Assembly (NCBI GenBank): GCA_030824555.1
Contig: JAVBXK010000022.1
Span: 62,001 to 126,000, forward strand
Length of the DNA: 64,000 nt
Reading direction: 5' to 3'
From: a bacterium
GTDB lineage: Bacteria; Pseudomonadota; Gammaproteobacteria; Burkholderiales; Burkholderiaceae_C
Part shown: positions 1-64,000 of the stretch, one piece after another
Position numbering within the stretch: position 1 is the first letter of the stretch
How the letters are laid out: each line of letters opens with the position of its first letter
Translations under genes and position numbers: made by a program
Notes under the pieces: model-generated
The model's input: the letters and a program-made list of their open reading frames with translations, nothing else
Database searches by the model: none
Told to the model about the DNA's origin: nothing

Positions 1-1
1 C

Positions 2-1222
2 ACCTTGCGGTGTGGCCTGCTGATTTGCGAAGACGCCTGGTTCGATGCCCCTGCTCAGGCAGCCAAAGCCGCCGGGGCGCAGGTGCTGTTGATCATCAAT
101 GCATCGCCATTCCACACCGGCAAGGGGGGCGAGCGCGAAGGCACCATGCGCGAGCGCGTGGCCAGCACCGGTTTGCCGCTGGTCTACACCCACCTGGTGG
201 GCGGGCAGGACGAAATCGTGTTTGAAGGCCGCAGCTTTGCGCTGAATGCCGATGGCACTGTGGCCATGCGGGCTGACAGTTTTGAAGAAAATATGGCTCT
301 GTCACTTATTCACGTAGACAAGTCAGCTATTCTTTTGTCAGGCCGCATTGCGCCCGAGCACACCACCGAGGCCGACCTGTGGCACGCCTTGGTACTGGGC
401 GTGCGCGACTACGTGGGCAAAAACGGCTTCCCCGGTGCGCTGCTGGGGCTGTCGGGCGGCATCGATTCGGCGCTGGTACTGGCCATTGCCGTGGATGCTT
501 TGGGGGCCGACAAGGTGCGGGCAGTCATGATGCCGTCGCCGTACACGGCCGACATCAGCTGGATCGACGCGCGCGACATGGCCGCCCGCCTGGGCGTGCG
601 CTACCAGGAAATCAACATTGCGCCCGAGTTCGAGGCGTTCAAGGCCAGCCTGGCCACCGACTTCGCGGGTCGGGCCGAAGACACCACCGAAGAAAACTTG
701 CAGGCCCGCATACGGGGCACGCTGCTGATGGCTTTGAGCAACAAGTTCGGCAGCATCGTGCTGACCACGGGCAACAAAAGCGAAATGGCCACTGGCTATT
801 GCACGCTGTACGGCGACATGGCAGGGGGTTTTGCCGTCATCAAAGACGTGGTGAAAACCATGGTGTTCCGCTTGGCTTGGTGGCGCAATGCCCACGACCC
901 GTATGGCACCGGGGCCAACCCCATACCCGAGCGCATCATCACCCGCCCACCCAGCGCCGAATTGCGCCCCGACCAGAAGGACCAGGACAGCTTGCCCGAA
1001 TACGAGGTGCTGGATGCCATCATCCAGCGCTACATGGAGAACGACGAACACCCGGCCGCGATCGTTGCCGCTGGCTACGCCCAGGCCGATGTGGACAAGG
1101 TCACCCGTCTGATCCGCCTGAACGAATACAAACGCCGACAGTCTCCGGTGGGCATCCGTGTGACGCACCGCAGCTTTGGCAAAGACTGGCGCTACCCCAT
1201 TACCAGCAAGTACCGGGGGTGA
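2..1222 (+). CDS. nadE: Glutamine-dependent NAD+ synthetase, C-terminal part (5' end outside window)
   Basis: Makes NAD+ from deamido-NAD+, ATP and glutamine in the cytoplasm. The reading frame is open at the window edge, so the start is missing. The visible part begins near the end of the nitrilase-type glutaminase domain: an ICEDAW motif carries the nucleophilic Cys (codon at 26-28). The synthetase domain follows, with the PP-loop SGGIDS about 150 residues in and a TTGNKSE motif further on. Between the two domains, at about 280-340, lies an AT-rich stretch that matches the dispersed palindromic repeat of this window and is read in frame. It lengthens the interdomain linker. A DapB-like gene follows after 29 bases, so the two are probably cotranscribed. 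Confidence 0.95.
   Translation, partial: TLRCGLLICEDAWFDAPAQAAKAAGAQVLLIINASPFHTGKGGEREGTMRERVASTGLPLVYTHLVGGQDEIVFEGRSFALNADGTVAMRADSFEENMALSLIHVDKSAILLSGRIAPEHTTEADLWHALVLGVRDYVGKNGFPGALLGLSGGIDSALVLAIAVDALGADKVRAVMMPSPYTADISWIDARDMAARLGVRYQEINIAPEFEAFKASLATDFAGRAEDTTEENLQARIRGTLLMALSNKFGSIVLTTGNKSEMATGYCTLYGDMAGGFAVIKDVVKTMVFRLAWWRNAHDPYGTGANPIPERIITRPPSAELRPDQKDQDSLPEYEVLDAIIQRYMENDEHPAAIVAAGYAQADVDKVTRLIRLNEYKRRQSPVGIRVTHRSFGKDWRYPITSKYRG
280..340. repeat. AT-rich palindromic repeat, in-frame copy in nadE
   Basis: The left half reads AAAATATGGCTCTGTCACTT and the right half AAGTCAGCTATTCTTTT. These are imperfect inverted copies of one another. The region is much more AT-rich than the flanking nadE sequence and keeps the reading frame open between the glutaminase and synthetase domains. 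It resembles the copies in truB and yejF. Confidence 0.6.
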
Positions 1223-1251
1223 GCAATTGCGTTGACGCCAGGAGACACCCC

Positions 1252-1926
1252 GTGCAAATCATCATCGCAGGCAGCGGCAAGCTGGCCACCGAGTTACTGA
1301 CCCGTCTGGATTGGGGAAGCGACTGCCAGCTGACGCCTTGGGGTCCTTTGTTGCCCCGTGCAGAGCGGGCCATCGTTGTGCACGCGGGTTCGGGCAGGGA
1401 GCTGGATGCCATCACCGAATTCTGTGCGGCCACCTGCTCACCGTTGATCGAGTTGGCCACGGGGTCTGCGTTGGAGGGGGCATTGCCTGCCTTCCCCGTG
1501 GTGCTCTGTCCCAACACCAACATCCTGATGCTCAAGGTCATGTACATGCTGGAAATGGGTGGACACCTGTTTCGTGGCACCCCGATCACGTTCACCGAGT
1601 CGCACCAGGCGCCAAAGCAATCGGTGCCCGGCACCGCCGTCAGCATGGCCCAGTCACTGGGGTTGACGGCAGGTGACATCCGCTCGGTCAGAGACCCCAA
1701 GGTCCAACAGACGTCGCTGCAGATTCCGGCCGCACACCTGGGCCGGCATGCATTTCACCGGATCGACATTGAAGATGGCAGTTGCAGCGTGAAGCTGGAA
1801 ACCCTTGTTGTGGGCGAGTCGCCCTATGTCAGTGGGGTGGCTCAGATTGTGGCGGCCACACGGGCCCATGGGCTTGAAAACAGGGTGTACGCCGTTGCAG
1901 AGTTCATTCGCAATGGGTGGCTTTGA
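1252..1926 (+). CDS. DapB-like dihydrodipicolinate reductase family protein
   Basis: 224 residues. The GTG start at 1252 is preceded by AGGAG (1240-1244) and gives an N-terminal nucleotide-binding strand (QIIIAGSGKL). The C-terminal half resembles the substrate domain of dihydrodipicolinate reductase: an asparagine-containing PNTN segment, a helix, then an ESHQAPK...PGTA stretch aligning with the DapB EAHHxxKxDAPSGTA motif. The first His and the Lys are kept but the second His is Gln, and the protein is shorter than the usual ~270 residues. It may be a divergent or non-canonical reductase rather than the lysine-pathway enzyme. It lies directly after nadE, so NAD(P)-linked chemistry is plausible; the substrate is unknown. 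Confidence 0.65.
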   Translation: MQIIIAGSGKLATELLTRLDWGSDCQLTPWGPLLPRAERAIVVHAGSGRELDAITEFCAATCSPLIELATGSALEGALPAFPVVLCPNTNILMLKVMYMLEMGGHLFRGTPITFTESHQAPKQSVPGTAVSMAQSLGLTAGDIRSVRDPKVQQTSLQIPAAHLGRHAFHRIDIEDGSCSVKLETLVVGESPYVSGVAQIVAATRAHGLENRVYAVAEFIRNGWL

Positions 1927-1997
1927 AGGGGGCATGTACCATTCGGGCATGCCTTGCGGCCTGTGGGCATCTGCGCTGATGCGCAACGCGCCTTGCG

Positions 1998-3415
<1,418 letters not shown>

Positions 3416-3437
3416 CGGTCAAACGGTTCGATGAGCA

Positions 3438-3457
3438 TGCGGGGTGGGCACCCCGCA
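3438..3457. terminator. Hairpin between convergent glnB and LOG gene
   Basis: TGCGGGGT and ACCCCGCA form an 8-bp perfect stem with a 4-base loop in the 46-base gap between convergent stop codons. No T-run follows on either strand, so intrinsic termination is uncertain. Confidence 0.4.
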
Positions 3458-3461
3458 CAGC

Positions 3462-4076
3462 TCAGAGCTTGGTCGCCAGGCCCTGGCTTGAGCCAAACCC
3501 GGCCTGCTGCACCAACGCAGGCAGCAAGCGGCTGGGGGTGGCGTCGGTGTGCAGCAAGTTCATTTGCCAGGCCCCGACAAACTCTGCTTCGACGGTCTGT
3601 GCCATGAATGCCAGCAAGGCATCGTAATAACCGGCTGTGTTCAGCAGCCCCAGTGGTTTGGAGTGGTAGCCCAGTTGCCGCCAGGCCCACACCTCGAACA
3701 GTTCTTCAAACGTCCCCACCCCGCCCGGTAGCGCCAGAAAGGCATCGGCGCGGTCGGCCATCATGGCTTTGCGTTCGTGCATGGTGTCCACCACGTACAG
3801 CTCGGTACAGGTGGTCAGCGCGCACTCCCGGTCGACCAACGCCTTGGGAATGACCCCGTAAACCGTGCCGCCTGCGGCCAGCGTGGCACGCGCCACCACG
3901 CCCATCAGGCCCGCATTGCCACCGCCATAGACCAGCTCGCCACCGTGCTGCCCGATCCATGTGCCCACTTCGGCTGCGGCTGCTTCAAAAAGCGGGTTGC
4001 GGCCCGGGCGGGAACCGCAGTACACGCACAGCGAAAAAGTGGGCTGCGATGGAGAAGTGGTGGGTGTCTGTGTCAT
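3462..4076 (-). CDS. LOG family protein (cytokinin riboside 5'-monophosphate phosphoribohydrolase-like)
   Basis: 204 residues. This family cleaves nucleoside 5'-monophosphates, releasing the free base and ribose 5-phosphate. Defining motifs are present: CVYCGSRPG near the N-terminus, a GGGNAGLMG nucleotide loop, and PGGVGTFEELFE carrying the catalytic region. The ATG at 4076 leaves a short polar N-terminus; the frame could extend to 4136 but that adds unlike sequence. It overlaps nothing and converges on glnB. In bacteria these proteins are often called lysine decarboxylase by mistake. Confidence 0.88.
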   Translation of the reverse strand: MTQTPTTSPSQPTFSLCVYCGSRPGRNPLFEAAAAEVGTWIGQHGGELVYGGGNAGLMGVVARATLAAGGTVYGVIPKALVDRECALTTCTELYVVDTMHERKAMMADRADAFLALPGGVGTFEELFEVWAWRQLGYHSKPLGLLNTAGYYDALLAFMAQTVEAEFVGAWQMNLLHTDATPSRLLPALVQQAGFGSSQGLATKL

Positions 4077-4110
4077 GTTGAGGCAGGCTGATGAAAGATT
4101 TTGGGCTGTG

Positions 4111-4539
4111 TCAAACCAGCCTTGCCCACAGTGCACCAGTCCATGTGCCCGCGCACAGCAGCAAGCTCAACAGCACGGCGGCGCTGCCCATGTCTTTGGC
4201 GCGTTTGGACAGGTCGTGCCACTCGGGGCCGATGCGGTCGATGGCCGATTCGATGCCCGTGTTCAGCAGTTCCACCATCATCACCAGCAGCACGGTGCCC
4301 ACCAGCATGGCCACCTCGACCCATGTGGTGCCCAGCCACCAGCCAGCCGGTAGCATCACCAGTGACGCGATAGCTTCCTGGCGGAAGGCGGTTTCACCCC
4401 AGCCTGCGCGCAGGCCTGCCAGTGAATAGCCGAAGGCGTGTGCCATGCGCCGCCAGCCAGTGCGCAGTTTCTGTGGGTTGACGGAGGTGTCGGGTTGCAT
4501 GGTGATCAGGATTGGGGCAGTGTGGGCGCGTCGGGTCAT
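4111..4539 (-). CDS. dgkA: Diacylglycerol kinase
   Basis: 142 residues. This integral inner-membrane kinase phosphorylates diacylglycerol to phosphatidic acid, recycling lipid from membrane-derived glucan synthesis. Three hydrophobic segments are visible (LVMLPAGWWLG, VEVAMLVGTVLLVMMVE, AAVLLSLLLCAG), and the family signature appears as ELLNTGIESAIDR. The first ATG (4539) overlaps the stop of the upstream RDD gene as ATGA, suggesting translational coupling, although an ATG at 4500 would give a length nearer the usual ~120 residues. Confidence 0.9.
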   Translation of the reverse strand: MTRRAHTAPILITMQPDTSVNPQKLRTGWRRMAHAFGYSLAGLRAGWGETAFRQEAIASLVMLPAGWWLGTTWVEVAMLVGTVLLVMMVELLNTGIESAIDRIGPEWHDLSKRAKDMGSAAVLLSLLLCAGTWTGALWARLV

Positions 4540-5021
4540 TCAGCGTTGATCAGCCGCGTACCGGCCCAGATATCGTGCAGGTACTGGCGCTGCGGCTGAA
4601 AGCGCGACAGCAGGGCATATACGCACACCCAGCCGCTGATCAGGACATAGGTTTCAGGCCCGGTCACCCCCGTCAGCCATGCGGCGGCGAGCGGTGGCAG
4701 AAACCACAGGTAGCTCAACAGGTAGCGCAACAAGGCGCGCTGCTGCGTCAGAGGCTTGCCGTGGGCGTCCACCACGCGAATCTTCCAGGTTTTCATGGCC
4801 AGTGTCTGGCCTTTTGACCACAGCCAGGTGAAATAAATGCCCAGCACCACGAACAGAAATGCCTGGATGGGGTTGCGGTTGTCCAGGGCATGGCGCGTCT
4901 GGCTCAGGGCTGAAAACAGGTAACCCGCGATGAACACCACCGCAAACAGCAACATGCCTTCGTACACCCAGCAGGCGAGGCGTCTGGAAAGTTTAGGTGC
5001 AATCAATTCAGTAGCTGTCAT
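4536..5021 (-). CDS. RDD family membrane protein
   Basis: 161 residues. It begins with an R-R-L-A-C-WxYEGML segment typical of RDD proteins, then hydrophobic segments near residues 20-38, 53-68 and 100-135, and a KTWKIRVVDAHGKPL stretch between them. RDD proteins are small multi-span membrane proteins of mostly unknown function; some have been linked to Na+/H+ exchange. It forms an overlapping pair with dgkA (ATGA, 4536-4539). The start codon and first residues (MTATELIAP) lie within an AT-rich palindromic repeat, so the repeat may have supplied the translation start. Confidence 0.8.
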   Translation of the reverse strand: MTATELIAPKLSRRLACWVYEGMLLFAVVFIAGYLFSALSQTRHALDNRNPIQAFLFVVLGIYFTWLWSKGQTLAMKTWKIRVVDAHGKPLTQQRALLRYLLSYLWFLPPLAAAWLTGVTGPETYVLISGWVCVYALLSRFQPQRQYLHDIWAGTRLINAE

Positions 5022-5064
5022 GCTTTATATGGTTTGCATTAATGGCAATATTTATTTGAATTTT
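5001..5064. repeat. AT-rich palindromic repeat at the start of the RDD gene
   Basis: An AT-rich block containing AGTAGCTGTCATGC and GCATTAATGGCAATATTT, which pair imperfectly. It includes the start codon of the RDD gene (minus strand, 5019-5021). The segment TAGCTGTCATxGC also occurs in the repeat at about 31145. Confidence 0.5.
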
Positions 5065-5430
5065 CCAGCTTGGGATGCAGGTTGGCGCCACTGTCCGGGG
5101 TGCAGGCCTGAGGGGTCAGGGCGCTGATTGTCTCATTGGTCACGGGGCGTCACGCCGCCTGTGCGCACCGGGCTGATGGCGTGCGGCGCAGCGGCCGTGC
5201 GCAGACTTGGCATGGGTTGTTCGTTTCGGGCACCGAGCCAAGTTTAGGCATATGCCCATGTTGCAGTGCGATAATGCGCGTTGCAATTCAAAGGCAAACG
5301 GATCAAGGTCGCGCAGTCAATGGTGGCTGCCCATGGTTTTGGTCTCAAGTTCCGACGCAGCCTCACGAGGGCGCGCGAAGGGGCACCCAAGGTATTTCGT
5401 CAGAGAAATTCTCGAAAGGTTCATCTCAAA
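5065..5430 (+). other. Long untranslated leader/promoter region of ilvI; no gene recognised
   Basis: Together with the repeat before it this is a 409-base stretch without a gene. It holds a perfect 10-base palindrome GGCATATGCC at 5247-5256 and a -10-like GATAAT at 5270-5275, without a convincing -35. The ilvI frame stays open upstream to 5281, but that sequence does not resemble acetolactate synthase. I searched for a branched-chain leader peptide plus terminator and did not find a convincing one. Confidence 0.4.
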
Positions 5431-7203
5431 ATGGAAATCTCCAAAGCCGAAATGGCATCCGCCGCCGCCGCTGGCGCGCAAATCCCCGAACTCCGTGGCG
5501 CTGAAATTCTCGTCAAGGCCTTGCAGGCCGAGAACGTGAAATACATCTGGGGTTACCCCGGTGGTGCAGTGCTGCACATTTACGACGCTTTTTACAAGCA
5601 AGACACCATCCAGCACGTGCTGGTTCGTCACGAGCAGGCAGCTGTGCACGCGGCCGATGGTTACGCGCGCGCCACCGGCGACGTGGGTGTGGCGCTGGTC
5701 ACTTCGGGCCCTGGCCTGACCAATGCCGTGACTGGCATTGCCACTGCCTACATGGACAGCATTCCCATGGTCATCATCAGCGGGCAGGTGCCCACTGCCG
5801 CCATTGGTCTGGATGCGTTCCAGGAATGCGACACCGTGGGCATCACCCGCCCCATCGTCAAGCACAACTTCCTGGTCAAGGATGTGCGCGACATGGCCAT
5901 GGTCATGAAGAAAGCCTTCCACATCGCCCGCAGTGGCCGCCCCGGCCCTGTGGTGGTGGACGTGCCGAAAGACGTGTCGTTCAACAAAACACCGTTTCCG
6001 GGCTACCCCGAGTCAGTGGAAATGCGCTCGTACAACCCCGTGCGCAAAGGCCACGGCGGCCAGATTCGCAAGGCTTTGCAACTGCTGTTGAACGCCAAGC
6101 GTCCTTACATTTACACCGGTGGTGGTGTGTTGCTGGGCAACGCTGTGCAGGAGCTGCGCACGCTGGTCGACATGCTGGGTTACCCTGTGACCAACACGCT
6201 GATGGGGCTGGGTGCTTACCCCGCGACCGAGCGCAAGTTCCTGGGCATGTTGGGCATGCACGGCACGCTGGAAGCCAACAACACCATGCAGAACTGCGAC
6301 GTGTTGCTGGCAGTGGGCGCGCGTTTTGATGACCGCGTCATCGGCAACCCCAAGCACTTTGCGCAGAACGAACGCAAAATCATCCACATCGACATAGACC
6401 CCTCCAGCATCTCCAAGCGGGTGAAGGTGGATGTGCCCATCGTCGGTGACGTGAAAGACGTGCTGACCGAGCTGATCTCCATGATCAAGGAAAGTCAGCA
6501 AAAGCCCGACGACAAGGCCCTGGCAGCCTGGTGGGACACCATCGAAGGCTGGCGCAGCCGCGAATGCCTGAGCTACGACAAAGGCAATGGCGACGTCATC
6601 AAACCGCAGATGGTCATCGAGACCCTGTGGGGCATGACCAAAGATGCCGACGCGTACATCACGTCAGACGTGGGCCAGCACCAGATGTGGGCCGCGCAGT
6701 ACTACAAGTTCAACGAGCCACGCCGCTGGATCAACTCCGGTGGCCTGGGCACCATGGGTGTGGGCATTCCCTATGCCATGGGCATCAAGCTGGCCAAGCC
6801 CGAGAGCGAAGTGTTCTGCGTGACCGGCGAAGGCTCTGTGCAGATGTGTATTCAAGAGCTGTCCACCTGCCTGCAGTACAACACGCCCATCAAAATTTTG
6901 TCGCTGAACAACCGTTACCTCGGTATGGTGCGCCAGTGGCAAGAAATTGAGTACTCGGGCCGCTACAGCCACAGCTACATGGACGCGTTGCCCAATTTCG
7001 TGAAGTTGGCCGAAGCCTATGGCCACGTGGGCATGCTGATCGAGCGTCCACAAGACGTCGAACCTGCACTGCGCGAAGCCCGCAAGCTCAAGGACCGCAC
7101 CGTGTTCATGGACTTCCGCACCGACCCCACCGAGAACGTGTTCCCGATGGTGCGTGCAGGCAAGGGCATCACGGAAATGCTGCTGGCCAGCGAAGATTTG
7201 TAA
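5431..7203 (+). CDS. ilvI: Acetolactate synthase large (catalytic) subunit
   Basis: 590 residues. This thiamin-diphosphate enzyme condenses two pyruvates to acetolactate, or pyruvate with 2-oxobutyrate to acetohydroxybutyrate, the first common step of valine, leucine and isoleucine synthesis. Visible are the catalytic Glu region (RHEQAAVHAADGYAR), the ThDP/Mg motif CVTGEGSVQMC...LNN, and the C-terminal domain ending in the FPMVRAG region. ATG 5431 is chosen because homology begins soon after and AAAGG lies upstream; the open frame before it is unlike the family. It is followed by ilvH and ilvC in pathway order, so an operon is likely. Confidence 0.96.
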   Translation: MEISKAEMASAAAAGAQIPELRGAEILVKALQAENVKYIWGYPGGAVLHIYDAFYKQDTIQHVLVRHEQAAVHAADGYARATGDVGVALVTSGPGLTNAVTGIATAYMDSIPMVIISGQVPTAAIGLDAFQECDTVGITRPIVKHNFLVKDVRDMAMVMKKAFHIARSGRPGPVVVDVPKDVSFNKTPFPGYPESVEMRSYNPVRKGHGGQIRKALQLLLNAKRPYIYTGGGVLLGNAVQELRTLVDMLGYPVTNTLMGLGAYPATERKFLGMLGMHGTLEANNTMQNCDVLLAVGARFDDRVIGNPKHFAQNERKIIHIDIDPSSISKRVKVDVPIVGDVKDVLTELISMIKESQQKPDDKALAAWWDTIEGWRSRECLSYDKGNGDVIKPQMVIETLWGMTKDADAYITSDVGQHQMWAAQYYKFNEPRRWINSGGLGTMGVGIPYAMGIKLAKPESEVFCVTGEGSVQMCIQELSTCLQYNTPIKILSLNNRYLGMVRQWQEIEYSGRYSHSYMDALPNFVKLAEAYGHVGMLIERPQDVEPALREARKLKDRTVFMDFRTDPTENVFPMVRAGKGITEMLLASEDL

Positions 7204-7257
7204 TATTTCACAGCTTCACCGCTTGCTACACGGGCGGTTTCAGCTACATTTTTTGAC
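7202..7257. repeat. AT-rich palindromic repeat after ilvI
   Basis: AGCTTCACCGC and GCGGTTTCAGCT form an imperfect inverted repeat flanked by ATATTT on the left and ATTTTTT on the right. It starts at the ilvI stop codon. With its T-run it could also work as a weak terminator between ilvI and ilvH. Confidence 0.55.
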
Positions 7258-7353
7258 GAATCTATTGACCGCCAAGCCGGTTGGTTACCGCCAGCCGGGG
7301 AGGGCGGCGAGGGTGCAAGCTCTCGCTCAGTCGAAATGAGGAATCTTTTGAAC

Positions 7354-7845
7354 ATGAAACACATCATTGCAGTTCTGTTGGAAAACGAGGCCGGTGCGCT
7401 GTCGCGCGTGGTGGGCTTGTTTTCTGCCCGCGGGTACAACATCGAGTCCCTCACCGTTGCCCCCACCGAAGACCCCAGCCTGTCGCGCATGACGATTCAG
7501 ACCACCGGTTCTGACGATGTCATCGAGCAGATCACCAAACACCTGAACCGCCTGATTGAAGTGGTGAAAGTGGTTGACCTGACCGAAGGTGCCTACACCG
7601 AGCGCGAGCTCATGATGGTGAAGGTGCGTGCGGTGGGCAAGGAGCGCGAGGAAATGAAGCGCATGGCCGACATCTTCCGTGGCCGCATCATCGATGTGAC
7701 CGAGAAGAGCTACACCATCGAACTCACGGGCGATCAGGGCAAGAACGACGCGTTCCTGGAAGCCATTGACCGCACCGCGATTCTGGAAACCGTGCGCACG
7801 GGTGCCAGCGGCATCGGCCGGGGTGAGAGAATCCTGCGCGTTTGA
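7354..7845 (+). CDS. ilvH: Acetolactate synthase small (regulatory) subunit
   Basis: 163 residues, the standard IlvH length. It stimulates the catalytic subunit and confers valine feedback inhibition. The N-terminal ACT domain is clear (HIIAVLLENEAGALSRVVGLFSARGYNIESLTV region), followed by the C-terminal small-subunit domain with DVTEKSYTIELTG. The start at 7354 matches the conserved MKHIIAVL opening. An in-frame ATG at 7336 is possible but less likely. GAGGA at 7338-7342 is somewhat far from the chosen start. It lies between ilvI and ilvC. Confidence 0.96.
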   Translation: MKHIIAVLLENEAGALSRVVGLFSARGYNIESLTVAPTEDPSLSRMTIQTTGSDDVIEQITKHLNRLIEVVKVVDLTEGAYTERELMMVKVRAVGKEREEMKRMADIFRGRIIDVTEKSYTIELTGDQGKNDAFLEAIDRTAILETVRTGASGIGRGERILRV

Positions 7846-7851
7846 ATCTGA

Positions 7852-9021
<1,170 letters not shown>

Positions 9022-9056
9022 TGCTGCGATCCCGCTCGGGCGGGTGTCTCAGACCG

Positions 9057-9081
9057 AAGGCCGCCTTGTGCGGCCTTTTTC
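9057..9081 (+). terminator. Intrinsic terminator after ilvC
   Basis: AAGGCCGC and GCGGCC(TT) form a stem around a CTTGT loop, followed by TTTTT at 9076-9080. It lies 35 bases after the ilvC stop. Confidence 0.85.
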
Positions 9082-9176
9082 AATGAAGGGGCAAGGCGCT
9101 GCCCGTCGTACACTCGGCGCAAGCGATCAGTAAGGCGACTTCTGAATGGCACCTCAACAGGACAAAGTGACACGGC

Positions 9177-9986
9177 ATGATTGACGGAAACGACACGGAC
9201 GCGGGCATCACAGCGCCCCCGCGCAAACGCAGCAAGGGCATTTACATCCTGCCCAACATGATCACACTGGCTGCGCTGTTCGGCGGGTTCTATGCCATCG
9301 TCATGGCCATGAATGGGCGGTTTGATCTGGCCACGCTGGGTATTTTTGCTGCCATGATTCTGGACAGCCTTGACGGCAGGGTGGCCCGCCTGACCCACAC
9401 GCAGAGCGCATTCGGTGAGCAGATGGATTCGCTGTCAGACATGGTGTCATTCGGCGCAGCGCCGGCCTTGGTCGCTTACGTGTGGTCACTCAATGGGTTG
9501 GGGCGCTGGGGCTGGATTGCCGCGTTCGTGTATTGCGCCTGCGCAGCCTTGAGGCTGGCGCGCTTCAACGTCAACACCTCGGTGGTGGACAAGCGGTTTT
9601 TTCAAGGGTTGCCTTCGCCAGCGGCCGCTGCGCTGGTGGCTGGGTTCATATGGCTCATGACCGAGGCCGGTGTTCAGGGGCGTGACCTGATGTGGTGGGT
9701 GTTCGGTATCACGCTGTACGCCGGGTTGACGATGGTCACCAACGTGCCGTTTTACAGCTTCAAAGACGTACACTTGAAGAAAAGTGTGCCCTTTGCCGTA
9801 ATCGTGATGATCGCATTGCTGATTGCCATCATCAACATAGACCCCCCTACCGTGTTGTTCGGCCTGTTTGTGGTGTACGGTTTTTCTGGCTATGCGGTGT
9901 ACGCTTGGCGCAAAGCCAAAGGGCGTCCCAGCAGCGTCATCAGCACTTCGACTGACGAACCCGATGAACGGGGCCTGCACGATTGA
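9177..9986 (+). CDS. pssA: CDP-diacylglycerol-serine O-phosphatidyltransferase
   Basis: 269 residues. This integral membrane enzyme makes phosphatidylserine, precursor of phosphatidylethanolamine, from CDP-diacylglycerol and serine. The CDP-alcohol phosphotransferase signature is intact: DSLDGRVARLTHTQSAFGEQ followed by MDSLSD, i.e. DGxxARx8Gx3Dx3D. Several membrane segments follow (ALVAYVWSL, WGWIAAFVYCACAAL, FAVIVMIALLIAIINI, VLFGLFVVYGFSG). The start is weakly determined: AGGA lies 14 bases upstream of the ATG. pssA between ilvC and leuA is an arrangement I know from other betaproteobacteria. Confidence 0.92.
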   Translation: MIDGNDTDAGITAPPRKRSKGIYILPNMITLAALFGGFYAIVMAMNGRFDLATLGIFAAMILDSLDGRVARLTHTQSAFGEQMDSLSDMVSFGAAPALVAYVWSLNGLGRWGWIAAFVYCACAALRLARFNVNTSVVDKRFFQGLPSPAAAALVAGFIWLMTEAGVQGRDLMWWVFGITLYAGLTMVTNVPFYSFKDVHLKKSVPFAVIVMIALLIAIINIDPPTVLFGLFVVYGFSGYAVYAWRKAKGRPSSVISTSTDEPDERGLHD

Positions 9987-10053
9987 CCCTACAGATGCCG
10001 CCTTGGGTTTTCACTGACGGGCAGGTTCGAGGCTTTATGCTACATTCTCAGGC

Positions 10054-10110
10054 ATGAAACAAGTTTCTTTCGCACTACTACTGGGTGTCCATCACGGGCA
10101 GATTTGGTAA
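10054..10110 (+). CDS. leuL: Leucine-codon leader peptide of leuA
   Basis: A short ORF of 18 codons, MKQVSFALLLGVHHGQIW, begins at ATG 10054 and ends at TAA 10110. It contains three adjacent Leu codons (CTA CTA CTG, 10075-10083), two of them CTA, rare in GC-rich genomes. A hairpin terminator follows 20 bases later and then leuA. This is the classical layout of ribosome-mediated attenuation: stalling at Leu codons when charged tRNA-Leu is scarce would favour an antiterminator. The peptide is not in the usual gene catalogues and its expression is inferred. A weak TCAGG precedes the ATG. Confidence 0.7.
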   Translation: MKQVSFALLLGVHHGQIW

Positions 10111-10129
10111 CGCGCGAGTGAATTCCAAC

Positions 10130-10168
10130 AACGGCCCGTTTGCACCTGCAGCGGGCCGTTTTGTTTTG
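10130..10168 (+). terminator. Attenuator terminator upstream of leuA
   Basis: AACGGCCCG (10130-10138) and CGGGCCGTT (10152-10160) form a perfect 9-bp stem with a 13-base loop, followed by TTGTTTTG. It lies between the leader peptide and leuA on the same strand, where a simple end-of-operon terminator would prevent leuA expression unless read through or antiterminated. Confidence 0.75.
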
Positions 10169-10221
10169 GGCTGTGGGTTTTTTGAAGCGTGGTCCACGAG
10201 GCCACACACCGGAGAATGCTG

Positions 10222-11760
10222 ATGAGCGACCAATTGATCATTTTTGACACCACCTTGCGCGATGGCGAGCAGTCGCCTGGAGCGTCCATGACCAAGGACG
10301 AAAAACTGCGCATTGCCCGCCAGCTTGAGCGCTTGAAGGTGGACGTGATTGAAGCAGGCTTTGCTGCCAGCTCGAACGGTGATTTCGATGCTGTGAAAGC
10401 CATTGCCGACACAATCAAAGACTCCACCATTTGTTCGCTGGCCCGTGCAAACGACCGCGACATCTCCCGTGCAGCCGATGCCTTGGCCGGGGCCAACCGT
10501 GCGCGCATTCACACGTTCATTGCGACCAGTGCGTTGCACATGGAAAAGAAACTGCGCATGACCCCCGAACAGGTGCTGGAGCAGGCCAAACTCGCCGTGC
10601 GGTACGCACGCAGCCGTGTGGGTGACGTGGAGTTCAGCCCTGAAGACGGTTACCGCAGCGACGTTGACTTTTTGTGCCGCGTGATCGAGGCCGTCATTGC
10701 CGAAGGTGCCACCACCATCAACGTGCCCGACACCGTGGGCTACGCGATCCCCGAGCTGTACGGCCACTTCATCAAAACATTGCGTGAGCGCATCCCTAAC
10801 TCGGACAAAGCGATCTGGTCAGTTCATTGCCACAACGACCTGGGCATGGCCGTTGCCAACTCGCTGGCTGGCGTGAAGATTGGTGGCGCGCGCCAGGTTG
10901 AATGCACCATCAATGGCTTGGGCGAACGAGCAGGCAACTGCTCGCTTGAAGAAGTGGTCATGGCTATCAAAACGCGCCGTGACTACTTTGGTCTGGATGT
11001 GGGCATTGACACCACGCAAATCATGCCCGCCAGTCGCATGGTCAGCCAGACCACAGGCTTTGTGGTGCAACCGAACAAGGCCGTGGTAGGGGCCAACGCC
11101 TTTGCACATGCCAGCGGTATCCATCAGGATGGCGTGTTGAAGGCGCGGGACACCTACGAAATCATGCGCGCAGAGGATGTGGGCTGGTCTGCCAACAAAA
11201 TCGTGTTGGGCAAGTTGTCTGGGCGCAATGCCTTCAAACAGCGGTTGCAGGATCTCGGTATCCAGATGGAGTCTGAAAGCGAAATCAATGCGGCTTTTGC
11301 GAAGTTCAAGGAATTGGCCGATCGCAAGTCAGAAATTTTCGATGAAGACATCCTTGCACTGGTCAGCGATGAATCGGTCACAACGGAAAAAGAGCAGTAC
11401 GGTTACGTGTCTATGTCACAGCGCAGTGAGACGGGCGAGCGGCCGCACGCGGTGGTCGTGATCACGGTTGATGGGAAAGAAATGCGCGGCGAGTCGGATG
11501 GCAATGGCCCGGTAGACGCATCACTGAAAGCCATCGAATCCCATGTGAAGAGTGGCGCTGAGATGGTGCTGTATTCGGTCAACGCTATCAGTGGCTCAAC
11601 CGAAAGCCAGGGGGAGGTCACGGTGCGCTTGCAGCACAGCGGTCGCGTGGTAAACGGTGTGGGAGCCGACCCTGACATCGTGGTTGCCTCTGCCAAGGCT
11701 TATCTGAGTGCACTCAACAAGCTGCACAGCAAAGCTGACAGGGTGGCGGCTCAAGGCTGA
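10222..11760 (+). CDS. leuA: 2-isopropylmalate synthase
   Basis: 512 residues. It condenses acetyl-CoA with 2-ketoisovalerate, the committed step of leucine synthesis. The N-terminal TIM barrel carries [15 protein letters not shown] and the metal-binding HCHND motif ([14 protein letters not shown]), with [14 protein letters not shown] following. The C-terminal regulatory domain (from about residue 390) matches the leucine-binding LeuA dimer domain. ATG 10222 is chosen because GGAGA ends 6 bases upstream; ATG 10216 would sit on the ribosome binding site. The leader peptide and attenuator in front indicate leucine-responsive control. Confidence 0.96.
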
Positions 11761-11800
11761 TTTTCAATCACGCACTGTTTGTCGAGACCTTGCAAATCGG

Positions 11801-11835
11801 AAAAGGGGGCATCAACCAGCCCCTTTTGCTTTTTT
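11801..11835 (+). terminator. Intrinsic terminator after leuA
   Basis: AAAAGGGG (11801-11808) pairs with CCCCTTTT (11820-11827), followed by GCTTTTTT. It lies 40 bases after the leuA stop. Confidence 0.85.
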
Positions 11836-11865
11836 ACATGAGCTTGTGGTGCCAAGTTTTTGATA

Positions 11866-11894
11866 TTGCTACTGTTTTTGCTAAGTCGTATACT
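11866..11894 (+). promoter_or_regulatory. Sigma-70-like promoter of the endopeptidase gene
   Basis: TTGCTA (11866-11871) and TATACT (11889-11894) are separated by 17 bases, matching the sigma-70 consensus at 4/6 and 5/6. The expected transcription start is about 30 bases before the ATG at 11934. Confidence 0.5.
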
Positions 11895-11933
11895 TGACAT
11901 CTCTTGATGCGTCCGTCCAAAGAAAGCAATCAC

Positions 11934-12977
11934 ATGGCAGCACATTCCTCACTGATCGGTCGTTTGTTTGTTTCGGCCTTGGCTATGGTGTGTTTGCATG
12001 CTACATCTGCCCATGCTGCACGGATTGATGTTGGCACTGCCAAGTCAAAAAGCGCAGTATCAATTGCGAAGAATAAAGGTGGTGCTGTCAAAACAGGTGC
12101 ATCCATCGCAGGCAAAGGCAAACGCGTGGTTGCTGTGCTATCCCGTCGGCAAGTGCACCGCACGGCTGTGGCGCGCACAGAGGTGCGATCGGTTGCAAGA
12201 CCTACTTTCGGGCAATTGGCTGGTTTGCATCAGACTGTTGATTCACTGGGCTTGAAGTCGAATGCAGTGATGGTGCTCGATCAGCAAACCCACGAAGTGC
12301 TCTTCGACAAGAATGCGAAGGCTGTGTTGCCGATCGCATCTCTGACCAAACTCATGACCGGATTGGTTGTAACCGATGCAAAGTTGCCGCTTGATGAAAT
12401 GATCACCATCACCGAGGCTGATGTGGACACGTTAAAGGGCAGCAGTTCACGTCTGGCCGTGGGCACCACCCTGTCTCGCGGCGAAATGCTTCACTTGGCG
12501 CTCATGTCGAGTGAAAATCGGGCCGCCCATGCGTTGGGCCGTACGCACCCGGAAGGCTTGAACAGGTTCATCGAACTCATGAACAGCAAGGCCAAGTCTT
12601 TGGGCATGACCGATACGAATTATGTTGACCCCACAGGACTGTCTCCCCAGAACCAGTCGAATGCCAAAGACTTGGCCATGCTGGCAACGGTTGCCTATGA
12701 GCGGCCAATCATCCGTGAATTGTCAACATCAATCGGGCATGCTGTTGAAGCTGGCCGTCGCACATTGCATTTTCGCAACTCAAATCAGCTGGTCAGCAAC
12801 CCGCAATGGGACATAGGCCTACAGAAGACGGGTTACATTGCAGAAGCAGGCCGTTGTTTGGTCATGCAGGCAACCGTTGCCGGGCGTCAGCTGATCATGG
12901 TGTTTCTGGATTCAGCCGGTAAACTGACCCGCATTGCCGATGCCGAGCGGGTTCGCCGCTGGGCTGAAAGCCGCTGA
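11934..12977 (+). CDS. pbpG: Serine-type D-Ala-D-Ala carboxypeptidase/endopeptidase (PbpG-like, S11)
   Basis: 347 residues. This low-molecular-weight penicillin-binding protein trims or opens peptidoglycan cross-links in the periplasm. A signal peptide is visible (residues ~10-28, ending in SAHA-AR). A Lys/Val/Ala-rich linker to about residue 90 precedes the catalytic domain. The three active-site motifs are present: SLTK (136-139), SEN (193-195) and KTG (298-300). Length and motif spacing favour the PbpG/PBP7 endopeptidase type over PBP5/6, since the C-terminal DacA domain is absent. It is preceded by a good promoter and followed at 10 bases by a convergent IclR gene. Confidence 0.88.
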   Translation: MAAHSSLIGRLFVSALAMVCLHATSAHAARIDVGTAKSKSAVSIAKNKGGAVKTGASIAGKGKRVVAVLSRRQVHRTAVARTEVRSVARPTFGQLAGLHQTVDSLGLKSNAVMVLDQQTHEVLFDKNAKAVLPIASLTKLMTGLVVTDAKLPLDEMITITEADVDTLKGSSSRLAVGTTLSRGEMLHLALMSSENRAAHALGRTHPEGLNRFIELMNSKAKSLGMTDTNYVDPTGLSPQNQSNAKDLAMLATVAYERPIIRELSTSIGHAVEAGRRTLHFRNSNQLVSNPQWDIGLQKTGYIAEAGRCLVMQATVAGRQLIMVFLDSAGKLTRIADAERVRRWAESR

Positions 12978-12987
12978 CCCGGCTTGA

Positions 12988-13764
12988 TCAGGCGCTGTAA
13001 CCGAGTGCGCGCGAAATGTCCGCAGCGGTTGCCTTGAGTTTGGGTAACCAGTTTTCGTCCAACCTATCTGCGGGCGCAGAAATGGAGAGGCCGGCAATCA
13101 GCTTGCCGTGGTCGTCCCGGATGCCTGCGGCCATGCAACGTACGCCCAATTCAAGTTCTTCGTTGTCGCGTGCGATACCGCTGATGCGGGATTGTGTCAA
13201 CTCCGCTTCCAGCTTAGGCAATTGGGTCAAGCTGTTGCGCGTTTGGCCAGCTAGGCCAGTTCGTGTGGCGTATGCTCGCAATTTCTGTGGGTCGTCTGCG
13301 GCCAGAAACAGCTTGCCAACGGATGTCAGGTGCAGCGGCGCCCGCCCGCCAATGGCCCGGACAACCTGCATGCCCGAGCGCTCGCTGTAAGCACGCTCGA
13401 CATACACAATTTCGTCGCCCTGACGCACGCTGAGATTCACGGGCTGCTGTATCAATTTGTGCAATTCCCTCATGGGTATCAATGCGGCATCGCGCACACT
13501 CAGTCTACCCTTGACCATGTTGCCGAGCTCCAGCAAACGCATGCCCAGCCTGTAACTGCCTGCCTCGGGTCGCTCGACAAAGCGGCCGATAGTGAGGTCG
13601 TTCAGAATGCGGTGAGCCGTGGACGGGTGAAGCCCCGCCTGCTCGGCAATGTCTTTGAGTGACACAGATTGTTCATGCGCAGCCAATATGTCGAGCAGCG
13701 TGAACATCCGTTCCAGCACTTGAACGGTGGGGGTTGTGGGTTGGGATGCGGGTGATTTAGTCAT
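12988..13764 (-). CDS. IclR family transcriptional regulator
   Basis: 258 residues. The N-terminal winged helix (about residues 10-70, with QVLERMFTLLDILAAHEQSVSLKDIAEQAGLHPSTAHRIL) matches IclR DNA-binding domains. The effector-binding domain follows, with GAPLHLTSVGKLFLA and a DNEELELGVRCMAAGI segment typical of the family. The regulated pathway cannot be read from context, because the neighbours (PBP endopeptidase and bpt) are not usual IclR targets. Confidence 0.9.
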   Translation of the reverse strand: MTKSPASQPTTPTVQVLERMFTLLDILAAHEQSVSLKDIAEQAGLHPSTAHRILNDLTIGRFVERPEAGSYRLGMRLLELGNMVKGRLSVRDAALIPMRELHKLIQQPVNLSVRQGDEIVYVERAYSERSGMQVVRAIGGRAPLHLTSVGKLFLAADDPQKLRAYATRTGLAGQTRNSLTQLPKLEAELTQSRISGIARDNEELELGVRCMAAGIRDDHGKLIAGLSISAPADRLDENWLPKLKATAADISRALGYSA

Positions 13765-13818
13765 GTGACACCAGTATCACGGATTTTATAGCGTGAAATT
13801 GTGTCTTACCTGTTTTGT

Positions 13819-14580
13819 TCATGTATCGGATTCAGTTGCGGGTTGCCACTGGCCTTCCGACAGCAACTCATGCGGACGAAAGTTTGCCTTGTAAGCCATT
13901 TTGGGGCTTGCGCTGATCCAGTAACCCAAATACACATACGGCAATTTCAGCTGGCGTGCTTGTTCAATCAGCCACATGACCCCGTGGGTGCCATAACTGG
14001 CTGACGGCAGGGGGTCGTAGAACGTGTAGACAGCTGACAACCCATCGGTAACCACATCCACGATGCTGACCATGCGTACCCTGCCATTGCGGGCAGCCAG
14101 GTCACCATCCACTGTCGGTTCTGAAAATTCGATGAGGCGCGTGTTGACCCTGGTCTGCAGCAGAAACTGGGTGTATTGGTCGATGCTGTCCTGATCCATG
14201 CCGCCACCTGCATGACGCCCGTTCTGGTAGCGCAGGTACAGTCGGTAATGTTCTGGGTGAAAAGCGGTCTCCAGCACCCGTGTGGTCAGGTCACTGTGCT
14301 GTTGAAATGCCCTGCGTTGGCTGCGTGTGGGCTCAAAGGCGTCCACACAGACACGAAGCGGCAGGCAAGCCTGGCACCCGTCGCAATGCGGCCGGTAGGT
14401 GAACACGCCGCTGCGGCGAAACCCCTGCGTGATCAGCCTGGAATAGGTGTCCGCGTGGATCAGGTGGTTGGGCGTGGCAACTTGCGATCGCGCCATGCGG
14501 TCCGGCAAGTAGCTGCAGGCATAGGGCGCGGTCGAATAAAACTGCAGCGCATCCAGTGGCAGTTCGTTGGGGAATGTCAT
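13819..14580 (-). CDS. bpt: Aspartate/glutamate leucyltransferase (N-degron pathway)
   Basis: 253 residues. Transfers leucine from Leu-tRNA to proteins with N-terminal Asp or Glu, marking them for ClpS/ClpAP. The ATE-type N-terminal cysteine cluster is visible: Cys in [14 protein letters not shown] and CDGCQACLP. The C-terminal domain carries the RYQNGRH and YLGYWI regions of the family. The ATG at 14580 overlaps the aat stop (ATGA, 14577-14580), so the two transferases are translationally coupled. The N-terminus predicted from the longer frame (to 14664) is inside aat and is rejected. Confidence 0.93.
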
Positions 14581-15347
14581 ATGGCGGCCCCCAGCACCAA
14601 GCTCCAGCAGCTGGGGAGAAATCCCCAGCTGGTTGGCGCCTGCGGTGTCAGTTGTACCAACCAATCTTCAAACACTCGACGTGGCACGGGCCTGGCACCC
14701 AGCGAGGCCAAGTGCGACGTTTGCTGCTGGCAATCTATGGCGGGCATGCTGTTTGCGCGGCAATGCGCCACCAAGCCGGCGAGGGCCATTTTGGAGGCAT
14801 TGCTCACCTGGCTGAACATGGATTCGCCATACACCATGCGTCCCACAGACACCGCGTACAGGCCACCCACCAGCGCACCGTCAATCCAGGTTTCAACGCT
14901 GTGCGCATGACCGCTGTGGTGCAGCTTGATATAGGCCTGAATGATGTCTTCGGTGATCCATGTGCCCGATTGACCATGGCGTGGACTGCCCGCGCATGCC
15001 CGGATCACCCGCTCGAATGAGGCGTTGATGCGAAGGTGAAGGGTGCCCTTCTTCAGCATGCTTCGAAGCTGCTTGCGCAGCGAGGCAGACAGCACAAAAT
15101 CAGCCGTTTGCAACACCATCCTGGGAGACGTGCTCCACCACAAGATAGGTTGGTCGTCGCTGAACCAGGGGAAAATGCCGCGCGTGTATGCAGCCTTCAG
15201 TGTTGCCACATCCAGTACGCCACCGGCGGCCAGCAGCCCAGGTGCAGGTGACGTGGCTGACCAGGCTGTTTGTGTCGATGGGAACGGCTCGCCCGGGGCC
15301 AGCCAGGGCAACACGGGTTGTGCGGATGATGTGAAAGAAGCGGACAT
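14577..15347 (-). CDS. aat: Leucyl/phenylalanyl-tRNA-protein transferase
   Basis: 256 residues. Adds Leu or Phe to proteins with N-terminal Lys or Arg, creating N-degrons read by ClpS. Family features are a long N-terminal region with GLLAAGG and [26 protein letters not shown], then [20 protein letters not shown] and [27 protein letters not shown]. The ATG at 15347 is chosen because the frame further upstream runs into the tRNA-Asn terminator. Being directly upstream of and overlapping bpt, it forms a two-gene N-degron operon. Confidence 0.95.
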
Positions 15348-15371
15348 GATGCCCGAGTTTCGCCCAAAAAC

Positions 15372-15400
15372 AAAAAAGCCCAACAGAGTTGGGCTTTTTG
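15372..15400 (-). terminator. Terminator of the tRNA-Asn transcript
   Basis: AAAAAGCCCAAC (15373-15384) and GTTGGGCTTTTT (15388-15399) form a 12-bp perfect stem with a 3-base loop, symmetric with A- and T-runs, so it could work in both directions. It lies 4 bases beyond the 3' end of tRNA-Asn on the minus strand. Confidence 0.85.
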
Positions 15401-15403
15401 ATT

Positions 15404-15479
15404 TGGCTCCTCGACCTGGGCTCGAACCAGGGACCTACGGATTAACAGTCCGGCGCTCTACCGACTGAGCTATCGAGGA
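15404..15479 (-). tRNA. tRNA-Asn (GTT)
   Basis: On the minus strand a 76-base cloverleaf starts TCCTCGATAGCTCAG and ends TCGAGGAGCCA. The anticodon loop reads CTGTTAATC with anticodon GTT, and the T-loop is GGTTCGAGCC. The CCA end is encoded. The acceptor stem (TCCTCGA/TCGAGGA) differs from the second copy by one compensated pair. Confidence 0.96.
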
Positions 15480-15502
15480 AAATTCGGTACAACAGTGAAA
15501 TT

Positions 15503-15578
15503 TGGCTCCCCGACCTGGGCTCGAACCAGGGACCTACGGATTAACAGTCCGGCGCTCTACCAACTGAGCTATCGGGGA
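15503..15578 (-). tRNA. tRNA-Asn (GTT), second copy
   Basis: Almost identical to the downstream copy, with acceptor stem TCCCCGA/TCGGGGA, anticodon GTT and encoded CCA. One further difference lies in the D-loop (TTGG versus TCGG). The 23-base spacer indicates a common precursor transcript processed into two tRNAs. Confidence 0.96.
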
Positions 15579-15588
15579 ATAGCCTCGA

Positions 15589-15594
15589 ATTATA
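15589..15594 (-). promoter_or_regulatory. -10 element of the tRNA-Asn pair
   Basis: A perfect TATAAT on the minus strand, about ten bases upstream of the tRNA 5' end. No convincing -35 was found at 16-18 bases. Confidence 0.4.
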
Positions 15595-15657
15595 CGATGA
15601 CTTTTGCCATCATCCGATCAGGCTGTGAAATGAATGGCATTGCATTGCTGAATGCGC

Positions 15658-17853
15658 TCAAAAACCGGCCTCCAAACTCAGGACTACTGTACGCGGTGCC
15701 GCCGGGAACAGGTAAATGTGGCTGTACTGGTAAGGCGATTCTTTGAAAAACCGGCGGTTGAATGCATTCTGTACGCCCAGGCGCCAGGTTGCCGCCTGGC
15801 CAGCCAGTCGGGTCTGGTACTTCAGGCCCAGGTCAACCTTGGTCCAGGCGGGCAACTGCAGTGAGCCGTCAGGCAGCACGTTGCGGCGCCCTTCATGTGA
15901 CACCAGTGTTTGCACGCTCAAGCCTGGCACCGCGCTGATGGCGTAACCCAGACCCAGTCTGACCACCCGGGTGGGCACGTTGGTAGGGCGCTGACCGTTC
16001 AGTTCGGGTGAAATGGTGCTGTTGCGACGCTCGGCTGACAGCCACATGGCGCTCGCATCCAGCGTGAACGGGCCCACGCGGCGCTGCGTGCTCAGTTCCA
16101 AGCCAGTGTGGCGGTCGTCGCCATCCATCTGGCGTGTGCAGCTACCTGCCACATCGCACGTGCCCGCATCACCCGCGTGCGGACGGGAGATGCCGAACAA
16201 CGTGGCAGCGGCCTGGCCGCTGACGCTGGCCGACTTGACACCCAACTCCCACTGCTTGCTTTTCAAGGGGGCCAGCGGCTGACCCGCATTGGTGTAGCGG
16301 CTGCGGCCAGGTGCCACGTCGGACTCGATGCCTTGTCCGGTGCTGGCGTAAACCGTGTAGTCGGGGCGGAATTGCCAAGCCAGTGCCAACCAAGGGGTGG
16401 TGAAGTGTTGTGTGTATGCCGTGGCACGCGAACCGTCGGTGCGAACGCTGTCACGCCCGATCCGACTGTGCCGGACACCCATCCAGGTGCTGAACGCAGC
16501 CGACCATGCCATGTGGTCGTAGGCAAACACTTCGGTGCTGCGTTCGGTGCGGTTGGTGTACGGATCACCAAACGTGGCATCGGCGGGTAACTCAGGCAAG
16601 GTGTATATGTTACCGGTGCCGACCGCATAGTTGTTGTCGGCCTGGGTTTGCCCACGCTCAGTCTGGCGGCTTTGCTGGATGCCGGCCGTGATGTGGTGCG
16701 TGGCCCATTCAGAAACCCACTTGCCTTTCGTTTGCCATTGGACGGCCTCGGCCACACGTCGCTCGTTCAGGCTGCGGTAGTCGTACAGGTCGAAGTCGCC
16801 GTTGGGGCAATAGCGGTCGGCGTAGTAGGTGTCAGTGGCGGCTGCGTAGCAGCCATAGGGGTAAGCCAGAAAGTCATTGGCCTTCAGGGACTGGCGCGAT
16901 GCGTGTGCCTGCCAGCTCCAGTCGGCGTTGATGGCTTGTTCGTACCGCACGCTGCCTGTCAGCCCGCTCATCACGCCGGGTCGGCTCCAAGGCTGGGTAT
17001 TGATGTTGGTAAACGGGTTGGGCGCGGGCAGTGTGTTGCCAGTCAGACTCAGGCCAGGCACGCCGGGTTGGCTGCGGCGGCTGTGTTCCAGGTCCACCTC
17101 CAGCAGGCTGCCGGGGCGCAGACGCCAGTCCATGGCCAGTGCGAACAGCTCACGGTGGCCGCCAGCACCCGCCACGTGGTTTTTCATATCCTCGGCGCCC
17201 ACGTTCAACCGGTACCCCACGGCGTTGTCGGTGCCCAGGCGGCCACCCAGGTCAACGTGGGCCAGCACGTTGCCATGGTTGTTGGCCTCCAGTTTCACGG
17301 TGCGCAGGGGTTGTTGGGTGGGACGCTTGATGACATGGTTGACCAGCCCACCGGGTGCGCTGGTGCCCGCCTGAATGCCGCTGGTGCCTTTGAGCAACTC
17401 GATGCGCTCGCGGTTTTCCAGGCCCAGTGCGGTTTCGGCGCTGATGGGCAACCCGTCGCGGCGGAAGTTGTAACGGGCGTCCAGCACAAAACCGCGCAGG
17501 GTCACGTAGTCCCAGTAGCCTATGGCGTTGTAAGCATCGGTGGCCGAGGCGTCCAGCTGCAACACGTCGCTCATGCGGCGAACGTGGTGATCGCTCAACG
17601 TGCTCGCGTCGATCACTTTGACGGCCAAAGGCGTGCGCAACAGGTCTTCATCACCAAAGCCAGATACAGCGCTGGTGAGCGGTGCGGTCCGTGTGGACAC
17701 GGTGACCGTGGTGAGTGTGGGTACGTCGGTGCCGGGCGTTGGGCTGGCGCTTTGTGCCCAGGCCTGGGGCAACGCGGCCAATGCGTACAGTGCCGCAGCC
17801 TGTGCCAGTGCGGTGCGCGAAAAAGAAACGGGTACGTGTGTGGTGTGTGCCAT
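15658..17853 (-). CDS. TonB-dependent outer-membrane receptor under TPP-riboswitch control
   Basis: 731 residues. The architecture is that of the siderophore-receptor-like family: a signal peptide (about residues 1-35, ending AWA-QS), a TonB-box-like region (TLTTVTVST), a plug domain of about 130 residues with GYWDYVTLRG and LLKGTSGIQAG...GGLVNHVIKRP, then a 22-strand barrel ending in the aromatic LSLEAGF terminus. Automatic annotation would say siderophore receptor. The TPP aptamer 120 bases upstream on the same strand argues for a thiamin-pathway compound instead. Such receptors are known in the thiamin regulon of other Gram-negative bacteria. ATG 17853 is chosen; TTG 17868 is the only alternative, and neither has a strong SD. 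No cotranscribed gene follows. Confidence 0.88.
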   Translation of the reverse strand: MAHTTHVPVSFSRTALAQAAALYALAALPQAWAQSASPTPGTDVPTLTTVTVSTRTAPLTSAVSGFGDEDLLRTPLAVKVIDASTLSDHHVRRMSDVLQLDASATDAYNAIGYWDYVTLRGFVLDARYNFRRDGLPISAETALGLENRERIELLKGTSGIQAGTSAPGGLVNHVIKRPTQQPLRTVKLEANNHGNVLAHVDLGGRLGTDNAVGYRLNVGAEDMKNHVAGAGGHRELFALAMDWRLRPGSLLEVDLEHSRRSQPGVPGLSLTGNTLPAPNPFTNINTQPWSRPGVMSGLTGSVRYEQAINADWSWQAHASRQSLKANDFLAYPYGCYAAATDTYYADRYCPNGDFDLYDYRSLNERRVAEAVQWQTKGKWVSEWATHHITAGIQQSRQTERGQTQADNNYAVGTGNIYTLPELPADATFGDPYTNRTERSTEVFAYDHMAWSAAFSTWMGVRHSRIGRDSVRTDGSRATAYTQHFTTPWLALAWQFRPDYTVYASTGQGIESDVAPGRSRYTNAGQPLAPLKSKQWELGVKSASVSGQAAATLFGISRPHAGDAGTCDVAGSCTRQMDGDDRHTGLELSTQRRVGPFTLDASAMWLSAERRNSTISPELNGQRPTNVPTRVVRLGLGYAISAVPGLSVQTLVSHEGRRNVLPDGSLQLPAWTKVDLGLKYQTRLAGQAATWRLGVQNAFNRRFFKESPYQYSHIYLFPAAPRTVVLSLEAGF

Positions 17854-17969
17854 GTGTTGCGTGGTCAAACGTCAATGGCAGGGCGGCTTGCATACGCCGG
17901 TTGGATGCCGCGCTGTACCTTGTTTGAAAAGGGGAGCGTGGCAATCTGTGTGAGTCACAGCGGCGTGGA

Positions 17970-18060
17970 GAGCATGCTTCCCTGCGCGAGGATTACCTCA
18001 ATCAGGTTCAAAGGGACTTTCTCAGTCGCACCTTGCGGTGCAACACCCCCAGCGGGTGCC
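17970..18060 (-). promoter_or_regulatory. TPP (THI-box) riboswitch
   Basis: On the minus strand the aptamer reads GCTGGGGGTGTTGCACC, then a helix closed by GGTGC, then ACTGAGAAAGTCCCTTTGAA and CCTGATTGAGGTAATCCTCG followed by CGCAGGGAAGC. The conserved TPP-sensing words CTGAGA, CCTTTGAACCTGAT and the GTAAT...GCAGGGAAGC close are all present in order. It lies in the leader of the TonB-dependent receptor gene. No T-run terminator is visible in the 115 bases that follow, so translational control is more likely than termination. A TACAAT at 18085-18090 may be the -10. Confidence 0.92.
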
Positions 18061-18140
18061 CGGCAATGCTGCCGAGCGGCTCGAATTGTAGCGGTGTGGA
18101 CCGGATCAGGCCCGCACCGGTGCCAGCGCGGGGCGCCTGT

Positions 18141-19220
18141 TCAGCCGTGGCTGGGTGTGACCACGCCCAACAGCTGTTGCAGGCGACTGCTGCTGCTGGT
18201 GTATTCCAGTGGTGTTTGGCGGCTCGGGAACAGAAAAGCCGCCGCACCAAAGGCCGCCAGGACACATTCGTGAAAACCGCACACCAGCAGTTTTTTCTTG
18301 CCGGGGTAGGTGACGATGTCGCCGACGGCAAAAATGCCGCGCTGGCTGGTCTCGAACGTTTCGGTGTTGACCATCAATTGCTTGCGTGCCATGGCCAGGT
18401 CCCAATCGGTCAGGGTCCCCAGCTTGGGGCTGATGCCCAGCATGACCACCAGCAGGTCAGCGTCCAAAGCCTCAGTCTCGCCGTCGGGCCCGCTGATTTG
18501 CAGCCCGGCCATGGCCGCAGGCTCGCCCGCTGTATGGGTAACGCCAATGACCTGCCCGACTTTGAATGCCAATTCACCACTGGCACACAACGTGTTCATG
18601 TGCGCCAGCGATTGGGCGTCTGCCTGGATCACGTCGCGGCGGTGCAGCAAGGTGACCGAGCGCACGCCGTTGGTTTGCCGATTGGCCGCCGTGGCCAGTG
18701 CCCAGTCCAGTGCCGCCTGGTCACCACCGGCCACCACCACGGTGCGACCCGTGACGTCCAGCGTGAGCGGTGGGTGGTGAAACACATGCGACCCTTCGAA
18801 AGGCACCAGCGCAGGCACTGGCAACTTTTTGGGCACGAATGCACCCACACCTGCGGCAATGAACACGATTCGAGTCAACAGCACAAGGCCACGGTGGGTG
18901 GTCAGCAGAAAACGCCCATCGGGTTGAACGGCCAGCGCCGACACCATGTGTGCCAGGTGGTAAGTGGGCTTGAACGGCGACACTTGCTGCACCAGTTGGT
19001 CAACCAATGCCTGACCGGTCACGGCGGGCAGCCCGGGAATATCGTAAATGGGCTTGTCGCCGTACAGCTCCGCCGGTTGGCCGCCGGGCCGGGCGAGCGC
19101 GTCCACCACATGCGCGTGGATGCCCTGCAGCCCGAGCTGAAACACCTGGTACAGCCCGACGGGGCCAGCACCGATCACCACGGCGTCCGTCTCGATGGGG
19201 GCAATCAAGGGTGTTTCCAT
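18141..19220 (-). CDS. Ferredoxin-NADP+ reductase, thioredoxin-reductase-like
   Basis: 359 residues. A two-domain flavoprotein with an FAD-binding GAGPVG near residue 16, the ARPGGQPAELYGDKPIYDIPG segment characteristic of TrxB-like ferredoxin reductases, an NADPH-domain motif (VVVAGGDQAALDWA), and a C-terminal FAD loop GIFAVGDIVTYPGKKKL. The redox-active CxxC of true thioredoxin reductase is absent, which supports ferredoxin (or flavodoxin) reduction. It is the gene downstream of fdxA, 183 bases apart, with a terminator between, so a functional pairing is plausible but separate transcription is possible. Confidence 0.88.
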   Translation of the reverse strand: METPLIAPIETDAVVIGAGPVGLYQVFQLGLQGIHAHVVDALARPGGQPAELYGDKPIYDIPGLPAVTGQALVDQLVQQVSPFKPTYHLAHMVSALAVQPDGRFLLTTHRGLVLLTRIVFIAAGVGAFVPKKLPVPALVPFEGSHVFHHPPLTLDVTGRTVVVAGGDQAALDWALATAANRQTNGVRSVTLLHRRDVIQADAQSLAHMNTLCASGELAFKVGQVIGVTHTAGEPAAMAGLQISGPDGETEALDADLLVVMLGISPKLGTLTDWDLAMARKQLMVNTETFETSQRGIFAVGDIVTYPGKKKLLVCGFHECVLAAFGAAAFLFPSRQTPLEYTSSSSRLQQLLGVVTPSHG

Positions 19221-19296
19221 AGGGGGCTTTGTGTGGAGGGCAATCAGATTGGATCACGTGGCGGGCAGCACAGCCCCAAGTCAATTGGGGTCGCCC

Positions 19297-19325
19297 AAAA
19301 CAAACAGCGCCCACGAGGGGCGCTG
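19297..19325 (-). terminator. Terminator after fdxA
   Basis: On the minus strand CAGCGCCC and GGGCGCTG form an 8-bp stem with a 5-base loop, followed by TTTGTTTTG. It lies 79 bases after the fdxA stop. Confidence 0.8.
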
Positions 19326-19403
19326 GTGTGTGGGGGCTGGCCGCTTGAGCTGGCTGGGCCGCTACAGCCCTTGCGGCCTGAGCCAGTCGGAACCATTGCC
19401 GGT

Positions 19404-19733
19404 TCAGCGTACCAGTTCGCCCAGCTTGCCGGTTTTGTCTTTCCAGTCGTCGGCATCGGGCAGGGCGGCTTTGCGCTTGGTGATGCTTTTCCAGTTGGGC
19501 AGCAAGGCCAGGTCGGCGTTGAGCTGGGTCATGTGGGCCTGGTCTTTGGGCAGGTCTTCCTCGGCAAAAATGGCGCTCACCGGGCACTCGGGGATGCACA
19601 CTGCGCAATCGATGCATTCATCGGGGTCGATGGTGAGGAAGTTGGGGCCTTCGCGGAAGCAGTCCACTGGGCACACGTCCACACAGTCGGTGTATTTGCA
19701 GCGGATACAGGCTTCGGTGACAACGTGAGTCAT
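19404..19733 (-). CDS. fdxA: Ferredoxin FdxA (3Fe-4S/4Fe-4S)
   Basis: 109 residues, a seven-iron bacterial ferredoxin for cytoplasmic electron transfer. The N-terminal cluster set is C9, C17 and C21 (with C12 also present), and the second set lies in [13 protein letters not shown]. The C-terminal extension (about residues 65-109) is usual for FdxA. A GT-rich leader and ATG 19733 fit [14 protein letters not shown], the conserved opening. Adjacent to the ferredoxin reductase gene downstream. Confidence 0.95.
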
Positions 19734-19836
19734 GGTTTTTGTGTGGGTAACGGATTAAAAGGGAGCGATTTTAAAGTTTGCCGATGCTATGGGCAGTATT
19801 AACCCTACGCATTGACTTTCAGCAAACAGCGTGCAA

Positions 19837-21339
19837 TCAGTTCACCAGCACGGCGCCCGACGTGCGGTGCGTGGCGGTGTCCACCAGAATCAGCGCGCCC
19901 ATGACCCGCGATTGCGTGTACGGCACGGCAGGCAAAGCCTCTTGCAGCAGCAGTTCCACGTGACCGATGGCATTGGGGTCGAGCTGCGTGGCGTCTTCTT
20001 CGGCCAGCGTGTTCACGTCCAGTTTGTGCACCACGCGGCGCACTTTGGCCTTGACCCAGCGGTGACCCTGCAACGCCCAGTACACACGACCGGCCACCAG
20101 GGGTTCGTCGTCCATCCAGGCAACGGTGGTGGTCAGTTCGCGCAGGCCCGGGTAAGGGCTGACGGCAGCGGGCGTGTCGCCGAAATCGTCGTCGTCGGCC
20201 ACATTGGTGCTGGCAACGGGGGCAGCCAGCAGCCAGTCGCCACGCGATACATCGACCTCGCGGTCGAGCACGATGCCGGCACTGGTGCCCGCATCGATGG
20301 CTTTGGCGCGGCGTGCGTGGTCCAGCACCTGTGCCACGACAGCCTTTTGCCCGCTGGGGAACACCTGCACCTCGTCACCTTGCGCAATGGCTCCTGCGGC
20401 CACGCGGCCCCAGAACACGCGGCGACCGACGCCCGCTGCCGTGCTGGCGGCCGATGAGGTGGTTGACCCGGCCGTGGCCGTGTCAGCATTTGCGTTGTCG
20501 GTGTCGCTTGTGGCACTCGTGTCGTTTGCACCGTTGACAGGCATGGCCGCCAACTGCGCTGCCAGCGCAGGCGTGAGTTTTTCAACCCACTGCACGGGGA
20601 AGGCGAACGGTGCATCAGTCGGGCTGTCGGTGGTGGGCAGCGCTTCCAGAATTTCCAGCAACGTGGGGCCGGTGTAGCCGCACCAGTCTGCGGTGGCACC
20701 GGCTTGTTCAGGCGCGGCGTCGACCACGTTCCAGCCCAGCAGGGCAGATACGGGCACCGTGGCCACGGCATGGATGCCTGCGGCCTGGGCAAAACCCTTG
20801 AGCGCAGCCTGGATGTGTGCAAAGGCCAGCACCGGGTCGGTCACGGCGTCGAGCTTGTTCACGGCAAACACGATGCTGGGCACGCGCAGCAACTTCAGCA
20901 GCAGCGAGTGGCGGCGCGTTTGCGTCAGCAGCGGCAGGGCGGGGTTGGCCCAGTCGAGCTTGGTGGCGTCCACCAGCACCACGGCGGCGTCGGCGCTGCT
21001 GGCGGCCGTGACCATGTTGCGGGTGTACTGCTCGTGGCCGGGGGCGTCGCCGATGATGAACTTGCGGGCCTCGGTGCTGAAGTAGCGGTAAGCCACGTCG
21101 ATGGTGATGCCTTGCTCGCGCTCGGCGCTCAGGCCATCGGTCAGCAGGGCCAGGTCGGTCGTGCCGGAACGCGTCACGCCGGCCAGGTGGTCTTGCAGCA
21201 CGGCTTTGCTGTCAACCAGCAGGCGGCCGATCAGCGTGCTTTTGCCGTCATCGACCGACCCGCAGGTGATGAAACGCAAGGCATTGGCCGTGTGTGCCGA
21301 TTGTTTTGAATGAAAAATGGCTTCTGCGCTTGTGTTCAT
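19837..21339 (-). CDS. cysN: Sulfate adenylyltransferase subunit 1 (GTPase)
   Basis: 500 residues. With CysD it activates sulfate to APS, driven by GTP hydrolysis. The GTPase domain shows GSVDDGKS (27-34), DAPGHEQ (99-105) and NKLD (162-165). There is no APS-kinase (CysC) domain, in keeping with the APS-reductase type cysH upstream. An unusual low-complexity Thr/Ala/Ser/Asp segment lies at about residues 272-304, where the G domain joins the second barrel. The gene is the last of the leftward cys operon. The 122-base gap from cysD holds an AT-rich repeat. Confidence 0.94.
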   Translation of the reverse strand: MNTSAEAIFHSKQSAHTANALRFITCGSVDDGKSTLIGRLLVDSKAVLQDHLAGVTRSGTTDLALLTDGLSAEREQGITIDVAYRYFSTEARKFIIGDAPGHEQYTRNMVTAASSADAAVVLVDATKLDWANPALPLLTQTRRHSLLLKLLRVPSIVFAVNKLDAVTDPVLAFAHIQAALKGFAQAAGIHAVATVPVSALLGWNVVDAAPEQAGATADWCGYTGPTLLEILEALPTTDSPTDAPFAFPVQWVEKLTPALAAQLAAMPVNGANDTSATSDTDNANADTATAGSTTSSAASTAAGVGRRVFWGRVAAGAIAQGDEVQVFPSGQKAVVAQVLDHARRAKAIDAGTSAGIVLDREVDVSRGDWLLAAPVASTNVADDDDFGDTPAAVSPYPGLRELTTTVAWMDDEPLVAGRVYWALQGHRWVKAKVRRVVHKLDVNTLAEEDATQLDPNAIGHVELLLQEALPAVPYTQSRVMGALILVDTATHRTSGAVLVN

Positions 21340-21373
21340 TATGTTGTTTGCTACGAAATATTAATATTCAAAG
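21340..21373. repeat. AT-rich repeat just upstream of cysN
   Basis: TTGTTTGCTACGAAATATTA then ATATTCAAAG, ending at the cysN start codon. It shares TTTGCTA with the repeat at 37577 and TAGCAAAC in the opposite orientation with 61808-61912. Confidence 0.4.
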
Positions 21374-21461
21374 CCCTGTCTGACCGACACGACTGCATCG
21401 GGCCTGTGCGGCTGGACAGCGGGCAACCACTGGGCGCGTGCAGGTCAACTGCCCCGTGGGT

Positions 21462-22427
21462 TCAGAAGTAACCGTCTTTTTTGCGCTTTTCCATCGACGC
21501 TTCGCTGGTCTTGTCGTCCATGCGGGTGGCACCGCGCTCGCTCACGTCGGTGGCCAGGGTTTCGATCACGATGTCATCGGGCGTGGCCGCTGTGCTTTCC
21601 ACCGGGCAGGTGCACGTGATGTCGCCCACGGTGCGGAAACGCACGTCGCGCACCACCACGGCTTCGCCCTCACGCGGGGGGGTGAGTTCGGTCACGGGCA
21701 CCAGCAGGCCTTTGCGCTCCACCACGTCGCGTTTGTGCGTGTAGTAGATGCTGGGCAGGGCGATGTTTTCGCGGGCAATGTATTGCCACACGTCCAGCTC
21801 GGTCCAATTGCTGATGGGGAACACGCGGAAATGCTCGCCGGGTTGCAGCCGGGTGTTGAACAGCGTCCACAGCTCGGGGCGCTGTGCCTTGGGCTGCCAT
21901 TGGCCGAAGCTGTCGCGGTGGCTGAAGATGCGCTCTTTGGCGCGGGCCTTTTCCTCGTCGCGGCGGGCACCGCCAATGAGCGCGTCGAAGCGGAATTCTT
22001 CAATGGCCTCCAGCAACGTGACCGACTGGTGCACGTTGCGGCTTTCGCCAGGGTGGGCCAGGCGCACGGTGCCACGGGCCATGGAGTCTTCCACACTGCG
22101 CACGATCAGCTCGGCGCCCATCTCCTGGGCGCGGAAGTCGCGGAAATCGGTCACTTCCTTGAAGTTGTGGCCGGTGTCGATCATCAGCAGCGGGTAGGGC
22201 AAGCCGCCGCCTTCCGATTTTTTGCCAAACGCTTTTTCAGCGCACTTGAGCATGACCAGCGAGTCTTTGCCGCCCGAAAACAGCAGGGTGGGGCGCTCGA
22301 AGACGGCGGCCACTTCGCGCAGGATGAAGATGGTTTCTTCCTCCAGCGCGTCCAGGTGGGTGTTGTTCAGGGCGTGTGGGTGGGCTTGGCTCATGGTCAG
22401 CAGGTGTTCGGGTGTACGGGCGTTCAT
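21462..22427 (-). CDS. cysD: Sulfate adenylyltransferase subunit 2
   Basis: 321 residues. The catalytic ATP-sulfurylase subunit, a PP-loop enzyme with LLFSGGKDSLVML near residue 45. Also visible are IGGARRDEEKARAKERIFS and the C-terminal RxSERGATRMDDKTSEASMEKRKKDGYF, a strongly conserved CysD ending. ATG 22427 has AAGGAG upstream and overlaps the cysH stop (ATGA). Upstream in-frame residues belong to the cysH frame and are rejected. Confidence 0.96.
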   Translation of the reverse strand: MNARTPEHLLTMSQAHPHALNNTHLDALEEETIFILREVAAVFERPTLLFSGGKDSLVMLKCAEKAFGKKSEGGGLPYPLLMIDTGHNFKEVTDFRDFRAQEMGAELIVRSVEDSMARGTVRLAHPGESRNVHQSVTLLEAIEEFRFDALIGGARRDEEKARAKERIFSHRDSFGQWQPKAQRPELWTLFNTRLQPGEHFRVFPISNWTELDVWQYIARENIALPSIYYTHKRDVVERKGLLVPVTELTPPREGEAVVVRDVRFRTVGDITCTCPVESTAATPDDIVIETLATDVSERGATRMDDKTSEASMEKRKKDGYF

Positions 22428-23257
22428 GCGGTCGCTCCTTGGGAGGTGTTTTTCACGTGCAGGCCGCACTCTTTGGCGGCACCGCCCTCCAAGGAGGTTT
22501 CCCACCACCAGCGGCCCGCGCGGAAGTCTTCACCGAGGCTGATGGCCCGGGTGCAAGGTGCGCAGCCGATGCTGGGGAAGAAGCGATCGTGCAACGGGTT
22601 GTAGGCCACATTGTGCAGGCTGATGTAGTGCCACACGTCGCCCCAGGTCCAGTTGGACAGGGGGTTGAGTTTGGTGCGGCCCGTGCTGGCTTTTTCACTT
22701 TCATCAGTCAGCAGCACCTCAGCCCGGGCGTTGGACTGCTCCCGGCGCAGGCCGGTAATCCAGGCCTCTTTGCCCGCCAGGGCGCGTGCCAGGGGCTCCA
22801 TTTTGCGGATGCCACAGCAGGCCTTGCGCAACTCAATGCTTTTGTACATGGCCTCAGCCCCCTCGCGGGCCACAAACTGCACCACCGCTTCGGTGTTTGG
22901 CTTGTAAATGGTCACTGGCGCTTGACTGGTTTGAACAGTTTGCTCCAAAAGTCCAAGCGTTTCGGCGTGCAGCGCACCCGTTTCCAGCACGAACACCGGA
23001 ATGCCCAGGCCCAGCTGGTTGATGAGGTGGGTGATGACCACGTCTTCCGCCCCCAGGCTGCTGGCCTGGGTGATGGTGAACTGGCCGTTGGCCTGGAATT
23101 GCACGGCCGCCTGTTGCAGCAGGGCCTGTGTTTCAGCCAGTTTGGCGGTGTAGGTGGCCGACGGTTTGGCATGCAACTGGGTGGCGGGCAGCGGCTGGGG
23201 GGTGAAGGCCGATGCCTCGCCGGGCAGGGCCGACAGGGTGGAGGTGAGGTCGCTCAT
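22424..23257 (-). CDS. cysH: Assimilatory adenylylsulfate (APS) reductase
   Basis: 277 residues. Reduces activated sulfate to sulfite with thioredoxin. The [4Fe-4S]-binding cysteines of the APS-reductase type are present, CC (147-148) in KACCGIRK and CxxC (232, 235) in GCAPCTRA. These are absent from PAPS reductases like E. coli CysH. The catalytic C-terminal Cys is in ECGLH (C264). This fits the lack of an APS kinase. The start ATG 23257 overlaps the DUF934 stop (ATGA, 23254-23257). Confidence 0.95.
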   Translation of the reverse strand: MSDLTSTLSALPGEASAFTPQPLPATQLHAKPSATYTAKLAETQALLQQAAVQFQANGQFTITQASSLGAEDVVITHLINQLGLGIPVFVLETGALHAETLGLLEQTVQTSQAPVTIYKPNTEAVVQFVAREGAEAMYKSIELRKACCGIRKMEPLARALAGKEAWITGLRREQSNARAEVLLTDESEKASTGRTKLNPLSNWTWGDVWHYISLHNVAYNPLHDRFFPSIGCAPCTRAISLGEDFRAGRWWWETSLEGGAAKECGLHVKNTSQGATA

Positions 23258-23667
23258 GCGGCGCTCCCTTCGGCGTGTGCGCTGTCCGTGAAATGGGGTT
23301 GGATGTGCACGGCATCGCCTTGGTAGAAGCTGGCATAGAGGCCCAGCAGTTTTTCGCCATGCGCCAGGTTCTGGTCGGCGCGCAGCACGGCCTCGGTGAA
23401 GCCGGTGCGGGCCATTTGCTGCAGCTGGTCCACCAGCACGTCGCCGGTGGCGCGGATGTCGCCCTGGAACCCCAAGCGGCGGCGCAGCAAAAAGGCCTGG
23501 CTGAAGGCCCGGCCGTCGGTGAACTTGGGAAATTGCAGGTCCACGCGGGCCACGCCCGAGAGGTTGAGCGAGCGCGGATCGGCGTCGTTGGCCAGGGTGA
23601 CGACATTTTCTGCACAATTTTGTGCTTCAACGCTTGTATTTATTGTGTTTGCAGCTATCAGTTTCAT
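23254..23667 (-). CDS. DUF934 protein of the sulfate reduction cluster
   Basis: 137 residues. Proteins of this family are almost always next to cysI/cysH in proteobacteria and are described as probably helping sulfite reduction; no reaction is established. A central RVDLQFPKFTDGRAFSQAFLLRRRLGFQGDIRATGDVL segment is the family core. ATG 23667, with AAGG upstream, is preferred to TTG 23697. The first ~20 residues (MKLIAANTINTSVEAQN) are encoded by an AT-rich repeat copy, so the N-terminus may have been replaced by repeat insertion. Confidence 0.85.
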   Translation of the reverse strand: MKLIAANTINTSVEAQNCAENVVTLANDADPRSLNLSGVARVDLQFPKFTDGRAFSQAFLLRRRLGFQGDIRATGDVLVDQLQQMARTGFTEAVLRADQNLAHGEKLLGLYASFYQGDAVHIQPHFTDSAHAEGSAA

Positions 23668-23675
23668 ATTTTTGC
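23605..23675. repeat. AT-rich palindromic repeat encoding the start of DUF934
   Basis: Read on the minus strand, the repeat contains the ATG, TGATAGCTGCAAACACAATA and AATACAAGCGTTGAAGCAC. Its complement contains TTTTGTGCTTCAACGCTTG, resembling the copy inside the HIBCH homologue (TTTGTGCTCTAGCGCTT). It supplies the start codon and the first ~20 codons. Confidence 0.55.
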
Positions 23676-23693
23676 CTTGGAGGGTCAGCGGTG

Positions 23694-25553
23694 TCAAGCG
23701 TCGATGTCGCGGGCGGCTTGCCCATGGGCCAGGTGGCGCTCATGGGCGGCATCTGCAGCGGGCGCTGGCTCGTGCCGGGCGGTGATGTGACGCACGGCGT
23801 TGGCTGCGGCTTTGTAGGGCTCGGCACCCACGCGCTTGTAGGTCCCAATGAAGGTTTCGTTGCCCGTGCGGAGGGTTTTGTAGGTGTCCATCAGGGCTTC
23901 CATCACATCCACCACCTCATCGGCGGCGAACGAAGGGCCAATCACCTTGCCGGCCATGGGCGTGCCGCTGAGGGCTGAGCCGTCAGACCCGCCCAGCGTC
24001 ACCTGGTACCACTCCTGGCCGTCTTTGTCGACGCCCAGAATGCCGATGTGGCCGCTGTGGTGGTGGCCGCACGAGTTGATGCAGCCACTGATGTGCAGGT
24101 CAACTTCGCCCAGATCGTGCAGCTCGTCCAGGTCGGCAAAACGCTCTGAAATGGCCGCAGCCACGGGAATGGAGCGTGCGTTGGCCAGTGCGCAGTAGTC
24201 GCCGCCCGGGCAGGCAATCATGTCTGTCAGCAGGCGTATGTTGGGCTTGGCCAGGCCCAGTTTGCGGGCCGCGCGCCACAGCTCTGGCAACTGGTCGCAG
24301 CGCACCCAGGGGAGCAGCAGGTTCTGGTCGTGCGTCACGCGCACCTCGCCAGCGCTGAACTGGTCGGCCAGGTCGGCGGCGCGGAACAATTGCTCGGCGG
24401 TAGCGTCGCCAGGGGCCTGGCCCAGGCGCTTGAAGCTGAGTGTGACGGCGCGCAGGTCGGGGTTTTTGTGCGGGGCCACGTTTTGCTGCAGCCAGCGGCC
24501 AAACTCCACGTCGTCTTCGGCAGCTGCTTTCAGGATGTGGGCAATTTTGGCGTCGGCGCTCTTTTTGTCACAGCACAGCGTGGGCGCCACGAAGCAGGCC
24601 AGCAAGCGGTCCAGTTCGGCCTGAGGAATGGTGTGGGGGCCACCGTCTTTTTCCAGGATGTCGCGGTATTCCTGCTCCACCTCGTCAAAGTAGCGCTGGC
24701 CCTCGGCCTTCACCAGAATTTTGATGCGGGCCTTGTACATGTTGTCGCGGCGGCCCCAGCGGTTGTACACGCGCACCACGGCCTCCAGGTAATTCATGAT
24801 CTGGTTCCAGGGCAGGAACTCACGAATGACCGTGGCAATGACGGGGGTGCGGCCCATGCCACCGCCCACCAGCACCTTGAACCCCACCTCGCCATCGGCG
24901 TTGCGCAGCACCTGCAGGCCCACGTCGTGCCAGGCGGTGGCGGCACGGTCTTCGCGCGCACCGTGAATGGCAATTTTGAATTTGCGCGGCAAAAAGGCAA
25001 ATTCGGGGTGCAGCGTGCTCCACTGGCGAATCAGTTCGGCATAGGGGCGGGGGTCCACATCCTCGTCCACGGCAATCCCGGCACGCTCGTCGCTGGTGGT
25101 GTTGCGGATGCAGTTGCCGCTGGTCTGGATGCCGTGCAGGTTCACGGTGGCCAGCAGGTCCATCACATCGGCGCTTTTTTCCAGCGGAATCCAGTTGAAC
25201 TGCACGTTCTGGCGCGTGGTGAAGTGGCCGTAGCCAGCGCTCAGGCGGGGGCCGGGTGTGGTGCCGATCTGGTCCTGCTTGGCCTGTGCCTCAGCCAGCA
25301 GTTCAGGGCTGGGGCGGTCGTAGTCGCGGGCTATTGTTGCAAGCACACGCAGCTGTGCGCTGTTGAGTTCGCCGTAAGGCACGGCCACGCGCAGCATGGG
25401 CGCGTAGCGCTGCACGTACCAGCCGTTTTGCAGGCGCAGGGGGCGAAAGTCGTCACCGCTCAGGGTGCCGGCCAGGTAGCGTTCCAGCTGGTCGCGGTGC
25501 TGTGCAGCGCGGCTGCGTATGAACTGTCGGTCAAATTCGGTGTAGGCGTACAT
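23694..25553 (-). CDS. cysI: Sulfite reductase hemoprotein (nitrite/sulfite reductase family)
   Basis: 619 residues. Reduces sulfite to sulfide with six electrons. The two nitrite/sulfite reductase half-domains are present, and the siroheme/[4Fe-4S] ligands appear as CPGGDYC and CINSC (C-x5-C ... C-x3-C). The start at ATG 25553 opens MYAYTEFDRQF; three codons more are available from TTG but have no support. No CysJ or ferredoxin partner is in the operon, so the donor is probably a ferredoxin. It lies between the TauE exporter gene and DUF934. Confidence 0.93.
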   Translation of the reverse strand: MYAYTEFDRQFIRSRAAQHRDQLERYLAGTLSGDDFRPLRLQNGWYVQRYAPMLRVAVPYGELNSAQLRVLATIARDYDRPSPELLAEAQAKQDQIGTTPGPRLSAGYGHFTTRQNVQFNWIPLEKSADVMDLLATVNLHGIQTSGNCIRNTTSDERAGIAVDEDVDPRPYAELIRQWSTLHPEFAFLPRKFKIAIHGAREDRAATAWHDVGLQVLRNADGEVGFKVLVGGGMGRTPVIATVIREFLPWNQIMNYLEAVVRVYNRWGRRDNMYKARIKILVKAEGQRYFDEVEQEYRDILEKDGGPHTIPQAELDRLLACFVAPTLCCDKKSADAKIAHILKAAAEDDVEFGRWLQQNVAPHKNPDLRAVTLSFKRLGQAPGDATAEQLFRAADLADQFSAGEVRVTHDQNLLLPWVRCDQLPELWRAARKLGLAKPNIRLLTDMIACPGGDYCALANARSIPVAAAISERFADLDELHDLGEVDLHISGCINSCGHHHSGHIGILGVDKDGQEWYQVTLGGSDGSALSGTPMAGKVIGPSFAADEVVDVMEALMDTYKTLRTGNETFIGTYKRVGAEPYKAAANAVRHITARHEPAPAADAAHERHLAHGQAARDIDA

Positions 25554-25676
25554 CGTGGTCAATCAATCAAAACAAATGGGTGGCGGTGCGCTGTGTCAGT
25601 GCAGCGCGGGCGGTCAGTCTCGGCTGGGCAGTCGGGTGCAGCAGGTTCGTCGGCGGGGGAGGACCGCCGACGGGGG

Positions 25677-26468
25677 TCAGATCATCACCAGCTTGGTACC
25701 GGCCCAGGCCAGCAGCACAGACAACACGCCGCGGATCAGGCGTTCAGGTGTGCGGGTGATCAGGCGCGAGCCCAGCCAAATACCGGGCAACGACCCGGCC
25801 AGCAGTTTGGCAAGCAAAGGCCAGTCGACCGAGCCCAGCGAGGCATGGCCCAACCCGGCCACCAGCGTCAGCGGCACGGCATAGGCAATGTCGGCCGCCA
25901 CGATGCGGGGCAGGGGCAACATGGGGTACAGCAGCAGCAAAGCCGTGACGCCGATGGCACCTGCACCCACCGATGTGAGCGTGACCAGCGTGCCGATCAC
26001 CGCACCCAGCATCAGGGGCAATGCCCAGTGGCGGGGCGTCATGGCCTGGGCTTCCTGGCCAGCCACCAGCGTGCGGGGCAACTGTTTGCCGCGCGCGGCC
26101 TTGTACAGGCTGGCAGCCGCTGTCAGCAGCAAGGCCACACCCAGGGTAGATGTCATGAGCTTTTGAACCGCTGGGTTGGCTGGCCCCACTTCGCGCAGCA
26201 CCCACAGCGTGATCAACGATGCCGGGATGCTGCCTGCACTCAATGTGGCCACCACGCGCCAGGGCACCAGGCGCTGGCGGGTCAGGCTGACGGTGCCGCC
26301 CAGCTTGGTGAAAGCTGCAAACAGCAGGTCTGTGCCCACAGCCAGGTAGGGTTTGACGCCGAAGAAGAAGATGAGGATGGGCGTCATCAACGAGCCCCCG
26401 CCCACACCCGTCAAACCGACGATGAGGCCAACCGCAAATCCCGCAAAAATGAAAGCAATGTCATGCAT
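25677..26468 (-). CDS. TauE/SafE-family sulfite exporter
   Basis: 263 residues, a TSUP-family permease with eight or so membrane segments and the N-terminal GLTGVGGGSLMTP loop typical of the family. It is the first gene of the cys operon, so export of excess sulfite, or uptake of a sulfur compound, is the likely role. Start ATG 26468 gives MHDIAFIFAGFAVG. Divergent from a receiver-like gene across 140 bases that probably contain the cys promoter; a CysB site was not identified by eye. Confidence 0.9.
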   Translation of the reverse strand: MHDIAFIFAGFAVGLIVGLTGVGGGSLMTPILIFFFGVKPYLAVGTDLLFAAFTKLGGTVSLTRQRLVPWRVVATLSAGSIPASLITLWVLREVGPANPAVQKLMTSTLGVALLLTAAASLYKAARGKQLPRTLVAGQEAQAMTPRHWALPLMLGAVIGTLVTLTSVGAGAIGVTALLLLYPMLPLPRIVAADIAYAVPLTLVAGLGHASLGSVDWPLLAKLLAGSLPGIWLGSRLITRTPERLIRGVLSVLLAWAGTKLVMI

Positions 26469-26608
26469 GGCCGGGACTGTAATCAGGCTTCTTCATAATT
26501 CAAACTACATTTTTGCTATTCAAATATGTCCATTTGGAATTAAGAAAATGTGCCCCTTGCATTCGGGTGTTTCCTGTGCGAACAGGCCTCAGCCATGGAG
26601 TAGCATTG

Positions 26609-27415
26609 ATGACAATGATGTCCTCACGTGCCAACGCCAACAGCGCCAGGGTTGACCGATCCGGTCCACAAACCGATCCGGGGCTGGCCGACACACTGCC
26701 GCCCGATGCCATGGACGTGCTGACGTTTTCCAAACTTGACATCGATCTGGACGTCGCACTGCAGGCCGATGCTGCCGTTGATTTGGACCTTGACCTCGGG
26801 GAGATGGGGTTCACTGACCCGATTTTCGATGTGGGTGGCGCAGCCGCTGCGGCAGCGGTCCCCGCGTACCCAGGGTCTGCAGACACGGCGTCCGCATCGA
26901 TCGACCGTCCCGTTGCAACGACTGTTGACTCGATTGCCGCAGCAGTACCCGCTGTCGCAGGCGATTGGCCCGAAACTGAGCGACGACTGCCCCCGTCTTG
27001 GGGCGACAGGCGCGTGATGGTCGTCAGTGCCGACGAATCCGAGCGCATGTACCTGCGGGCGCGCCTGGCTTTGGCGCACTTGGTGTGGGTTGATGAGGCC
27101 GCCACCACGACGCAGGCGTTGGCCGCGCTGGCGGTCAGGCCCTATGCCATGGCTTTCGTCAACCTGGATTCCGTGGCCATTGATGGCAGTACGGTGGCCC
27201 TGCACTTGCGTGCGGGCAACCCGTTGGCTGCGCTGGTGCTGACGTCGAATGGCGTGTCAGGTGGTCACCCGTTCAATTTGCTGGCCCGGTGGCGGCGTTG
27301 GCAGTTGGGTCGTCACATGGGTCATGACCACAACGCCGAGGTGCTGGCCAAACCATTGGAGCCGAGAGAGGTGATCGAATTGCTGTCTCGGCTCACCACC
27401 CCGCTGGTTGTCTAG
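26609..27415 (+). CDS. Protein with an atypical (phospho-Asp lacking) receiver-like domain
   Basis: 268 residues. The N-terminal ~130 residues are acidic and low-complexity (D/A/V rich), and the C-terminal part (~135-262) folds by inspection like a response-regulator receiver: strand VMVVSADESER with acids at 142-143, TSNG with Thr212, and KPLEP with Lys248. The expected phospho-acceptor, eight residues before the DG of AIDG, is Asn185 rather than Asp. No DNA-binding or enzymatic output domain is attached. Start 26609 is supported by GGAG 9 bases upstream. The stop overlaps that of the convergent mnmC gene. Not a named family to me. Confidence 0.6.
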   Translation: MTMMSSRANANSARVDRSGPQTDPGLADTLPPDAMDVLTFSKLDIDLDVALQADAAVDLDLDLGEMGFTDPIFDVGGAAAAAAVPAYPGSADTASASIDRPVATTVDSIAAAVPAVAGDWPETERRLPPSWGDRRVMVVSADESERMYLRARLALAHLVWVDEAATTTQALAALAVRPYAMAFVNLDSVAIDGSTVALHLRAGNPLAALVLTSNGVSGGHPFNLLARWRRWQLGRHMGHDHNAEVLAKPLEPREVIELLSRLTTPLVV

Positions 27416-29190
27416 GTTGTGGCGGGGGCCGACGCAGGTTTGTCCCCTGCCTTTTTCCCGGTGGTTTTCCTGGCGTGTTTCAGTGTAAAGCGCGCAGGGT
27501 CGAGTGCAGCCGCGTGACGTTTGGTCACGGGCAGTGGCTCACCGCTGAGCCGGGCCACCAGCAGCTGCGCGGCCAGCATTGACAGGGTCAGACCCCTGGA
27601 CCCCAAGCCCGACACGGTCCACAAACCCGCCACACGTGGCACGGTTTCCAGCAAGGTGCTGGGTTGAATGACCCCTGGCGCGGGCAGCGCCCCCACCATG
27701 GGCAAGCGGTCAAGCGACGCGCAGCGCACCTCAGCCCATTCCACCGTTTCGCCGTGTGTGGCCTGCTCCAGCAGGCGCGCGTGCGCAACCGGATGCATGG
27801 CGGCCAGGCTGTCGGCATTGCGGGCATGTGCTGCTGGCGTGGTGTCCCTGTTGTCCTGGCCGCGTTCGTAGGTGGAGCCCATGGCCCAGACGCGGTTGGC
27901 CACCGGGTGGTCTGCATCGTCGTAGGCGGGCACGAACACGCCGTGTTGGCGCAACGAATGGGGTGCCAGCGGCGCACCTCTCAGCGGTGCCAGGGTCATT
28001 TGCCCTTTCACGGCGCGCAATGGCGTGGACAGGTTCATGTCGGCTACATGCGGTGCCAGCAAGGCTGCCGAGCCGTAGGCAGCCGTCACCACCACATGGT
28101 GGGCCTGCGCCAGCGGGTAGCCGGCTGTGTCAAGCACCTGCCAGAGTTGAGGGTGAGGGTTTGAACTTGAAGGTGAGGGCACCTGTGCCAGAGCTGCCGC
28201 GTGCGCATTCCACCGGGTGGTCAATCGGCCTGTTGCCTGGGCCTCTGCCAGCCAGGCATTGACCAGTGCAGCGGGCCGCACCAGTGCGGCGGGCAAGGTC
28301 AGCGGTGCGGCAGTGTCGGTTTGGGCTGCACCTTCGTCGGCCTCGATGCCTTTCAGGTTCGTGACCTGTGTGCGTTGCCAGCCGTGGCCTTCGGGCACGT
28401 GGGTCATCAGCTCACGCAGGTGCAGCGGCATCCCTGTGCGTGACAGCTCGGACATCAGGGTTTCGCGCGCCGTCACGTGTGCGCTCAGCATGCCCACAGG
28501 CAAGGCCGATGCCGCCTGGGCCGGACCAGGATGCTGGTCCAGCAGGCACACTTGCCAACCTGCTCGCACCAGACACAGCGCGACGGCTGCACCAGCCAGG
28601 CCTGCACCGACCACGACGGCACTGGTGGCAGGCACGGGTGCGGGCATGGGCACGGGCCAACGCGGCTCGTACCTTGCCTGGCAGGCCAGGCCAGACGGCT
28701 CACCTGGCCCCAAGGGCGTCGTCACGGGCTTGAACCCGGCGGCCAGCCACTGCTCCCAATCAGCGGGTGACGGTGGGGCTTCCCAGTTCAATTCAGCCTG
28801 TTGTGCACACAAGCGGGCCACCATGCGCGGCAGTGTCCGATGGGCAGGTGCGGTGCCCGGGTTGCCCATCCACACGCTGTGCGCATGGCAGACACATTCG
28901 GGCAACACCGCTGCGGGTTGGCCCACGCACACCACCATGTTCACGCCACCCAAGGCCAGCGGGTGAAAACCCATATCCAGCGTGTCGGGCCAGTGCGTGG
29001 GCGTGCGGGTGCCCCATGCAGCGGGTAAATCTGCCAGAAGAGGGGCGATGGTGTCGGGTGGCACCACCAGCATGGCGTGCCGAATGGGTTGGGTGCCACG
29101 GGTGGGCGCATGTGCGCCCGAGCGGGTCAACCAGGCGAGGGCGGCTGCCACACCGTGTGTGTCAGCGCCAATCAGCGCAAGCAATGTCAT
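27412..29190 (-). CDS. mnmC: MnmC-type tRNA 5-carboxymethylaminomethyl-2-thiouridine oxidoreductase with degenerate N-terminal domain
   Basis: 592 residues. MnmC normally joins a methyltransferase (MnmD) to an FAD oxidase that converts cmnm5s2U34 to nm5s2U34 in tRNA. The FAD half is clear: VVVGAGLAGAAVALCLVRAG near residue 195, and C-terminal GxGSRGLTLSMLAAQLL. The first ~190 residues sit where MnmD should be, with a matching linker (AAGFKPV) but without the SAM-binding GxGxG motif or the DGF motif. The methyltransferase is therefore probably inactive or absent. Start 29190 is chosen because the alternative ATG 29241 lies in the loop of a hairpin (29232-29250). Confidence 0.75.
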   Translation of the reverse strand: MTLLALIGADTHGVAAALAWLTRSGAHAPTRGTQPIRHAMLVVPPDTIAPLLADLPAAWGTRTPTHWPDTLDMGFHPLALGGVNMVVCVGQPAAVLPECVCHAHSVWMGNPGTAPAHRTLPRMVARLCAQQAELNWEAPPSPADWEQWLAAGFKPVTTPLGPGEPSGLACQARYEPRWPVPMPAPVPATSAVVVGAGLAGAAVALCLVRAGWQVCLLDQHPGPAQAASALPVGMLSAHVTARETLMSELSRTGMPLHLRELMTHVPEGHGWQRTQVTNLKGIEADEGAAQTDTAAPLTLPAALVRPAALVNAWLAEAQATGRLTTRWNAHAAALAQVPSPSSSNPHPQLWQVLDTAGYPLAQAHHVVVTAAYGSAALLAPHVADMNLSTPLRAVKGQMTLAPLRGAPLAPHSLRQHGVFVPAYDDADHPVANRVWAMGSTYERGQDNRDTTPAAHARNADSLAAMHPVAHARLLEQATHGETVEWAEVRCASLDRLPMVGALPAPGVIQPSTLLETVPRVAGLWTVSGLGSRGLTLSMLAAQLLVARLSGEPLPVTKRHAAALDPARFTLKHARKTTGKKAGDKPASAPATT

Positions 29191-29231
29191 CGAATGGGGC
29201 CGCGTGAAAAATGGTGCGGCAAATGGAGCAA

Positions 29232-29250
29232 GCCCACGCATGGCGTGGGC
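29232..29250 (-). terminator. Hairpin between yggX and mnmC
   Basis: GCCCACGC and GCGTGGGC form an 8-bp stem with an ATG loop, 13 bases beyond the yggX stop. The following sequence is T-rich only in part, so it may be a weak terminator or an mRNA processing element. Confidence 0.4.
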
Positions 29251-29262
29251 TGCTGGGGACAA

Positions 29263-29535
29263 TCAGGCGGTGGGCGGCACGTAGCCTTGCACCGCATCGG
29301 CACCCGCGCCGAAGAAATGGTTTTCCATCTGGCGCGCCAGGTACTGGCGTGCACGGGCATCGGCCAGGTTCAGGCGGTTTTCATTGACCAGCATGGTCTG
29401 CTGCTTGAGCCAGGCAGCCCATGCTTCCTTGCTGACGCTTTCCCACAGGCGTTTGCCCAGTTCACCGGGGTAGGGCGGGAAGTCGAGGCCTTCGGCTTCT
29501 TTGCCGAGTTTGATGCAGTTGACCATGCGTGCCAT
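29263..29535 (-). CDS. yggX: Oxidative damage protection / Fe(2+)-trafficking protein YggX
   Basis: 90 residues. The small cytoplasmic protein protects Fe-S clusters and takes part in iron handling. The family sequence is clear: [52 protein letters not shown]. Start 29535 gives MARMV, the usual opening. It follows fpr by 45 bases on the same strand. The association with a ferredoxin reductase is consistent with Fe-S/redox stress functions. Confidence 0.94.
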
Positions 29536-29580
29536 GAGTGAGGTTCCTTGGTTACCAAAAACAATGCGCGGATGGTAGCG

Positions 29581-30354
29581 TCACTGCTCGACGAATGCCC
29601 GCTCGACCACATAGTCCCCAGGGGAAGTGGTGCTGCCTTCTTGAAAGCCGCGGGCGTTGAGAAGCTCTCGCATGTCTTTATTCAGTGCAGGACTGCCGCA
29701 AATCATGACGCGATCGTGCGCAGGATCCAGTTTGGACAGGCCCAGATCGCTCTCGAGCTTCCCGCTGGCCAGCAGATCGGTGGCACGACCACGGTTCTTG
29801 AAGGGCTCGCGTGTCACGCAAGGGTAATACAGCAGCTGTGCCTTCACCATGTCACCCAGGTATTCATGGTTGGGCAGATCCACATTGATGTATTCAGCAT
29901 ATGCCAGCTCATTGACCTCGCGCACACCGTGGAAAAGGATGACTTTTTCGTATTTTTCGTAGGTAGCCGGATCGCGGATCAGGCACATGAACGGTGCCAA
30001 GCCTGTGCCTGTGCCGATCAGGTACAGGTTCTTGCCGGGGAGCAGGTAATCGATGAGCAAGGTGCCGGTGGGCTTCTTGCCGACAACGATTTTGTCGCCC
30101 ACCTGGATGTGTTGCAGCCGAGAGGTGAGCGGGCCATCCTGCACCTTGATACTCAGAAATTCCAAGTGCTCTTCGTAATTGGCACTGGCAATGGAATAGG
30201 CTCGCAGCAACGGCTTGCCATTCACCTTGAGGCCAATCATGGTGAAATGCCCGTTCGAGAAGCGCAGGGCCTGGTCCCGCGTGGTGGTGAAGCTGAACAG
30301 GCGATCCGTCCAATGGTGGACACTGAGGACGGTTTCTTCCAGAAATGCGCTCAT
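29581..30354 (-). CDS. fpr: Ferredoxin-NADP+ reductase (plant-type, Fpr)
   Basis: 257 residues. Plant-type flavodoxin/ferredoxin reductase. The FAD motif RAYSIAS (around residue 50), the NADP-binding GTGTGLAPFM, and the C-terminal VERAFVE end are intact. It is distinct from the TrxB-like reductase at 18141-19220, so the window contains two ferredoxin reductases. Start 30354 is chosen because the upstream open frame lacks homology. Upstream is a 250-base region with inverted repeats, and yggX follows. Confidence 0.94.
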   Translation of the reverse strand: MSAFLEETVLSVHHWTDRLFSFTTTRDQALRFSNGHFTMIGLKVNGKPLLRAYSIASANYEEHLEFLSIKVQDGPLTSRLQHIQVGDKIVVGKKPTGTLLIDYLLPGKNLYLIGTGTGLAPFMCLIRDPATYEKYEKVILFHGVREVNELAYAEYINVDLPNHEYLGDMVKAQLLYYPCVTREPFKNRGRATDLLASGKLESDLGLSKLDPAHDRVMICGSPALNKDMRELLNARGFQEGSTTSPGDYVVERAFVEQ

Positions 30355-30408
30355 GCAAAACTCTTGGTGAAGGTGGAAAACTGGGAACTTGGCGAGTGTA
30401 AGCTGCCT

Positions 30409-30451
30409 CATATGCCAGATCGTTGTGACGTAAGTCACGGCCAGGCATATG
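30409..30451. promoter_or_regulatory. Inverted repeats in the fpr-dsbB divergent region
   Basis: CATATGCC (30409-30416) and GGCATATG (30444-30451) are exact inverted copies. Between them lies GTGACGTAAGTCAC (30425-30438), itself a dyad with 5-bp arms. The arrangement looks like a dimeric regulator operator ahead of fpr, but no known regulator consensus was matched. Confidence 0.35.
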
Positions 30452-30608
30452 CGCATGCGTTGATTGATCTGCCTCAAGGGTTGGTGAATGTTTCTGCTTG
30501 CGTCCGCCTGTGCCGGCTTTCCCAGCGAATTCATGGCTTTCTTTCTACCCCTCATCGCCCGTTACCGGCTCCCCGAGCGCCAGATGGCCATTGGGCCCCA
30601 ACTTTCAT

Positions 30609-31124
30609 ATGAATCTGATTGAATTGTTCGACCGTCGGCCCCGTGCCGTGTTGGCCGCTGTGGCGGGCCTGTGCATCAGCTTGCTGGCGTTTGGCATGTA
30701 TTTGCAACACGTGGTGGGGTTGGAGCCCTGCCCGATGTGCATCGTGCAGCGCTACGCGATGGTGCTGGTGGCGTTGGTGGCGCTGCTGGGGGCCGCTTGG
30801 CCATCACAGCGGCTGGGCGCAGGCATCGCTGCTGCCGGTGTGGTGCTGCTGGCCGGGTTTGGTGCCTTCGTGGCGGCACGCCAGAGCTTTTTGCAGTGGT
30901 ACCCGCCGCAAGAGGCCTCTTGCGGACGCGACTTTTACGGGATGATTGAAACCTTCCCCCTGCAGCGTGTGGTGCCCATGATTTTCAAGGGCAGCGGCGA
31001 TTGCGCCGCCATTGACTGGACGTTCCTCACGCTCACCATCGCCAACTGGTCGTTTTTGAATTTTTGCCTGGTCGGTGCGGTGGGTTTGAGCCTGGTGTGG
31101 CGCACGCTCGTTGCCCGGCGCTGA
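30609..31124 (+). CDS. dsbB: Disulfide bond formation protein B
   Basis: 171 residues. Inner-membrane quinone-linked oxidase that reoxidises DsbA. Four membrane segments and the two redox Cys pairs are visible: C41-x2-C44 in EPCPMC, and C105 and C132 in the second periplasmic loop. The first 20 residues hold an Arg-rich N-in end followed by a hydrophobic segment. Start 30609 is the first ATG giving the family N-terminus; no strong SD precedes it. A hairpin with a T-run follows the gene. Confidence 0.95.
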   Translation: MNLIELFDRRPRAVLAAVAGLCISLLAFGMYLQHVVGLEPCPMCIVQRYAMVLVALVALLGAAWPSQRLGAGIAAAGVVLLAGFGAFVAARQSFLQWYPPQEASCGRDFYGMIETFPLQRVVPMIFKGSGDCAAIDWTFLTLTIANWSFLNFCLVGAVGLSLVWRTLVARR

Positions 31125-31138
31125 TTTACCAGGATATT

Positions 31139-31167
31139 ACAAATGTATAGCTGTCATTGCATGTCAC
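31139..31167. repeat. AT-rich repeat after dsbB
   Basis: ACAAATGTATAGCTGTCATT then GCATGTCA, sharing TAGCTGTCATxGC with the repeat at the RDD gene start. It abuts the dsbB terminator. Confidence 0.4.
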
Positions 31168-31192
31168 AAAAGCGATATGCCGCTTTTTTTAT
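31168..31192 (+). terminator. Intrinsic terminator after dsbB
   Basis: AAAAGCG (31168-31174) and CGCTTTT (31181-31187) form a 7-bp stem with a 6-base loop, followed by more T residues. Confidence 0.7.
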
Positions 31193-31349
31193 ATAATTTT
31201 TTTGGCGCAAACGGCAACACGCACATGAAACCGATGCGCACTGCAGCAACGCAGGTTTCAACGGCGGCACGTCAGTCACCATCCAGCGGGATGTGACGAT
31301 TACAGCGCTTACCTGAACACCCTGCCTACTGCGGCCCACAGCGCCAGAT

Positions 31350-31916
31350 TCACAGCAACAGTTCCCACTGCTCGCCGACCAGGTCATGGCCGTAGCCACG
31401 GTAGGCTTCGCTCGACATCAACTTGAACCCACGTTTGGCGTAAATGTTTCTGGCCATGGTGAGGTTGGCGTTGGTCCACAACACGAGCTTGGCATAGCCT
31501 TGACTGCGGGCGTGGGCGATGCAGGTGTCTGTCAGCAGGGCACCCAGACCCAGTCCACGGGCCGCAGGCAACACCAGCAGCAACCGAAGTTGCGCCTCGG
31601 TGTCGTTGCGGTGCACGACAAAGGCCGACCCCACGCGTTGGCCGTCCACCTCTGCCATCCAGCCACGTTCACGGGCTGGGTCGTGCTTGGCCATCATGTC
31701 GGCCACGATGCGTGCCACCAGGGCCTCGAACTCGACATTCCAGCCGTATTCAGCTGCATACAGCTCGCCATGCTGCTGGATCACCCAACCCATGTCACCG
31801 GGCCGAGGGGCTCGCAGCGTGGGCACGTAGCCCACATGGTGTTCAACCGATGGCGACGGTGGGCTGGCGTGGGGGGTGTTTGACATGCTTGATGGGCAGG
31901 GCGGGGTGGCAGACAT
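31350..31916 (-). CDS. GNAT-family N-acetyltransferase
   Basis: 188 residues. The acetyl-CoA binding motif V(L)PAARGLGLGALL (QxxGxG/A variant) lies near residue 120, followed by the C-terminal GFKLMSSEAYRGYGHDLVGEQWEL. The acceptor substrate is unknown; the C-terminal region resembles the histone acetyltransferase HPA2-like branch fused to regulators in other bacteria, but no MarR domain is present. Starts at 31916 or 31886 are both possible. The gene follows the short-chain dehydrogenase by 14 bases on the same strand, so probably cotranscribed. Confidence 0.8.
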   Translation of the reverse strand: MSATPPCPSSMSNTPHASPPSPSVEHHVGYVPTLRAPRPGDMGWVIQQHGELYAAEYGWNVEFEALVARIVADMMAKHDPARERGWMAEVDGQRVGSAFVVHRNDTEAQLRLLLVLPAARGLGLGALLTDTCIAHARSQGYAKLVLWTNANLTMARNIYAKRGFKLMSSEAYRGYGHDLVGEQWELLL

Positions 31917-31930
31917 TCCCTGGCAGGGCG

Positions 31931-32674
31931 TTATACCGTCATGCCGCCAGACACCTCAATCACCGCGCCATTGATGTAGCTGGCTTCATCGCTGGCCAGA
32001 AAAGCGTACACGTTGGCAATTTCCTCCGGCTTGCCCAGGCGACGCAACGGCACGCGGTGCTCCATATCGGCAATGACCTTGTCGGGGATGGTGCTGAGGA
32101 TGGGCGTGGCAATGAAGCCAGGGGCCACGGCATTGACACGCACACCTTTTGGGCCGAGCTCGCGGCTCCAGGTTTTGGTGAAACCGATCACGCCAAACTT
32201 GGTTGCGGCGTAGTTGGTCTGGCCAAAGTTGCCATAGATGCCTACCACGGAACTGGCGTTCACGATCGAACCCGAACCTTGCGCCACCATGATGTCGGCC
32301 ACCAGTTGACTGCAATGGAACACACCGCGCAGGTTGACATCGATCACGCGGTCAAATTGTTCCAACGTCATTTTTTGCAACCGCGCATCCTGGGTGATGC
32401 CTGCGTTGTTCACCAGCACATCGATGCGCCCGAACCGGTCTTTCACGGCCGCCACGACAGCTTCGACCATAGGGCGCTGTGTGACATCCATCACGTAACC
32501 AACCGCCTGCGCACCCAACGCTTGGCATTGAGCCACCGCAGCATCCACGGCCGCTTGTTTGATGTCGCATACCACGACGATTGCACCTTCCGTGGCGAAC
32601 TTGAGTGCTGTGGCCAGGCCGATACCTTGCGCTGCGCCTGTGATGATGCTGACCTTGTTGGCAAGTCTTGTCAT
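31931..32674 (-). CDS. SDR family oxidoreductase (3-oxoacyl-ACP/acetoacetyl-CoA reductase-like)
   Basis: 247 residues. Classical short-chain dehydrogenase: TGAAQGIG cofactor loop near residue 12, NNAGIT, the catalytic Ser in NASSVVG and YxxxK in NYAATKFG. The ending [15 protein letters not shown] is like FabG. It could be a 3-oxoacyl-ACP reductase or a PHB-type reductase, but it is not in a fab or phb cluster, so the substrate is open. The 270-base region upstream contains no other gene. Confidence 0.88.
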
Positions 32675-32944
32675 GTGGAAAGTACCTGTATGGTTGTGGG
32701 ATGAGTTGGGGAAATTCGGGCGCGCACAACTGCCTGTTGTGTGGCATCCTCGGTTTCGAATTGTGCGTTAACAGCTGACGGATGGTGTGTCTCCCGCATG
32801 GCAGCGAGCGTGGTGGTGAGCCCATGATCGCTGTGGTCGTTTTCAAAAAGTGGGTTTGATCAAATCGACGGCCTGGTGGGCACTGATATTTTATCTACGA
32901 TGTATATTATGTTAAGTTGCAACGATTGCGGTAACCTTTGAAAC

Positions 32945-34081
32945 ATGAACGCGACCATGCCCCAACCGCTCAAGCTTTCAACCTTTGCGTCACACCGCTG
33001 GCAGTGCCGGTGGCGCACGGGGCTCGCGGCGGGTTTGGTCACGTTGCTCGCCGCTTGCGGTGGCAGTGAGGACGCGAAGAACGACCCCGTCAACCCTCCC
33101 GTTGTGGTGACACACGCCGATGCAAAGGTATGGGACATTTCGCGCGCGATGGGGCCTGGCATCAACTTCGGCAACATGTTCGAGTCGCCCTCCGAAGGCG
33201 AATGGGGTCTGACAGCCAAGCCCGAATACATTCAGGCTGCCTGGAACGCCGGGTTTCGGACCGTGCGGTTGCCTGTGCGTTGGAGCAACCATGCGGCTTC
33301 ACAATTCCCATACACCATTGACGCCGCATTCCTGAACCGCGTCACCACCGTTGTTGATCAACTGCTGGCGCGCGGCTTTCACGTGGTGCTGAACATGCAC
33401 CACCATCGCCAGCTGGATGGCGATGCACTGGATGCCGGTGAATTTGCAGTGGACGAAGCCATCTTGGAAGAACGCTTTGTGGGCATTTGGAGCCAAATCG
33501 GACATCACTTGGGCTCACGCAGCGACAAGCTGTTGTTTGAGCTGTACAACGAACCCCATGGGCGCATGACGGCCTCTAAATGGAACACGTTGGCAGACAC
33601 CACGCTGAAGCAAGTGCGCATCAGCAACAAAGAACGCGTCGTCGTCATTGGCCCGGCCAGTTACAACGACCCCTATGCGCTGGGTACGCTGACCATGCCA
33701 CTGGATGCGTACCTGATGTCGACGGTGCATTTCTATCAGCCGTTTGCTTTCACACACCAAGGGGCCACCTGGGTCACTCCGCCACAGCCCACGGGAGTCG
33801 CCTGCTGCAGTGCCGAGCAGGCCAATGTGATCTTCAATGGCATTCACCATGCCAAATACTGGTCTGACGCGATGGGTTACCCGGTGCTGCTGGGTGAGTT
33901 CGGAGCCTATTCGGCAGCTGACATGACCTCGCGGGTCACCTATACCCGGCTGGTTCGTCAGTCAGCGGCGCAGGCCAACATGCCTTGGGCGTATTGGGAA
34001 TTCGGCAGCAGTTTTGGCGTTTACGACCCGGTGGCAAACACGTTCCGCGCAGAGCTGACCAACGCGCTCATCGGCAACTGA
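32945..34081 (+). CDS. Glycoside hydrolase family 5 lipoprotein (cellulase-like)
   Basis: 378 residues. A signal peptide with a lipobox (TLLAACGG; Cys about residue 35) suggests lipid attachment at the outer membrane. The mature part matches GH5: the catalytic acid/base in LYNEPHG and the nucleophile in LLGEFGAYS, with conserved HHH-containing NMHHHRQ and W residues in the C-terminal half (MPWAYWEFG). It is predicted to cut beta-1,4-glucan or related glucans. It stands alone between SDR/GNAT and ldcA genes, without carbohydrate-transport neighbours. Start 32945 is the first ATG; 32957 is also possible. Confidence 0.85.
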   Translation: MNATMPQPLKLSTFASHRWQCRWRTGLAAGLVTLLAACGGSEDAKNDPVNPPVVVTHADAKVWDISRAMGPGINFGNMFESPSEGEWGLTAKPEYIQAAWNAGFRTVRLPVRWSNHAASQFPYTIDAAFLNRVTTVVDQLLARGFHVVLNMHHHRQLDGDALDAGEFAVDEAILEERFVGIWSQIGHHLGSRSDKLLFELYNEPHGRMTASKWNTLADTTLKQVRISNKERVVVIGPASYNDPYALGTLTMPLDAYLMSTVHFYQPFAFTHQGATWVTPPQPTGVACCSAEQANVIFNGIHHAKYWSDAMGYPVLLGEFGAYSAADMTSRVTYTRLVRQSAAQANMPWAYWEFGSSFGVYDPVANTFRAELTNALIGN

Positions 34082-34127
34082 CGGTTGTTGCAGGGCTGCG
34101 CACTTTTGCCTGTCCACAGTCGCCACT

Positions 34128-35150
34128 TCAATCCCAGAACAGCAAGGCATCGCGCCCCTGCACCACCAAATCGACGGTGCGCCCCACGGGCAGCAACACC
34201 TTGGTGGACACGTGCCCGAAAGGCAATCCGGTCAGTACCGGCACGGACCTGCCACCATTGACCAATGTCGCACCCACAGCCTCCACAGCGAGCTGTGAAC
34301 GCAACCAATCCACCACCGTGGTCAATTTGAAGCCCCGGTCGTGCCCTTCCGCCAGTTTGTAACGGTTGAACTGGCCCAACACCACCGCCCGTTGCCTGCC
34401 CAGGATGCCCGCATGCAGCAGTTGCGTCAGCATGCGCTCGATTCTGAAGGGATGTTCGTTCACATCTTCCAGAAACAGGATGCCGCCCTCCACATGGGGC
34501 AAATAGGGGGTGCCGATCAACGAGACCAAGACCGACAGGTTGCCCCCCCACAGGGTGGCCTCTTCAACTGAAAAATCGCCTTTGTCAGCCGCAGACACAC
34601 GCCAGCCAGTGCCCTCGCCCTGCCCGCACAGCAGGTCATCGAAGCACGCCTCCATGATGTCGTCAGGCAACGGGTTGGCTTCATCACCCAGTTTCGGGTC
34701 AGCACCGAAATCTTCGCCCAGAGCTGGACCAGCCCACGTGACCGCGCCGGGGCCGAATGCAGGGGCAAGGTCGCCAACCTTCTGCTGTTGACGCTGCAGA
34801 TGCGCCATCAAACCCATCTGCAAGGCGGTGAAGTCGCTCAACCCGATCCACAACATGCCGCGCTCGATGGATTGGGCCATGGCGTCATACGGCAGTTGCG
34901 GCAGGATGCGTGTCAGCCCGTATCCGCCACGGGAGATCAAGGCCACGTCAGCACCGCTGGCCGCAGCGCGGGTGATGGCAGCCACACGGGTGGCATCGTC
35001 GCCAGCAAAACGCATGTGACTGCGTCGGGCATCGGCGTCCACTTCGACTTCATGCCCCAGTGCCTTCAACCTGCGGAGCCCTCGGGTGAAGGCGGCCGTG
35101 TCACGCACCGCACTGGAGGGCGAATAGATGTAAATGTGTTTGGTGTTCAC
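34128..35150 (-). CDS. ldcA: LD-carboxypeptidase (muramoyltetrapeptide carboxypeptidase)
   Basis: 340 residues. Removes the terminal D-Ala from murein tetrapeptides in the cytoplasm during cell-wall recycling (peptidase S66). Features: N-terminal IYSPSSAVRD, ISRGGYGLTRIL, the nucleophilic Ser in IGLSDFTAL, and later EGGILFLEDVNEHPFRIERML and GLPFGHVSTK, which supply the catalytic Glu/His positions of this family. It starts at GTG 35150. It is followed by an intergenic stretch of ~115 bases before the tadA fusion ends. Confidence 0.9.
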   Translation of the reverse strand: MNTKHIYIYSPSSAVRDTAAFTRGLRRLKALGHEVEVDADARRSHMRFAGDDATRVAAITRAAASGADVALISRGGYGLTRILPQLPYDAMAQSIERGMLWIGLSDFTALQMGLMAHLQRQQQKVGDLAPAFGPGAVTWAGPALGEDFGADPKLGDEANPLPDDIMEACFDDLLCGQGEGTGWRVSAADKGDFSVEEATLWGGNLSVLVSLIGTPYLPHVEGGILFLEDVNEHPFRIERMLTQLLHAGILGRQRAVVLGQFNRYKLAEGHDRGFKLTTVVDWLRSQLAVEAVGATLVNGGRSVPVLTGLPFGHVSTKVLLPVGRTVDLVVQGRDALLFWD

Positions 35151-35266
35151 GTGGTGAGTATCCCATCAGGCGGTTGCTCGGTTGTCTGCTCATGACAAAA
35201 CGCTGGGCAGATCCCAAGCTTTCTCTCCACCCTCGGCGCTGTACAACGCAAAAGGTCGGCGGGCGC

Positions 35267-36667
35267 TCAGTCAGTAAACCAGCGTTCGGCAACGGCCCTG
35301 CCCCATTCAGGCACAAAGTGACCGGCTTCGGGTATCAGCCACGGCTGTGCACAACCTGCTATCAGCGGGTATTGGTTGGACATCACATCCTCATCCCACA
35401 CAGGGTCCTGTTGTCCGATGGCCATGCGCGCCCGGCCAGTCCACGTGTGTTGCCAGAAGTCTTTTGCCGCTTGGGACACGGCCGCACCGTCGTCATATGG
35501 TTGCTCGGGCACAAGCGTCGGGAATGCACGCAATGCCGTGCAGTGTCCGCGATCAGGGAATGGGGCCTCGTACGCAGCGCAGGCCTGCGCGTTCAAAGCC
35601 GCCCTGCCACGAGACAACAGCCACGCCTTGCTACCCGGCTGCCGAGCGCCCTGCTCGCGCCAGACAAGAAACCCAAGCGGCAATGGCTGCTCACCCGTGG
35701 CCAACAGGGTGTTCATGACCAGCAAACCTGTGTAGCGATGGGGTGCCGCCATGGGCAACGTCAACCCCAGTGTGCCCCCCCAGTCGTGCACCACCAGCAC
35801 CACGTTGCGAAGGTCGAGGCGTTCCACCAGCTCCAGCAAAGCCGCCCTGTGCCAGCTGAAGGTGTGAGCGCGTTCTTTCTTGGGCTTGTCGCTCTTGCCG
35901 AAGCCGATCATGTCGGGGGCCACCACGCGCGCACCCGATGCAAGGAACACCGGGATCATATGGCGGTACAGGTAACTCCAGGTCTGGCCCCCGTGCAAAC
36001 ACAGGAATGTGGTTTGGGGTGCTCCACCCTCCCCTGCGGTTCGCGCGCCCTCGTCCAGGTAATGCATGCGCAGGCCGCTCAGGCTGGCCAGGTCGGATAT
36101 GTAATGCGCGGCCCAGGGGTAATCAGGCAAATGGGCAAACCGGCTGTCTGGGGTGCGCAGCGCATCGTCCCGAACAGGGTGGGCATTCAACCGCTTGGGG
36201 CGAAAGAATGCCTGCAAAAGCGATGCACCTTCAGCGGCCAGCACCCCCCCAGTGACCCGTGTCTGGTGGTTCAGGGTGGGTTGGGCAAACAGGTCGATCA
36301 CACCACCGGCCGCACCTGTCTTGCTGTCTGGCGCGCCAAACACCACGCGGTCAAGCCGCGAGTGCAGCATGGCGCCGCTGCACATGGCACAGGGCTCCAG
36401 CGTGACGTACAGGGTGCACCCCTCCAGCCTGTAGTTGCCCAAGGCCCGTGCCGCACTGCGCACCGCCACCATTTCTGCGTGTGCCGTGGGGTCATGGTCA
36501 CCAATGGGAGCATTGCGGCCGACACCGACGACCTGCCCCGCCTTCACCACCACGGCACCCACGGGCACTTCACCCGCTGCTGCGGCTTGTTGCGCCTGTG
36601 CCAGCGCAAGTTGCATCCAGCGGGTATCTTCGGTGCTTGCGGGCTGGTGGGGGGCAGGATGTGTCAT
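35267..36667 (-). CDS. tadA: TadA tRNA adenosine deaminase fused to a DhlA-like haloalkane dehalogenase
   Basis: 466 residues in one uninterrupted frame. Residues ~12-160 are TadA, which deaminates A34 to inosine in tRNA-Arg: zinc-site HAE (63-65) and PCAMC (92-96). From about residue 168 the sequence resembles haloalkane dehalogenase DhlA throughout: [18 protein letters not shown] (225-235), nucleophile Asp295 in HDWGG, halide-side Trp296 and Trp336, acid Asp421 and base His450. The oxyanion motif is HGGQTW where DhlA has HGEPTW. Bacterial TadA is normally about 150-170 residues, so this is a real domain fusion. Start ATG 36667 is chosen over TTG 36679. Confidence 0.9.
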
Positions 36668-36756
36668 GGGGGGAAACAATTGTCAGCTGAGCCGAGTCTG
36701 TACCCATTCATCTGACCTCAATCGAAAAACCGTATTTTCAGCACAGGACAGCACGT

Positions 36757-37506
36757 TTGATCACCGAACCTTTCTTCTATTTCGTGGCCATTCCGGCCGT
36801 TTTCTTGCTGGGCCTGAGCAAAAGCGGGTTTGGCGCCGGCTTTGGTTCGCTGGGTGTGCCGTTGATGGCGCTGGCGGTGACCGTACCTGAAGCCGCCGCC
36901 ATTTTCATGCCCCTGTTGTTTGTGATGGATGTGTTGACGCTCAAAGCCTTTCGCAAAGAGCTGGACTGGGCGCTGTTTCGCTTCATGTTGCCATGGGGGC
37001 TACTGGGCATTGGCGTGGGGGCGTTGCTGTTCAAGGCGCTTGACTCGCACACCGTGGCTGGCGTGGTGGGCGTGTTTGCCTGGGTGTTTTTGGCACAGCG
37101 CAAGCTGTTTCCACCCCGGGCGGACTCCCCTCCCCCCGGCAAGTTATGGGGTGCGCTGATGACCACCACGGCGGGCTTCACCAGCTTTGTGTCGCACACA
37201 GGCGGCCCACCCATCAACGCGTATGTGATTCCGCTCAAACTGGCACCCACGGTGTTCACGGGCACGCTGGCGGCGTTCTTTTTTGCCATCAACCTCAGCA
37301 AATGGCTGCCCTACGCTTGGCTGGGCCTGCTGGACATGCGCAACTTTGGCACCTCGTTGGCGCTGCTGCCGTTTGCACCCTTGGGGGTGTGGGTGGGTGT
37401 GAAGGTGGCCCGAAAAATCAGCCCACTGTGGTTTTACCGGCTGGTGGATTGGGGTATGTTTTTGACCGGCGCCAAGCTGATTTGGGATGGCTTTTTGGCC
37501 AGATAG
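36757..37506 (+). CDS. TauE/SafE-like TSUP family permease
   Basis: 249 residues, a second TSUP-family membrane protein. The N-terminal GLSKSGFGAGFGSLGVP loop and the internal SHTGGPPINAYVIPL loop are family signatures, and eight hydrophobic segments are visible. The substrate is not known; sulfite or other small organic anions are possible. It starts with TTG 36757, with AGGA about nine bases upstream. It is divergent from the tadA fusion (89 bases) and followed by a hexanucleotide repeat. Confidence 0.85.
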   Translation: MITEPFFYFVAIPAVFLLGLSKSGFGAGFGSLGVPLMALAVTVPEAAAIFMPLLFVMDVLTLKAFRKELDWALFRFMLPWGLLGIGVGALLFKALDSHTVAGVVGVFAWVFLAQRKLFPPRADSPPPGKLWGALMTTTAGFTSFVSHTGGPPINAYVIPLKLAPTVFTGTLAAFFFAINLSKWLPYAWLGLLDMRNFGTSLALLPFAPLGVWVGVKVARKISPLWFYRLVDWGMFLTGAKLIWDGFLAR

Positions 37507-37524
37507 ACGTCAAAAAATGCCCCA

Positions 37525-37572
<48 letters not shown>

Positions 37573-37618
37573 AAACAATAGTTTGCTATGGAATAAAATA
37601 TATAGCAAACTATTTAAT
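37573..37618. repeat. Perfect 13-bp inverted AT-rich repeat
   Basis: AATAGTTTGCTAT (37577-37589) and ATAGCAAACTATT (37602-37614) are exact inverted copies around a 12-base AT-rich loop, directly after the hexanucleotide repeat. It is one of the cleanest members of the dispersed palindrome family and may also end transcription from either side. Confidence 0.6.
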
Positions 37619-37721
37619 ATTGACAAGAAGTAGGCACTTTTTTTATTCAAAAATCACATTCAGGCCTGTGAACTGCTTCATGAACAGGCCTGTGATCAAC
37701 CCTTGATGAGCGGGCCAGCGC

Positions 37722-38912
37722 TTATTTTTTGCCTGCAGCCAGCTCGCGCAGAACCTCTTCGGTGCGTTGCTCATGGGTCATGTGGGTATCGGTCGTTTGA
37801 CTGGCCTTGCCGAGCCCACGGCTCCCGTTGGGAACAGCGCCAGGGTTTGCTGGCGTTGCTTTGATGAACGCCAGCACATCGAGAACGGCTTGCTCCCGCG
37901 CTGCACGGTTTTCGCCCACCGTGAACCCCCGGTTGTTGCAGGCCGCAAAAGCCCGGTTCCACTCGCCGAAGCCCTGAATGGGTTGGCCGGTTTTGTAGTC
38001 GCGCGCTTCGCCCAGGCCACCGCCTTTCACGTCGGTCACGAACACCTCGATGGCGCAGTTCTTGGCCGTCACGCCCTGCGCCAGGTAGGTGCGAGCGATG
38101 CTGCCGTCAAAGTTGTGGTGCGCATCGGGGTAAATCTGCCAGCGGATGTCGGCACCGCCCCGGTTCAGCTCGGTGAAGTACGCCGCACAGGCGTCTGCCG
38201 GGGCGCCATCGTCCGCACCGCCCAGCAGTGCAAGCATGGGCGCCGGGCGGGCGCTGCTTCGGTCAAACCGAAAGCGGGTGTTGCAGTTGCCTTGGTACAA
38301 CGTGACATGCCCGGCAAATTTCAACCCGTCGCTGATCACGGCTTGGCGCACCATGTCCCACTGGGTTTCAAACGCCGCAGTGCCGCCCCGTGATCCGCCC
38401 ATGTGGAATATGCGGCCCGCATCAATTTGCGGGTGGCTGGCCAGCAGCTTGAGTGCATTCAACGCGTCGGCAACGTTGGCGGCCACATCGACCTGGCCTT
38501 GGTGGTGGGTGGTGCTGTCAATGCCACGCGGCTTGAAACTGTCGGGGATGAACACCGCTACACCCGCAGCGTTCAGGGCTTTGGCCCACACGTCGTAGAG
38601 CTTGGGAGTCACACCGCCACTGTCGTGGCTGATGACCACCGCCGGCACTTTGCCACCCTGCTGGGTTGGCAACAGCAAATCGCCATGCACCTGAACTGCT
38701 TTGGTGTTGTCCAGGTTTTTGCGGACAAATTGCCAACGGTCAGGTGGCGTGATGCTCTGGAATTCAACTTTTCCTGAGAACGGGCCTTGCCAGGTTGTGG
38801 CCGGGTTTGCCGGGGGGCCTGGCGGTGTGGCCACCGTGGCCGCAGCAGCGGCAGACAGGCCTGCAACCATCAGCAGGGTGACTGCAAGCTGTTTGATGCC
38901 TGGGGGCATCAT
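37722..38912 (-). CDS. Secreted dienelactone-hydrolase-like alpha/beta hydrolase
   Basis: 396 residues with a signal peptide (GIKQLAVTLLMVAGLSAAAAA). The alpha/beta hydrolase fold is shown by VISHDSGGV, a GxSxG-type nucleophile loop (HMGGSRGGTAAF) and a PDAHHNFDGS His segment. The arrangement resembles dienelactone hydrolase proteins exported to the periplasm; the substrate is unknown. It lies 40 bases upstream of guaA's end and on the same strand, but is unlikely to share the guanine pathway. The C-terminal ~40 residues (Thr/Lys rich) are less conserved. Confidence 0.75.
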   Translation of the reverse strand: MMPPGIKQLAVTLLMVAGLSAAAAATVATPPGPPANPATTWQGPFSGKVEFQSITPPDRWQFVRKNLDNTKAVQVHGDLLLPTQQGGKVPAVVISHDSGGVTPKLYDVWAKALNAAGVAVFIPDSFKPRGIDSTTHHQGQVDVAANVADALNALKLLASHPQIDAGRIFHMGGSRGGTAAFETQWDMVRQAVISDGLKFAGHVTLYQGNCNTRFRFDRSSARPAPMLALLGGADDGAPADACAAYFTELNRGGADIRWQIYPDAHHNFDGSIARTYLAQGVTAKNCAIEVFVTDVKGGGLGEARDYKTGQPIQGFGEWNRAFAACNNRGFTVGENRAAREQAVLDVLAFIKATPANPGAVPNGSRGLGKASQTTDTHMTHEQRTEEVLRELAAGKK

Positions 38913-38952
38913 GGGTTGCCCCGCGCCGCCATCGCCAGGGCAAAGCCGCCAA

Positions 38953-40569
38953 TCACTCCCACTCGATGGTGGCCGGTGGTTTGCTGCTCACATCGTACGT
39001 CACGCGGTTGATGCCACGCACTTCGTTGATGATGCGGCTGCTCACCTTTTTCAGCAGCGCATAGGGCAACTCGGCCCAGTCTGCCGTCATGAAGTCTGAC
39101 GTTTGCACCGCGCGCAGGGCCACCACGTAGTCGTAGGTGCGGCCGTCGCCCATCACACCCACGCTTTTCACCGGCAGGAACACGGTGAAGGCCTGGCTGG
39201 TCAGGTCATACCAGGTTTTGCCGGTGTCTGCGTCCACAAAGTTGCGCAGTTCTTCGATGAAGATGGCATCGGCCCGGCGCAACAAGTCAGCGTATTCCTT
39301 TTTCACTTCGCCCAGAATGCGCACGCCCAGGCCGGGGCCGGGGAACGGGTGCCGGTACACCATGTCGTGCGGCAAGCCCAACGCCACGCCCAGCTCGCGC
39401 ACCTCGTCTTTGAACAGGTCGCGCAGTGGCTCCAGCAGCTTCAGGCCCAATTGCTCGGGCAGGCCACCCACGTTGTGGTGGCTTTTGATGGTGACAGCCT
39501 TCTTGCTTTTGGCGCCGCCAGACTCGATCACGTCCGGGTAAATGGTGCCTTGGGCCAGGAACGTGGCACCCTTGTGGCCGTCGTTGCCCGCCTTCAATTT
39601 GGCGGCCTCGGCTTTGAACACGTCCACAAACAGGCCACCAATGATTTTGCGTTTGGCTTCAGGTTCAGCCACACCGGCCAGCTTGCCCAGGAACAGGTCG
39701 CTGGCGTCCACCCGAATCACCTTGGCGTGCAACTTGCCTTCGAACATGTCCATCACCATGTCGCCTTCGTTCAGGCGCAGCAGGCCATGATCGACGAACA
39801 CGCAGGTGAGCTGGTCGCCAATGGCGCGGTGAATCAGTGCAGCCGCTACCGATGAATCCACCCCGCCTGACAACCCCAGAATGACCTCTTCGTCGCCCAC
39901 CTGGGCGCGGATTTTTTCTACGGCTTCGGCCACGTGGTCACGCATGACCCAATCAGGCCGCGTGCCGCAAATGCCCAGCACAAAGCGCTCCAGCAATGCC
40001 TTGCCTTGCACGGTGTGCGTGACTTCGGGGTGAAACTGCACGGCGTAAAAGTGACGGGACTCGTCGGCCATGCCCGCAATGGGGCAGGCATCGGTGCTGG
40101 CCATGAGCTTGAAGCCGGGTGGCAGCTCGGTGACCTTGTCGCCGTGGCTCATCCACACCTTGAGCATGCCGTGGCCTTCAGGTGTCGTGAAGTCGGCAAT
40201 GTCTTTCAGCAGCTCGGTATGGCCGCGGGCACGCACCTCGGCGTAGCCGAATTCACGGGTATGGCCAGCTTCGACCTTGCCACCCAGCTGCTGGGCCATG
40301 GTTTGCATGCCGTAGCAAATGCCCAGCACGGGTACGCCAAGCTGGTACACAGCATCTGGCGCTTTGTCGTCCACCTCGTAGACGCTGGCATGGCTGCCCG
40401 ACAGGATCACACCCTTCAGGCAGCCATCTGACGCGAACGCGCGCACCCACTCGTCGGTCACGTCGCAAGGGTGCACCTCGCAGTACACGTGTGCTTCGCG
40501 CACACGGCGTGCAATGAGCTGGGTGACCTGTGAGCCGAAATCGAGGATCAGGATTTTCTGGTGCTGCAT
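38953..40569 (-). CDS. guaA: GMP synthase (glutamine-hydrolysing)
   Basis: 538 residues. Converts XMP to GMP with glutamine and ATP. The class I amidotransferase domain has the catalytic Cys in LGICYGMQ and the His/Glu in [10 protein letters not shown]. The PP-loop [10 protein letters not shown] lies about residue 240, followed by the C-terminal dimerisation domain ending [19 protein letters not shown] 40569 is the family start ([14 protein letters not shown]). It is downstream of guaB, with a terminator between, so expression may rely on read-through or its own promoter. Confidence 0.97.
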
Positions 40570-40592
40570 GGTGCTTTGGATAACTGGGGGCT

Positions 40593-40634
40593 GAAAACAA
40601 AACAGGCCGCCACCCGTCAAAAGGGAGCGGCCTG
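40593..40634 (-). terminator. Terminator between guaB and guaA
   Basis: On the minus strand CAGGCCGC and GCGGCCTG form an 8-bp stem around a 16-base loop, followed by TTTTGTTTTC. It sits 24 bases after the guaB stop and 24 before the guaA start. Confidence 0.75.
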
Positions 40635-40657
40635 CCGGAAGGTGGCCATGTGGGGTA

Positions 40658-42759
<2,102 letters not shown>

Positions 42760-42784
42760 AGCTGCTTAAACCCGTTGCGGCAAA

Positions 42785-43114
42785 TCAGTACCCAGGTTTG
42801 GCACCTGGGCGGCGCGTGGCAAACAAGCCTGCAGCCTTGGCACCTTGCTTGTGAAACCGCTCGCGCCGGGCACGTTTGGGGTCGACACTGAGTGGTCGAT
42901 AGATTTCCACCCTGTCGTCAGGCTTCAACAGAGTCTGAAGTGTGGCTGGGTGATTCCAGATACCAAAAGTCAAATCATTGCCTGCATCCAGAGCAAACCT
43001 CTCGCGCCAACGGCTGGTGATCAGCGCAGTGGCCACAGTGCTGCCGTTGGGCAGGTCAAGCGCAGCTTCCACGGTCACCCGGCAGGCAGGTGAAAAAACC
43101 AGCGTGACGCGCAT
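42785..43114 (-). CDS. rnfH: RnfH family protein
   Basis: 109 residues, a small ubiquitin-like fold protein of the RnfH family (UPF0125). The hallmark C-terminal motif VEIYRPLSVDPKRARRERFHKQ is present, with IWNHPATLQTLLKPDDR before it. Its function is not established; in many betaproteobacteria it sits next to ratA. ATG 43114 shares its A with the ratA TGA (TGATG), indicating translational coupling. Confidence 0.9.
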   Translation of the reverse strand: MRVTLVFSPACRVTVEAALDLPNGSTVATALITSRWRERFALDAGNDLTFGIWNHPATLQTLLKPDDRVEIYRPLSVDPKRARRERFHKQGAKAAGLFATRRPGAKPGY

Positions 43115-43566
43115 CAAGGCGTGCCCAGTCCGTATACCTGATCGGCACGTTTCACGAAGGCATCGACCAAACTGGATGCAATTTTGTCAAACACCGGGCC
43201 CACAAGTTTGGATAGCGCTGGGCTTGAAAAGCCGTAATTCAACCTGAACTCAACCTTGCATGCACGCTGTGTGCCGTCACCCAGGGGGGTGAATTCCCAG
43301 GTGCCGTCCAAGCGGGAAAATGGCCCATCGACCAGTTGCATGATGACCTTGCGATCGTGTTCATGGGTATTGCGCGTGGTGAAGCTTTGCTTCAACCCGC
43401 TCAGGGCCATGCCCACTTTGGCCGTCATGCCTGTGGCGGTTTGCTCCAGCACATTGGCATGGTCGCACCACGGCAGAAACTGGGGGTAACGGTCGATGTC
43501 AGTCACGAGCGCAAACATTTCAGATGCGCTGTGCCACAACAGAACAGACTTGTGAACGCTTTTCAT
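43114..43566 (-). CDS. ratA: Ribosome-association toxin RatA / Coq10-like START-domain protein
   Basis: 150 residues, SRPBCC (START) fold. The opening MKSVHKSVLLWHSASEMFALVTDIDRYPQFLPWC is characteristic of RatA/Coq10-like proteins. The E. coli homologue was described as inhibiting 70S assembly, while Coq10-like proteins bind ubiquinone; which applies here is not visible. It lies in the common smpB-ratA-rnfH arrangement, divergent from smpB with only 56 bases between starts. Confidence 0.88.
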   Translation of the reverse strand: MKSVHKSVLLWHSASEMFALVTDIDRYPQFLPWCDHANVLEQTATGMTAKVGMALSGLKQSFTTRNTHEHDRKVIMQLVDGPFSRLDGTWEFTPLGDGTQRACKVEFRLNYGFSSPALSKLVGPVFDKIASSLVDAFVKRADQVYGLGTP

Positions 43567-43622
43567 ACAATCAAAAACAGCGTCGGCGATTGTAGTCGCC
43601 GGTGCAGTCTTCAAACCCCTCA

Positions 43623-44162
43623 ATGACCACATCCAAACCCACCACCGCTGCTGGCAACCACACATCGCGCTTCGAACGCAAGGCTGCCAAGGCCGATAGC
43701 AAGACCCCGGCCGTACGCATTGCCGACAACAAAAAGGCCCAGTTCAACTACCACATTGAGGAGCGGTACGAGGCTGGAATGGTGCTGCAAGGTTGGGAAG
43801 TCAAGGCCCTGCGCCAGGGCAAGGGGCAGATCACCGAGGGCTACGTGGTGATCCGTGAGGGCGAGTTGTTCGTCATTGGCTGCCAGATCAACCCCATTCG
43901 GACCACGTCCACCCACGTCACGGCCGAATCGGCACGCACCAAAAAACTGTTGCTGAACAGAGAAGAAATCCGCCGCCTGACGGGCAAGGTTGAGCAAAAG
44001 GGCTACACCCTGGTGCCGCTGAACCTGCACTGGCGCAACGGACGGATCAAGTGTGACATCGGGCTGGCCAAAGGCAAGGCCGAGCACGACAAGCGGGACA
44101 CCATCAAAGACCGCGAAGGCAAGCGAGAGGTCGAGCGCGCCATGAAAAACCGCACACGCTGA
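43623..44162 (+). CDS. smpB: SsrA-binding protein
   Basis: 179 residues. Binds tmRNA and delivers it to stalled ribosomes for trans-translation. The core is [36 protein letters not shown], then the C-terminal Lys/Arg tail [28 protein letters not shown] that enters the mRNA channel. It has an N-terminal extension of about 30 Thr/Ala/Lys residues compared with E. coli. ATG 43623 is used; an upstream GTG at 43602 is possible. No ssrA gene is within this window. Confidence 0.96.
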
Positions 44163-44271
44163 TTCATTTGCGGCGGCAGGGAATAAACCGGCACCAGGGT
44201 GCGTTCATGCAGTCACAGGGCATTTGTTTCCCTGTGTTCAAGTCCGATTCACCCCTTATGGAGTTTTTGCC

Positions 44272-44658
44272 ATGCGCATGTTCACTGCCCTTGCCGCGCC
44301 CGCGTTGCTCACTGCCGCGTTCATCACCGGATGTGCCGCCATGTCAACCACCACACCGGTCCACGTGACCGACGGCATGTTGGTTGGCCCCAACCACATG
44401 ACCCTGTACACCTTCGACAAAGACATGGCGGGCAGTGGCAAATCCACCTGCAACGGGCCCTGTGCCACCAATTGGCCACCGCTGATGGCCACCGACGCCG
44501 ACAAGCCCCGCGGCGACTTCAGCATCGTGACCCGGGATGATGGCAAGAAGCAATGGGCCGTCAAGGGCAAACCCCTGTACTACTGGGTCAAAGACGCCAA
44601 GCCCGGCGACAAAACCGGTGACGGCTTCAACAAGGTCTGGCAAGTCGCCAGGCCCTGA
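44272..44658 (+). CDS. Lipoprotein with Yx(F/W)xxD repeats (COG4315/PF03640)
   Basis: 128 residues. A lipobox (FITGCAA) follows the signal peptide, so the protein is predicted to be membrane-anchored. Two copies of the Yx[FWY]xxD motif are present, YTFDKD near residue 43 and YYWVKD near 104, with a CNGPCATNWPPL segment after the first copy. The family is called secreted repeat of unknown function. It lies 45 bases before an ECF sigma/anti-sigma operon, an association I know from other betaproteobacteria. GGAG precedes the ATG. Confidence 0.85.
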   Translation: MRMFTALAAPALLTAAFITGCAAMSTTTPVHVTDGMLVGPNHMTLYTFDKDMAGSGKSTCNGPCATNWPPLMATDADKPRGDFSIVTRDDGKKQWAVKGKPLYYWVKDAKPGDKTGDGFNKVWQVARP

Positions 44659-44703
44659 GCCACGCCCGCTTGGCGGCTCAAAACCAGGCTACCCGTAACA
44701 AAC

Positions 44704-45240
44704 ATGCGTGACCAACTCTGGGCACACCTGCCTGCACTTCGGCGCTATGCCCGGATGCTGACGGGTGATGTCTGGGCCAGCGACGACCTGATCCAAGACA
44801 CCCTGGAGCGCGCCTGCCGCAAATGGGCGCTCTGGACGGTGGACTCCAACCTGCGTGCCTGGCTGTTCACGTTGATGCACAACGTCCATGTCAGCCAGAT
44901 ACGTCAACAGCGGCACCGGCCACCACCGGCCATGATGCAGGACGCGGAGACCTGCGAGTCCGAGCTGGTCAGCGCCCCCGATACCGCCGATGACAGGTTG
45001 GACCTGCAAGCCTGCCTGATGCGACTGCCTGAAGACCAGCGCCAAGTGCTGCTGCTGGTGACATTGGAAGCCATGAGCTACCAGGATGTGGCAGCCACGC
45101 TGGGCGTGCCCATCGGCACCGTCATGTCCAGGTTGCACCGGGCACGCGCCCGGCTGAAAGAACTGATGACCCTGCAGCCAGTGCCCGGTACCGTGGCCGA
45201 CGTGCAGGCATTGCCCCCCAGAATGAGGCGGCTGAAATGA
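44704..45240 (+). CDS. RNA polymerase ECF-type sigma factor
   Basis: 178 residues. Sigma-70 region 2 includes DLIQDTLERACRKWALW. Region 4 includes LPEDQRQVLLLVTLEAMSYQDVAATLGVPIGTVMSRLHRARARLKEL with a helix-turn-helix. There are no other domains, so it is an ECF (group 4) factor. The stop overlaps the anti-sigma start (ATGA, 45237-45240), and the lipoprotein gene upstream is a probable target or sensor gene. Confidence 0.93.
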   Translation: MRDQLWAHLPALRRYARMLTGDVWASDDLIQDTLERACRKWALWTVDSNLRAWLFTLMHNVHVSQIRQQRHRPPPAMMQDAETCESELVSAPDTADDRLDLQACLMRLPEDQRQVLLLVTLEAMSYQDVAATLGVPIGTVMSRLHRARARLKELMTLQPVPGTVADVQALPPRMRRLK

Positions 45241-46064
45241 CCGTACATCCACAAGGCAACCACCCACCCCTCGTTTCTGACGACGAGCTGGCTGCGTATT
45301 TCGATGGCCAGCTTGACGAGTCAACGGCCCGCGCTGTGGCTGGCAGGCTTTCGCAAGCTGACCATGAAACCTTGCAGCACTGGTCCGACCAGCGTAGCCA
45401 GATGCGAGCGCTGGCAGACAGCATTGACGCCGAACCACTGCCCACACACCTGTTGGCCACAACCCATCAGTTGAACGACGCGTACCGGCAGGTTCGCCGC
45501 TGGCGCCAGTGGGGCGGCATGGCCGCAGGCGTCTTTCTGGCGTTTGGCGTGGGCTGGTTCGGGCGTGGTGTGGGACAAGAGCCGACGGCCATTCAAGCGG
45601 CTGTTCCACCTCACCTGCAGCAGCCCAACGCATTCGTGATGCAGGCATCCATTGCCCACGCGACCTACGTGCCCGAAGTGCGGCACCCGGTGGAAGTGGT
45701 GGCTGCCCAGCGGCAGCACCTGGCGCAATGGCTGACCAAGCGGCTGGCACGCGACATCAAAGCGCCCGACTTCAGCACCGAGGGGTTTGAACTGATGGGC
45801 GGGCGCCTGCTGCCCGGAGACGATGGCGCCAGAGCCCAGTTCATGTTTGAACGGCCTGACGGCTTGCGAGTGACGCTTTACTTGGGCGCGGTCAAAGCCG
45901 ACTCAGCAGGTGCCACCCTTGCAGGCAGTGCCTTTGCCTTCCGCAGCGAAGGTGGCACGGCCAGTTTCTATTGGGTGGAAGAAGGTTTCGGTTACGCGCT
46001 GACCGGGCCATTGCCACGGAACGAGCTGTTGAAGCTTTCCGAGCTGGCCTACGCCCAGCGGTAA
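45237..46064 (+). CDS. Membrane anti-sigma factor
   Basis: 275 residues, one membrane segment at about residues 93-109 (MAAGVFLAFGVGWFGRG) with a cytoplasmic N-terminal region (DDELAAYFDGQLDESTARAVAGRLSQ) like anti-sigma domains of the zinc-free kind; no HxxxCxxC motif was found. The periplasmic C-terminal part (about 120-275) may sense the signal. The start overlaps the sigma gene stop. It is convergent with the HIBCH homologue, stop to stop in 15 bases. Confidence 0.8.
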   Translation: MTVHPQGNHPPLVSDDELAAYFDGQLDESTARAVAGRLSQADHETLQHWSDQRSQMRALADSIDAEPLPTHLLATTHQLNDAYRQVRRWRQWGGMAAGVFLAFGVGWFGRGVGQEPTAIQAAVPPHLQQPNAFVMQASIAHATYVPEVRHPVEVVAAQRQHLAQWLTKRLARDIKAPDFSTEGFELMGGRLLPGDDGARAQFMFERPDGLRVTLYLGAVKADSAGATLAGSAFAFRSEGGTASFYWVEEGFGYALTGPLPRNELLKLSELAYAQR

Positions 46065-46078
46065 GACAGTCCGGTCAA

Positions 46079-47281
46079 TCAGCTCAGTGCGGCCAAAGGG
46101 TGCGCCGCTGCAGGCCAAGGGCTGCTGAAAAACGGGGTAACCATGTCGGGCGTGACGTCTTCAATCCGTGCTGGGTGCCAGCGCGGGGTATTGTCTTTGT
46201 CAACCGCCAATGCACGAATGCCCTCGACGGTTTCGCTGCTGGCGCCACCGCGCCCCAGATGCGCCGTGTGAAAGCAGTGGCGCACCAAGTCGCGTTCCAT
46301 GCGCAGGCCGTCGGCCAGCCCCATCTTGCGTGCACGGCGCACCTGCTCCAGCACCACATTCAACATGAGGGGCGAGCGCTTGCGCAGTGTGGTGAGTGCG
46401 TCTTGTGCGAAGGCCGAGGCATCCCGTGCCAGCGCGTCAACGATGTGTTGCACCGTTGGCAATGAAAAATATTGATCAATTTGTGCTCTAGCGCTTTTAT
46501 ACGTAGGCGTGTGTGCTCCGAATTTTGAAGAAACCAGGTGCTCCACAGCATTGGCACTTTCAAACGGCGTGGTTTGCAATTCGGCCCACACCACACTCAG
46601 CCGTGCCGAATCCAGGAAACCATCGGCCAAGCCGAACGCAATGGCGTCGCCCGCGCCGATGGTTTGCCCCGTCAGCGCCAACCATTCGCCCACACGCCCA
46701 GGGCAACGGCTGAGAAAGAAGCCCCCACCCACATCCGGGAACAGGCCAATACCGGTTTCAGGCATTGCCATCTTGGTGCGTTGCGTGACCACACGCAGAC
46801 TCGCCCCCTGGCTGATGCCCATGCCGCCGCCCATCACCACACCGTCCATGAAAGCGATGTACGGCTTGGGGTAGGTGTGAATCAGGTGATTGAGGCGGTA
46901 CTCTTCCGTGAAAAAATCTTCCAGGCGCGGATCGCCAGCCAATGCCGCCTGGTGGAAAAACCGGATGTCGCCCCCCGCACAGAAGCTGGAAAAGGCACCT
47001 TCTTTGCCAGAGCCGCGTATGGCCACCGCAAACACAGCCGGGTCTTCGCGCCAGGCCAACAGGGTTTGGGTGAGGCTGCGAACCATCTCCAGAGACAAGG
47101 CATTCAGTGCACGCCCCCGGTTGAGCGTGATGCACCCTACCCGCCCGTGCAACTCGGCCAGCACATGCGCCTCGTTGGCAGGAAAGGGGGGGGCTGCGGA
47201 TGCATGATCGGGGGACGCGGCGGTGTGGGTGTCGGCAGTCATGTTGGGCACCTGATGATCACTTCGGGCAACCTGCATCAT
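46079..47281 (-). CDS. 3-Hydroxyisobutyryl-CoA hydrolase-type enoyl-CoA hydratase/isomerase family protein
   Basis: 400 residues. The crotonase fold shows GGDIRFF, VVMGGGMGIS and PETGIGLFPDVGGGFFLS, all diagnostic of the 3-hydroxyisobutyryl-CoA hydrolase (HIBCH) branch of valine degradation. The C-terminal part has ERDLVRHCFHTAHLG and ALAVDKDNTPRWHPARIEDV. An AT-rich repeat copy at about 46463-46508 is read in frame within the helical C-terminal region (KSARAQIDQYFS). ATG 47281 overlaps the stop of the DMT transporter gene (ATGA), so it is coupled to it. Confidence 0.88.
   Translation of the reverse strand: MMQVARSDHQVPNMTADTHTAASPDHASAAPPFPANEAHVLAELHGRVGCITLNRGRALNALSLEMVRSLTQTLLAWREDPAVFAVAIRGSGKEGAFSSFCAGGDIRFFHQAALAGDPRLEDFFTEEYRLNHLIHTYPKPYIAFMDGVVMGGGMGISQGASLRVVTQRTKMAMPETGIGLFPDVGGGFFLSRCPGRVGEWLALTGQTIGAGDAIAFGLADGFLDSARLSVVWAELQTTPFESANAVEHLVSSKFGAHTPTYKSARAQIDQYFSLPTVQHIVDALARDASAFAQDALTTLRKRSPLMLNVVLEQVRRARKMGLADGLRMERDLVRHCFHTAHLGRGGASSETVEGIRALAVDKDNTPRWHPARIEDVTPDMVTPFFSSPWPAAAHPLAALS
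46463..46508. repeat. AT-rich palindromic repeat, in-frame copy in HIBCH homologue
   Basis: On the plus strand the sequence AATATTGATCAATTTGTGCT then CTAGCGCTTTTATACG is AT-rich and shares TTTGTGCTCTAGCGCTT with the DUF934 copy (TTTTGTGCTTCAACGCTTG). It stays in frame in the coding sequence. Confidence 0.5.
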
Positions 47282-48231
47282 GCCACGATGGACGGTCTTT
47301 CGGTGTCTGTTTCAGATGCCTTCGGACGGCTGCGCCAACCCAGGTATTCGTTCACCAGCAAGGCCCCGATCACGAGTGTGCCGCCCCACAACACATTGCC
47401 GCCGGGTGCCTCGCCAGCCCCTGCCCAAGCCAGCAGCGTGCCGAACAGCACCTCCAGCAATGCCAGCAGGGACACCTCGGGGGCACTCAGCACGCGCGCG
47501 CACACCACTGACAGCACACAAGGCACCGCAAGCTGGAACGTACCCAGCCCGGCAAGCAACAGCAGGTCGTGTCCACTGGCCGCCATGGGCCAGGCCAGCG
47601 GCAACGTGAGCAGCGTTGAAATGAGTGCGCCGACCAGCACGGCCGGCACCAAGTCGATCGGCGGGCTGCCCTGCCCGCTGTCGCCATGCGCCTTCAACCG
47701 GTTGCGCTGCACCAACGTCCAGTTGGCTGCGGCTGCCATGGGCACACAGAACGCCACCAAAGTGCCGGCGACACTGCCAGCCGCCAACTGGCTGACAAAC
47801 ATCGAGCCGATGCCCGCCCCCGCCACGACGATGGCTGTCCACGTTCGCCCAGGCAACCTGTGTCCGGTCACGAAGCGCGACACCAACGCAGTCAGCAGTG
47901 GCCCGGCTGCAAGGGTGATCAGCACGTTGGCAACTGTGGTCAGTGTCAACGCCACCATGAATGCCGTGAACATGATGGCCCAGCAGGCACCGGACGCCCA
48001 CAGCACCCAACCCGCACGCGCCATGCGCGCCCAGATGGCCCTGCCCTGCCACAACGGCAGGATGACCAGCAAGGCCATCGCCGTGAAGAAGCTGCGCCAG
48101 AACGTCACCTCGAATGCCCGTGCAGCCTCCAAGTGCCGAGTCACTACCCCGGCTGTTGACCACAGCAGCGCCACCAGCACCATCAAGGCCACCGCACGGC
48201 CATGCGTCAGTTTCATCAGTTTGGTTTGCAT
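47278..48231 (-). CDS. EamA/DMT-family transporter
   Basis: 317 residues, ten predicted transmembrane segments in two EamA repeats, e.g. VALMVLVALLWSTAGVVTRHLEAA at the N-terminus and ASGACWAIMFTAFMVALTLTTVANVLITLA. These are exporters of small metabolites in the drug/metabolite superfamily; the substrate is unknown. It is upstream of, and overlaps, the HIBCH homologue. ATG 48231 is used; ATG 48216 is also possible. Confidence 0.85.
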   Translation of the reverse strand: MQTKLMKLTHGRAVALMVLVALLWSTAGVVTRHLEAARAFEVTFWRSFFTAMALLVILPLWQGRAIWARMARAGWVLWASGACWAIMFTAFMVALTLTTVANVLITLAAGPLLTALVSRFVTGHRLPGRTWTAIVVAGAGIGSMFVSQLAAGSVAGTLVAFCVPMAAAANWTLVQRNRLKAHGDSGQGSPPIDLVPAVLVGALISTLLTLPLAWPMAASGHDLLLLAGLGTFQLAVPCVLSVVCARVLSAPEVSLLALLEVLFGTLLAWAGAGEAPGGNVLWGGTLVIGALLVNEYLGWRSRPKASETDTERPSIVA

Positions 48232-48244
48232 ACCCGTCCTGAAA

Positions 48245-48268
48245 TGAAAAACGGGGCCTGAGCCCCGC
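48245..48268 (-). terminator. Terminator after typA
   Basis: On the minus strand CGGGGC and GCCCCG form a 6-bp stem with loop TCAG, followed by TTTTTCATTTC. It ends the rimP-to-typA transcription unit just before the DMT transporter gene. Confidence 0.75.
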
Positions 48269-48273
48269 TTGAT

Positions 48274-50106
48274 TTATGAGCCGTCGCGACTGGCCCGCTT
48301 GCGATCTTGCTCTTTCAGGTGGCGCTTGCGCAGGCGCACGCTCTTGGGTGTGATTTCGACCAGTTCGTCGTCTTCGATGAATTCAACGCCGTATTCCAGC
48401 GTCAGGTCGATCGGTGGCGTGATCTTGATCGCGTCTTCCTTGCCGGACACGCGGAAGTTGGTCAGCTGTTTGGTACGCGTGGCGTTCACGATCAAGTCGT
48501 TGTCGCGGTTGTGGATGCCCACGATCATGCCTTCGTACACGGGGTCGTTGGCGCGCACGAACATGCGACCGCGATCATCCAGCTTGCCCAGTGCGTAGGT
48601 GAAAATTTCACCGTCGTCCATGGAGATCAGCACGCCGTTTTTGCGGCTGGCGATCTCGCCCTTGTGAGCTTCGTAGCTGTCAAAGATGTTGGCGATCAAA
48701 CCGGAACCACGGGTCAGGTTCAAGAATTCATTGGTGAAACCGATCAACCCGCGCGCTGGGATGCGGTATTCCAGGCGCACGCGGCCACGGCCATCCGGCT
48801 CCATGTTCACCAGTTCGCCCTTGCGCTCGCCCAGTGCTTGCATCACGCCGCCTTGGTGCTGCTCTTCGATGTCGGCCGTCACCAGCTCGATAGGCTCATG
48901 GCGCTCGCCATTCACATCGCGGTACACGACGCGGGGCTTGGACACCGCCAGTTCGTAGCCTTCGCGGCGCATGTTTTCCAGCAGGATGGTCAGGTGCAGT
49001 TCGCCACGGCCCATGACTTCAAAAATGCCGTCTTCGTTGGTTTCCTTGACGCGCAGGGCCACGTTGGATTGCAGCTCTTTCTGCAAGCGGTCCCAAATCT
49101 GGCGGCTGGTGACGTATTTGCCTTCGCGGCCAGCCAGGGGGCTGGTGTTCACGCAGAAGTTCATGGTCAGCGTGGGTTCGTCAACCTTCAGCATGGGAAG
49201 TGGCATGGGCGTCAGCGGGTCGGTCAACGTCACGCCAATGCCGATGTCGGCAATGCCGTTGATCAGCACGATGTGACCAGGACCGGCTTCGGTCACCTGC
49301 ACACGGTCCAGGCCCTGGAAGGTCAGCACTTGATTGATACGGCCCTTGAATGCCTTGCCTTCTGGGCCTTCCATAACCATCACGTCCATGGATGGTCTGA
49401 TGGTGCCCTGACTGATGCGGCCCACGCCGATGCGACCCACGAAGGTTGAAAAATCAAGGGCAGAAATTTGCAACTGCAATGGTGCCTCAGGGTCACCGGT
49501 TTGTGCGGGCACGTGCTTGAGCACCGTGTCAAACAGGGCAGACATATCTGGGCCCCACTGTGCGCCGGCTTCGCCTTCTTCCAGCGATGACCAGCCATTG
49601 ATACCCGATGCATACACCACAGGGAAATCAAGCTGTTCGTCGGTGGCACCGAGCTTGTCGAACAAATCGAACGCGGCATTGACCACTTTGTCGGGGTTTG
49701 CACCGGGCTTGTCGACCTTGTTCACCACCACGATCGGCTTGAGGCCCAGGGCCAGCGCCTTCTTGGTCACGAAGCGCGTCTGGGGCATGGGGCCTTCTTG
49801 CGCGTCGATCAGCAGCAACACACCGTCCACCATGGACAGGGCACGCTCCACTTCACCACCGAAGTCCGCGTGTCCGGGGGTATCGACGATGTTGATGTGG
49901 GTTTCTTTCCAGCTGACGGCGCAGTTCTTGGCCAGGATGGTGATGCCCCGCTCGCGTTCGATGGCGTTGTTGTCCATCACGGTGTCGACCACTTTTTCGT
50001 GCTCGGCGAAGGTGCCCGACTGGCGAAGCAGTTGGTCCACCATGGTGGTTTTGCCGTGGTCAACGTGGGCAATGATGGCGATGTTGCGAATTTGTGTCTG
50101 GCTCAT
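48274..50106 (-). CDS. typA: Ribosome-associated translational GTPase TypA/BipA
   Basis: 610 residues. A translational GTPase that aids ribosome assembly and stress adaptation. G1 AHVDHGKTT, G2 RGITI, G3 DTPGHADFGGEVER and NKVDKPGANP are present. The beta-barrel and EF-G-like domains follow and the C-terminal BipA-specific domain contains AYGVEFIEDDELVE (here LEYGVEFIEDDELVEITP). It is the last gene of the rimP operon. AGGA precedes the ATG; the gap from truB is 12 bases. Confidence 0.96.
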   Translation of the reverse strand: MSQTQIRNIAIIAHVDHGKTTMVDQLLRQSGTFAEHEKVVDTVMDNNAIERERGITILAKNCAVSWKETHINIVDTPGHADFGGEVERALSMVDGVLLLIDAQEGPMPQTRFVTKKALALGLKPIVVVNKVDKPGANPDKVVNAAFDLFDKLGATDEQLDFPVVYASGINGWSSLEEGEAGAQWGPDMSALFDTVLKHVPAQTGDPEAPLQLQISALDFSTFVGRIGVGRISQGTIRPSMDVMVMEGPEGKAFKGRINQVLTFQGLDRVQVTEAGPGHIVLINGIADIGIGVTLTDPLTPMPLPMLKVDEPTLTMNFCVNTSPLAGREGKYVTSRQIWDRLQKELQSNVALRVKETNEDGIFEVMGRGELHLTILLENMRREGYELAVSKPRVVYRDVNGERHEPIELVTADIEEQHQGGVMQALGERKGELVNMEPDGRGRVRLEYRIPARGLIGFTNEFLNLTRGSGLIANIFDSYEAHKGEIASRKNGVLISMDDGEIFTYALGKLDDRGRMFVRANDPVYEGMIVGIHNRDNDLIVNATRTKQLTNFRVSGKEDAIKITPPIDLTLEYGVEFIEDDELVEITPKSVRLRKRHLKEQDRKRASRDGS

Positions 50107-50118
50107 GGTCCGTCCTGG

Positions 50119-51129
50119 TCAGTCTTTGAAAAAGGTTTGTACCGCTGTGCAATCACGCAACGGCGTTGTGTGTGTGGGGGCGCTCTGGCGCTGAATCTGA
50201 TCGATGTCCTGTGGGTTCAGCAGACGCTGGGGAATCAGCTCGCCGCCCTCTATGTATGCGCTGCCCAGCAGCACGTGGTGAGTCGGTCCGTAAACGGACA
50301 CGGTGGCGGTATCCGGCAAAGCCGTGCGCCGCCGCATGCCGCTTGAAAAACGGGCCGAATTGTCGCTGTCAAGGATGACGGGCGTGTGATCGGCCAGCAA
50401 CACATCGACATTGTGCAGGCGCTGTTCGCGCTGATCGGGTTCCAGCGCCTCCAGCTCCTGCAGCGTGATGCATTGGTCCTGGGTGAAATGGCCGGTTTGC
50501 GTGCGACGCAAGGCGCGCAAATGCCCCACCGTACCGAGCGCTTTGGCAATCTCTTCGCCCAGCGTGCGGATGTAAGTGCCTTTGCTGCAAAGCGCATCAA
50601 TAGAGATAGCTGAAAACCCTTCCGCATCAAGTGACGAGGCCATTTTCAGTTCAAATATCTCTATGCTGCGCGGCACGCGTTCGACATCTTCCCCTGCCCG
50701 CGCGTACTCGTACAGGGCTTTGCCATCCTTCTTCAGTGCCGAATACATGGGCGGCACCTGCAGTTGCTTGCCCGTCATGCGATGGGCCACTGCATCCAGA
50801 TCGGCCTGCGTGAGCGCTGGCACGGTTGCGGTGGCAATCACATCGCCTTCGGCATCGCCGGTTGCGGTGGCCTCACCCAGTCTAAGGACAGCCTGGTAGC
50901 GCTTGTGCGCATCCAGGTGCTGTTGGCTGAACTTGGTGGCAGCGCCAAAGCAAAGCGGCAAGACGCCTGTGGCCAGCGGGTCCAACGTGCCCGTGTGGCC
51001 CGCTTTTTCGGCGCACAGCAACCACTTGGCCTTTTGCAAAGCCTGGTTACTGGAAAGACCCAGTGGTTTGTCGAGCAACAACACCCCGTGCACAGGGCGC
51101 CGCTGCACCCGTGTGCGTGGCGCGACCAT
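50119..51129 (-). CDS. truB: tRNA pseudouridine-55 synthase
   Basis: 336 residues. Makes pseudouridine-55 in the T-loop of tRNA. The catalytic Asp lies in GHTGTLDPLATGVLPL near residue 47, and the conserved CSKGTYIRTLGEEI segment appears later. A repeat copy (50600-50664) is read in frame just before CSKGTYIRT, encoding about 20 residues (KMASSLDAEGFSAISIDAL) where E. coli TruB has a shorter, different stretch. The C-terminal PUA-like region is present. It starts 2 bases after the rbfA stop, in the same operon. Confidence 0.95.
   Translation of the reverse strand: MVAPRTRVQRRPVHGVLLLDKPLGLSSNQALQKAKWLLCAEKAGHTGTLDPLATGVLPLCFGAATKFSQQHLDAHKRYQAVLRLGEATATGDAEGDVIATATVPALTQADLDAVAHRMTGKQLQVPPMYSALKKDGKALYEYARAGEDVERVPRSIEIFELKMASSLDAEGFSAISIDALCSKGTYIRTLGEEIAKALGTVGHLRALRRTQTGHFTQDQCITLQELEALEPDQREQRLHNVDVLLADHTPVILDSDNSARFSSGMRRRTALPDTATVSVYGPTHHVLLGSAYIEGGELIPQRLLNPQDIDQIQRQSAPTHTTPLRDCTAVQTFFKD
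50600..50664. repeat. AT-rich palindromic repeat, in-frame copy in truB
   Basis: On the minus strand GAGATATTTGAACTGAAAAT then GGCCTCGTCACTTGATGCG and GGGTTTTCAGCTATCTC. The two ends pair imperfectly (GAGATA...TATCTC). It matches the nadE copy at AAAATxGxCTCxGTCACTT and AGCTAT. Confidence 0.6.
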
Positions 51130-51131
51130 AC

Positions 51132-51497
51132 CTATTCTTCTTTAGCTCTGGAAGAGACGGCCTTGGCGATCAAGGCATTCATGTCGGCTGCACGCTCGGT
51201 GGTGCGGTCGAAATGGAAATGCAACGACGGCACCGTGTGAATGTGCAATCGCTTGAACAAACCATTGCGCAGGAAGCCAGCGGCCTGATTCAAGGCCAGC
51301 TCGGTTTGATCCGGGTCGCCAATCAACAGGCTGAAAAACACCTTGGCATGCGCGTAATCAGGCGTCACCTCGACAGAGTTGACGGTGACCATGCCCACGC
51401 GGGGGTCTTTCAGCTCGCGTGCGATCAGTTCGGTCAGGTCCCGCTGGATCTGATCGGCGACGCGGTAACTGCGGTTAGGTACAGACGATTTTTTCAT
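51132..51497 (-). CDS. rbfA: 30S ribosome-binding factor
   Basis: 121 residues, KH-fold 30S maturation factor. The [25 protein letters not shown] stretch and a [17 protein letters not shown]-terminal part fit RbfA. ATG 51497 gives the family start [18 protein letters not shown]. It lies 16 bases after infB and 2 bases before truB. Confidence 0.95.
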
Positions 51498-51513
51498 GCA
51501 GCAAGGTCGCACT

Positions 51514-54465
51514 TCACAGCGTGCGGGCAATTTCCTTGACTTCGAAGAATTCGAGCTGATCGCCCTCTTTGATGTCGTTGTAGTTGCGCAGCTTGATACC
51601 GCACTCGAAGCCTTCCTTCACTTCGCGCACATCGTCCTTCATGCGCTTGAGCGAGTCGAGTTCGCCAGTGTAAACCACCATGTTTTCGCGCAGCAGGCGG
51701 AACGATGCGTTGCGGTTGACATGGCCCGATGTGACCATACAACCCGCCACCGTACCGATCTTGGATGCCACGAACACGGTGCGGATCTCGGCCATACCGA
51801 TGATCTCTTCCTTCTTGTCGGGAGTCAGCATGCCCGACATGGCCAGCTTCACATCATCGACAGCGTCGTAAATGATGTTGTAGTAGCGGATGTCAACATC
51901 GTTGCCTTCAGCCACTTTGCGTGCGTTGACATCGGCACGGGTGTTGAAGCCGATGATGACCGCCTTGGATGCAATGGCCAGGTTGATGTCGGACTCACTG
52001 ATGCCGCCTACGCCTGTGTACACCATCTGCACCTTGACTTCGTCGGTAGACAGCTTGAGCAACGACGTGGCCAGCGCTTCCTGCGAACCTTGCACATCGG
52101 CTTTGATGATGATAGGCAGCACTTTGACTTCACCCGCCGTCATGTCGGAGAACACGCTTTCCAGCTTGGCGGCCTGTTGCTTGGCCAACTTGGTGGAGCG
52201 GTACTTGCCCGCGCGGTAGGTGGCAATCTCACGGGCACGGCGCTCGTCAGACATGACCATGAATTCGTCACCGGCCTGCGGCACTTCCGTCAAACCCTGG
52301 ATTTCCACGGGAATGGATGGACCGGCTGACTTGGTGGGCTTGCCATTTTCGTCGAGCATGGCCCGAACGCGACCAAAGGTCTGGCCAGCCAGCACCACAT
52401 CGCCCGTTTTCAGCGTACCTGACTGAACCAGCACGGTGGCAACAGGGCCACGGCCCTTGTCCAACTTGGCTTCAATGACCAGGCCCTTGGCCATGGCATC
52501 CACCACTGCGCGCAGTTCCAGCACCTCGGCTTGCAGCAGCACTTGCTCCAGCAGCGCATCGATGCCCATACCGGTCTTGGATGACACGGCCACGAATGGC
52601 GAATCACCGCCGTATTCTTCGGGCACCACTTCTTCGACAACCAGTTCCTGCTTCACGCGGTCCGGGTTGGCGTCGGGCTTGTCTGCTTTCGTGATGGCCA
52701 CCACGATCGGTACTTTGGCCGCCCTGGCATGTTTGATGGCTTCCTTGGTTTGCGGCATGACACCATCGTCAGCAGCCACCACCAGAATGACGATGTCGGT
52801 GGCCTGCGCACCACGGGCACGCATGGCTGTGAACGCCTCGTGACCAGGGGTGTCCAGGAACGAAACCATGCCACGTGGCGTTTCAACGTGATAGGCACCG
52901 ATGTGCTGAGTGATGCCACCCGCTTCGCCAGAAGCAACCTTTGCACGACGGATGTAGTCCAGCAAAGAGGTTTTACCGTGGTCAACGTGACCCATGACGG
53001 TCACCACAGGTGCACGCGGCAGTGTCTCACCAGCTTGCGAAGACGACACTTCGTCATCGGTGAAGGCTTCCGGGTCATCGAGTGCAGCTTGCACGGCGTT
53101 GTGCCCCATTTCCTCCACGATGATCATGGCGGTGTCTTGGTCCAGCGCCTGGTTGATGGTGACCATCTGGCCCAGTTTCATCAAATGCTTGATGACCTCT
53201 GAGGATTTCACGCTCATCTTGTGAGCCAGCTCGGCCACCGTGATGGTTTCCGGCACATGAATTTCCAGCACCTTGGTCTCGCTGGGGGGCGCGAAAGACG
53301 ATGCACCGTTGTCACGGCTGTCGCGGTCGCCTTTGCGGCCCTTGGGTCCGCTGCGCCAGTTGGAGCGACCATTCGACGTGTCACCACGGGTCTTGATCTC
53401 TTTTTTCTTGGCTGCATCGTCTTTCCATGTAGACGACAGGTTCTCTGACTTGACTTCCTTCTTGCCTGCACCAGCTGCACCTGCACCTGCCGTCGTGCTG
53501 ACTGCGGGACGCACCGCACCGGGTGTGCCAGCCGGTTTGTGCAACGTGCCTTTCAGGCCTGCCTTGGCATCGCCAGCTGCGGGCTTGACTTCGGGTGGGG
53601 GCTCAGGCTTCTTCGCCACCAGCACCTTCTTGGGTGCTGACATCATCTCGCGAATGGCAGCAGCTTCGGCTTCTGCCTTGCGGCGGCGCTCTTGCAAATC
53701 TTTGGCGCGTGCGGCTTCAGCCGCTTTTTCTTCCGTTGCCTTGGTCAAGGCCGCTCGCTTGATGTCGTCTGCACTGGGGGCTGCTGGGGCCGCAGTGGGT
53801 GCAGCCACCACAACAGGTGCCACGGCCTCTACGGGCTGGGGCACTTCAACGGGTTCAACCACGGGTGCAGCGGCTTCCACAGCAGGCTCGGCTTTCTTCT
53901 CGAACGAATGACGGGCAGCGGACAGGCGAGTAGCCTCTTCCTGGGCACGGGCCCGTGCGGCTTCGCGATCACGTTCACGTGTGCGCTCGGCTTCTTCCAC
54001 CGCGGCCTCACGGGCTTCCTGCTCTTCGCGTTCCCGGCGTTTTTGGGCCAGTTCTTCTTCCTGCTGGCGCAACTGCTCGGCCTGCTGGCGTGCTTCTTCT
54101 TCACGACGGGCCAATTCAGCCGGATCGATGGCAGGGGGCGCGGGAGGCTCAACCGCGATGTCTTCGTCGCGCTGAATGAACGTGCGCTTCTTGCGTACTT
54201 CGACCTGAATCGTACGTGCGCGCCCAGTGGCGTCAGCTTGCTTGATTTCAGTGGTGGACTTCTTGGTCAACGTGATTTTTTTGCGCTCACCAGAAGCCGT
54301 TCCGTGGCTGGTTTGCAAAAAACTCAGCAACTTGTGCTTATCCGCTTCGGACACGGCATCGTTCACGGATGCCTTGGGCACACCTGCGCTGGCCAACTGC
54401 TCCAGCAAGGTATGGGTAGATTTGTGCAGCTCGGCTGCCAGGTCTGCGACGCTGATACTGGTCAT
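51514..54465 (-). CDS. infB: Translation initiation factor IF-2
   Basis: 983 residues. Delivers initiator fMet-tRNA to the 30S subunit and hydrolyses GTP on subunit joining. Two N-terminal IF2-N regions (first ~50 residues [16 protein letters not shown] and again ~residue 400) flank a long charged Arg/Glu/Ala coiled-coil part. The G domain has [14 protein letters not shown] and a G4 written TKAD rather than the common NKxD. The C-terminal domains II-IV follow. GGAG precedes the ATG. Operon member, 25 bases after nusA. Confidence 0.96.
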
Positions 54466-54490
54466 GGGTGTTTCTCCGTTGCCTCCGTGA

Positions 54491-55990
54491 TCAGGACTGA
54501 GCCTGGGCGTCATCACCGGTAAACCAGTGAGCCCGTGCCTTCATGATCAGGGCTGTCGCATCCTCGGCACTCTGGCCTGTGATGTCTGACAATTCATCGG
54601 TGGCCAGATCGGCCAGATCGTCGCGGCTGTTCACACCAGCTTCTGCCAGTTGGGCAATCAGCTCAGGTGACAGGCCTTCGATGTCACGAAGGTCTTGCGA
54701 CACCTCGTCCACACTTTCCTCTTTGACCAGTTCCATGGTCAGCAAGGCGTCTTTGGCGCGGCTGCGAAGCTCGTTGACGGTGTCTTCGTCGAAGGACTCG
54801 ATGTCCAGCATCTCCTGCAGCGGCACGTAAGCCACTTCTTCAAGGCTGGCAAAACCTTCCTCGATGAGGATGTCCGCAATCTCTTGGTCAACGTCCAGCT
54901 TGGCCATGAACAGCTTGCGCACACCGTCGGTTTCTTCGGCTTGCTTCTGGGCCGATTCGTCGGCCGTCATGATGTTGATACGCCAACCGGTCAGCTCGGA
55001 AGCCAAACGGACGTTCTGGCCGCCGCGACCGATGGCGATGGCCAGGTTCTCTTCGTCAACCACCACATCCATGGCATGGCGTTCTTCATCGACCACGATG
55101 GATTGCACGTTGGCAGGCGCCAGCGCACCAATCACAAATTGCGCGGGGTCTTCGCTCCAGAGGACGATGTCCACGCGTTCGCCTGCCAGCTCGGTGGTCA
55201 CGCCGTTGACACGGGAACCACGCACGCCCACGCATGTACCGATGGGGTCGACCCGCTTGTCACGTGACAGCACGGCAATCTTGGCACGCGAACCAGCGTC
55301 ACGGGCGCAAGATTTGATTTCAAGCAAACCCTGCTCGATTTCAGGCACTTCTGCGCGGAACAACTCCATCATGAACATCGGCGCGGAGCGCGACAGCAAA
55401 ATGGGCGCGCCACGCAGTGTCAGATCCACTTCGGTGATGATGGCGCGAACGCGGTCGCCAGTGCGGAAATTTTCCTTCGGAATCATTTCACCGCGCTTCA
55501 GGCGGCCCTCAACGCGGCCACTTTCGATGATCAAGTCACCCTTGTCCATGCGCTTGACGGTGCCGACGAAGATTTTTTCGCCGCGCGACATGAAGTCGTT
55601 CAGCAGCATTTCGCGCTCGGCATCGCGAATCTTCTGGAGGATGACCTGCTTGGCAGCCATGGCACCGATTCGGCCAATGGGTACGCTTTCAACGGGTTTT
55701 TCGATGAAATCGCCGACTTCAATATCCTCGATCTCATCGCGGGCATCGGTCAGGAGCTCTTCAGCATCGGGGTTTTGCAGACCGGCTTCGTCAGGCACCA
55801 CCAGCCAACGGCGGAAGGTTTCGTAGTTGCCACTGTCGCGGTCGATCACGACACGCATGTCGACATCGCCCGAATACAGTTTCTTGCTGGCCGAGGCCAG
55901 TGCAAGCTCCACAGCGCCGAACACAACATCGCGCTCAACGTTCTTTTCGCGCGAAATCGCGTCGACCAACATCAGGAGTTCACGGTTCAT
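54491..55990 (-). CDS. nusA: Transcription termination/antitermination factor
   Basis: 499 residues. N-terminal RNAP-binding domain ([28 protein letters not shown]), S1 domain (about 135-200, [16 protein letters not shown]), KH1/KH2 domains ([29 protein letters not shown]) and two C-terminal acidic helical repeats after about residue 360, as in other proteobacteria. It modulates pausing, Rho and N-type antitermination. It sits between rimP (48-base gap) and infB. Confidence 0.97.
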
Positions 55991-56038
55991 TTCTGTGGCC
56001 TGCCTTTCTTTCTTCTGCCGTCAAATACATTCAAACAA

Positions 56039-56638
56039 TCAAGTTGTGGAAGGGTTGCTGTCGTCTGGCGCTGCGGTCGCTGGCGCTGACAATTTTCTGC
56101 CCTTGAAATCGACAATCGGGGCCAGCCGTGCCTCGCGGATTTCGTCCAGCGTGAACTGCATGGCTTGCATGGGTACGGGTGCCCGCTTCTTGCTGACCCG
56201 GGCACCGGGCTTTGGGGCCGGGGCATCTGACCAGACGATTTGCCACTGACCCGCTTCAGCCGTGGCTTCCAGCGTGCCGCGAAATTTCTTGCGGTTGGCC
56301 GCCACTTCCGTGCCGGTGGCACCTATGGGTTGGCGCAGCGTGACGTCGATCGTGCTGCCGACAAAGCGGGCAAAGTCGGCCTCGTTGCGCAGGGGGCGAT
56401 CGATACCGGGTGAGCCGACTTCAAGGCGGCGGTAATCGACCTGCTCGACTTCAAGCAAAAATTGCAATTGCCGGGTGACTGTTTCGCAGTCTTCGACCGT
56501 GACGGACTGTTCCGGCGCACCCGCCACATAGGGCATGTCTATGGTGATACGCAACAATCCGCCCGCAGAACGATCAATCTCCACGAGGTCGTAGCCCAAA
56601 CCCGTAACGGTTTGCTCGACTGTTGCTTGCCATGTCAT
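56039..56638 (-). CDS. rimP: Ribosome maturation factor
   Basis: 199 residues. Needed for 30S maturation. The N-terminal alpha/beta domain has VEQTVTGLGYDLVEIDRS and the central LEVGSPGIDRPLRNEADFARFVGSTIDVTLRQP motif is characteristic; the C-terminal SH3-like domain follows with an Ala/Pro/Ser-rich tail. Start ATG 56638 gives MTWQATVEQ. It is the first gene of rimP-nusA-infB-rbfA-truB-typA; no clear promoter was identified. Confidence 0.95.
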   Translation of the reverse strand: MTWQATVEQTVTGLGYDLVEIDRSAGGLLRITIDMPYVAGAPEQSVTVEDCETVTRQLQFLLEVEQVDYRRLEVGSPGIDRPLRNEADFARFVGSTIDVTLRQPIGATGTEVAANRKKFRGTLEATAEAGQWQIVWSDAPAPKPGARVSKKRAPVPMQAMQFTLDEIREARLAPIVDFKGRKLSAPATAAPDDSNPSTT

Positions 56639-56697
56639 GTGTGTGGTGCGAGGGTCAGTTGGGTTGTCAAAAAGGCTGCATCGAAAAACGTGCGGCC

Positions 56698-56729
56698 AAA
56701 AAAAATGGGCGGTGATTACCCGCCCATTT
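56698..56729 (-). terminator. Terminator after the DUF2788 gene
   Basis: On the minus strand AAATGGGCGG and CCGCCCATTT form a 10-bp stem with a 7-base loop followed by TTTTT; it separates the DUF2788 gene from the rimP operon. Confidence 0.85.
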
Positions 56730-56803
56730 GGTCGTGAAGCTCGCATTCTAACCGGACAAAGTCCCCTGGACAAGCCAACAATGCGAATCTGGTGAAGCAA
56801 ACC

Positions 56804-57025
56804 TCACATGCCCAGCACCCATTGGATGATGTTTTTTGCAACAAAGCCCAACATCCCGAAGGAAAGTACCAGAAAAAGAATGAACGTCCCGAATTTGCCG
56901 GCCTTGGCTTCGCGGGCCAAGTTCAGCACGATGAACAGCATGTACAAAATGAAGGCCGTGACGCCCACGGACAGACCAAACCCGGCAATCTGGGCCTCGT
57001 TGTAGCCAAAAAGGGTGTTTTCCAT
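56804..57025 (-). CDS. Small membrane protein, DUF2788 family
   Basis: 73 residues with two hydrophobic segments (FGLSVGVTAFILYMLFIVLNLA and GTFILFLVLSFGMLGFVAKNIIQ) separated by the REAKAGKFG linker typical of DUF2788. No function is known. ATG 57025 gives MENTLFGYNEAQ. Terminator follows; the DUF2189 gene lies upstream on the same strand with 58 bases between. Confidence 0.85.
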   Translation of the reverse strand: MENTLFGYNEAQIAGFGLSVGVTAFILYMLFIVLNLAREAKAGKFGTFILFLVLSFGMLGFVAKNIIQWVLGM

Positions 57026-57083
57026 GATGTGATTTGCGAAGCACTGCGGCCAATCGAACGCGCCGCCAACTTTCGAGTATCGC

Positions 57084-57839
57084 TTATGCCGCAGCTGTCA
57101 AATCGACGTAAGCATGCCAGCTGGCATGTGCCAGCAACGGCACCACCACCACCAGGCCCAGCAAAGCGGTGGCCATGCCAGCACCCACCAGCACCATGAT
57201 CAGCGTTGCCCACAGCGCCAGGGGCAACGGGTAGGCACCCACCGCACGCCAGCTGGTGAGCACGGCCTCACGCACGCTTGCTTTGGTGTCCAGCAACATC
57301 GGGATGGCCACGACGCTGGAGGCAAACACGGGTGCTGCCAACAAGCCCCCCAGCAGCAACCAAGCCTCGAACAGGCCGATTTGCGGACTCAGCATCACGT
57401 GCCGGATGAAATCGGCGGGGCTGTGGATGGGCACAGGGGCCATGGCTGTGATCAGGGCCGCTGAGGTCATGACCCAACCTGTGCCCGCGAGGTTCAGCAG
57501 CAGCCCAAAGACCACCAAGCGGCCATCGAACGAGCCCCAGAGCCGGAAGACCTCGCGCATGCCCACCGCACCACCGCTGGCACTGTTGCGGCTGATCAGG
57601 TACAGGCCCGATGTCAGGATGGGTGCCACGATCATGAAGCCCGAAAACGCACCCGCCATCAGCCAGAAACGGTCGTGAGCGATCCACACCACCAGCCACC
57701 CGAAAACAGCCAGAGCCAGCCCATGCACCAGGCCCGGCACCGGGTGGCGCATGAAGTCACCCCACCCCCTTTTCAACCAGTTCAATGGTGAAAACAGATC
57801 GATGCGGTCAGTGGACATGATGGATTGCATGGGAGCCAT
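57084..57839 (-). CDS. DUF2189 membrane protein
   Basis: 251 residues with about six membrane segments. The opening NWLKRGWGDFMRHPVPGLVHGLALAVFGWLVVWIAHDRFWLMAGAFSGFMIVAPIL is the DUF2189 core; the function is unknown. Three start codons are possible (57839, 57830, 57818), and none has a good ribosome binding site; the longest within the conserved region is listed. The yejF gene ends 69 bases away on the same strand. Confidence 0.82.
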   Translation of the reverse strand: MAPMQSIMSTDRIDLFSPLNWLKRGWGDFMRHPVPGLVHGLALAVFGWLVVWIAHDRFWLMAGAFSGFMIVAPILTSGLYLISRNSASGGAVGMREVFRLWGSFDGRLVVFGLLLNLAGTGWVMTSAALITAMAPVPIHSPADFIRHVMLSPQIGLFEAWLLLGGLLAAPVFASSVVAIPMLLDTKASVREAVLTSWRAVGAYPLPLALWATLIMVLVGAGMATALLGLVVVVPLLAHASWHAYVDLTAAA

Positions 57840-57908
57840 TTTGATGGAGCTGCGCAGTGTACCGAGAGCAGATGGGCACTTTGTCCGGGTAAACACCGAC
57901 AACACGCG

Positions 57909-59540
57909 TCAGTGTTGCGACGCTGCCACCAGCGTTTGTGTGTAGGGGTGCTGCGGCGCGCCCAGCACCTGTTCCCAGGTGCCCGCTTCTACCACTTGGC
58001 CGTTTTTTAGCACACACACATCGTGCGCCATGGCCCTGATCACATCCATGTCGTGCGTGATAAGAAGGTAGCTCAGGCCCCGCTCTCGCTGCAAGCGCTG
58101 CAGCAGGGTCAGCACCTGCTTTTGCACCGTCACGTCCAGCGCGCTGGTGGGCTCGTCGAGCACGATCACCTCGGGCTCCACCACCAATGCACGGGCAATG
58201 GCAATGCGCTGACGCTGCCCGCCTGAAAACTCATGTGGGTAACGGTTGATCAATTGCCGTGCAGACAGGTTGACCGCATCACCCAGCCCGACGCTGGCCA
58301 GCGCATCCAACACCTTTTGCTGACGTTGTGCCGCCGACAGGCCGGGGGCATGCACCAGCAGCCCTTCGCCCACGATCTGCTCGACCGTCATGCGGGGTGA
58401 CAGAGATGAAAATGGGTCCTGGAACACCACCTGCACATGGCGCCGCTGCTGGCGGTTGGCCTGGGCCTGCTTTGACCACTCCAGTCCTGCCACCTGAACG
58501 CGACCATGAAAGGCCACCAGGTCCAGTGCCGCCAGTGCCAGCGTGGACTTGCCCGACCCCGATTCGCCCACCACGCCCAGCGTGCGCCTGGCGGGCAAAT
58601 CGAAATCCACGCCTTGCAACGCCACGAAACGGCCGCGCTTGAACCAACCCCGCATGCCCGGCAATGGAACGGGGTAATCGACACCCAAGCCGCGTGCGGT
58701 CATCGCCGGCTGGCGGGGGGGGGCAGCAGGTGCCGACAGCGGGTGCGTGTGCACAGTAGCGTCCGTGACTGGGTCGCGTTGTGGTCGGCTGTCCAGCAAC
58801 TTGCGTGTGTAGGGATGTTGGGGGGCGGCAAACACCGCTTCCACAGGGCCCTGCTCTACCAAAACACCTTTTTCCATGACGGCCACCCGGTCGGCAAAAC
58901 GGCGCACCAGTTGCAGGTCGTGCGTGATGAGCAGCACGGCCATGCCGTGTTCGCGTTGTTTCTCTGCCAGCAAATCGAGTATCTGGCCGCGCAACGACAC
59001 ATCCAGCGCAGTGGTGGGCTCGTCAGCCAGCAACACCTTGGGGGATGCGGCCAGCGCCATGGCAATGACCACCCGCTGGCGTTGCCCGCCGCTGAGCTGG
59101 TGCGGGTAAGCCTTCGCCTTTTGCGCGGGCTCAGGCAAGCCAGTGGATGCCAACAAATCAATAGCTATAACCATTGATTCATCAAGCGACAGGGCCTTTT
59201 TTAACGTAATAACCTCGGCAATTTGCTGCCCGATGGTCATCAGCGGGTTGAGCGCTGTCATGGGCTCCTGGAACACCATGGCCACGTCGGCACCACGCAC
59301 GGCGCGCTGGGCATCACCCGTCAAGGCCAGCAGTTCGGTGCCCGCCAGCTTGGCCGAGCCAGAAATGCGCGCACCGGGAATCAGCCCCAGCAAGCTGAGC
59401 GCCGTCAGCGTTTTGCCCGAGCCCGACTCACCCACCAGCGCCAGTTTTTCGCCTGCCGCCAAATGCAGGTTGACACCCTTGACCACCTCGTGGTCACCGA
59501 AGGCGATGCGCAGCCCCTGAATGTCGAGCAACCGGTTCAT
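57909..59540 (-). CDS. yejF: ABC transporter ATPase (two ATP-binding domains), YejF
   Basis: 543 residues. Energises a peptide transporter (YejABEF family, known in E. coli for microcin C uptake). Both nucleotide-binding domains are complete: first GESGSGKT (37-44), LSGGQ (149-153) and LLADEP (170-175); second GVVGESGSGKSTL, FSGGQRQR and VLDEPTSALD. A repeat copy encodes ~ITLKKALSLDESMVIAIDLL (residues ~111-130) between the Q-loop and signature of domain 1, a segment longer than in homologues. ATG 59540 overlaps the yejE stop (ATGA). Confidence 0.93.
   Translation of the reverse strand: MNRLLDIQGLRIAFGDHEVVKGVNLHLAAGEKLALVGESGSGKTLTALSLLGLIPGARISGSAKLAGTELLALTGDAQRAVRGADVAMVFQEPMTALNPLMTIGQQIAEVITLKKALSLDESMVIAIDLLASTGLPEPAQKAKAYPHQLSGGQRQRVVIAMALAASPKVLLADEPTTALDVSLRGQILDLLAEKQREHGMAVLLITHDLQLVRRFADRVAVMEKGVLVEQGPVEAVFAAPQHPYTRKLLDSRPQRDPVTDATVHTHPLSAPAAPPRQPAMTARGLGVDYPVPLPGMRGWFKRGRFVALQGVDFDLPARRTLGVVGESGSGKSTLALAALDLVAFHGRVQVAGLEWSKQAQANRQQRRHVQVVFQDPFSSLSPRMTVEQIVGEGLLVHAPGLSAAQRQQKVLDALASVGLGDAVNLSARQLINRYPHEFSGGQRQRIAIARALVVEPEVIVLDEPTSALDVTVQKQVLTLLQRLQRERGLSYLLITHDMDVIRAMAHDVCVLKNGQVVEAGTWEQVLGAPQHPYTQTLVAASQH
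59150..59213. repeat. AT-rich palindromic repeat, in-frame copy in yejF
   Basis: On the minus strand AAAAAAGGCCCTGTCGCTTG then GTTATAGCTATTGATTTG. It shares CTGTC(G/A)CTT and AGCTATT with the nadE and truB copies. Confidence 0.6.
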
Positions 59541-60742
59541 GCCCCCTCCCCGTCCTGGCTGGCCTTGCGGGGGTCGAGCGCGTCGCGCAGCGCATCGCCC
59601 ATGAAAGTGAGGAGCATCAGGGTGACCACCAGCACGCCGAAGGTGGACAGCGAAATCCACCACGCGTCGATGTTGTTTTTGCCTTGCGACAGCAGTTCGC
59701 CCAAGGACGGCGTACCGGGCGGCACGCCCAGGCCCAGAAAATCGAGGCTGGTCAAGGCCAGGATGGCCGCGCTCATGCGAAACGGCAAAAACGTGACCAC
59801 CGGCGTCAGGCTGTTGGGCAAGATGTGCCGCGTGATGATGTGCCAATGCCCCAGCCCCATGGCCCGGGCCGCGCGCACATAGTCGAGCTGGCGGTTGCGC
59901 AAAAACTCGGCCCGCACGTAGTCTGACAAGCCCATCCACCCGAACAGGCTGAGAAGCGCCAGCAGCAGCCCCAGGCTGGGCTCCAGCACGGCTGAAAAAA
60001 TGATCAGCAGGTACAACTCGGGCATGGAACCCCATATCTCGATGAAGCGCTGAAAAGCCAGATCGGTCTTGCCACCGAAATAGCCCTGTATGGCACCGGT
60101 GATGACCCCCAGCAACACGCCCGTGAACGTGAGCGCCAGTGCGAACAGCACGCTCACGCGAAAGCCGTAAATCAATTGCGCCAGCAGGTCGCGCCCCCGG
60201 TCGTCGGTGCCCAGCCAGTTGTCAGCCGTGGGGGCCGATGGGTTGGGCGATTTGGCAAAGTAGTTCAGCGTTTTGGGGCCGTAGGGATTGGGGGCATACA
60301 GCGCCCAGTTGCCAGGCTCCGCCAGCTTCTGTTGAATGAACGGGTCCAGGTAATCGGTGGGCGTGGGAAAGTCGCCGCCGAAGGTGGTTTCGGGGTAGTC
60401 GTGCCACATGGGCGCGTACCACTGGCCCTGGTAACGCACGGCCAACGGGCGGTCGTTGCTGACCCCTTCGGCCATGAGGCTCAGGCCCACCAGCACGGCA
60501 AAACACAGCAGGCTCCAGTAACCCAGTCGGTTGCGTTTGAAGCGCTGCCAGGCGCGGCGGGAGGGGGATGGCGATGGGGAGGCCGGAGCGGACGTACCAG
60601 CGTCAATGGCAGAAGCACTCACAGCAGTCTCCGCAGCACGGGTTGGGAATGGCGACTGCCCGGACAACTGCGCTGGTGCTGGATGCACGGAATCGGTCGC
60701 CGGTGTGGCGGAGGTTGGTGCGTTGGATGGAGTGGGGTTCAT
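59537..60742 (-). CDS. yejE: ABC transporter permease, YejE
   Basis: 401 residues, inner-membrane permease of the YejABEF peptide transporter. Typical motif DDRGRDLLAQLIYGFRVSVLFAL, then GDALRDALDPR at the end. About six membrane segments. The first ~65 residues are a Pro/Ser/Thr/Ala-rich low-complexity extension before the RRAWQRFKRNRLGYWSLL segment, longer than usual. AAGGGG lies upstream of the ATG; yejB ends 13 bases before. Confidence 0.9.
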   Translation of the reverse strand: MNPTPSNAPTSATPATDSVHPAPAQLSGQSPFPTRAAETAVSASAIDAGTSAPASPSPSPSRRAWQRFKRNRLGYWSLLCFAVLVGLSLMAEGVSNDRPLAVRYQGQWYAPMWHDYPETTFGGDFPTPTDYLDPFIQQKLAEPGNWALYAPNPYGPKTLNYFAKSPNPSAPTADNWLGTDDRGRDLLAQLIYGFRVSVLFALALTFTGVLLGVITGAIQGYFGGKTDLAFQRFIEIWGSMPELYLLIIFSAVLEPSLGLLLALLSLFGWMGLSDYVRAEFLRNRQLDYVRAARAMGLGHWHIITRHILPNSLTPVVTFLPFRMSAAILALTSLDFLGLGVPPGTPSLGELLSQGKNNIDAWWISLSTFGVLVVTLMLLTFMGDALRDALDPRKASQDGEGA

Positions 60743-60755
60743 CGGTGCAGCCCCT

Positions 60756-61799
60756 TCAATCGAACTTCACGCGCGGGTCCACCCACACGTAGCACAGGTC
60801 GCTGATCAGCTTGGTCACCAAGCCAATCAGCGTGAAAAAGTACAGCGTGCCCAGCACCACGGGGTAATCGCGGCGGATGACGCTCTCGTAGCTCAGCAAC
60901 CCCAGGCCGTCGAGCGAAAACAGCGTTTCGATCAGCAGCGACCCCGTGAAAAACGCCCCCACGAACGCCGCCGGGAACCCCGTGACGATGGGGATCAGCG
61001 CGTTGCGGAACACATGCCCGTACAGCACCTGCCGCTCGCTCAGGCCTTTGGCCCGCGCCGTCAGCACATACTGCTTGCGGATTTCTTCGAGAAACGCATT
61101 TTTCGTCAGCATGGCCGTCACGGCAAAGCTGCCCAACACCATGGCCGTGACGGGCATGGCAATGTGCCAGAGGTAGTCGGTGGCCTTGGCCAGCCAGCCC
61201 AGTTCGTCCCAATTGGACGACGTGAGCCCCCGCAGCGGGAACCACTGCAACTGCCCCCCGAACACCACCAACAATGCCACCCCCAGCACAAAACCCGGTA
61301 TCGCGTAACCGGCCAGCACCAGCAGCGTGGTCAGCAAATCGAAGCGCGAGCCCGCGCGCACCGCCTTGGCCACGCCCAGCGGCACGGCCACGCCGTAACT
61401 GATGAAAAACGTCCACAGCCCCAGGCTGATGGAAACGGGGAGTTTTTCGACGATCAGGCTCCACACGTCCTTGTTCTGGAAGAAACTGGTTCCTAAGTCG
61501 AACGTGGCGAACTGCCCCACCATCTGCACGAAACGTTCGGTGGGTGGTTTGTCAAAACCATACAGCGCCTTGATTTGTGCCAGTCGCTTCGGGTCAACGC
61601 CCTGCCCGCCCCGGTAACCCAGGCCACCGCCTTCGGCTGAACCGCCACCACCGCTCAATGCCGCGCTGGCCTTGGCTTCGGCCAGGTACTGCTCCACCGG
61701 CCCGCCTGGCACAAACTGAATGACCACAAAAGTCAGCAACAACACCCCGAACAGGGTGGGGATCATGAGCAACAGGCGTTTGAGGATGTAGGCAAACAT
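60756..61799 (-). CDS. yejB: ABC transporter permease, YejB
   Basis: 347 residues, the partner permease. The N-terminus MFAYILKRLLLMIPTLFGVLLLTFVVIQFVPGGPVEQYLAEAK is the YejB opening. A Gly-rich loop (residues ~48-60, GGGGSAEGGGLGYRGG) precedes KALYGFDKPPTERF. The permease EAA-type loop and six membrane segments follow. It follows yejA by 134 bases containing AT-rich repeats. Confidence 0.92.
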   Translation of the reverse strand: MFAYILKRLLLMIPTLFGVLLLTFVVIQFVPGGPVEQYLAEAKASAALSGGGGSAEGGGLGYRGGQGVDPKRLAQIKALYGFDKPPTERFVQMVGQFATFDLGTSFFQNKDVWSLIVEKLPVSISLGLWTFFISYGVAVPLGVAKAVRAGSRFDLLTTLLVLAGYAIPGFVLGVALLVVFGGQLQWFPLRGLTSSNWDELGWLAKATDYLWHIAMPVTAMVLGSFAVTAMLTKNAFLEEIRKQYVLTARAKGLSERQVLYGHVFRNALIPIVTGFPAAFVGAFFTGSLLIETLFSLDGLGLLSYESVIRRDYPVVLGTLYFFTLIGLVTKLISDLCYVWVDPRVKFD

Positions 61800-61807
61800 G
61801 GGGGCAA

Positions 61808-61912
61808 AAAGATTTTATATATAGCAAACAATGCTTGCCAGTAAAGCGCTAGATTGGTATTTTGTCATAAAAATAATTTTGATAGCAAACTATTGAATAT
61901 TTAAAAGCGGTA
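61808..61912. repeat. Double AT-rich repeat between yejA and yejB
   Basis: Two TAGCAAAC copies (starting about 61818 and 61882), with TGCTTGCCAGTAAAGCGCTA between, in a region far more AT-rich than the neighbouring genes. ATAGCAAACTATT is identical to the 37602-37614 arm. Confidence 0.55.
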
Positions 61913-61933
61913 AATCACTTTTTTACTCATATA

Positions 61934-63811
61934 TCAAGGTGATGTCCTGTGCCACCACGTGTCCATCACCCATGCCTCCGCCCCCTGGGTGTAGGGCGGC
62001 ACCACATCGGGTCGCGCCAGCCGCCAGGCGTTGTAAGCCAGGCGGTGTGTGCCGGCTGACCATTGCGGCACCAGGTAGTGGCTGTGGGCAATCACGCGCT
62101 CCAGCGCCCGGCAGGCGGGCAGCAGCTCGGCCTTGGTTTTGGCCGCCGTCATGGCGGTGATGAGTGCATCCACCGCCGGGCTGGCCACGCCCGCAAAGTT
62201 GCCCGAGTCTTCGGTGTTGGCGGCTTTGCTGCCGAAAAGATCGGCATATTCCTGCCCGGGGTTGTGCGTGCCACCGAACGCCATGCTGGTGATGTCGAAT
62301 TCGAACTTCTGCAATCGCTGCTGGTACAGCGCAAAGTCCACCGGGCGGAACTTCAGCGTGATGCCCAGTTTTTCGAGGTTGCGTATCCAGGGCGTGACCA
62401 CGCGGGCACCGCTTTCGTTGCTGTCCAGGTACTCCAGTTCCATGGCCTGGCCCTGGGCGTTGCGCAGTGCGCCGTCGGCGAAGACCCAGCCCGCATCGGC
62501 CAGCAGTTGCTTGGCTTGCAACAGGTTGCCACGCAGGCTGTGTTCGCCATCGGTACGGGGTGGCAGTGCCATGGGGCCGAACACGGCTGGGGGCACCTGG
62601 CCACGCCAGCGCGACAGCAAGGCCAGTTCGTCTGCCGACGGTTCGCCCGACGCCGCGCAATCGGTGTTGCCGAACAACCCGTTCACGCGCTGGTAGGCGT
62701 TGTAGAACATCTGGCGGTTCATCCACTCGTAGTCCAGCGCCAGGCCCAGCGCCTGGCGCACGCGCACGTCTTTCAACATGGCGCGCCGGGTGTTGAACAC
62801 GTAGCTCTGAAAACCCGTGGGCAGGCGGTGCGCCAGCTCGGCCTTCACCAGCTCGCCGGTGTTGAACTTCTTGCCCGTGACCCGGCGTGCCCAATCGCCC
62901 GCCGAAAAAAAGCGCATCAGGTCGAACTCGCCCGCCTTCAGCGCCTCCAGGCGGGCGGTGTTGTCCTTGTAAATCTTGACCGTGATGCGGTCAAAGTTGC
63001 CCGACCCCACGCGAACAGGCAGCTCGCGCGCCCAGTAAGCGGGGTCACGCACGTAGGTGATGTCTTTGCCAAACCTGACCGGCCCAATGGTGTACGGGCC
63101 GCTGCCAATGGGCGTGTCGGTCACCACCTCGTTGAACGGCTTGGGTTTGCCGTTCTCCATGCCCCACTCGCGGCTGAACACGGGCAGGCTACCTACCGTC
63201 AGCGGCAGTTCGCGGTTGGGCTTTTTGAAGCGGTAGCGCACGGTGCGCTCGGTCAGCACATCCAGACCGGCCACGTCTTCCAGGGCGGTTTTGTAGGCGG
63301 GTGAGGTGTGCGGGCCCATCAGCGTGTCGAAGCTGTGCTTCACATCCAGGGCCAGCACGGGCGAACCGTTGTGGAACCTGGCCTGCGGGCGCAGACGGAA
63401 CGTGGCGCTCAGGCCGTCGGGGGCCACCGTCACGTCTTCGGCCAGCAGGCCGTAGCCGGCAGCGGTTTCATCGAGCGAGCCCACCAGCAGCGAGTCAAAC
63501 ATCAGCCCAGCCAGGTAGGCCGGTGCCGAACCTTTGATGGTGAACGGGTTGTACTTGTCAAACGTGGACGAGCGCACGTTGCTGACCAGGCGCAACTCGC
63601 CGCCCTTGGGGGCCTGTGGGTTGACGTAGTCGAAGTGCGTGAAACCGGCCGGGTACTTCAGGTCGCCCCACAGGGCATAACCGTGTGCCCCCCACGCGGG
63701 CAACGCAACCCACACAGCGCTTGCCAGACTGAGCACCCAACGCCCCCAAGCGGGTCTGGTTGGGCGCGTGACCCCGCTGCTGTTTGAATGCGAAAACCTG
63801 AAACCTTGCAT
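61934..63811 (-). CDS. yejA: ABC transporter substrate-binding protein, YejA
   Basis: 625 residues. Periplasmic binding protein for oligopeptides (SBP_bac_5). A long N-terminal region with a signal peptide (WVLSLASAVWVALPAWGAHG) precedes YALWGDLKYPAGFTHFDYVNPQAPKGGEL, the YejA opening. The mature part has KGSAPAYLAGLMFDSLLVGS and DLMRFFSAGDWARRVTG. ATG 63811 is chosen; the upstream open frame lacks a plausible leader. It is the first gene of the leftward yejABEF set. Confidence 0.92.
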   Translation of the reverse strand: MQGFRFSHSNSSGVTRPTRPAWGRWVLSLASAVWVALPAWGAHGYALWGDLKYPAGFTHFDYVNPQAPKGGELRLVSNVRSSTFDKYNPFTIKGSAPAYLAGLMFDSLLVGSLDETAAGYGLLAEDVTVAPDGLSATFRLRPQARFHNGSPVLALDVKHSFDTLMGPHTSPAYKTALEDVAGLDVLTERTVRYRFKKPNRELPLTVGSLPVFSREWGMENGKPKPFNEVVTDTPIGSGPYTIGPVRFGKDITYVRDPAYWARELPVRVGSGNFDRITVKIYKDNTARLEALKAGEFDLMRFFSAGDWARRVTGKKFNTGELVKAELAHRLPTGFQSYVFNTRRAMLKDVRVRQALGLALDYEWMNRQMFYNAYQRVNGLFGNTDCAASGEPSADELALLSRWRGQVPPAVFGPMALPPRTDGEHSLRGNLLQAKQLLADAGWVFADGALRNAQGQAMELEYLDSNESGARVVTPWIRNLEKLGITLKFRPVDFALYQQRLQKFEFDITSMAFGGTHNPGQEYADLFGSKAANTEDSGNFAGVASPAVDALITAMTAAKTKAELLPACRALERVIAHSHYLVPQWSAGTHRLAYNAWRLARPDVVPPYTQGAEAWVMDTWWHRTSP

Positions 63812-63919
63812 GCGACAATTTTGCCTAGTTTTGACCTCGCATTCTGAGGCACGTTTCGCCAGCCGCATGCACCGTGGGTCAAATGCACTGGCAAGGCACG
63901 CGCGCTCAAACGGCTCAGC

Positions 63920-63983
63920 AAGAAATATGACTGTTTTCAGCCTCTACCTCTTGTCTTCATTCAACAGTTAGCTACATTCAATT
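63920..63983. repeat. Probable AT-rich repeat near the window end
   Basis: AGAAATATGACTGTTTTCAG, then CTTGTCTTCATTCAACAGTT and AGCTACATTCAA. It shares AGCTACATT with the copy after ilvI. No gene was recognised between 63812 and 64000. Confidence 0.35.
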
Positions 63984-64000
63984 CCATATGCTCAGACGAC

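Follow-up and report, generated by a model that had tools for sequence, protein, structure and literature searches.

TadA, the tRNA A34 deaminase, is the deaminase used in base editors, and its described representatives (curated model NF008113; structures 1z3a and 2b3j) carry the motifs HAE and PCxxC. The TadA chains matched in the PDB comprise 144-183 residues (227 in an engineered one). Haloalkane dehalogenases (HLDs) of subfamily I include DhlA (which we take to be the enzyme of structure 1b6g), DppA (2xt0) and DpaA (7avr). HLD-I enzymes possess a Trp-Trp pair, and their nucleophile is placed on an elbow of strained backbone. Pseudoenzymes in general keep part of a fold at dN/dS below 1 after their catalytic residues have been lost. 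HLD subfamilies differ in their catalytic pentad, and the acid of HLD-I is Asp, according to PMC3938430; HLD pentads are also treated in PMC10619424. Among the matches listed in the open literature, no description of a TadA-dehalogenase fusion was found.

The window analysed here (64,000 nucleotides of contig JAVBXK010000022.1) encodes such a fusion in a single frame. The translation contains no internal stop, and its two parts pass the respective curated cut-offs, which bears out the reading of the earlier note that one frame of 466 codons holds TadA followed by an HLD. All positions given there for HAE, PCAMC, D295, W296, W336, D421, H450 and HGGQTW were also found to be correct. The first part resembles described TadA in comprising the whole domain, in its zinc and catalytic motifs (HAE 63-65, PCAMC 92-96) and in being the only match of the genome above the NF008113 cut-off, two others remaining below it (81.6 and 42.5 bits). 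Unlike the matched TadA chains, the window protein continues for approximately 300 residues after the TadA domain. For this tail, the best sequence relatives in the PDB are the haloalkane dehalogenases 2xt0 and 1b6g, named in the structure matches as DppA and as the enzyme of a chloride complex, respectively. The tail shares 43-46% identity with DhlA, DppA and DpaA, as well as the predicted fold, the triad and the two Trp residues, but differs from them in its fusion behind TadA, in the motifs HGGQTW and HDWGG, and in that many of its fused relatives have lost the triad. The predicted model of the window protein (mean pLDDT 86.9) displays an alpha/beta core with a helical cap in the tail, as supported by Foldseek. 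For this model and for that of a triad-less fusion (L052) pTM was 0.66, so that the placement of the two domains relative to each other is tentative in both.

Table 1. Features of the fusion locus, in window coordinates. The cut-offs applied were those of NF008113 for TadA and of NF002043 (PRK00870) for HLD.
Feature	Position	Strand	Basis or remark
tadA-HLD fusion gene	35267..36667	minus	466 codons + stop; translation
TadA domain, residues 12-162	36182..36634	minus	NF008113, 200 bits (cut-off 150)
TTG codon, L160	36188..36190	minus	at the place where several intact relatives carry an internal ATG (apparent old HLD start); not preceded by a Shine-Dalgarno match of 4 bases or more
HLD-I haloalkane-dehalogenase domain, residues 168-462	35282..36166	minus	NF002043, 275.9 bits (cut-off 265); model and Foldseek
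HGGQTW, residues 225-230	35978..35995	minus	H225 and W230 near-universal in relatives; usual residues at 227 and 228 are N and P, here G and Q
Residues 252-264 (13 residues)	35876..35914	minus	largely kept even without triad
Nucleophile Asp295 in HDWGG	35783..35785	minus	intact relatives mostly QDWGG
Trp296, first halide-binding Trp	35780..35782	minus	motif reading
Trp336, second halide-binding Trp	35660..35662	minus	motif reading
PFPD, residues 369-372	35552..35563	minus	part of PxPDxG motif, which persists in triad-less copies
Catalytic acid Asp421 in QQDPVWDE	35405..35407	minus	intact relatives mostly xxDPVLGx
Catalytic base His450 in AGHF	35318..35320	minus	motif reading
ldcA, LD-carboxypeptidase (S66)	34128..35150	minus	Pfam; next gene downstream of the fusion

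The fusion is widespread. Matches to the window protein were obtained in 147 of the 148 genomes searched, in 22 of them (the window's own included) over both domains. Identity over the two domains was 53-67% in the 21 other genomes, and in 20 of these no stop was counted within the matched region; many of the shorter matches were fusions as well, with divergent tails. When a family draw was searched with an alignment of divergent fusions, 382 of 399 genomes matched, with E-values falling into two separate groups, and fusion-like scores were recorded for 75 of 131 genera (214 of the 382 matching rows being tabulated). One TadA-alone score (G243) was due to a contig break splitting the fusion. 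Of the 80 nearest HLD relatives in a named set, 72 were fused in frame with TadA, while three were cut by contig ends and five stood alone. By record title, the genera carrying the fusion include Ottowia, Hydrogenophaga, Polaromonas, Acidovorax, Curvibacter, Rhodoferax, Limnohabitans, Caenimonas, Ramlibacter and Verminephrobacter, with the named isolates Ottowia beijingensis, Acidovorax facilis, Polaromonas jejuensis, Hydrogenophaga borbori, Limnohabitans parvus and Caenimonas sedimenti. An order draw yielded fusion scores in 14 of 399 genomes, namely 10 of the 12 listed genomes of family f1 and four of family f3; in a phylum draw (398 genomes, E up to 1e-60) no match over both domains appeared outside f1, only one domain being matched there. 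The domain pair is thus widespread in Comamonadaceae-type genera, where the earlier note had proposed to trace its conservation, and the pairing that the note had called functionally odd is no oddity. The same note had named a frameshift or an assembly error as what would overturn the fusion. However, the same frame is present in many genomes, including several that consist of a single contig (G009, G010, G021, G078, G079, G086), and in the named isolates, and no support for an artefact was found at the window copy. An artefact or frameshift is ruled out for this copy by the matches over both domains elsewhere and by the named isolates, which leaves this explanation a negligible probability.

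In fused loci with room for a further gene, ldcA lies directly downstream in 186 of 200 cases; ten of the other 14 have no ldcA match and four have ldcA elsewhere in the locus. The same neighbour follows in all 17 TadA-only loci with room. These synteny counts include repeat fetches of some genes, while duplicates were dropped in the counts of distinct tails given below. Since ldcA is the neighbour in both fused and TadA-only loci, the HLD occupies one constant position, with tadA before it and ldcA after it. In the window, ldcA is adjoined on its other side by a gene for a GH5 cellulase (PF00150; 32945-34081), whose N-terminus appears lipoprotein-like by eye.

A second TadA-HLD fusion is found in family f3 (L020, L021, L259, L260), in the same order before ldcA. 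In the HLD tree the fused f3 HLDs are placed beside a stand-alone HLD of Noviherbaspirillum. A single clade comprising all fused HLDs was rejected with an AU p of 5.6e-5, in a test that had four contig-edge rows among the fused ones and L258 left out of the tree, and with 0.0038 in a second test. Either TadA and HLD were joined twice in the same slot, or they were joined once and an f3-type HLD was later exported. Two genomes combine a stand-alone HLD from the clade of fused HLDs with another tadA state: one has a triad-less fused tail (G047; L112 with L077), the other TadA alone (G059; L113 with L078).

The earlier note had also considered that the domains might be separate genes with an internal start, or that the fusion might be kept for expression reasons. 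Among the loci examined, none carried TadA and HLD matches (>60 bits) solely in different frames, no locus with two separate adjacent genes was encountered, and the 33 stand-alone HLD loci (most with only about 1.5 kb of flank) contained no TadA match. The internal start proved real in part of the family. An in-frame ATG in the linker is present in 39 of 158 distinct fusions (39/108 triad-bearing, 0/50 triad-less). A Shine-Dalgarno match of at least 5 bases precedes 19 of 42 linker ATGs at suitable distance; the corresponding figure for other in-frame ATGs in these genes is 33 of 1525. The counts for Shine-Dalgarno matches, dN/dS and retention draw on related sequences, so that the p values of 5.7e-19 and 4.4e-8 obtained in these comparisons are too small. 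In the four f3 genomes each internal ATG follows a GGAG-type, Shine-Dalgarno-like sequence (partly judged by eye). The linker ATG and its Shine-Dalgarno sequence look like what is left of a dehalogenase gene that formerly overlapped the tadA 3' end, with its own ribosome-binding site and start codon. One could imagine, then, that the sole importance of the fusion lies in joint translation of HLD and tadA, the active product being a free HLD made from the internal start. Such coupling would suit the 19 of 108 triad-bearing fusions whose internal ATG follows a Shine-Dalgarno match of at least 5 bases (25 at a minimum of 4 bases) and the arrangement in all four f3 genomes, and for fusions with both elements it could hold. 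Yet the linker ATG is absent from 69 of 108 intact and from all 50 triad-less fusions, and the window itself has TTG at this place, so that as a general account expression coupling appears improbable.

The catalytic triad was kept in 116 of 179 distinct fused tails and lost in 63. Because the nucleophile motif was part of the patterns used to find the named loci, intact copies are over-represented and this split is no estimate of prevalence; where sampling favoured intact copies least, the triad was lost in 27 of 46 readable family fusions, with L080 in addition. The nucleophile alone was missing from the triad in ten tails, in each case by exchange of Asp for Gly (codon GGC or GGG in the eight printed), and in some of these W296 was changed as well. 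In 53 tails (hereafter deep losses) more than the nucleophile was gone, mostly the cap and the C-terminal half. Triad-less tails measure 121-388 residues (median 241), compared with 280-331 (median 317) for intact ones. Frameshifts were dismissed as the source of most losses, given that just one of the 53 deep losses showed the missing C-terminal part as an out-of-frame remnant; a weak in-frame remnant was present in four. One deep loss (L046, "cut" in the TadA tree) has an in-frame stop inside the tail, with the triad absent beyond the stop too; it lies outside the sample of 46 and inside the sets of 53 and 50. Two further loci, L053 (whose sequence stops within the tail) and L061 (with TadA truncated at a contig boundary), entered none of the counts, and L258 is intact by its triad but poorly aligned, with W296 replaced and a long branch. 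An extreme derivative of the fused tail, despite its TadA-only score, is L080, where TadA is followed by 430 residues with a large insert and the motifs LREDALR, VHG and PYPDAGH, recognised by eye; it was treated as TadA-only in the TadA tree and as fused in the synteny count.

Both states of the triad occur within 6 of the 24 genera represented by at least two sampled genomes (g1, g16, g55, g176, g185 and, doubtfully, g183). The first of these is the genus of the window, whose three classified congeners are triad-less, as is a fourth by eye (L061). The TadA tree places 27 changes between intact and lost, with weak support, the starred branches forcing only 3-4. In these losses inside single genera, and in the attachment of the dead domain to TadA, the fused tails differ from pseudoenzymes in general.

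Across the 53 deep losses, 34 residues conserved in intact tails are retained at 85% or more (six more listed columns are shared gaps), and the motifs R.DA.R, H225, W230, D252-SDKPK and PxPD.G persist at 92-100%. All 53 retain A169, R171, H225, D252, G255, G257, S259, D260 and P262; R166, D168, G198, W230, K261, K263 and G374 are each found in 52, H268 in 51, H273, P369 and P371 in 50, and D372 in 49. The corresponding numbers for the catalytic residues are 6 for D295 and 2 each for D421 and H450. Many of the retained residues (DxxGxGxSDKP, LHG) are presumably general fold residues of this superfamily, and retention in triad-less tails may come only from the needs of folding. For L052 a folded core was predicted after TadA (mean pLDDT 87.4); the rows shown by Foldseek and VIA-align for this model were TadA-like or other deaminases matching its first domain, and thus barely probe the fold of the tail.

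Tail dN/dS ranged from 0.16 to 0.51 in 15 triad-less pairs and from 0.08 to 0.26 in 13 intact pairs, with 0.06-0.37 for TadA; the pairs share sequences, and L222/L244 is near saturation. The values below 1, together with the retained residues, indicate constraint on the triad-less remnant, weaker than that on the former enzyme. That intact tails are under selection about as strong as that on TadA argues for real enzymes in those copies. The faster evolution of triad-less tails is compatible with either partial decay or a new function.

Whole tails can disappear. In genus g32 one genome (G221, locus L318) encodes TadA alone, with a clean end after the TadA helix, while its relatives include an intact fusion (G037) and two genomes that score as fusions (G302, G370). 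The tail can thus be dropped, which speaks against a strict dependence of TadA on it. In the TadA tree L063, placed among fused rows, likewise has TadA alone; one clade unites 17 TadA-only rows, and it may represent the old state or a further loss.

These observations bear on the possibility that the tail is a mere passenger, i.e. that a dispensable dehalogenase became attached to an essential enzyme when translation ran through the tadA stop, and that the tail has decayed ever since, its fold being kept just to avoid aggregation. Decay of this kind would explain the higher dN/dS after triad loss, the wide length range of triad-less tails next to the narrow range of intact ones, the prominence of fold-type residues among those retained, the old HLD start with Shine-Dalgarno sequence still visible in some fusions, and both the clean loss in G221 and the stop within the tail of L046. 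A single stop after TadA would, however, suffice to remove the tail, and yet few TadA-only rows are seen besides G221, L063 and the clade of 17; nor does free decay readily account for nine residues that are invariant in 53 triad-less tails. We consider this alternative possible though short of probable, and decay limited only by folding stands close behind the account that we prefer.

The window copy is formally complete, with all five residues of the HLD-I pentad present (D295, D421, H450, W296, W336). Its HGGQTW site, which the earlier note had contrasted with HGEPTW (presumably the corresponding motif of DhlA), is indeed abnormal: among the 116 triad-bearing tails N227 occurs in 110 and P228 in 115. 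As fused relatives mostly have HGNPxW at 225-230, HGGQTW is unusual also within its own family. In total, five substitutions affect active-site motifs of the window tail (N227G, P228Q, Q294H, L424W, G425D). Three of the new residues are commoner in tails that have lost only the nucleophile: H294 (4/10, compared with 2/116 intact tails), W424 (2/10 and 1/116) and D425 (4/10 and 1/116). The window tail therefore lacks the surroundings N227, P228, Q294, L424 and G425 of intact relatives, a yardstick that is our own and not a published family definition; this lowers its claim to normal activity, not to HLD-I descent. Over 152 conserved columns it shows 19 deviations (13 substitutions and 6 insert columns), compared with a median of 2 for intact tails, and the only three intact rows deviating more are two from f3 and the doubtful L258. 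The best reading of the window copy is that of a formally complete but eroding outlier. Given the five altered active-site positions and the triad-less congeners, weak or no dehalogenase activity is therefore expected of the window tail, a prediction from sequence that we make with moderate confidence.

The earlier note had raised the possibility of a genuine bifunctional protein. On such a view the window tail would catalyse as an HLD-I-type hydrolase with a changed substrate while covalently joined to TadA, and the losses elsewhere would be irrelevant to it. Of this proposal, the genuine one-frame fusion and the HLD-I residues of the window copy stand, whereas bifunctionality fails as a general account, 63 of 179 tails and the congeners being triad-less. 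For the window copy itself, an active enzyme would agree with the complete set of catalytic and halide-binding residues, the score above the NF002043 cut-off, the DppA-like predicted fold (Foldseek TM 0.93 by target length), the strong constraint on intact tails, and the fact that the tail is the sole match above the HLD cut-off in the genome. The unusual residues at the active site, three of them commoner in nucleophile-lost copies, and the lack of the triad in three classified congeners and by eye in the fourth make an active hydrolase rather unlikely here.

Our preferred explanation, to which we assign a probability of about 0.57, is that a captured dehalogenase has been converted, repeatedly, into a non-catalytic module of TadA, and that the window copy is at an early stage of this conversion. 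What the sequences themselves establish is the fusion and its distribution, the losses of the triad, the retention of other residues, the internal starts and a dN/dS below 1. TadA would have captured the HLD-I gene downstream of it through loss of the stop between the overlapping genes, and the fused protein would since have been passed on as TadA. Some members of the family would still possess a complete hydrolase as tail, and some lineages may also make the tail alone from the old start. In many lineages catalysis, dispensable in the tail, would have been lost. An early hit was probably often the exchange of the nucleophile Asp for Gly, which would relieve the backbone strain of the nucleophile elbow, with loss of the cap and the C-terminal half probably following later. 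A folded core with fixed non-catalytic residues would be kept as part of TadA, its most likely role being structural, by stabilising or extending the TadA dimer or the tRNA-binding surface. On this conversion account the window copy, with its triad present, its surroundings eroding and the internal ATG absent, would act mainly as TadA with a weakly dehalogenating or non-dehalogenating tail. More tentatively, and as a reading that we find on the doubtful side, the hydrolase core might be a standing part of TadA for tRNA binding, dimer stability or regulation, catalysis having been shed as unneeded or harmful. If this were true, the joining of the same pair in the same ldcA slot in f3 would mean a favoured partnership.

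The family offers a natural series from complete enzyme to dead core on an essential protein, and as the losses lie within single genera, close pairs allow testing how an enzyme domain becomes a structural part. Matches labelled "haloalkane dehalogenase" in Comamonadaceae are often TadA tails, many of them without catalytic residues, a point to be kept in mind when genomes are mined for dehalogenases or surveyed for bioremediation. The tail also represents a natural C-terminal extension of TadA that may alter its stability or RNA binding.

Two further features of the window were noted. A tRNA search within the window returned not tRNA-Arg(ACG), the substrate of TadA, but two adjacent tRNA-Asn(GTT) genes (15404-15578, minus strand). 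Just after a TauE-like gene, an open reading frame at 37146-37574 ends in approximately 15 Cys codons, encoded by a short tandem repeat (37520-37574).
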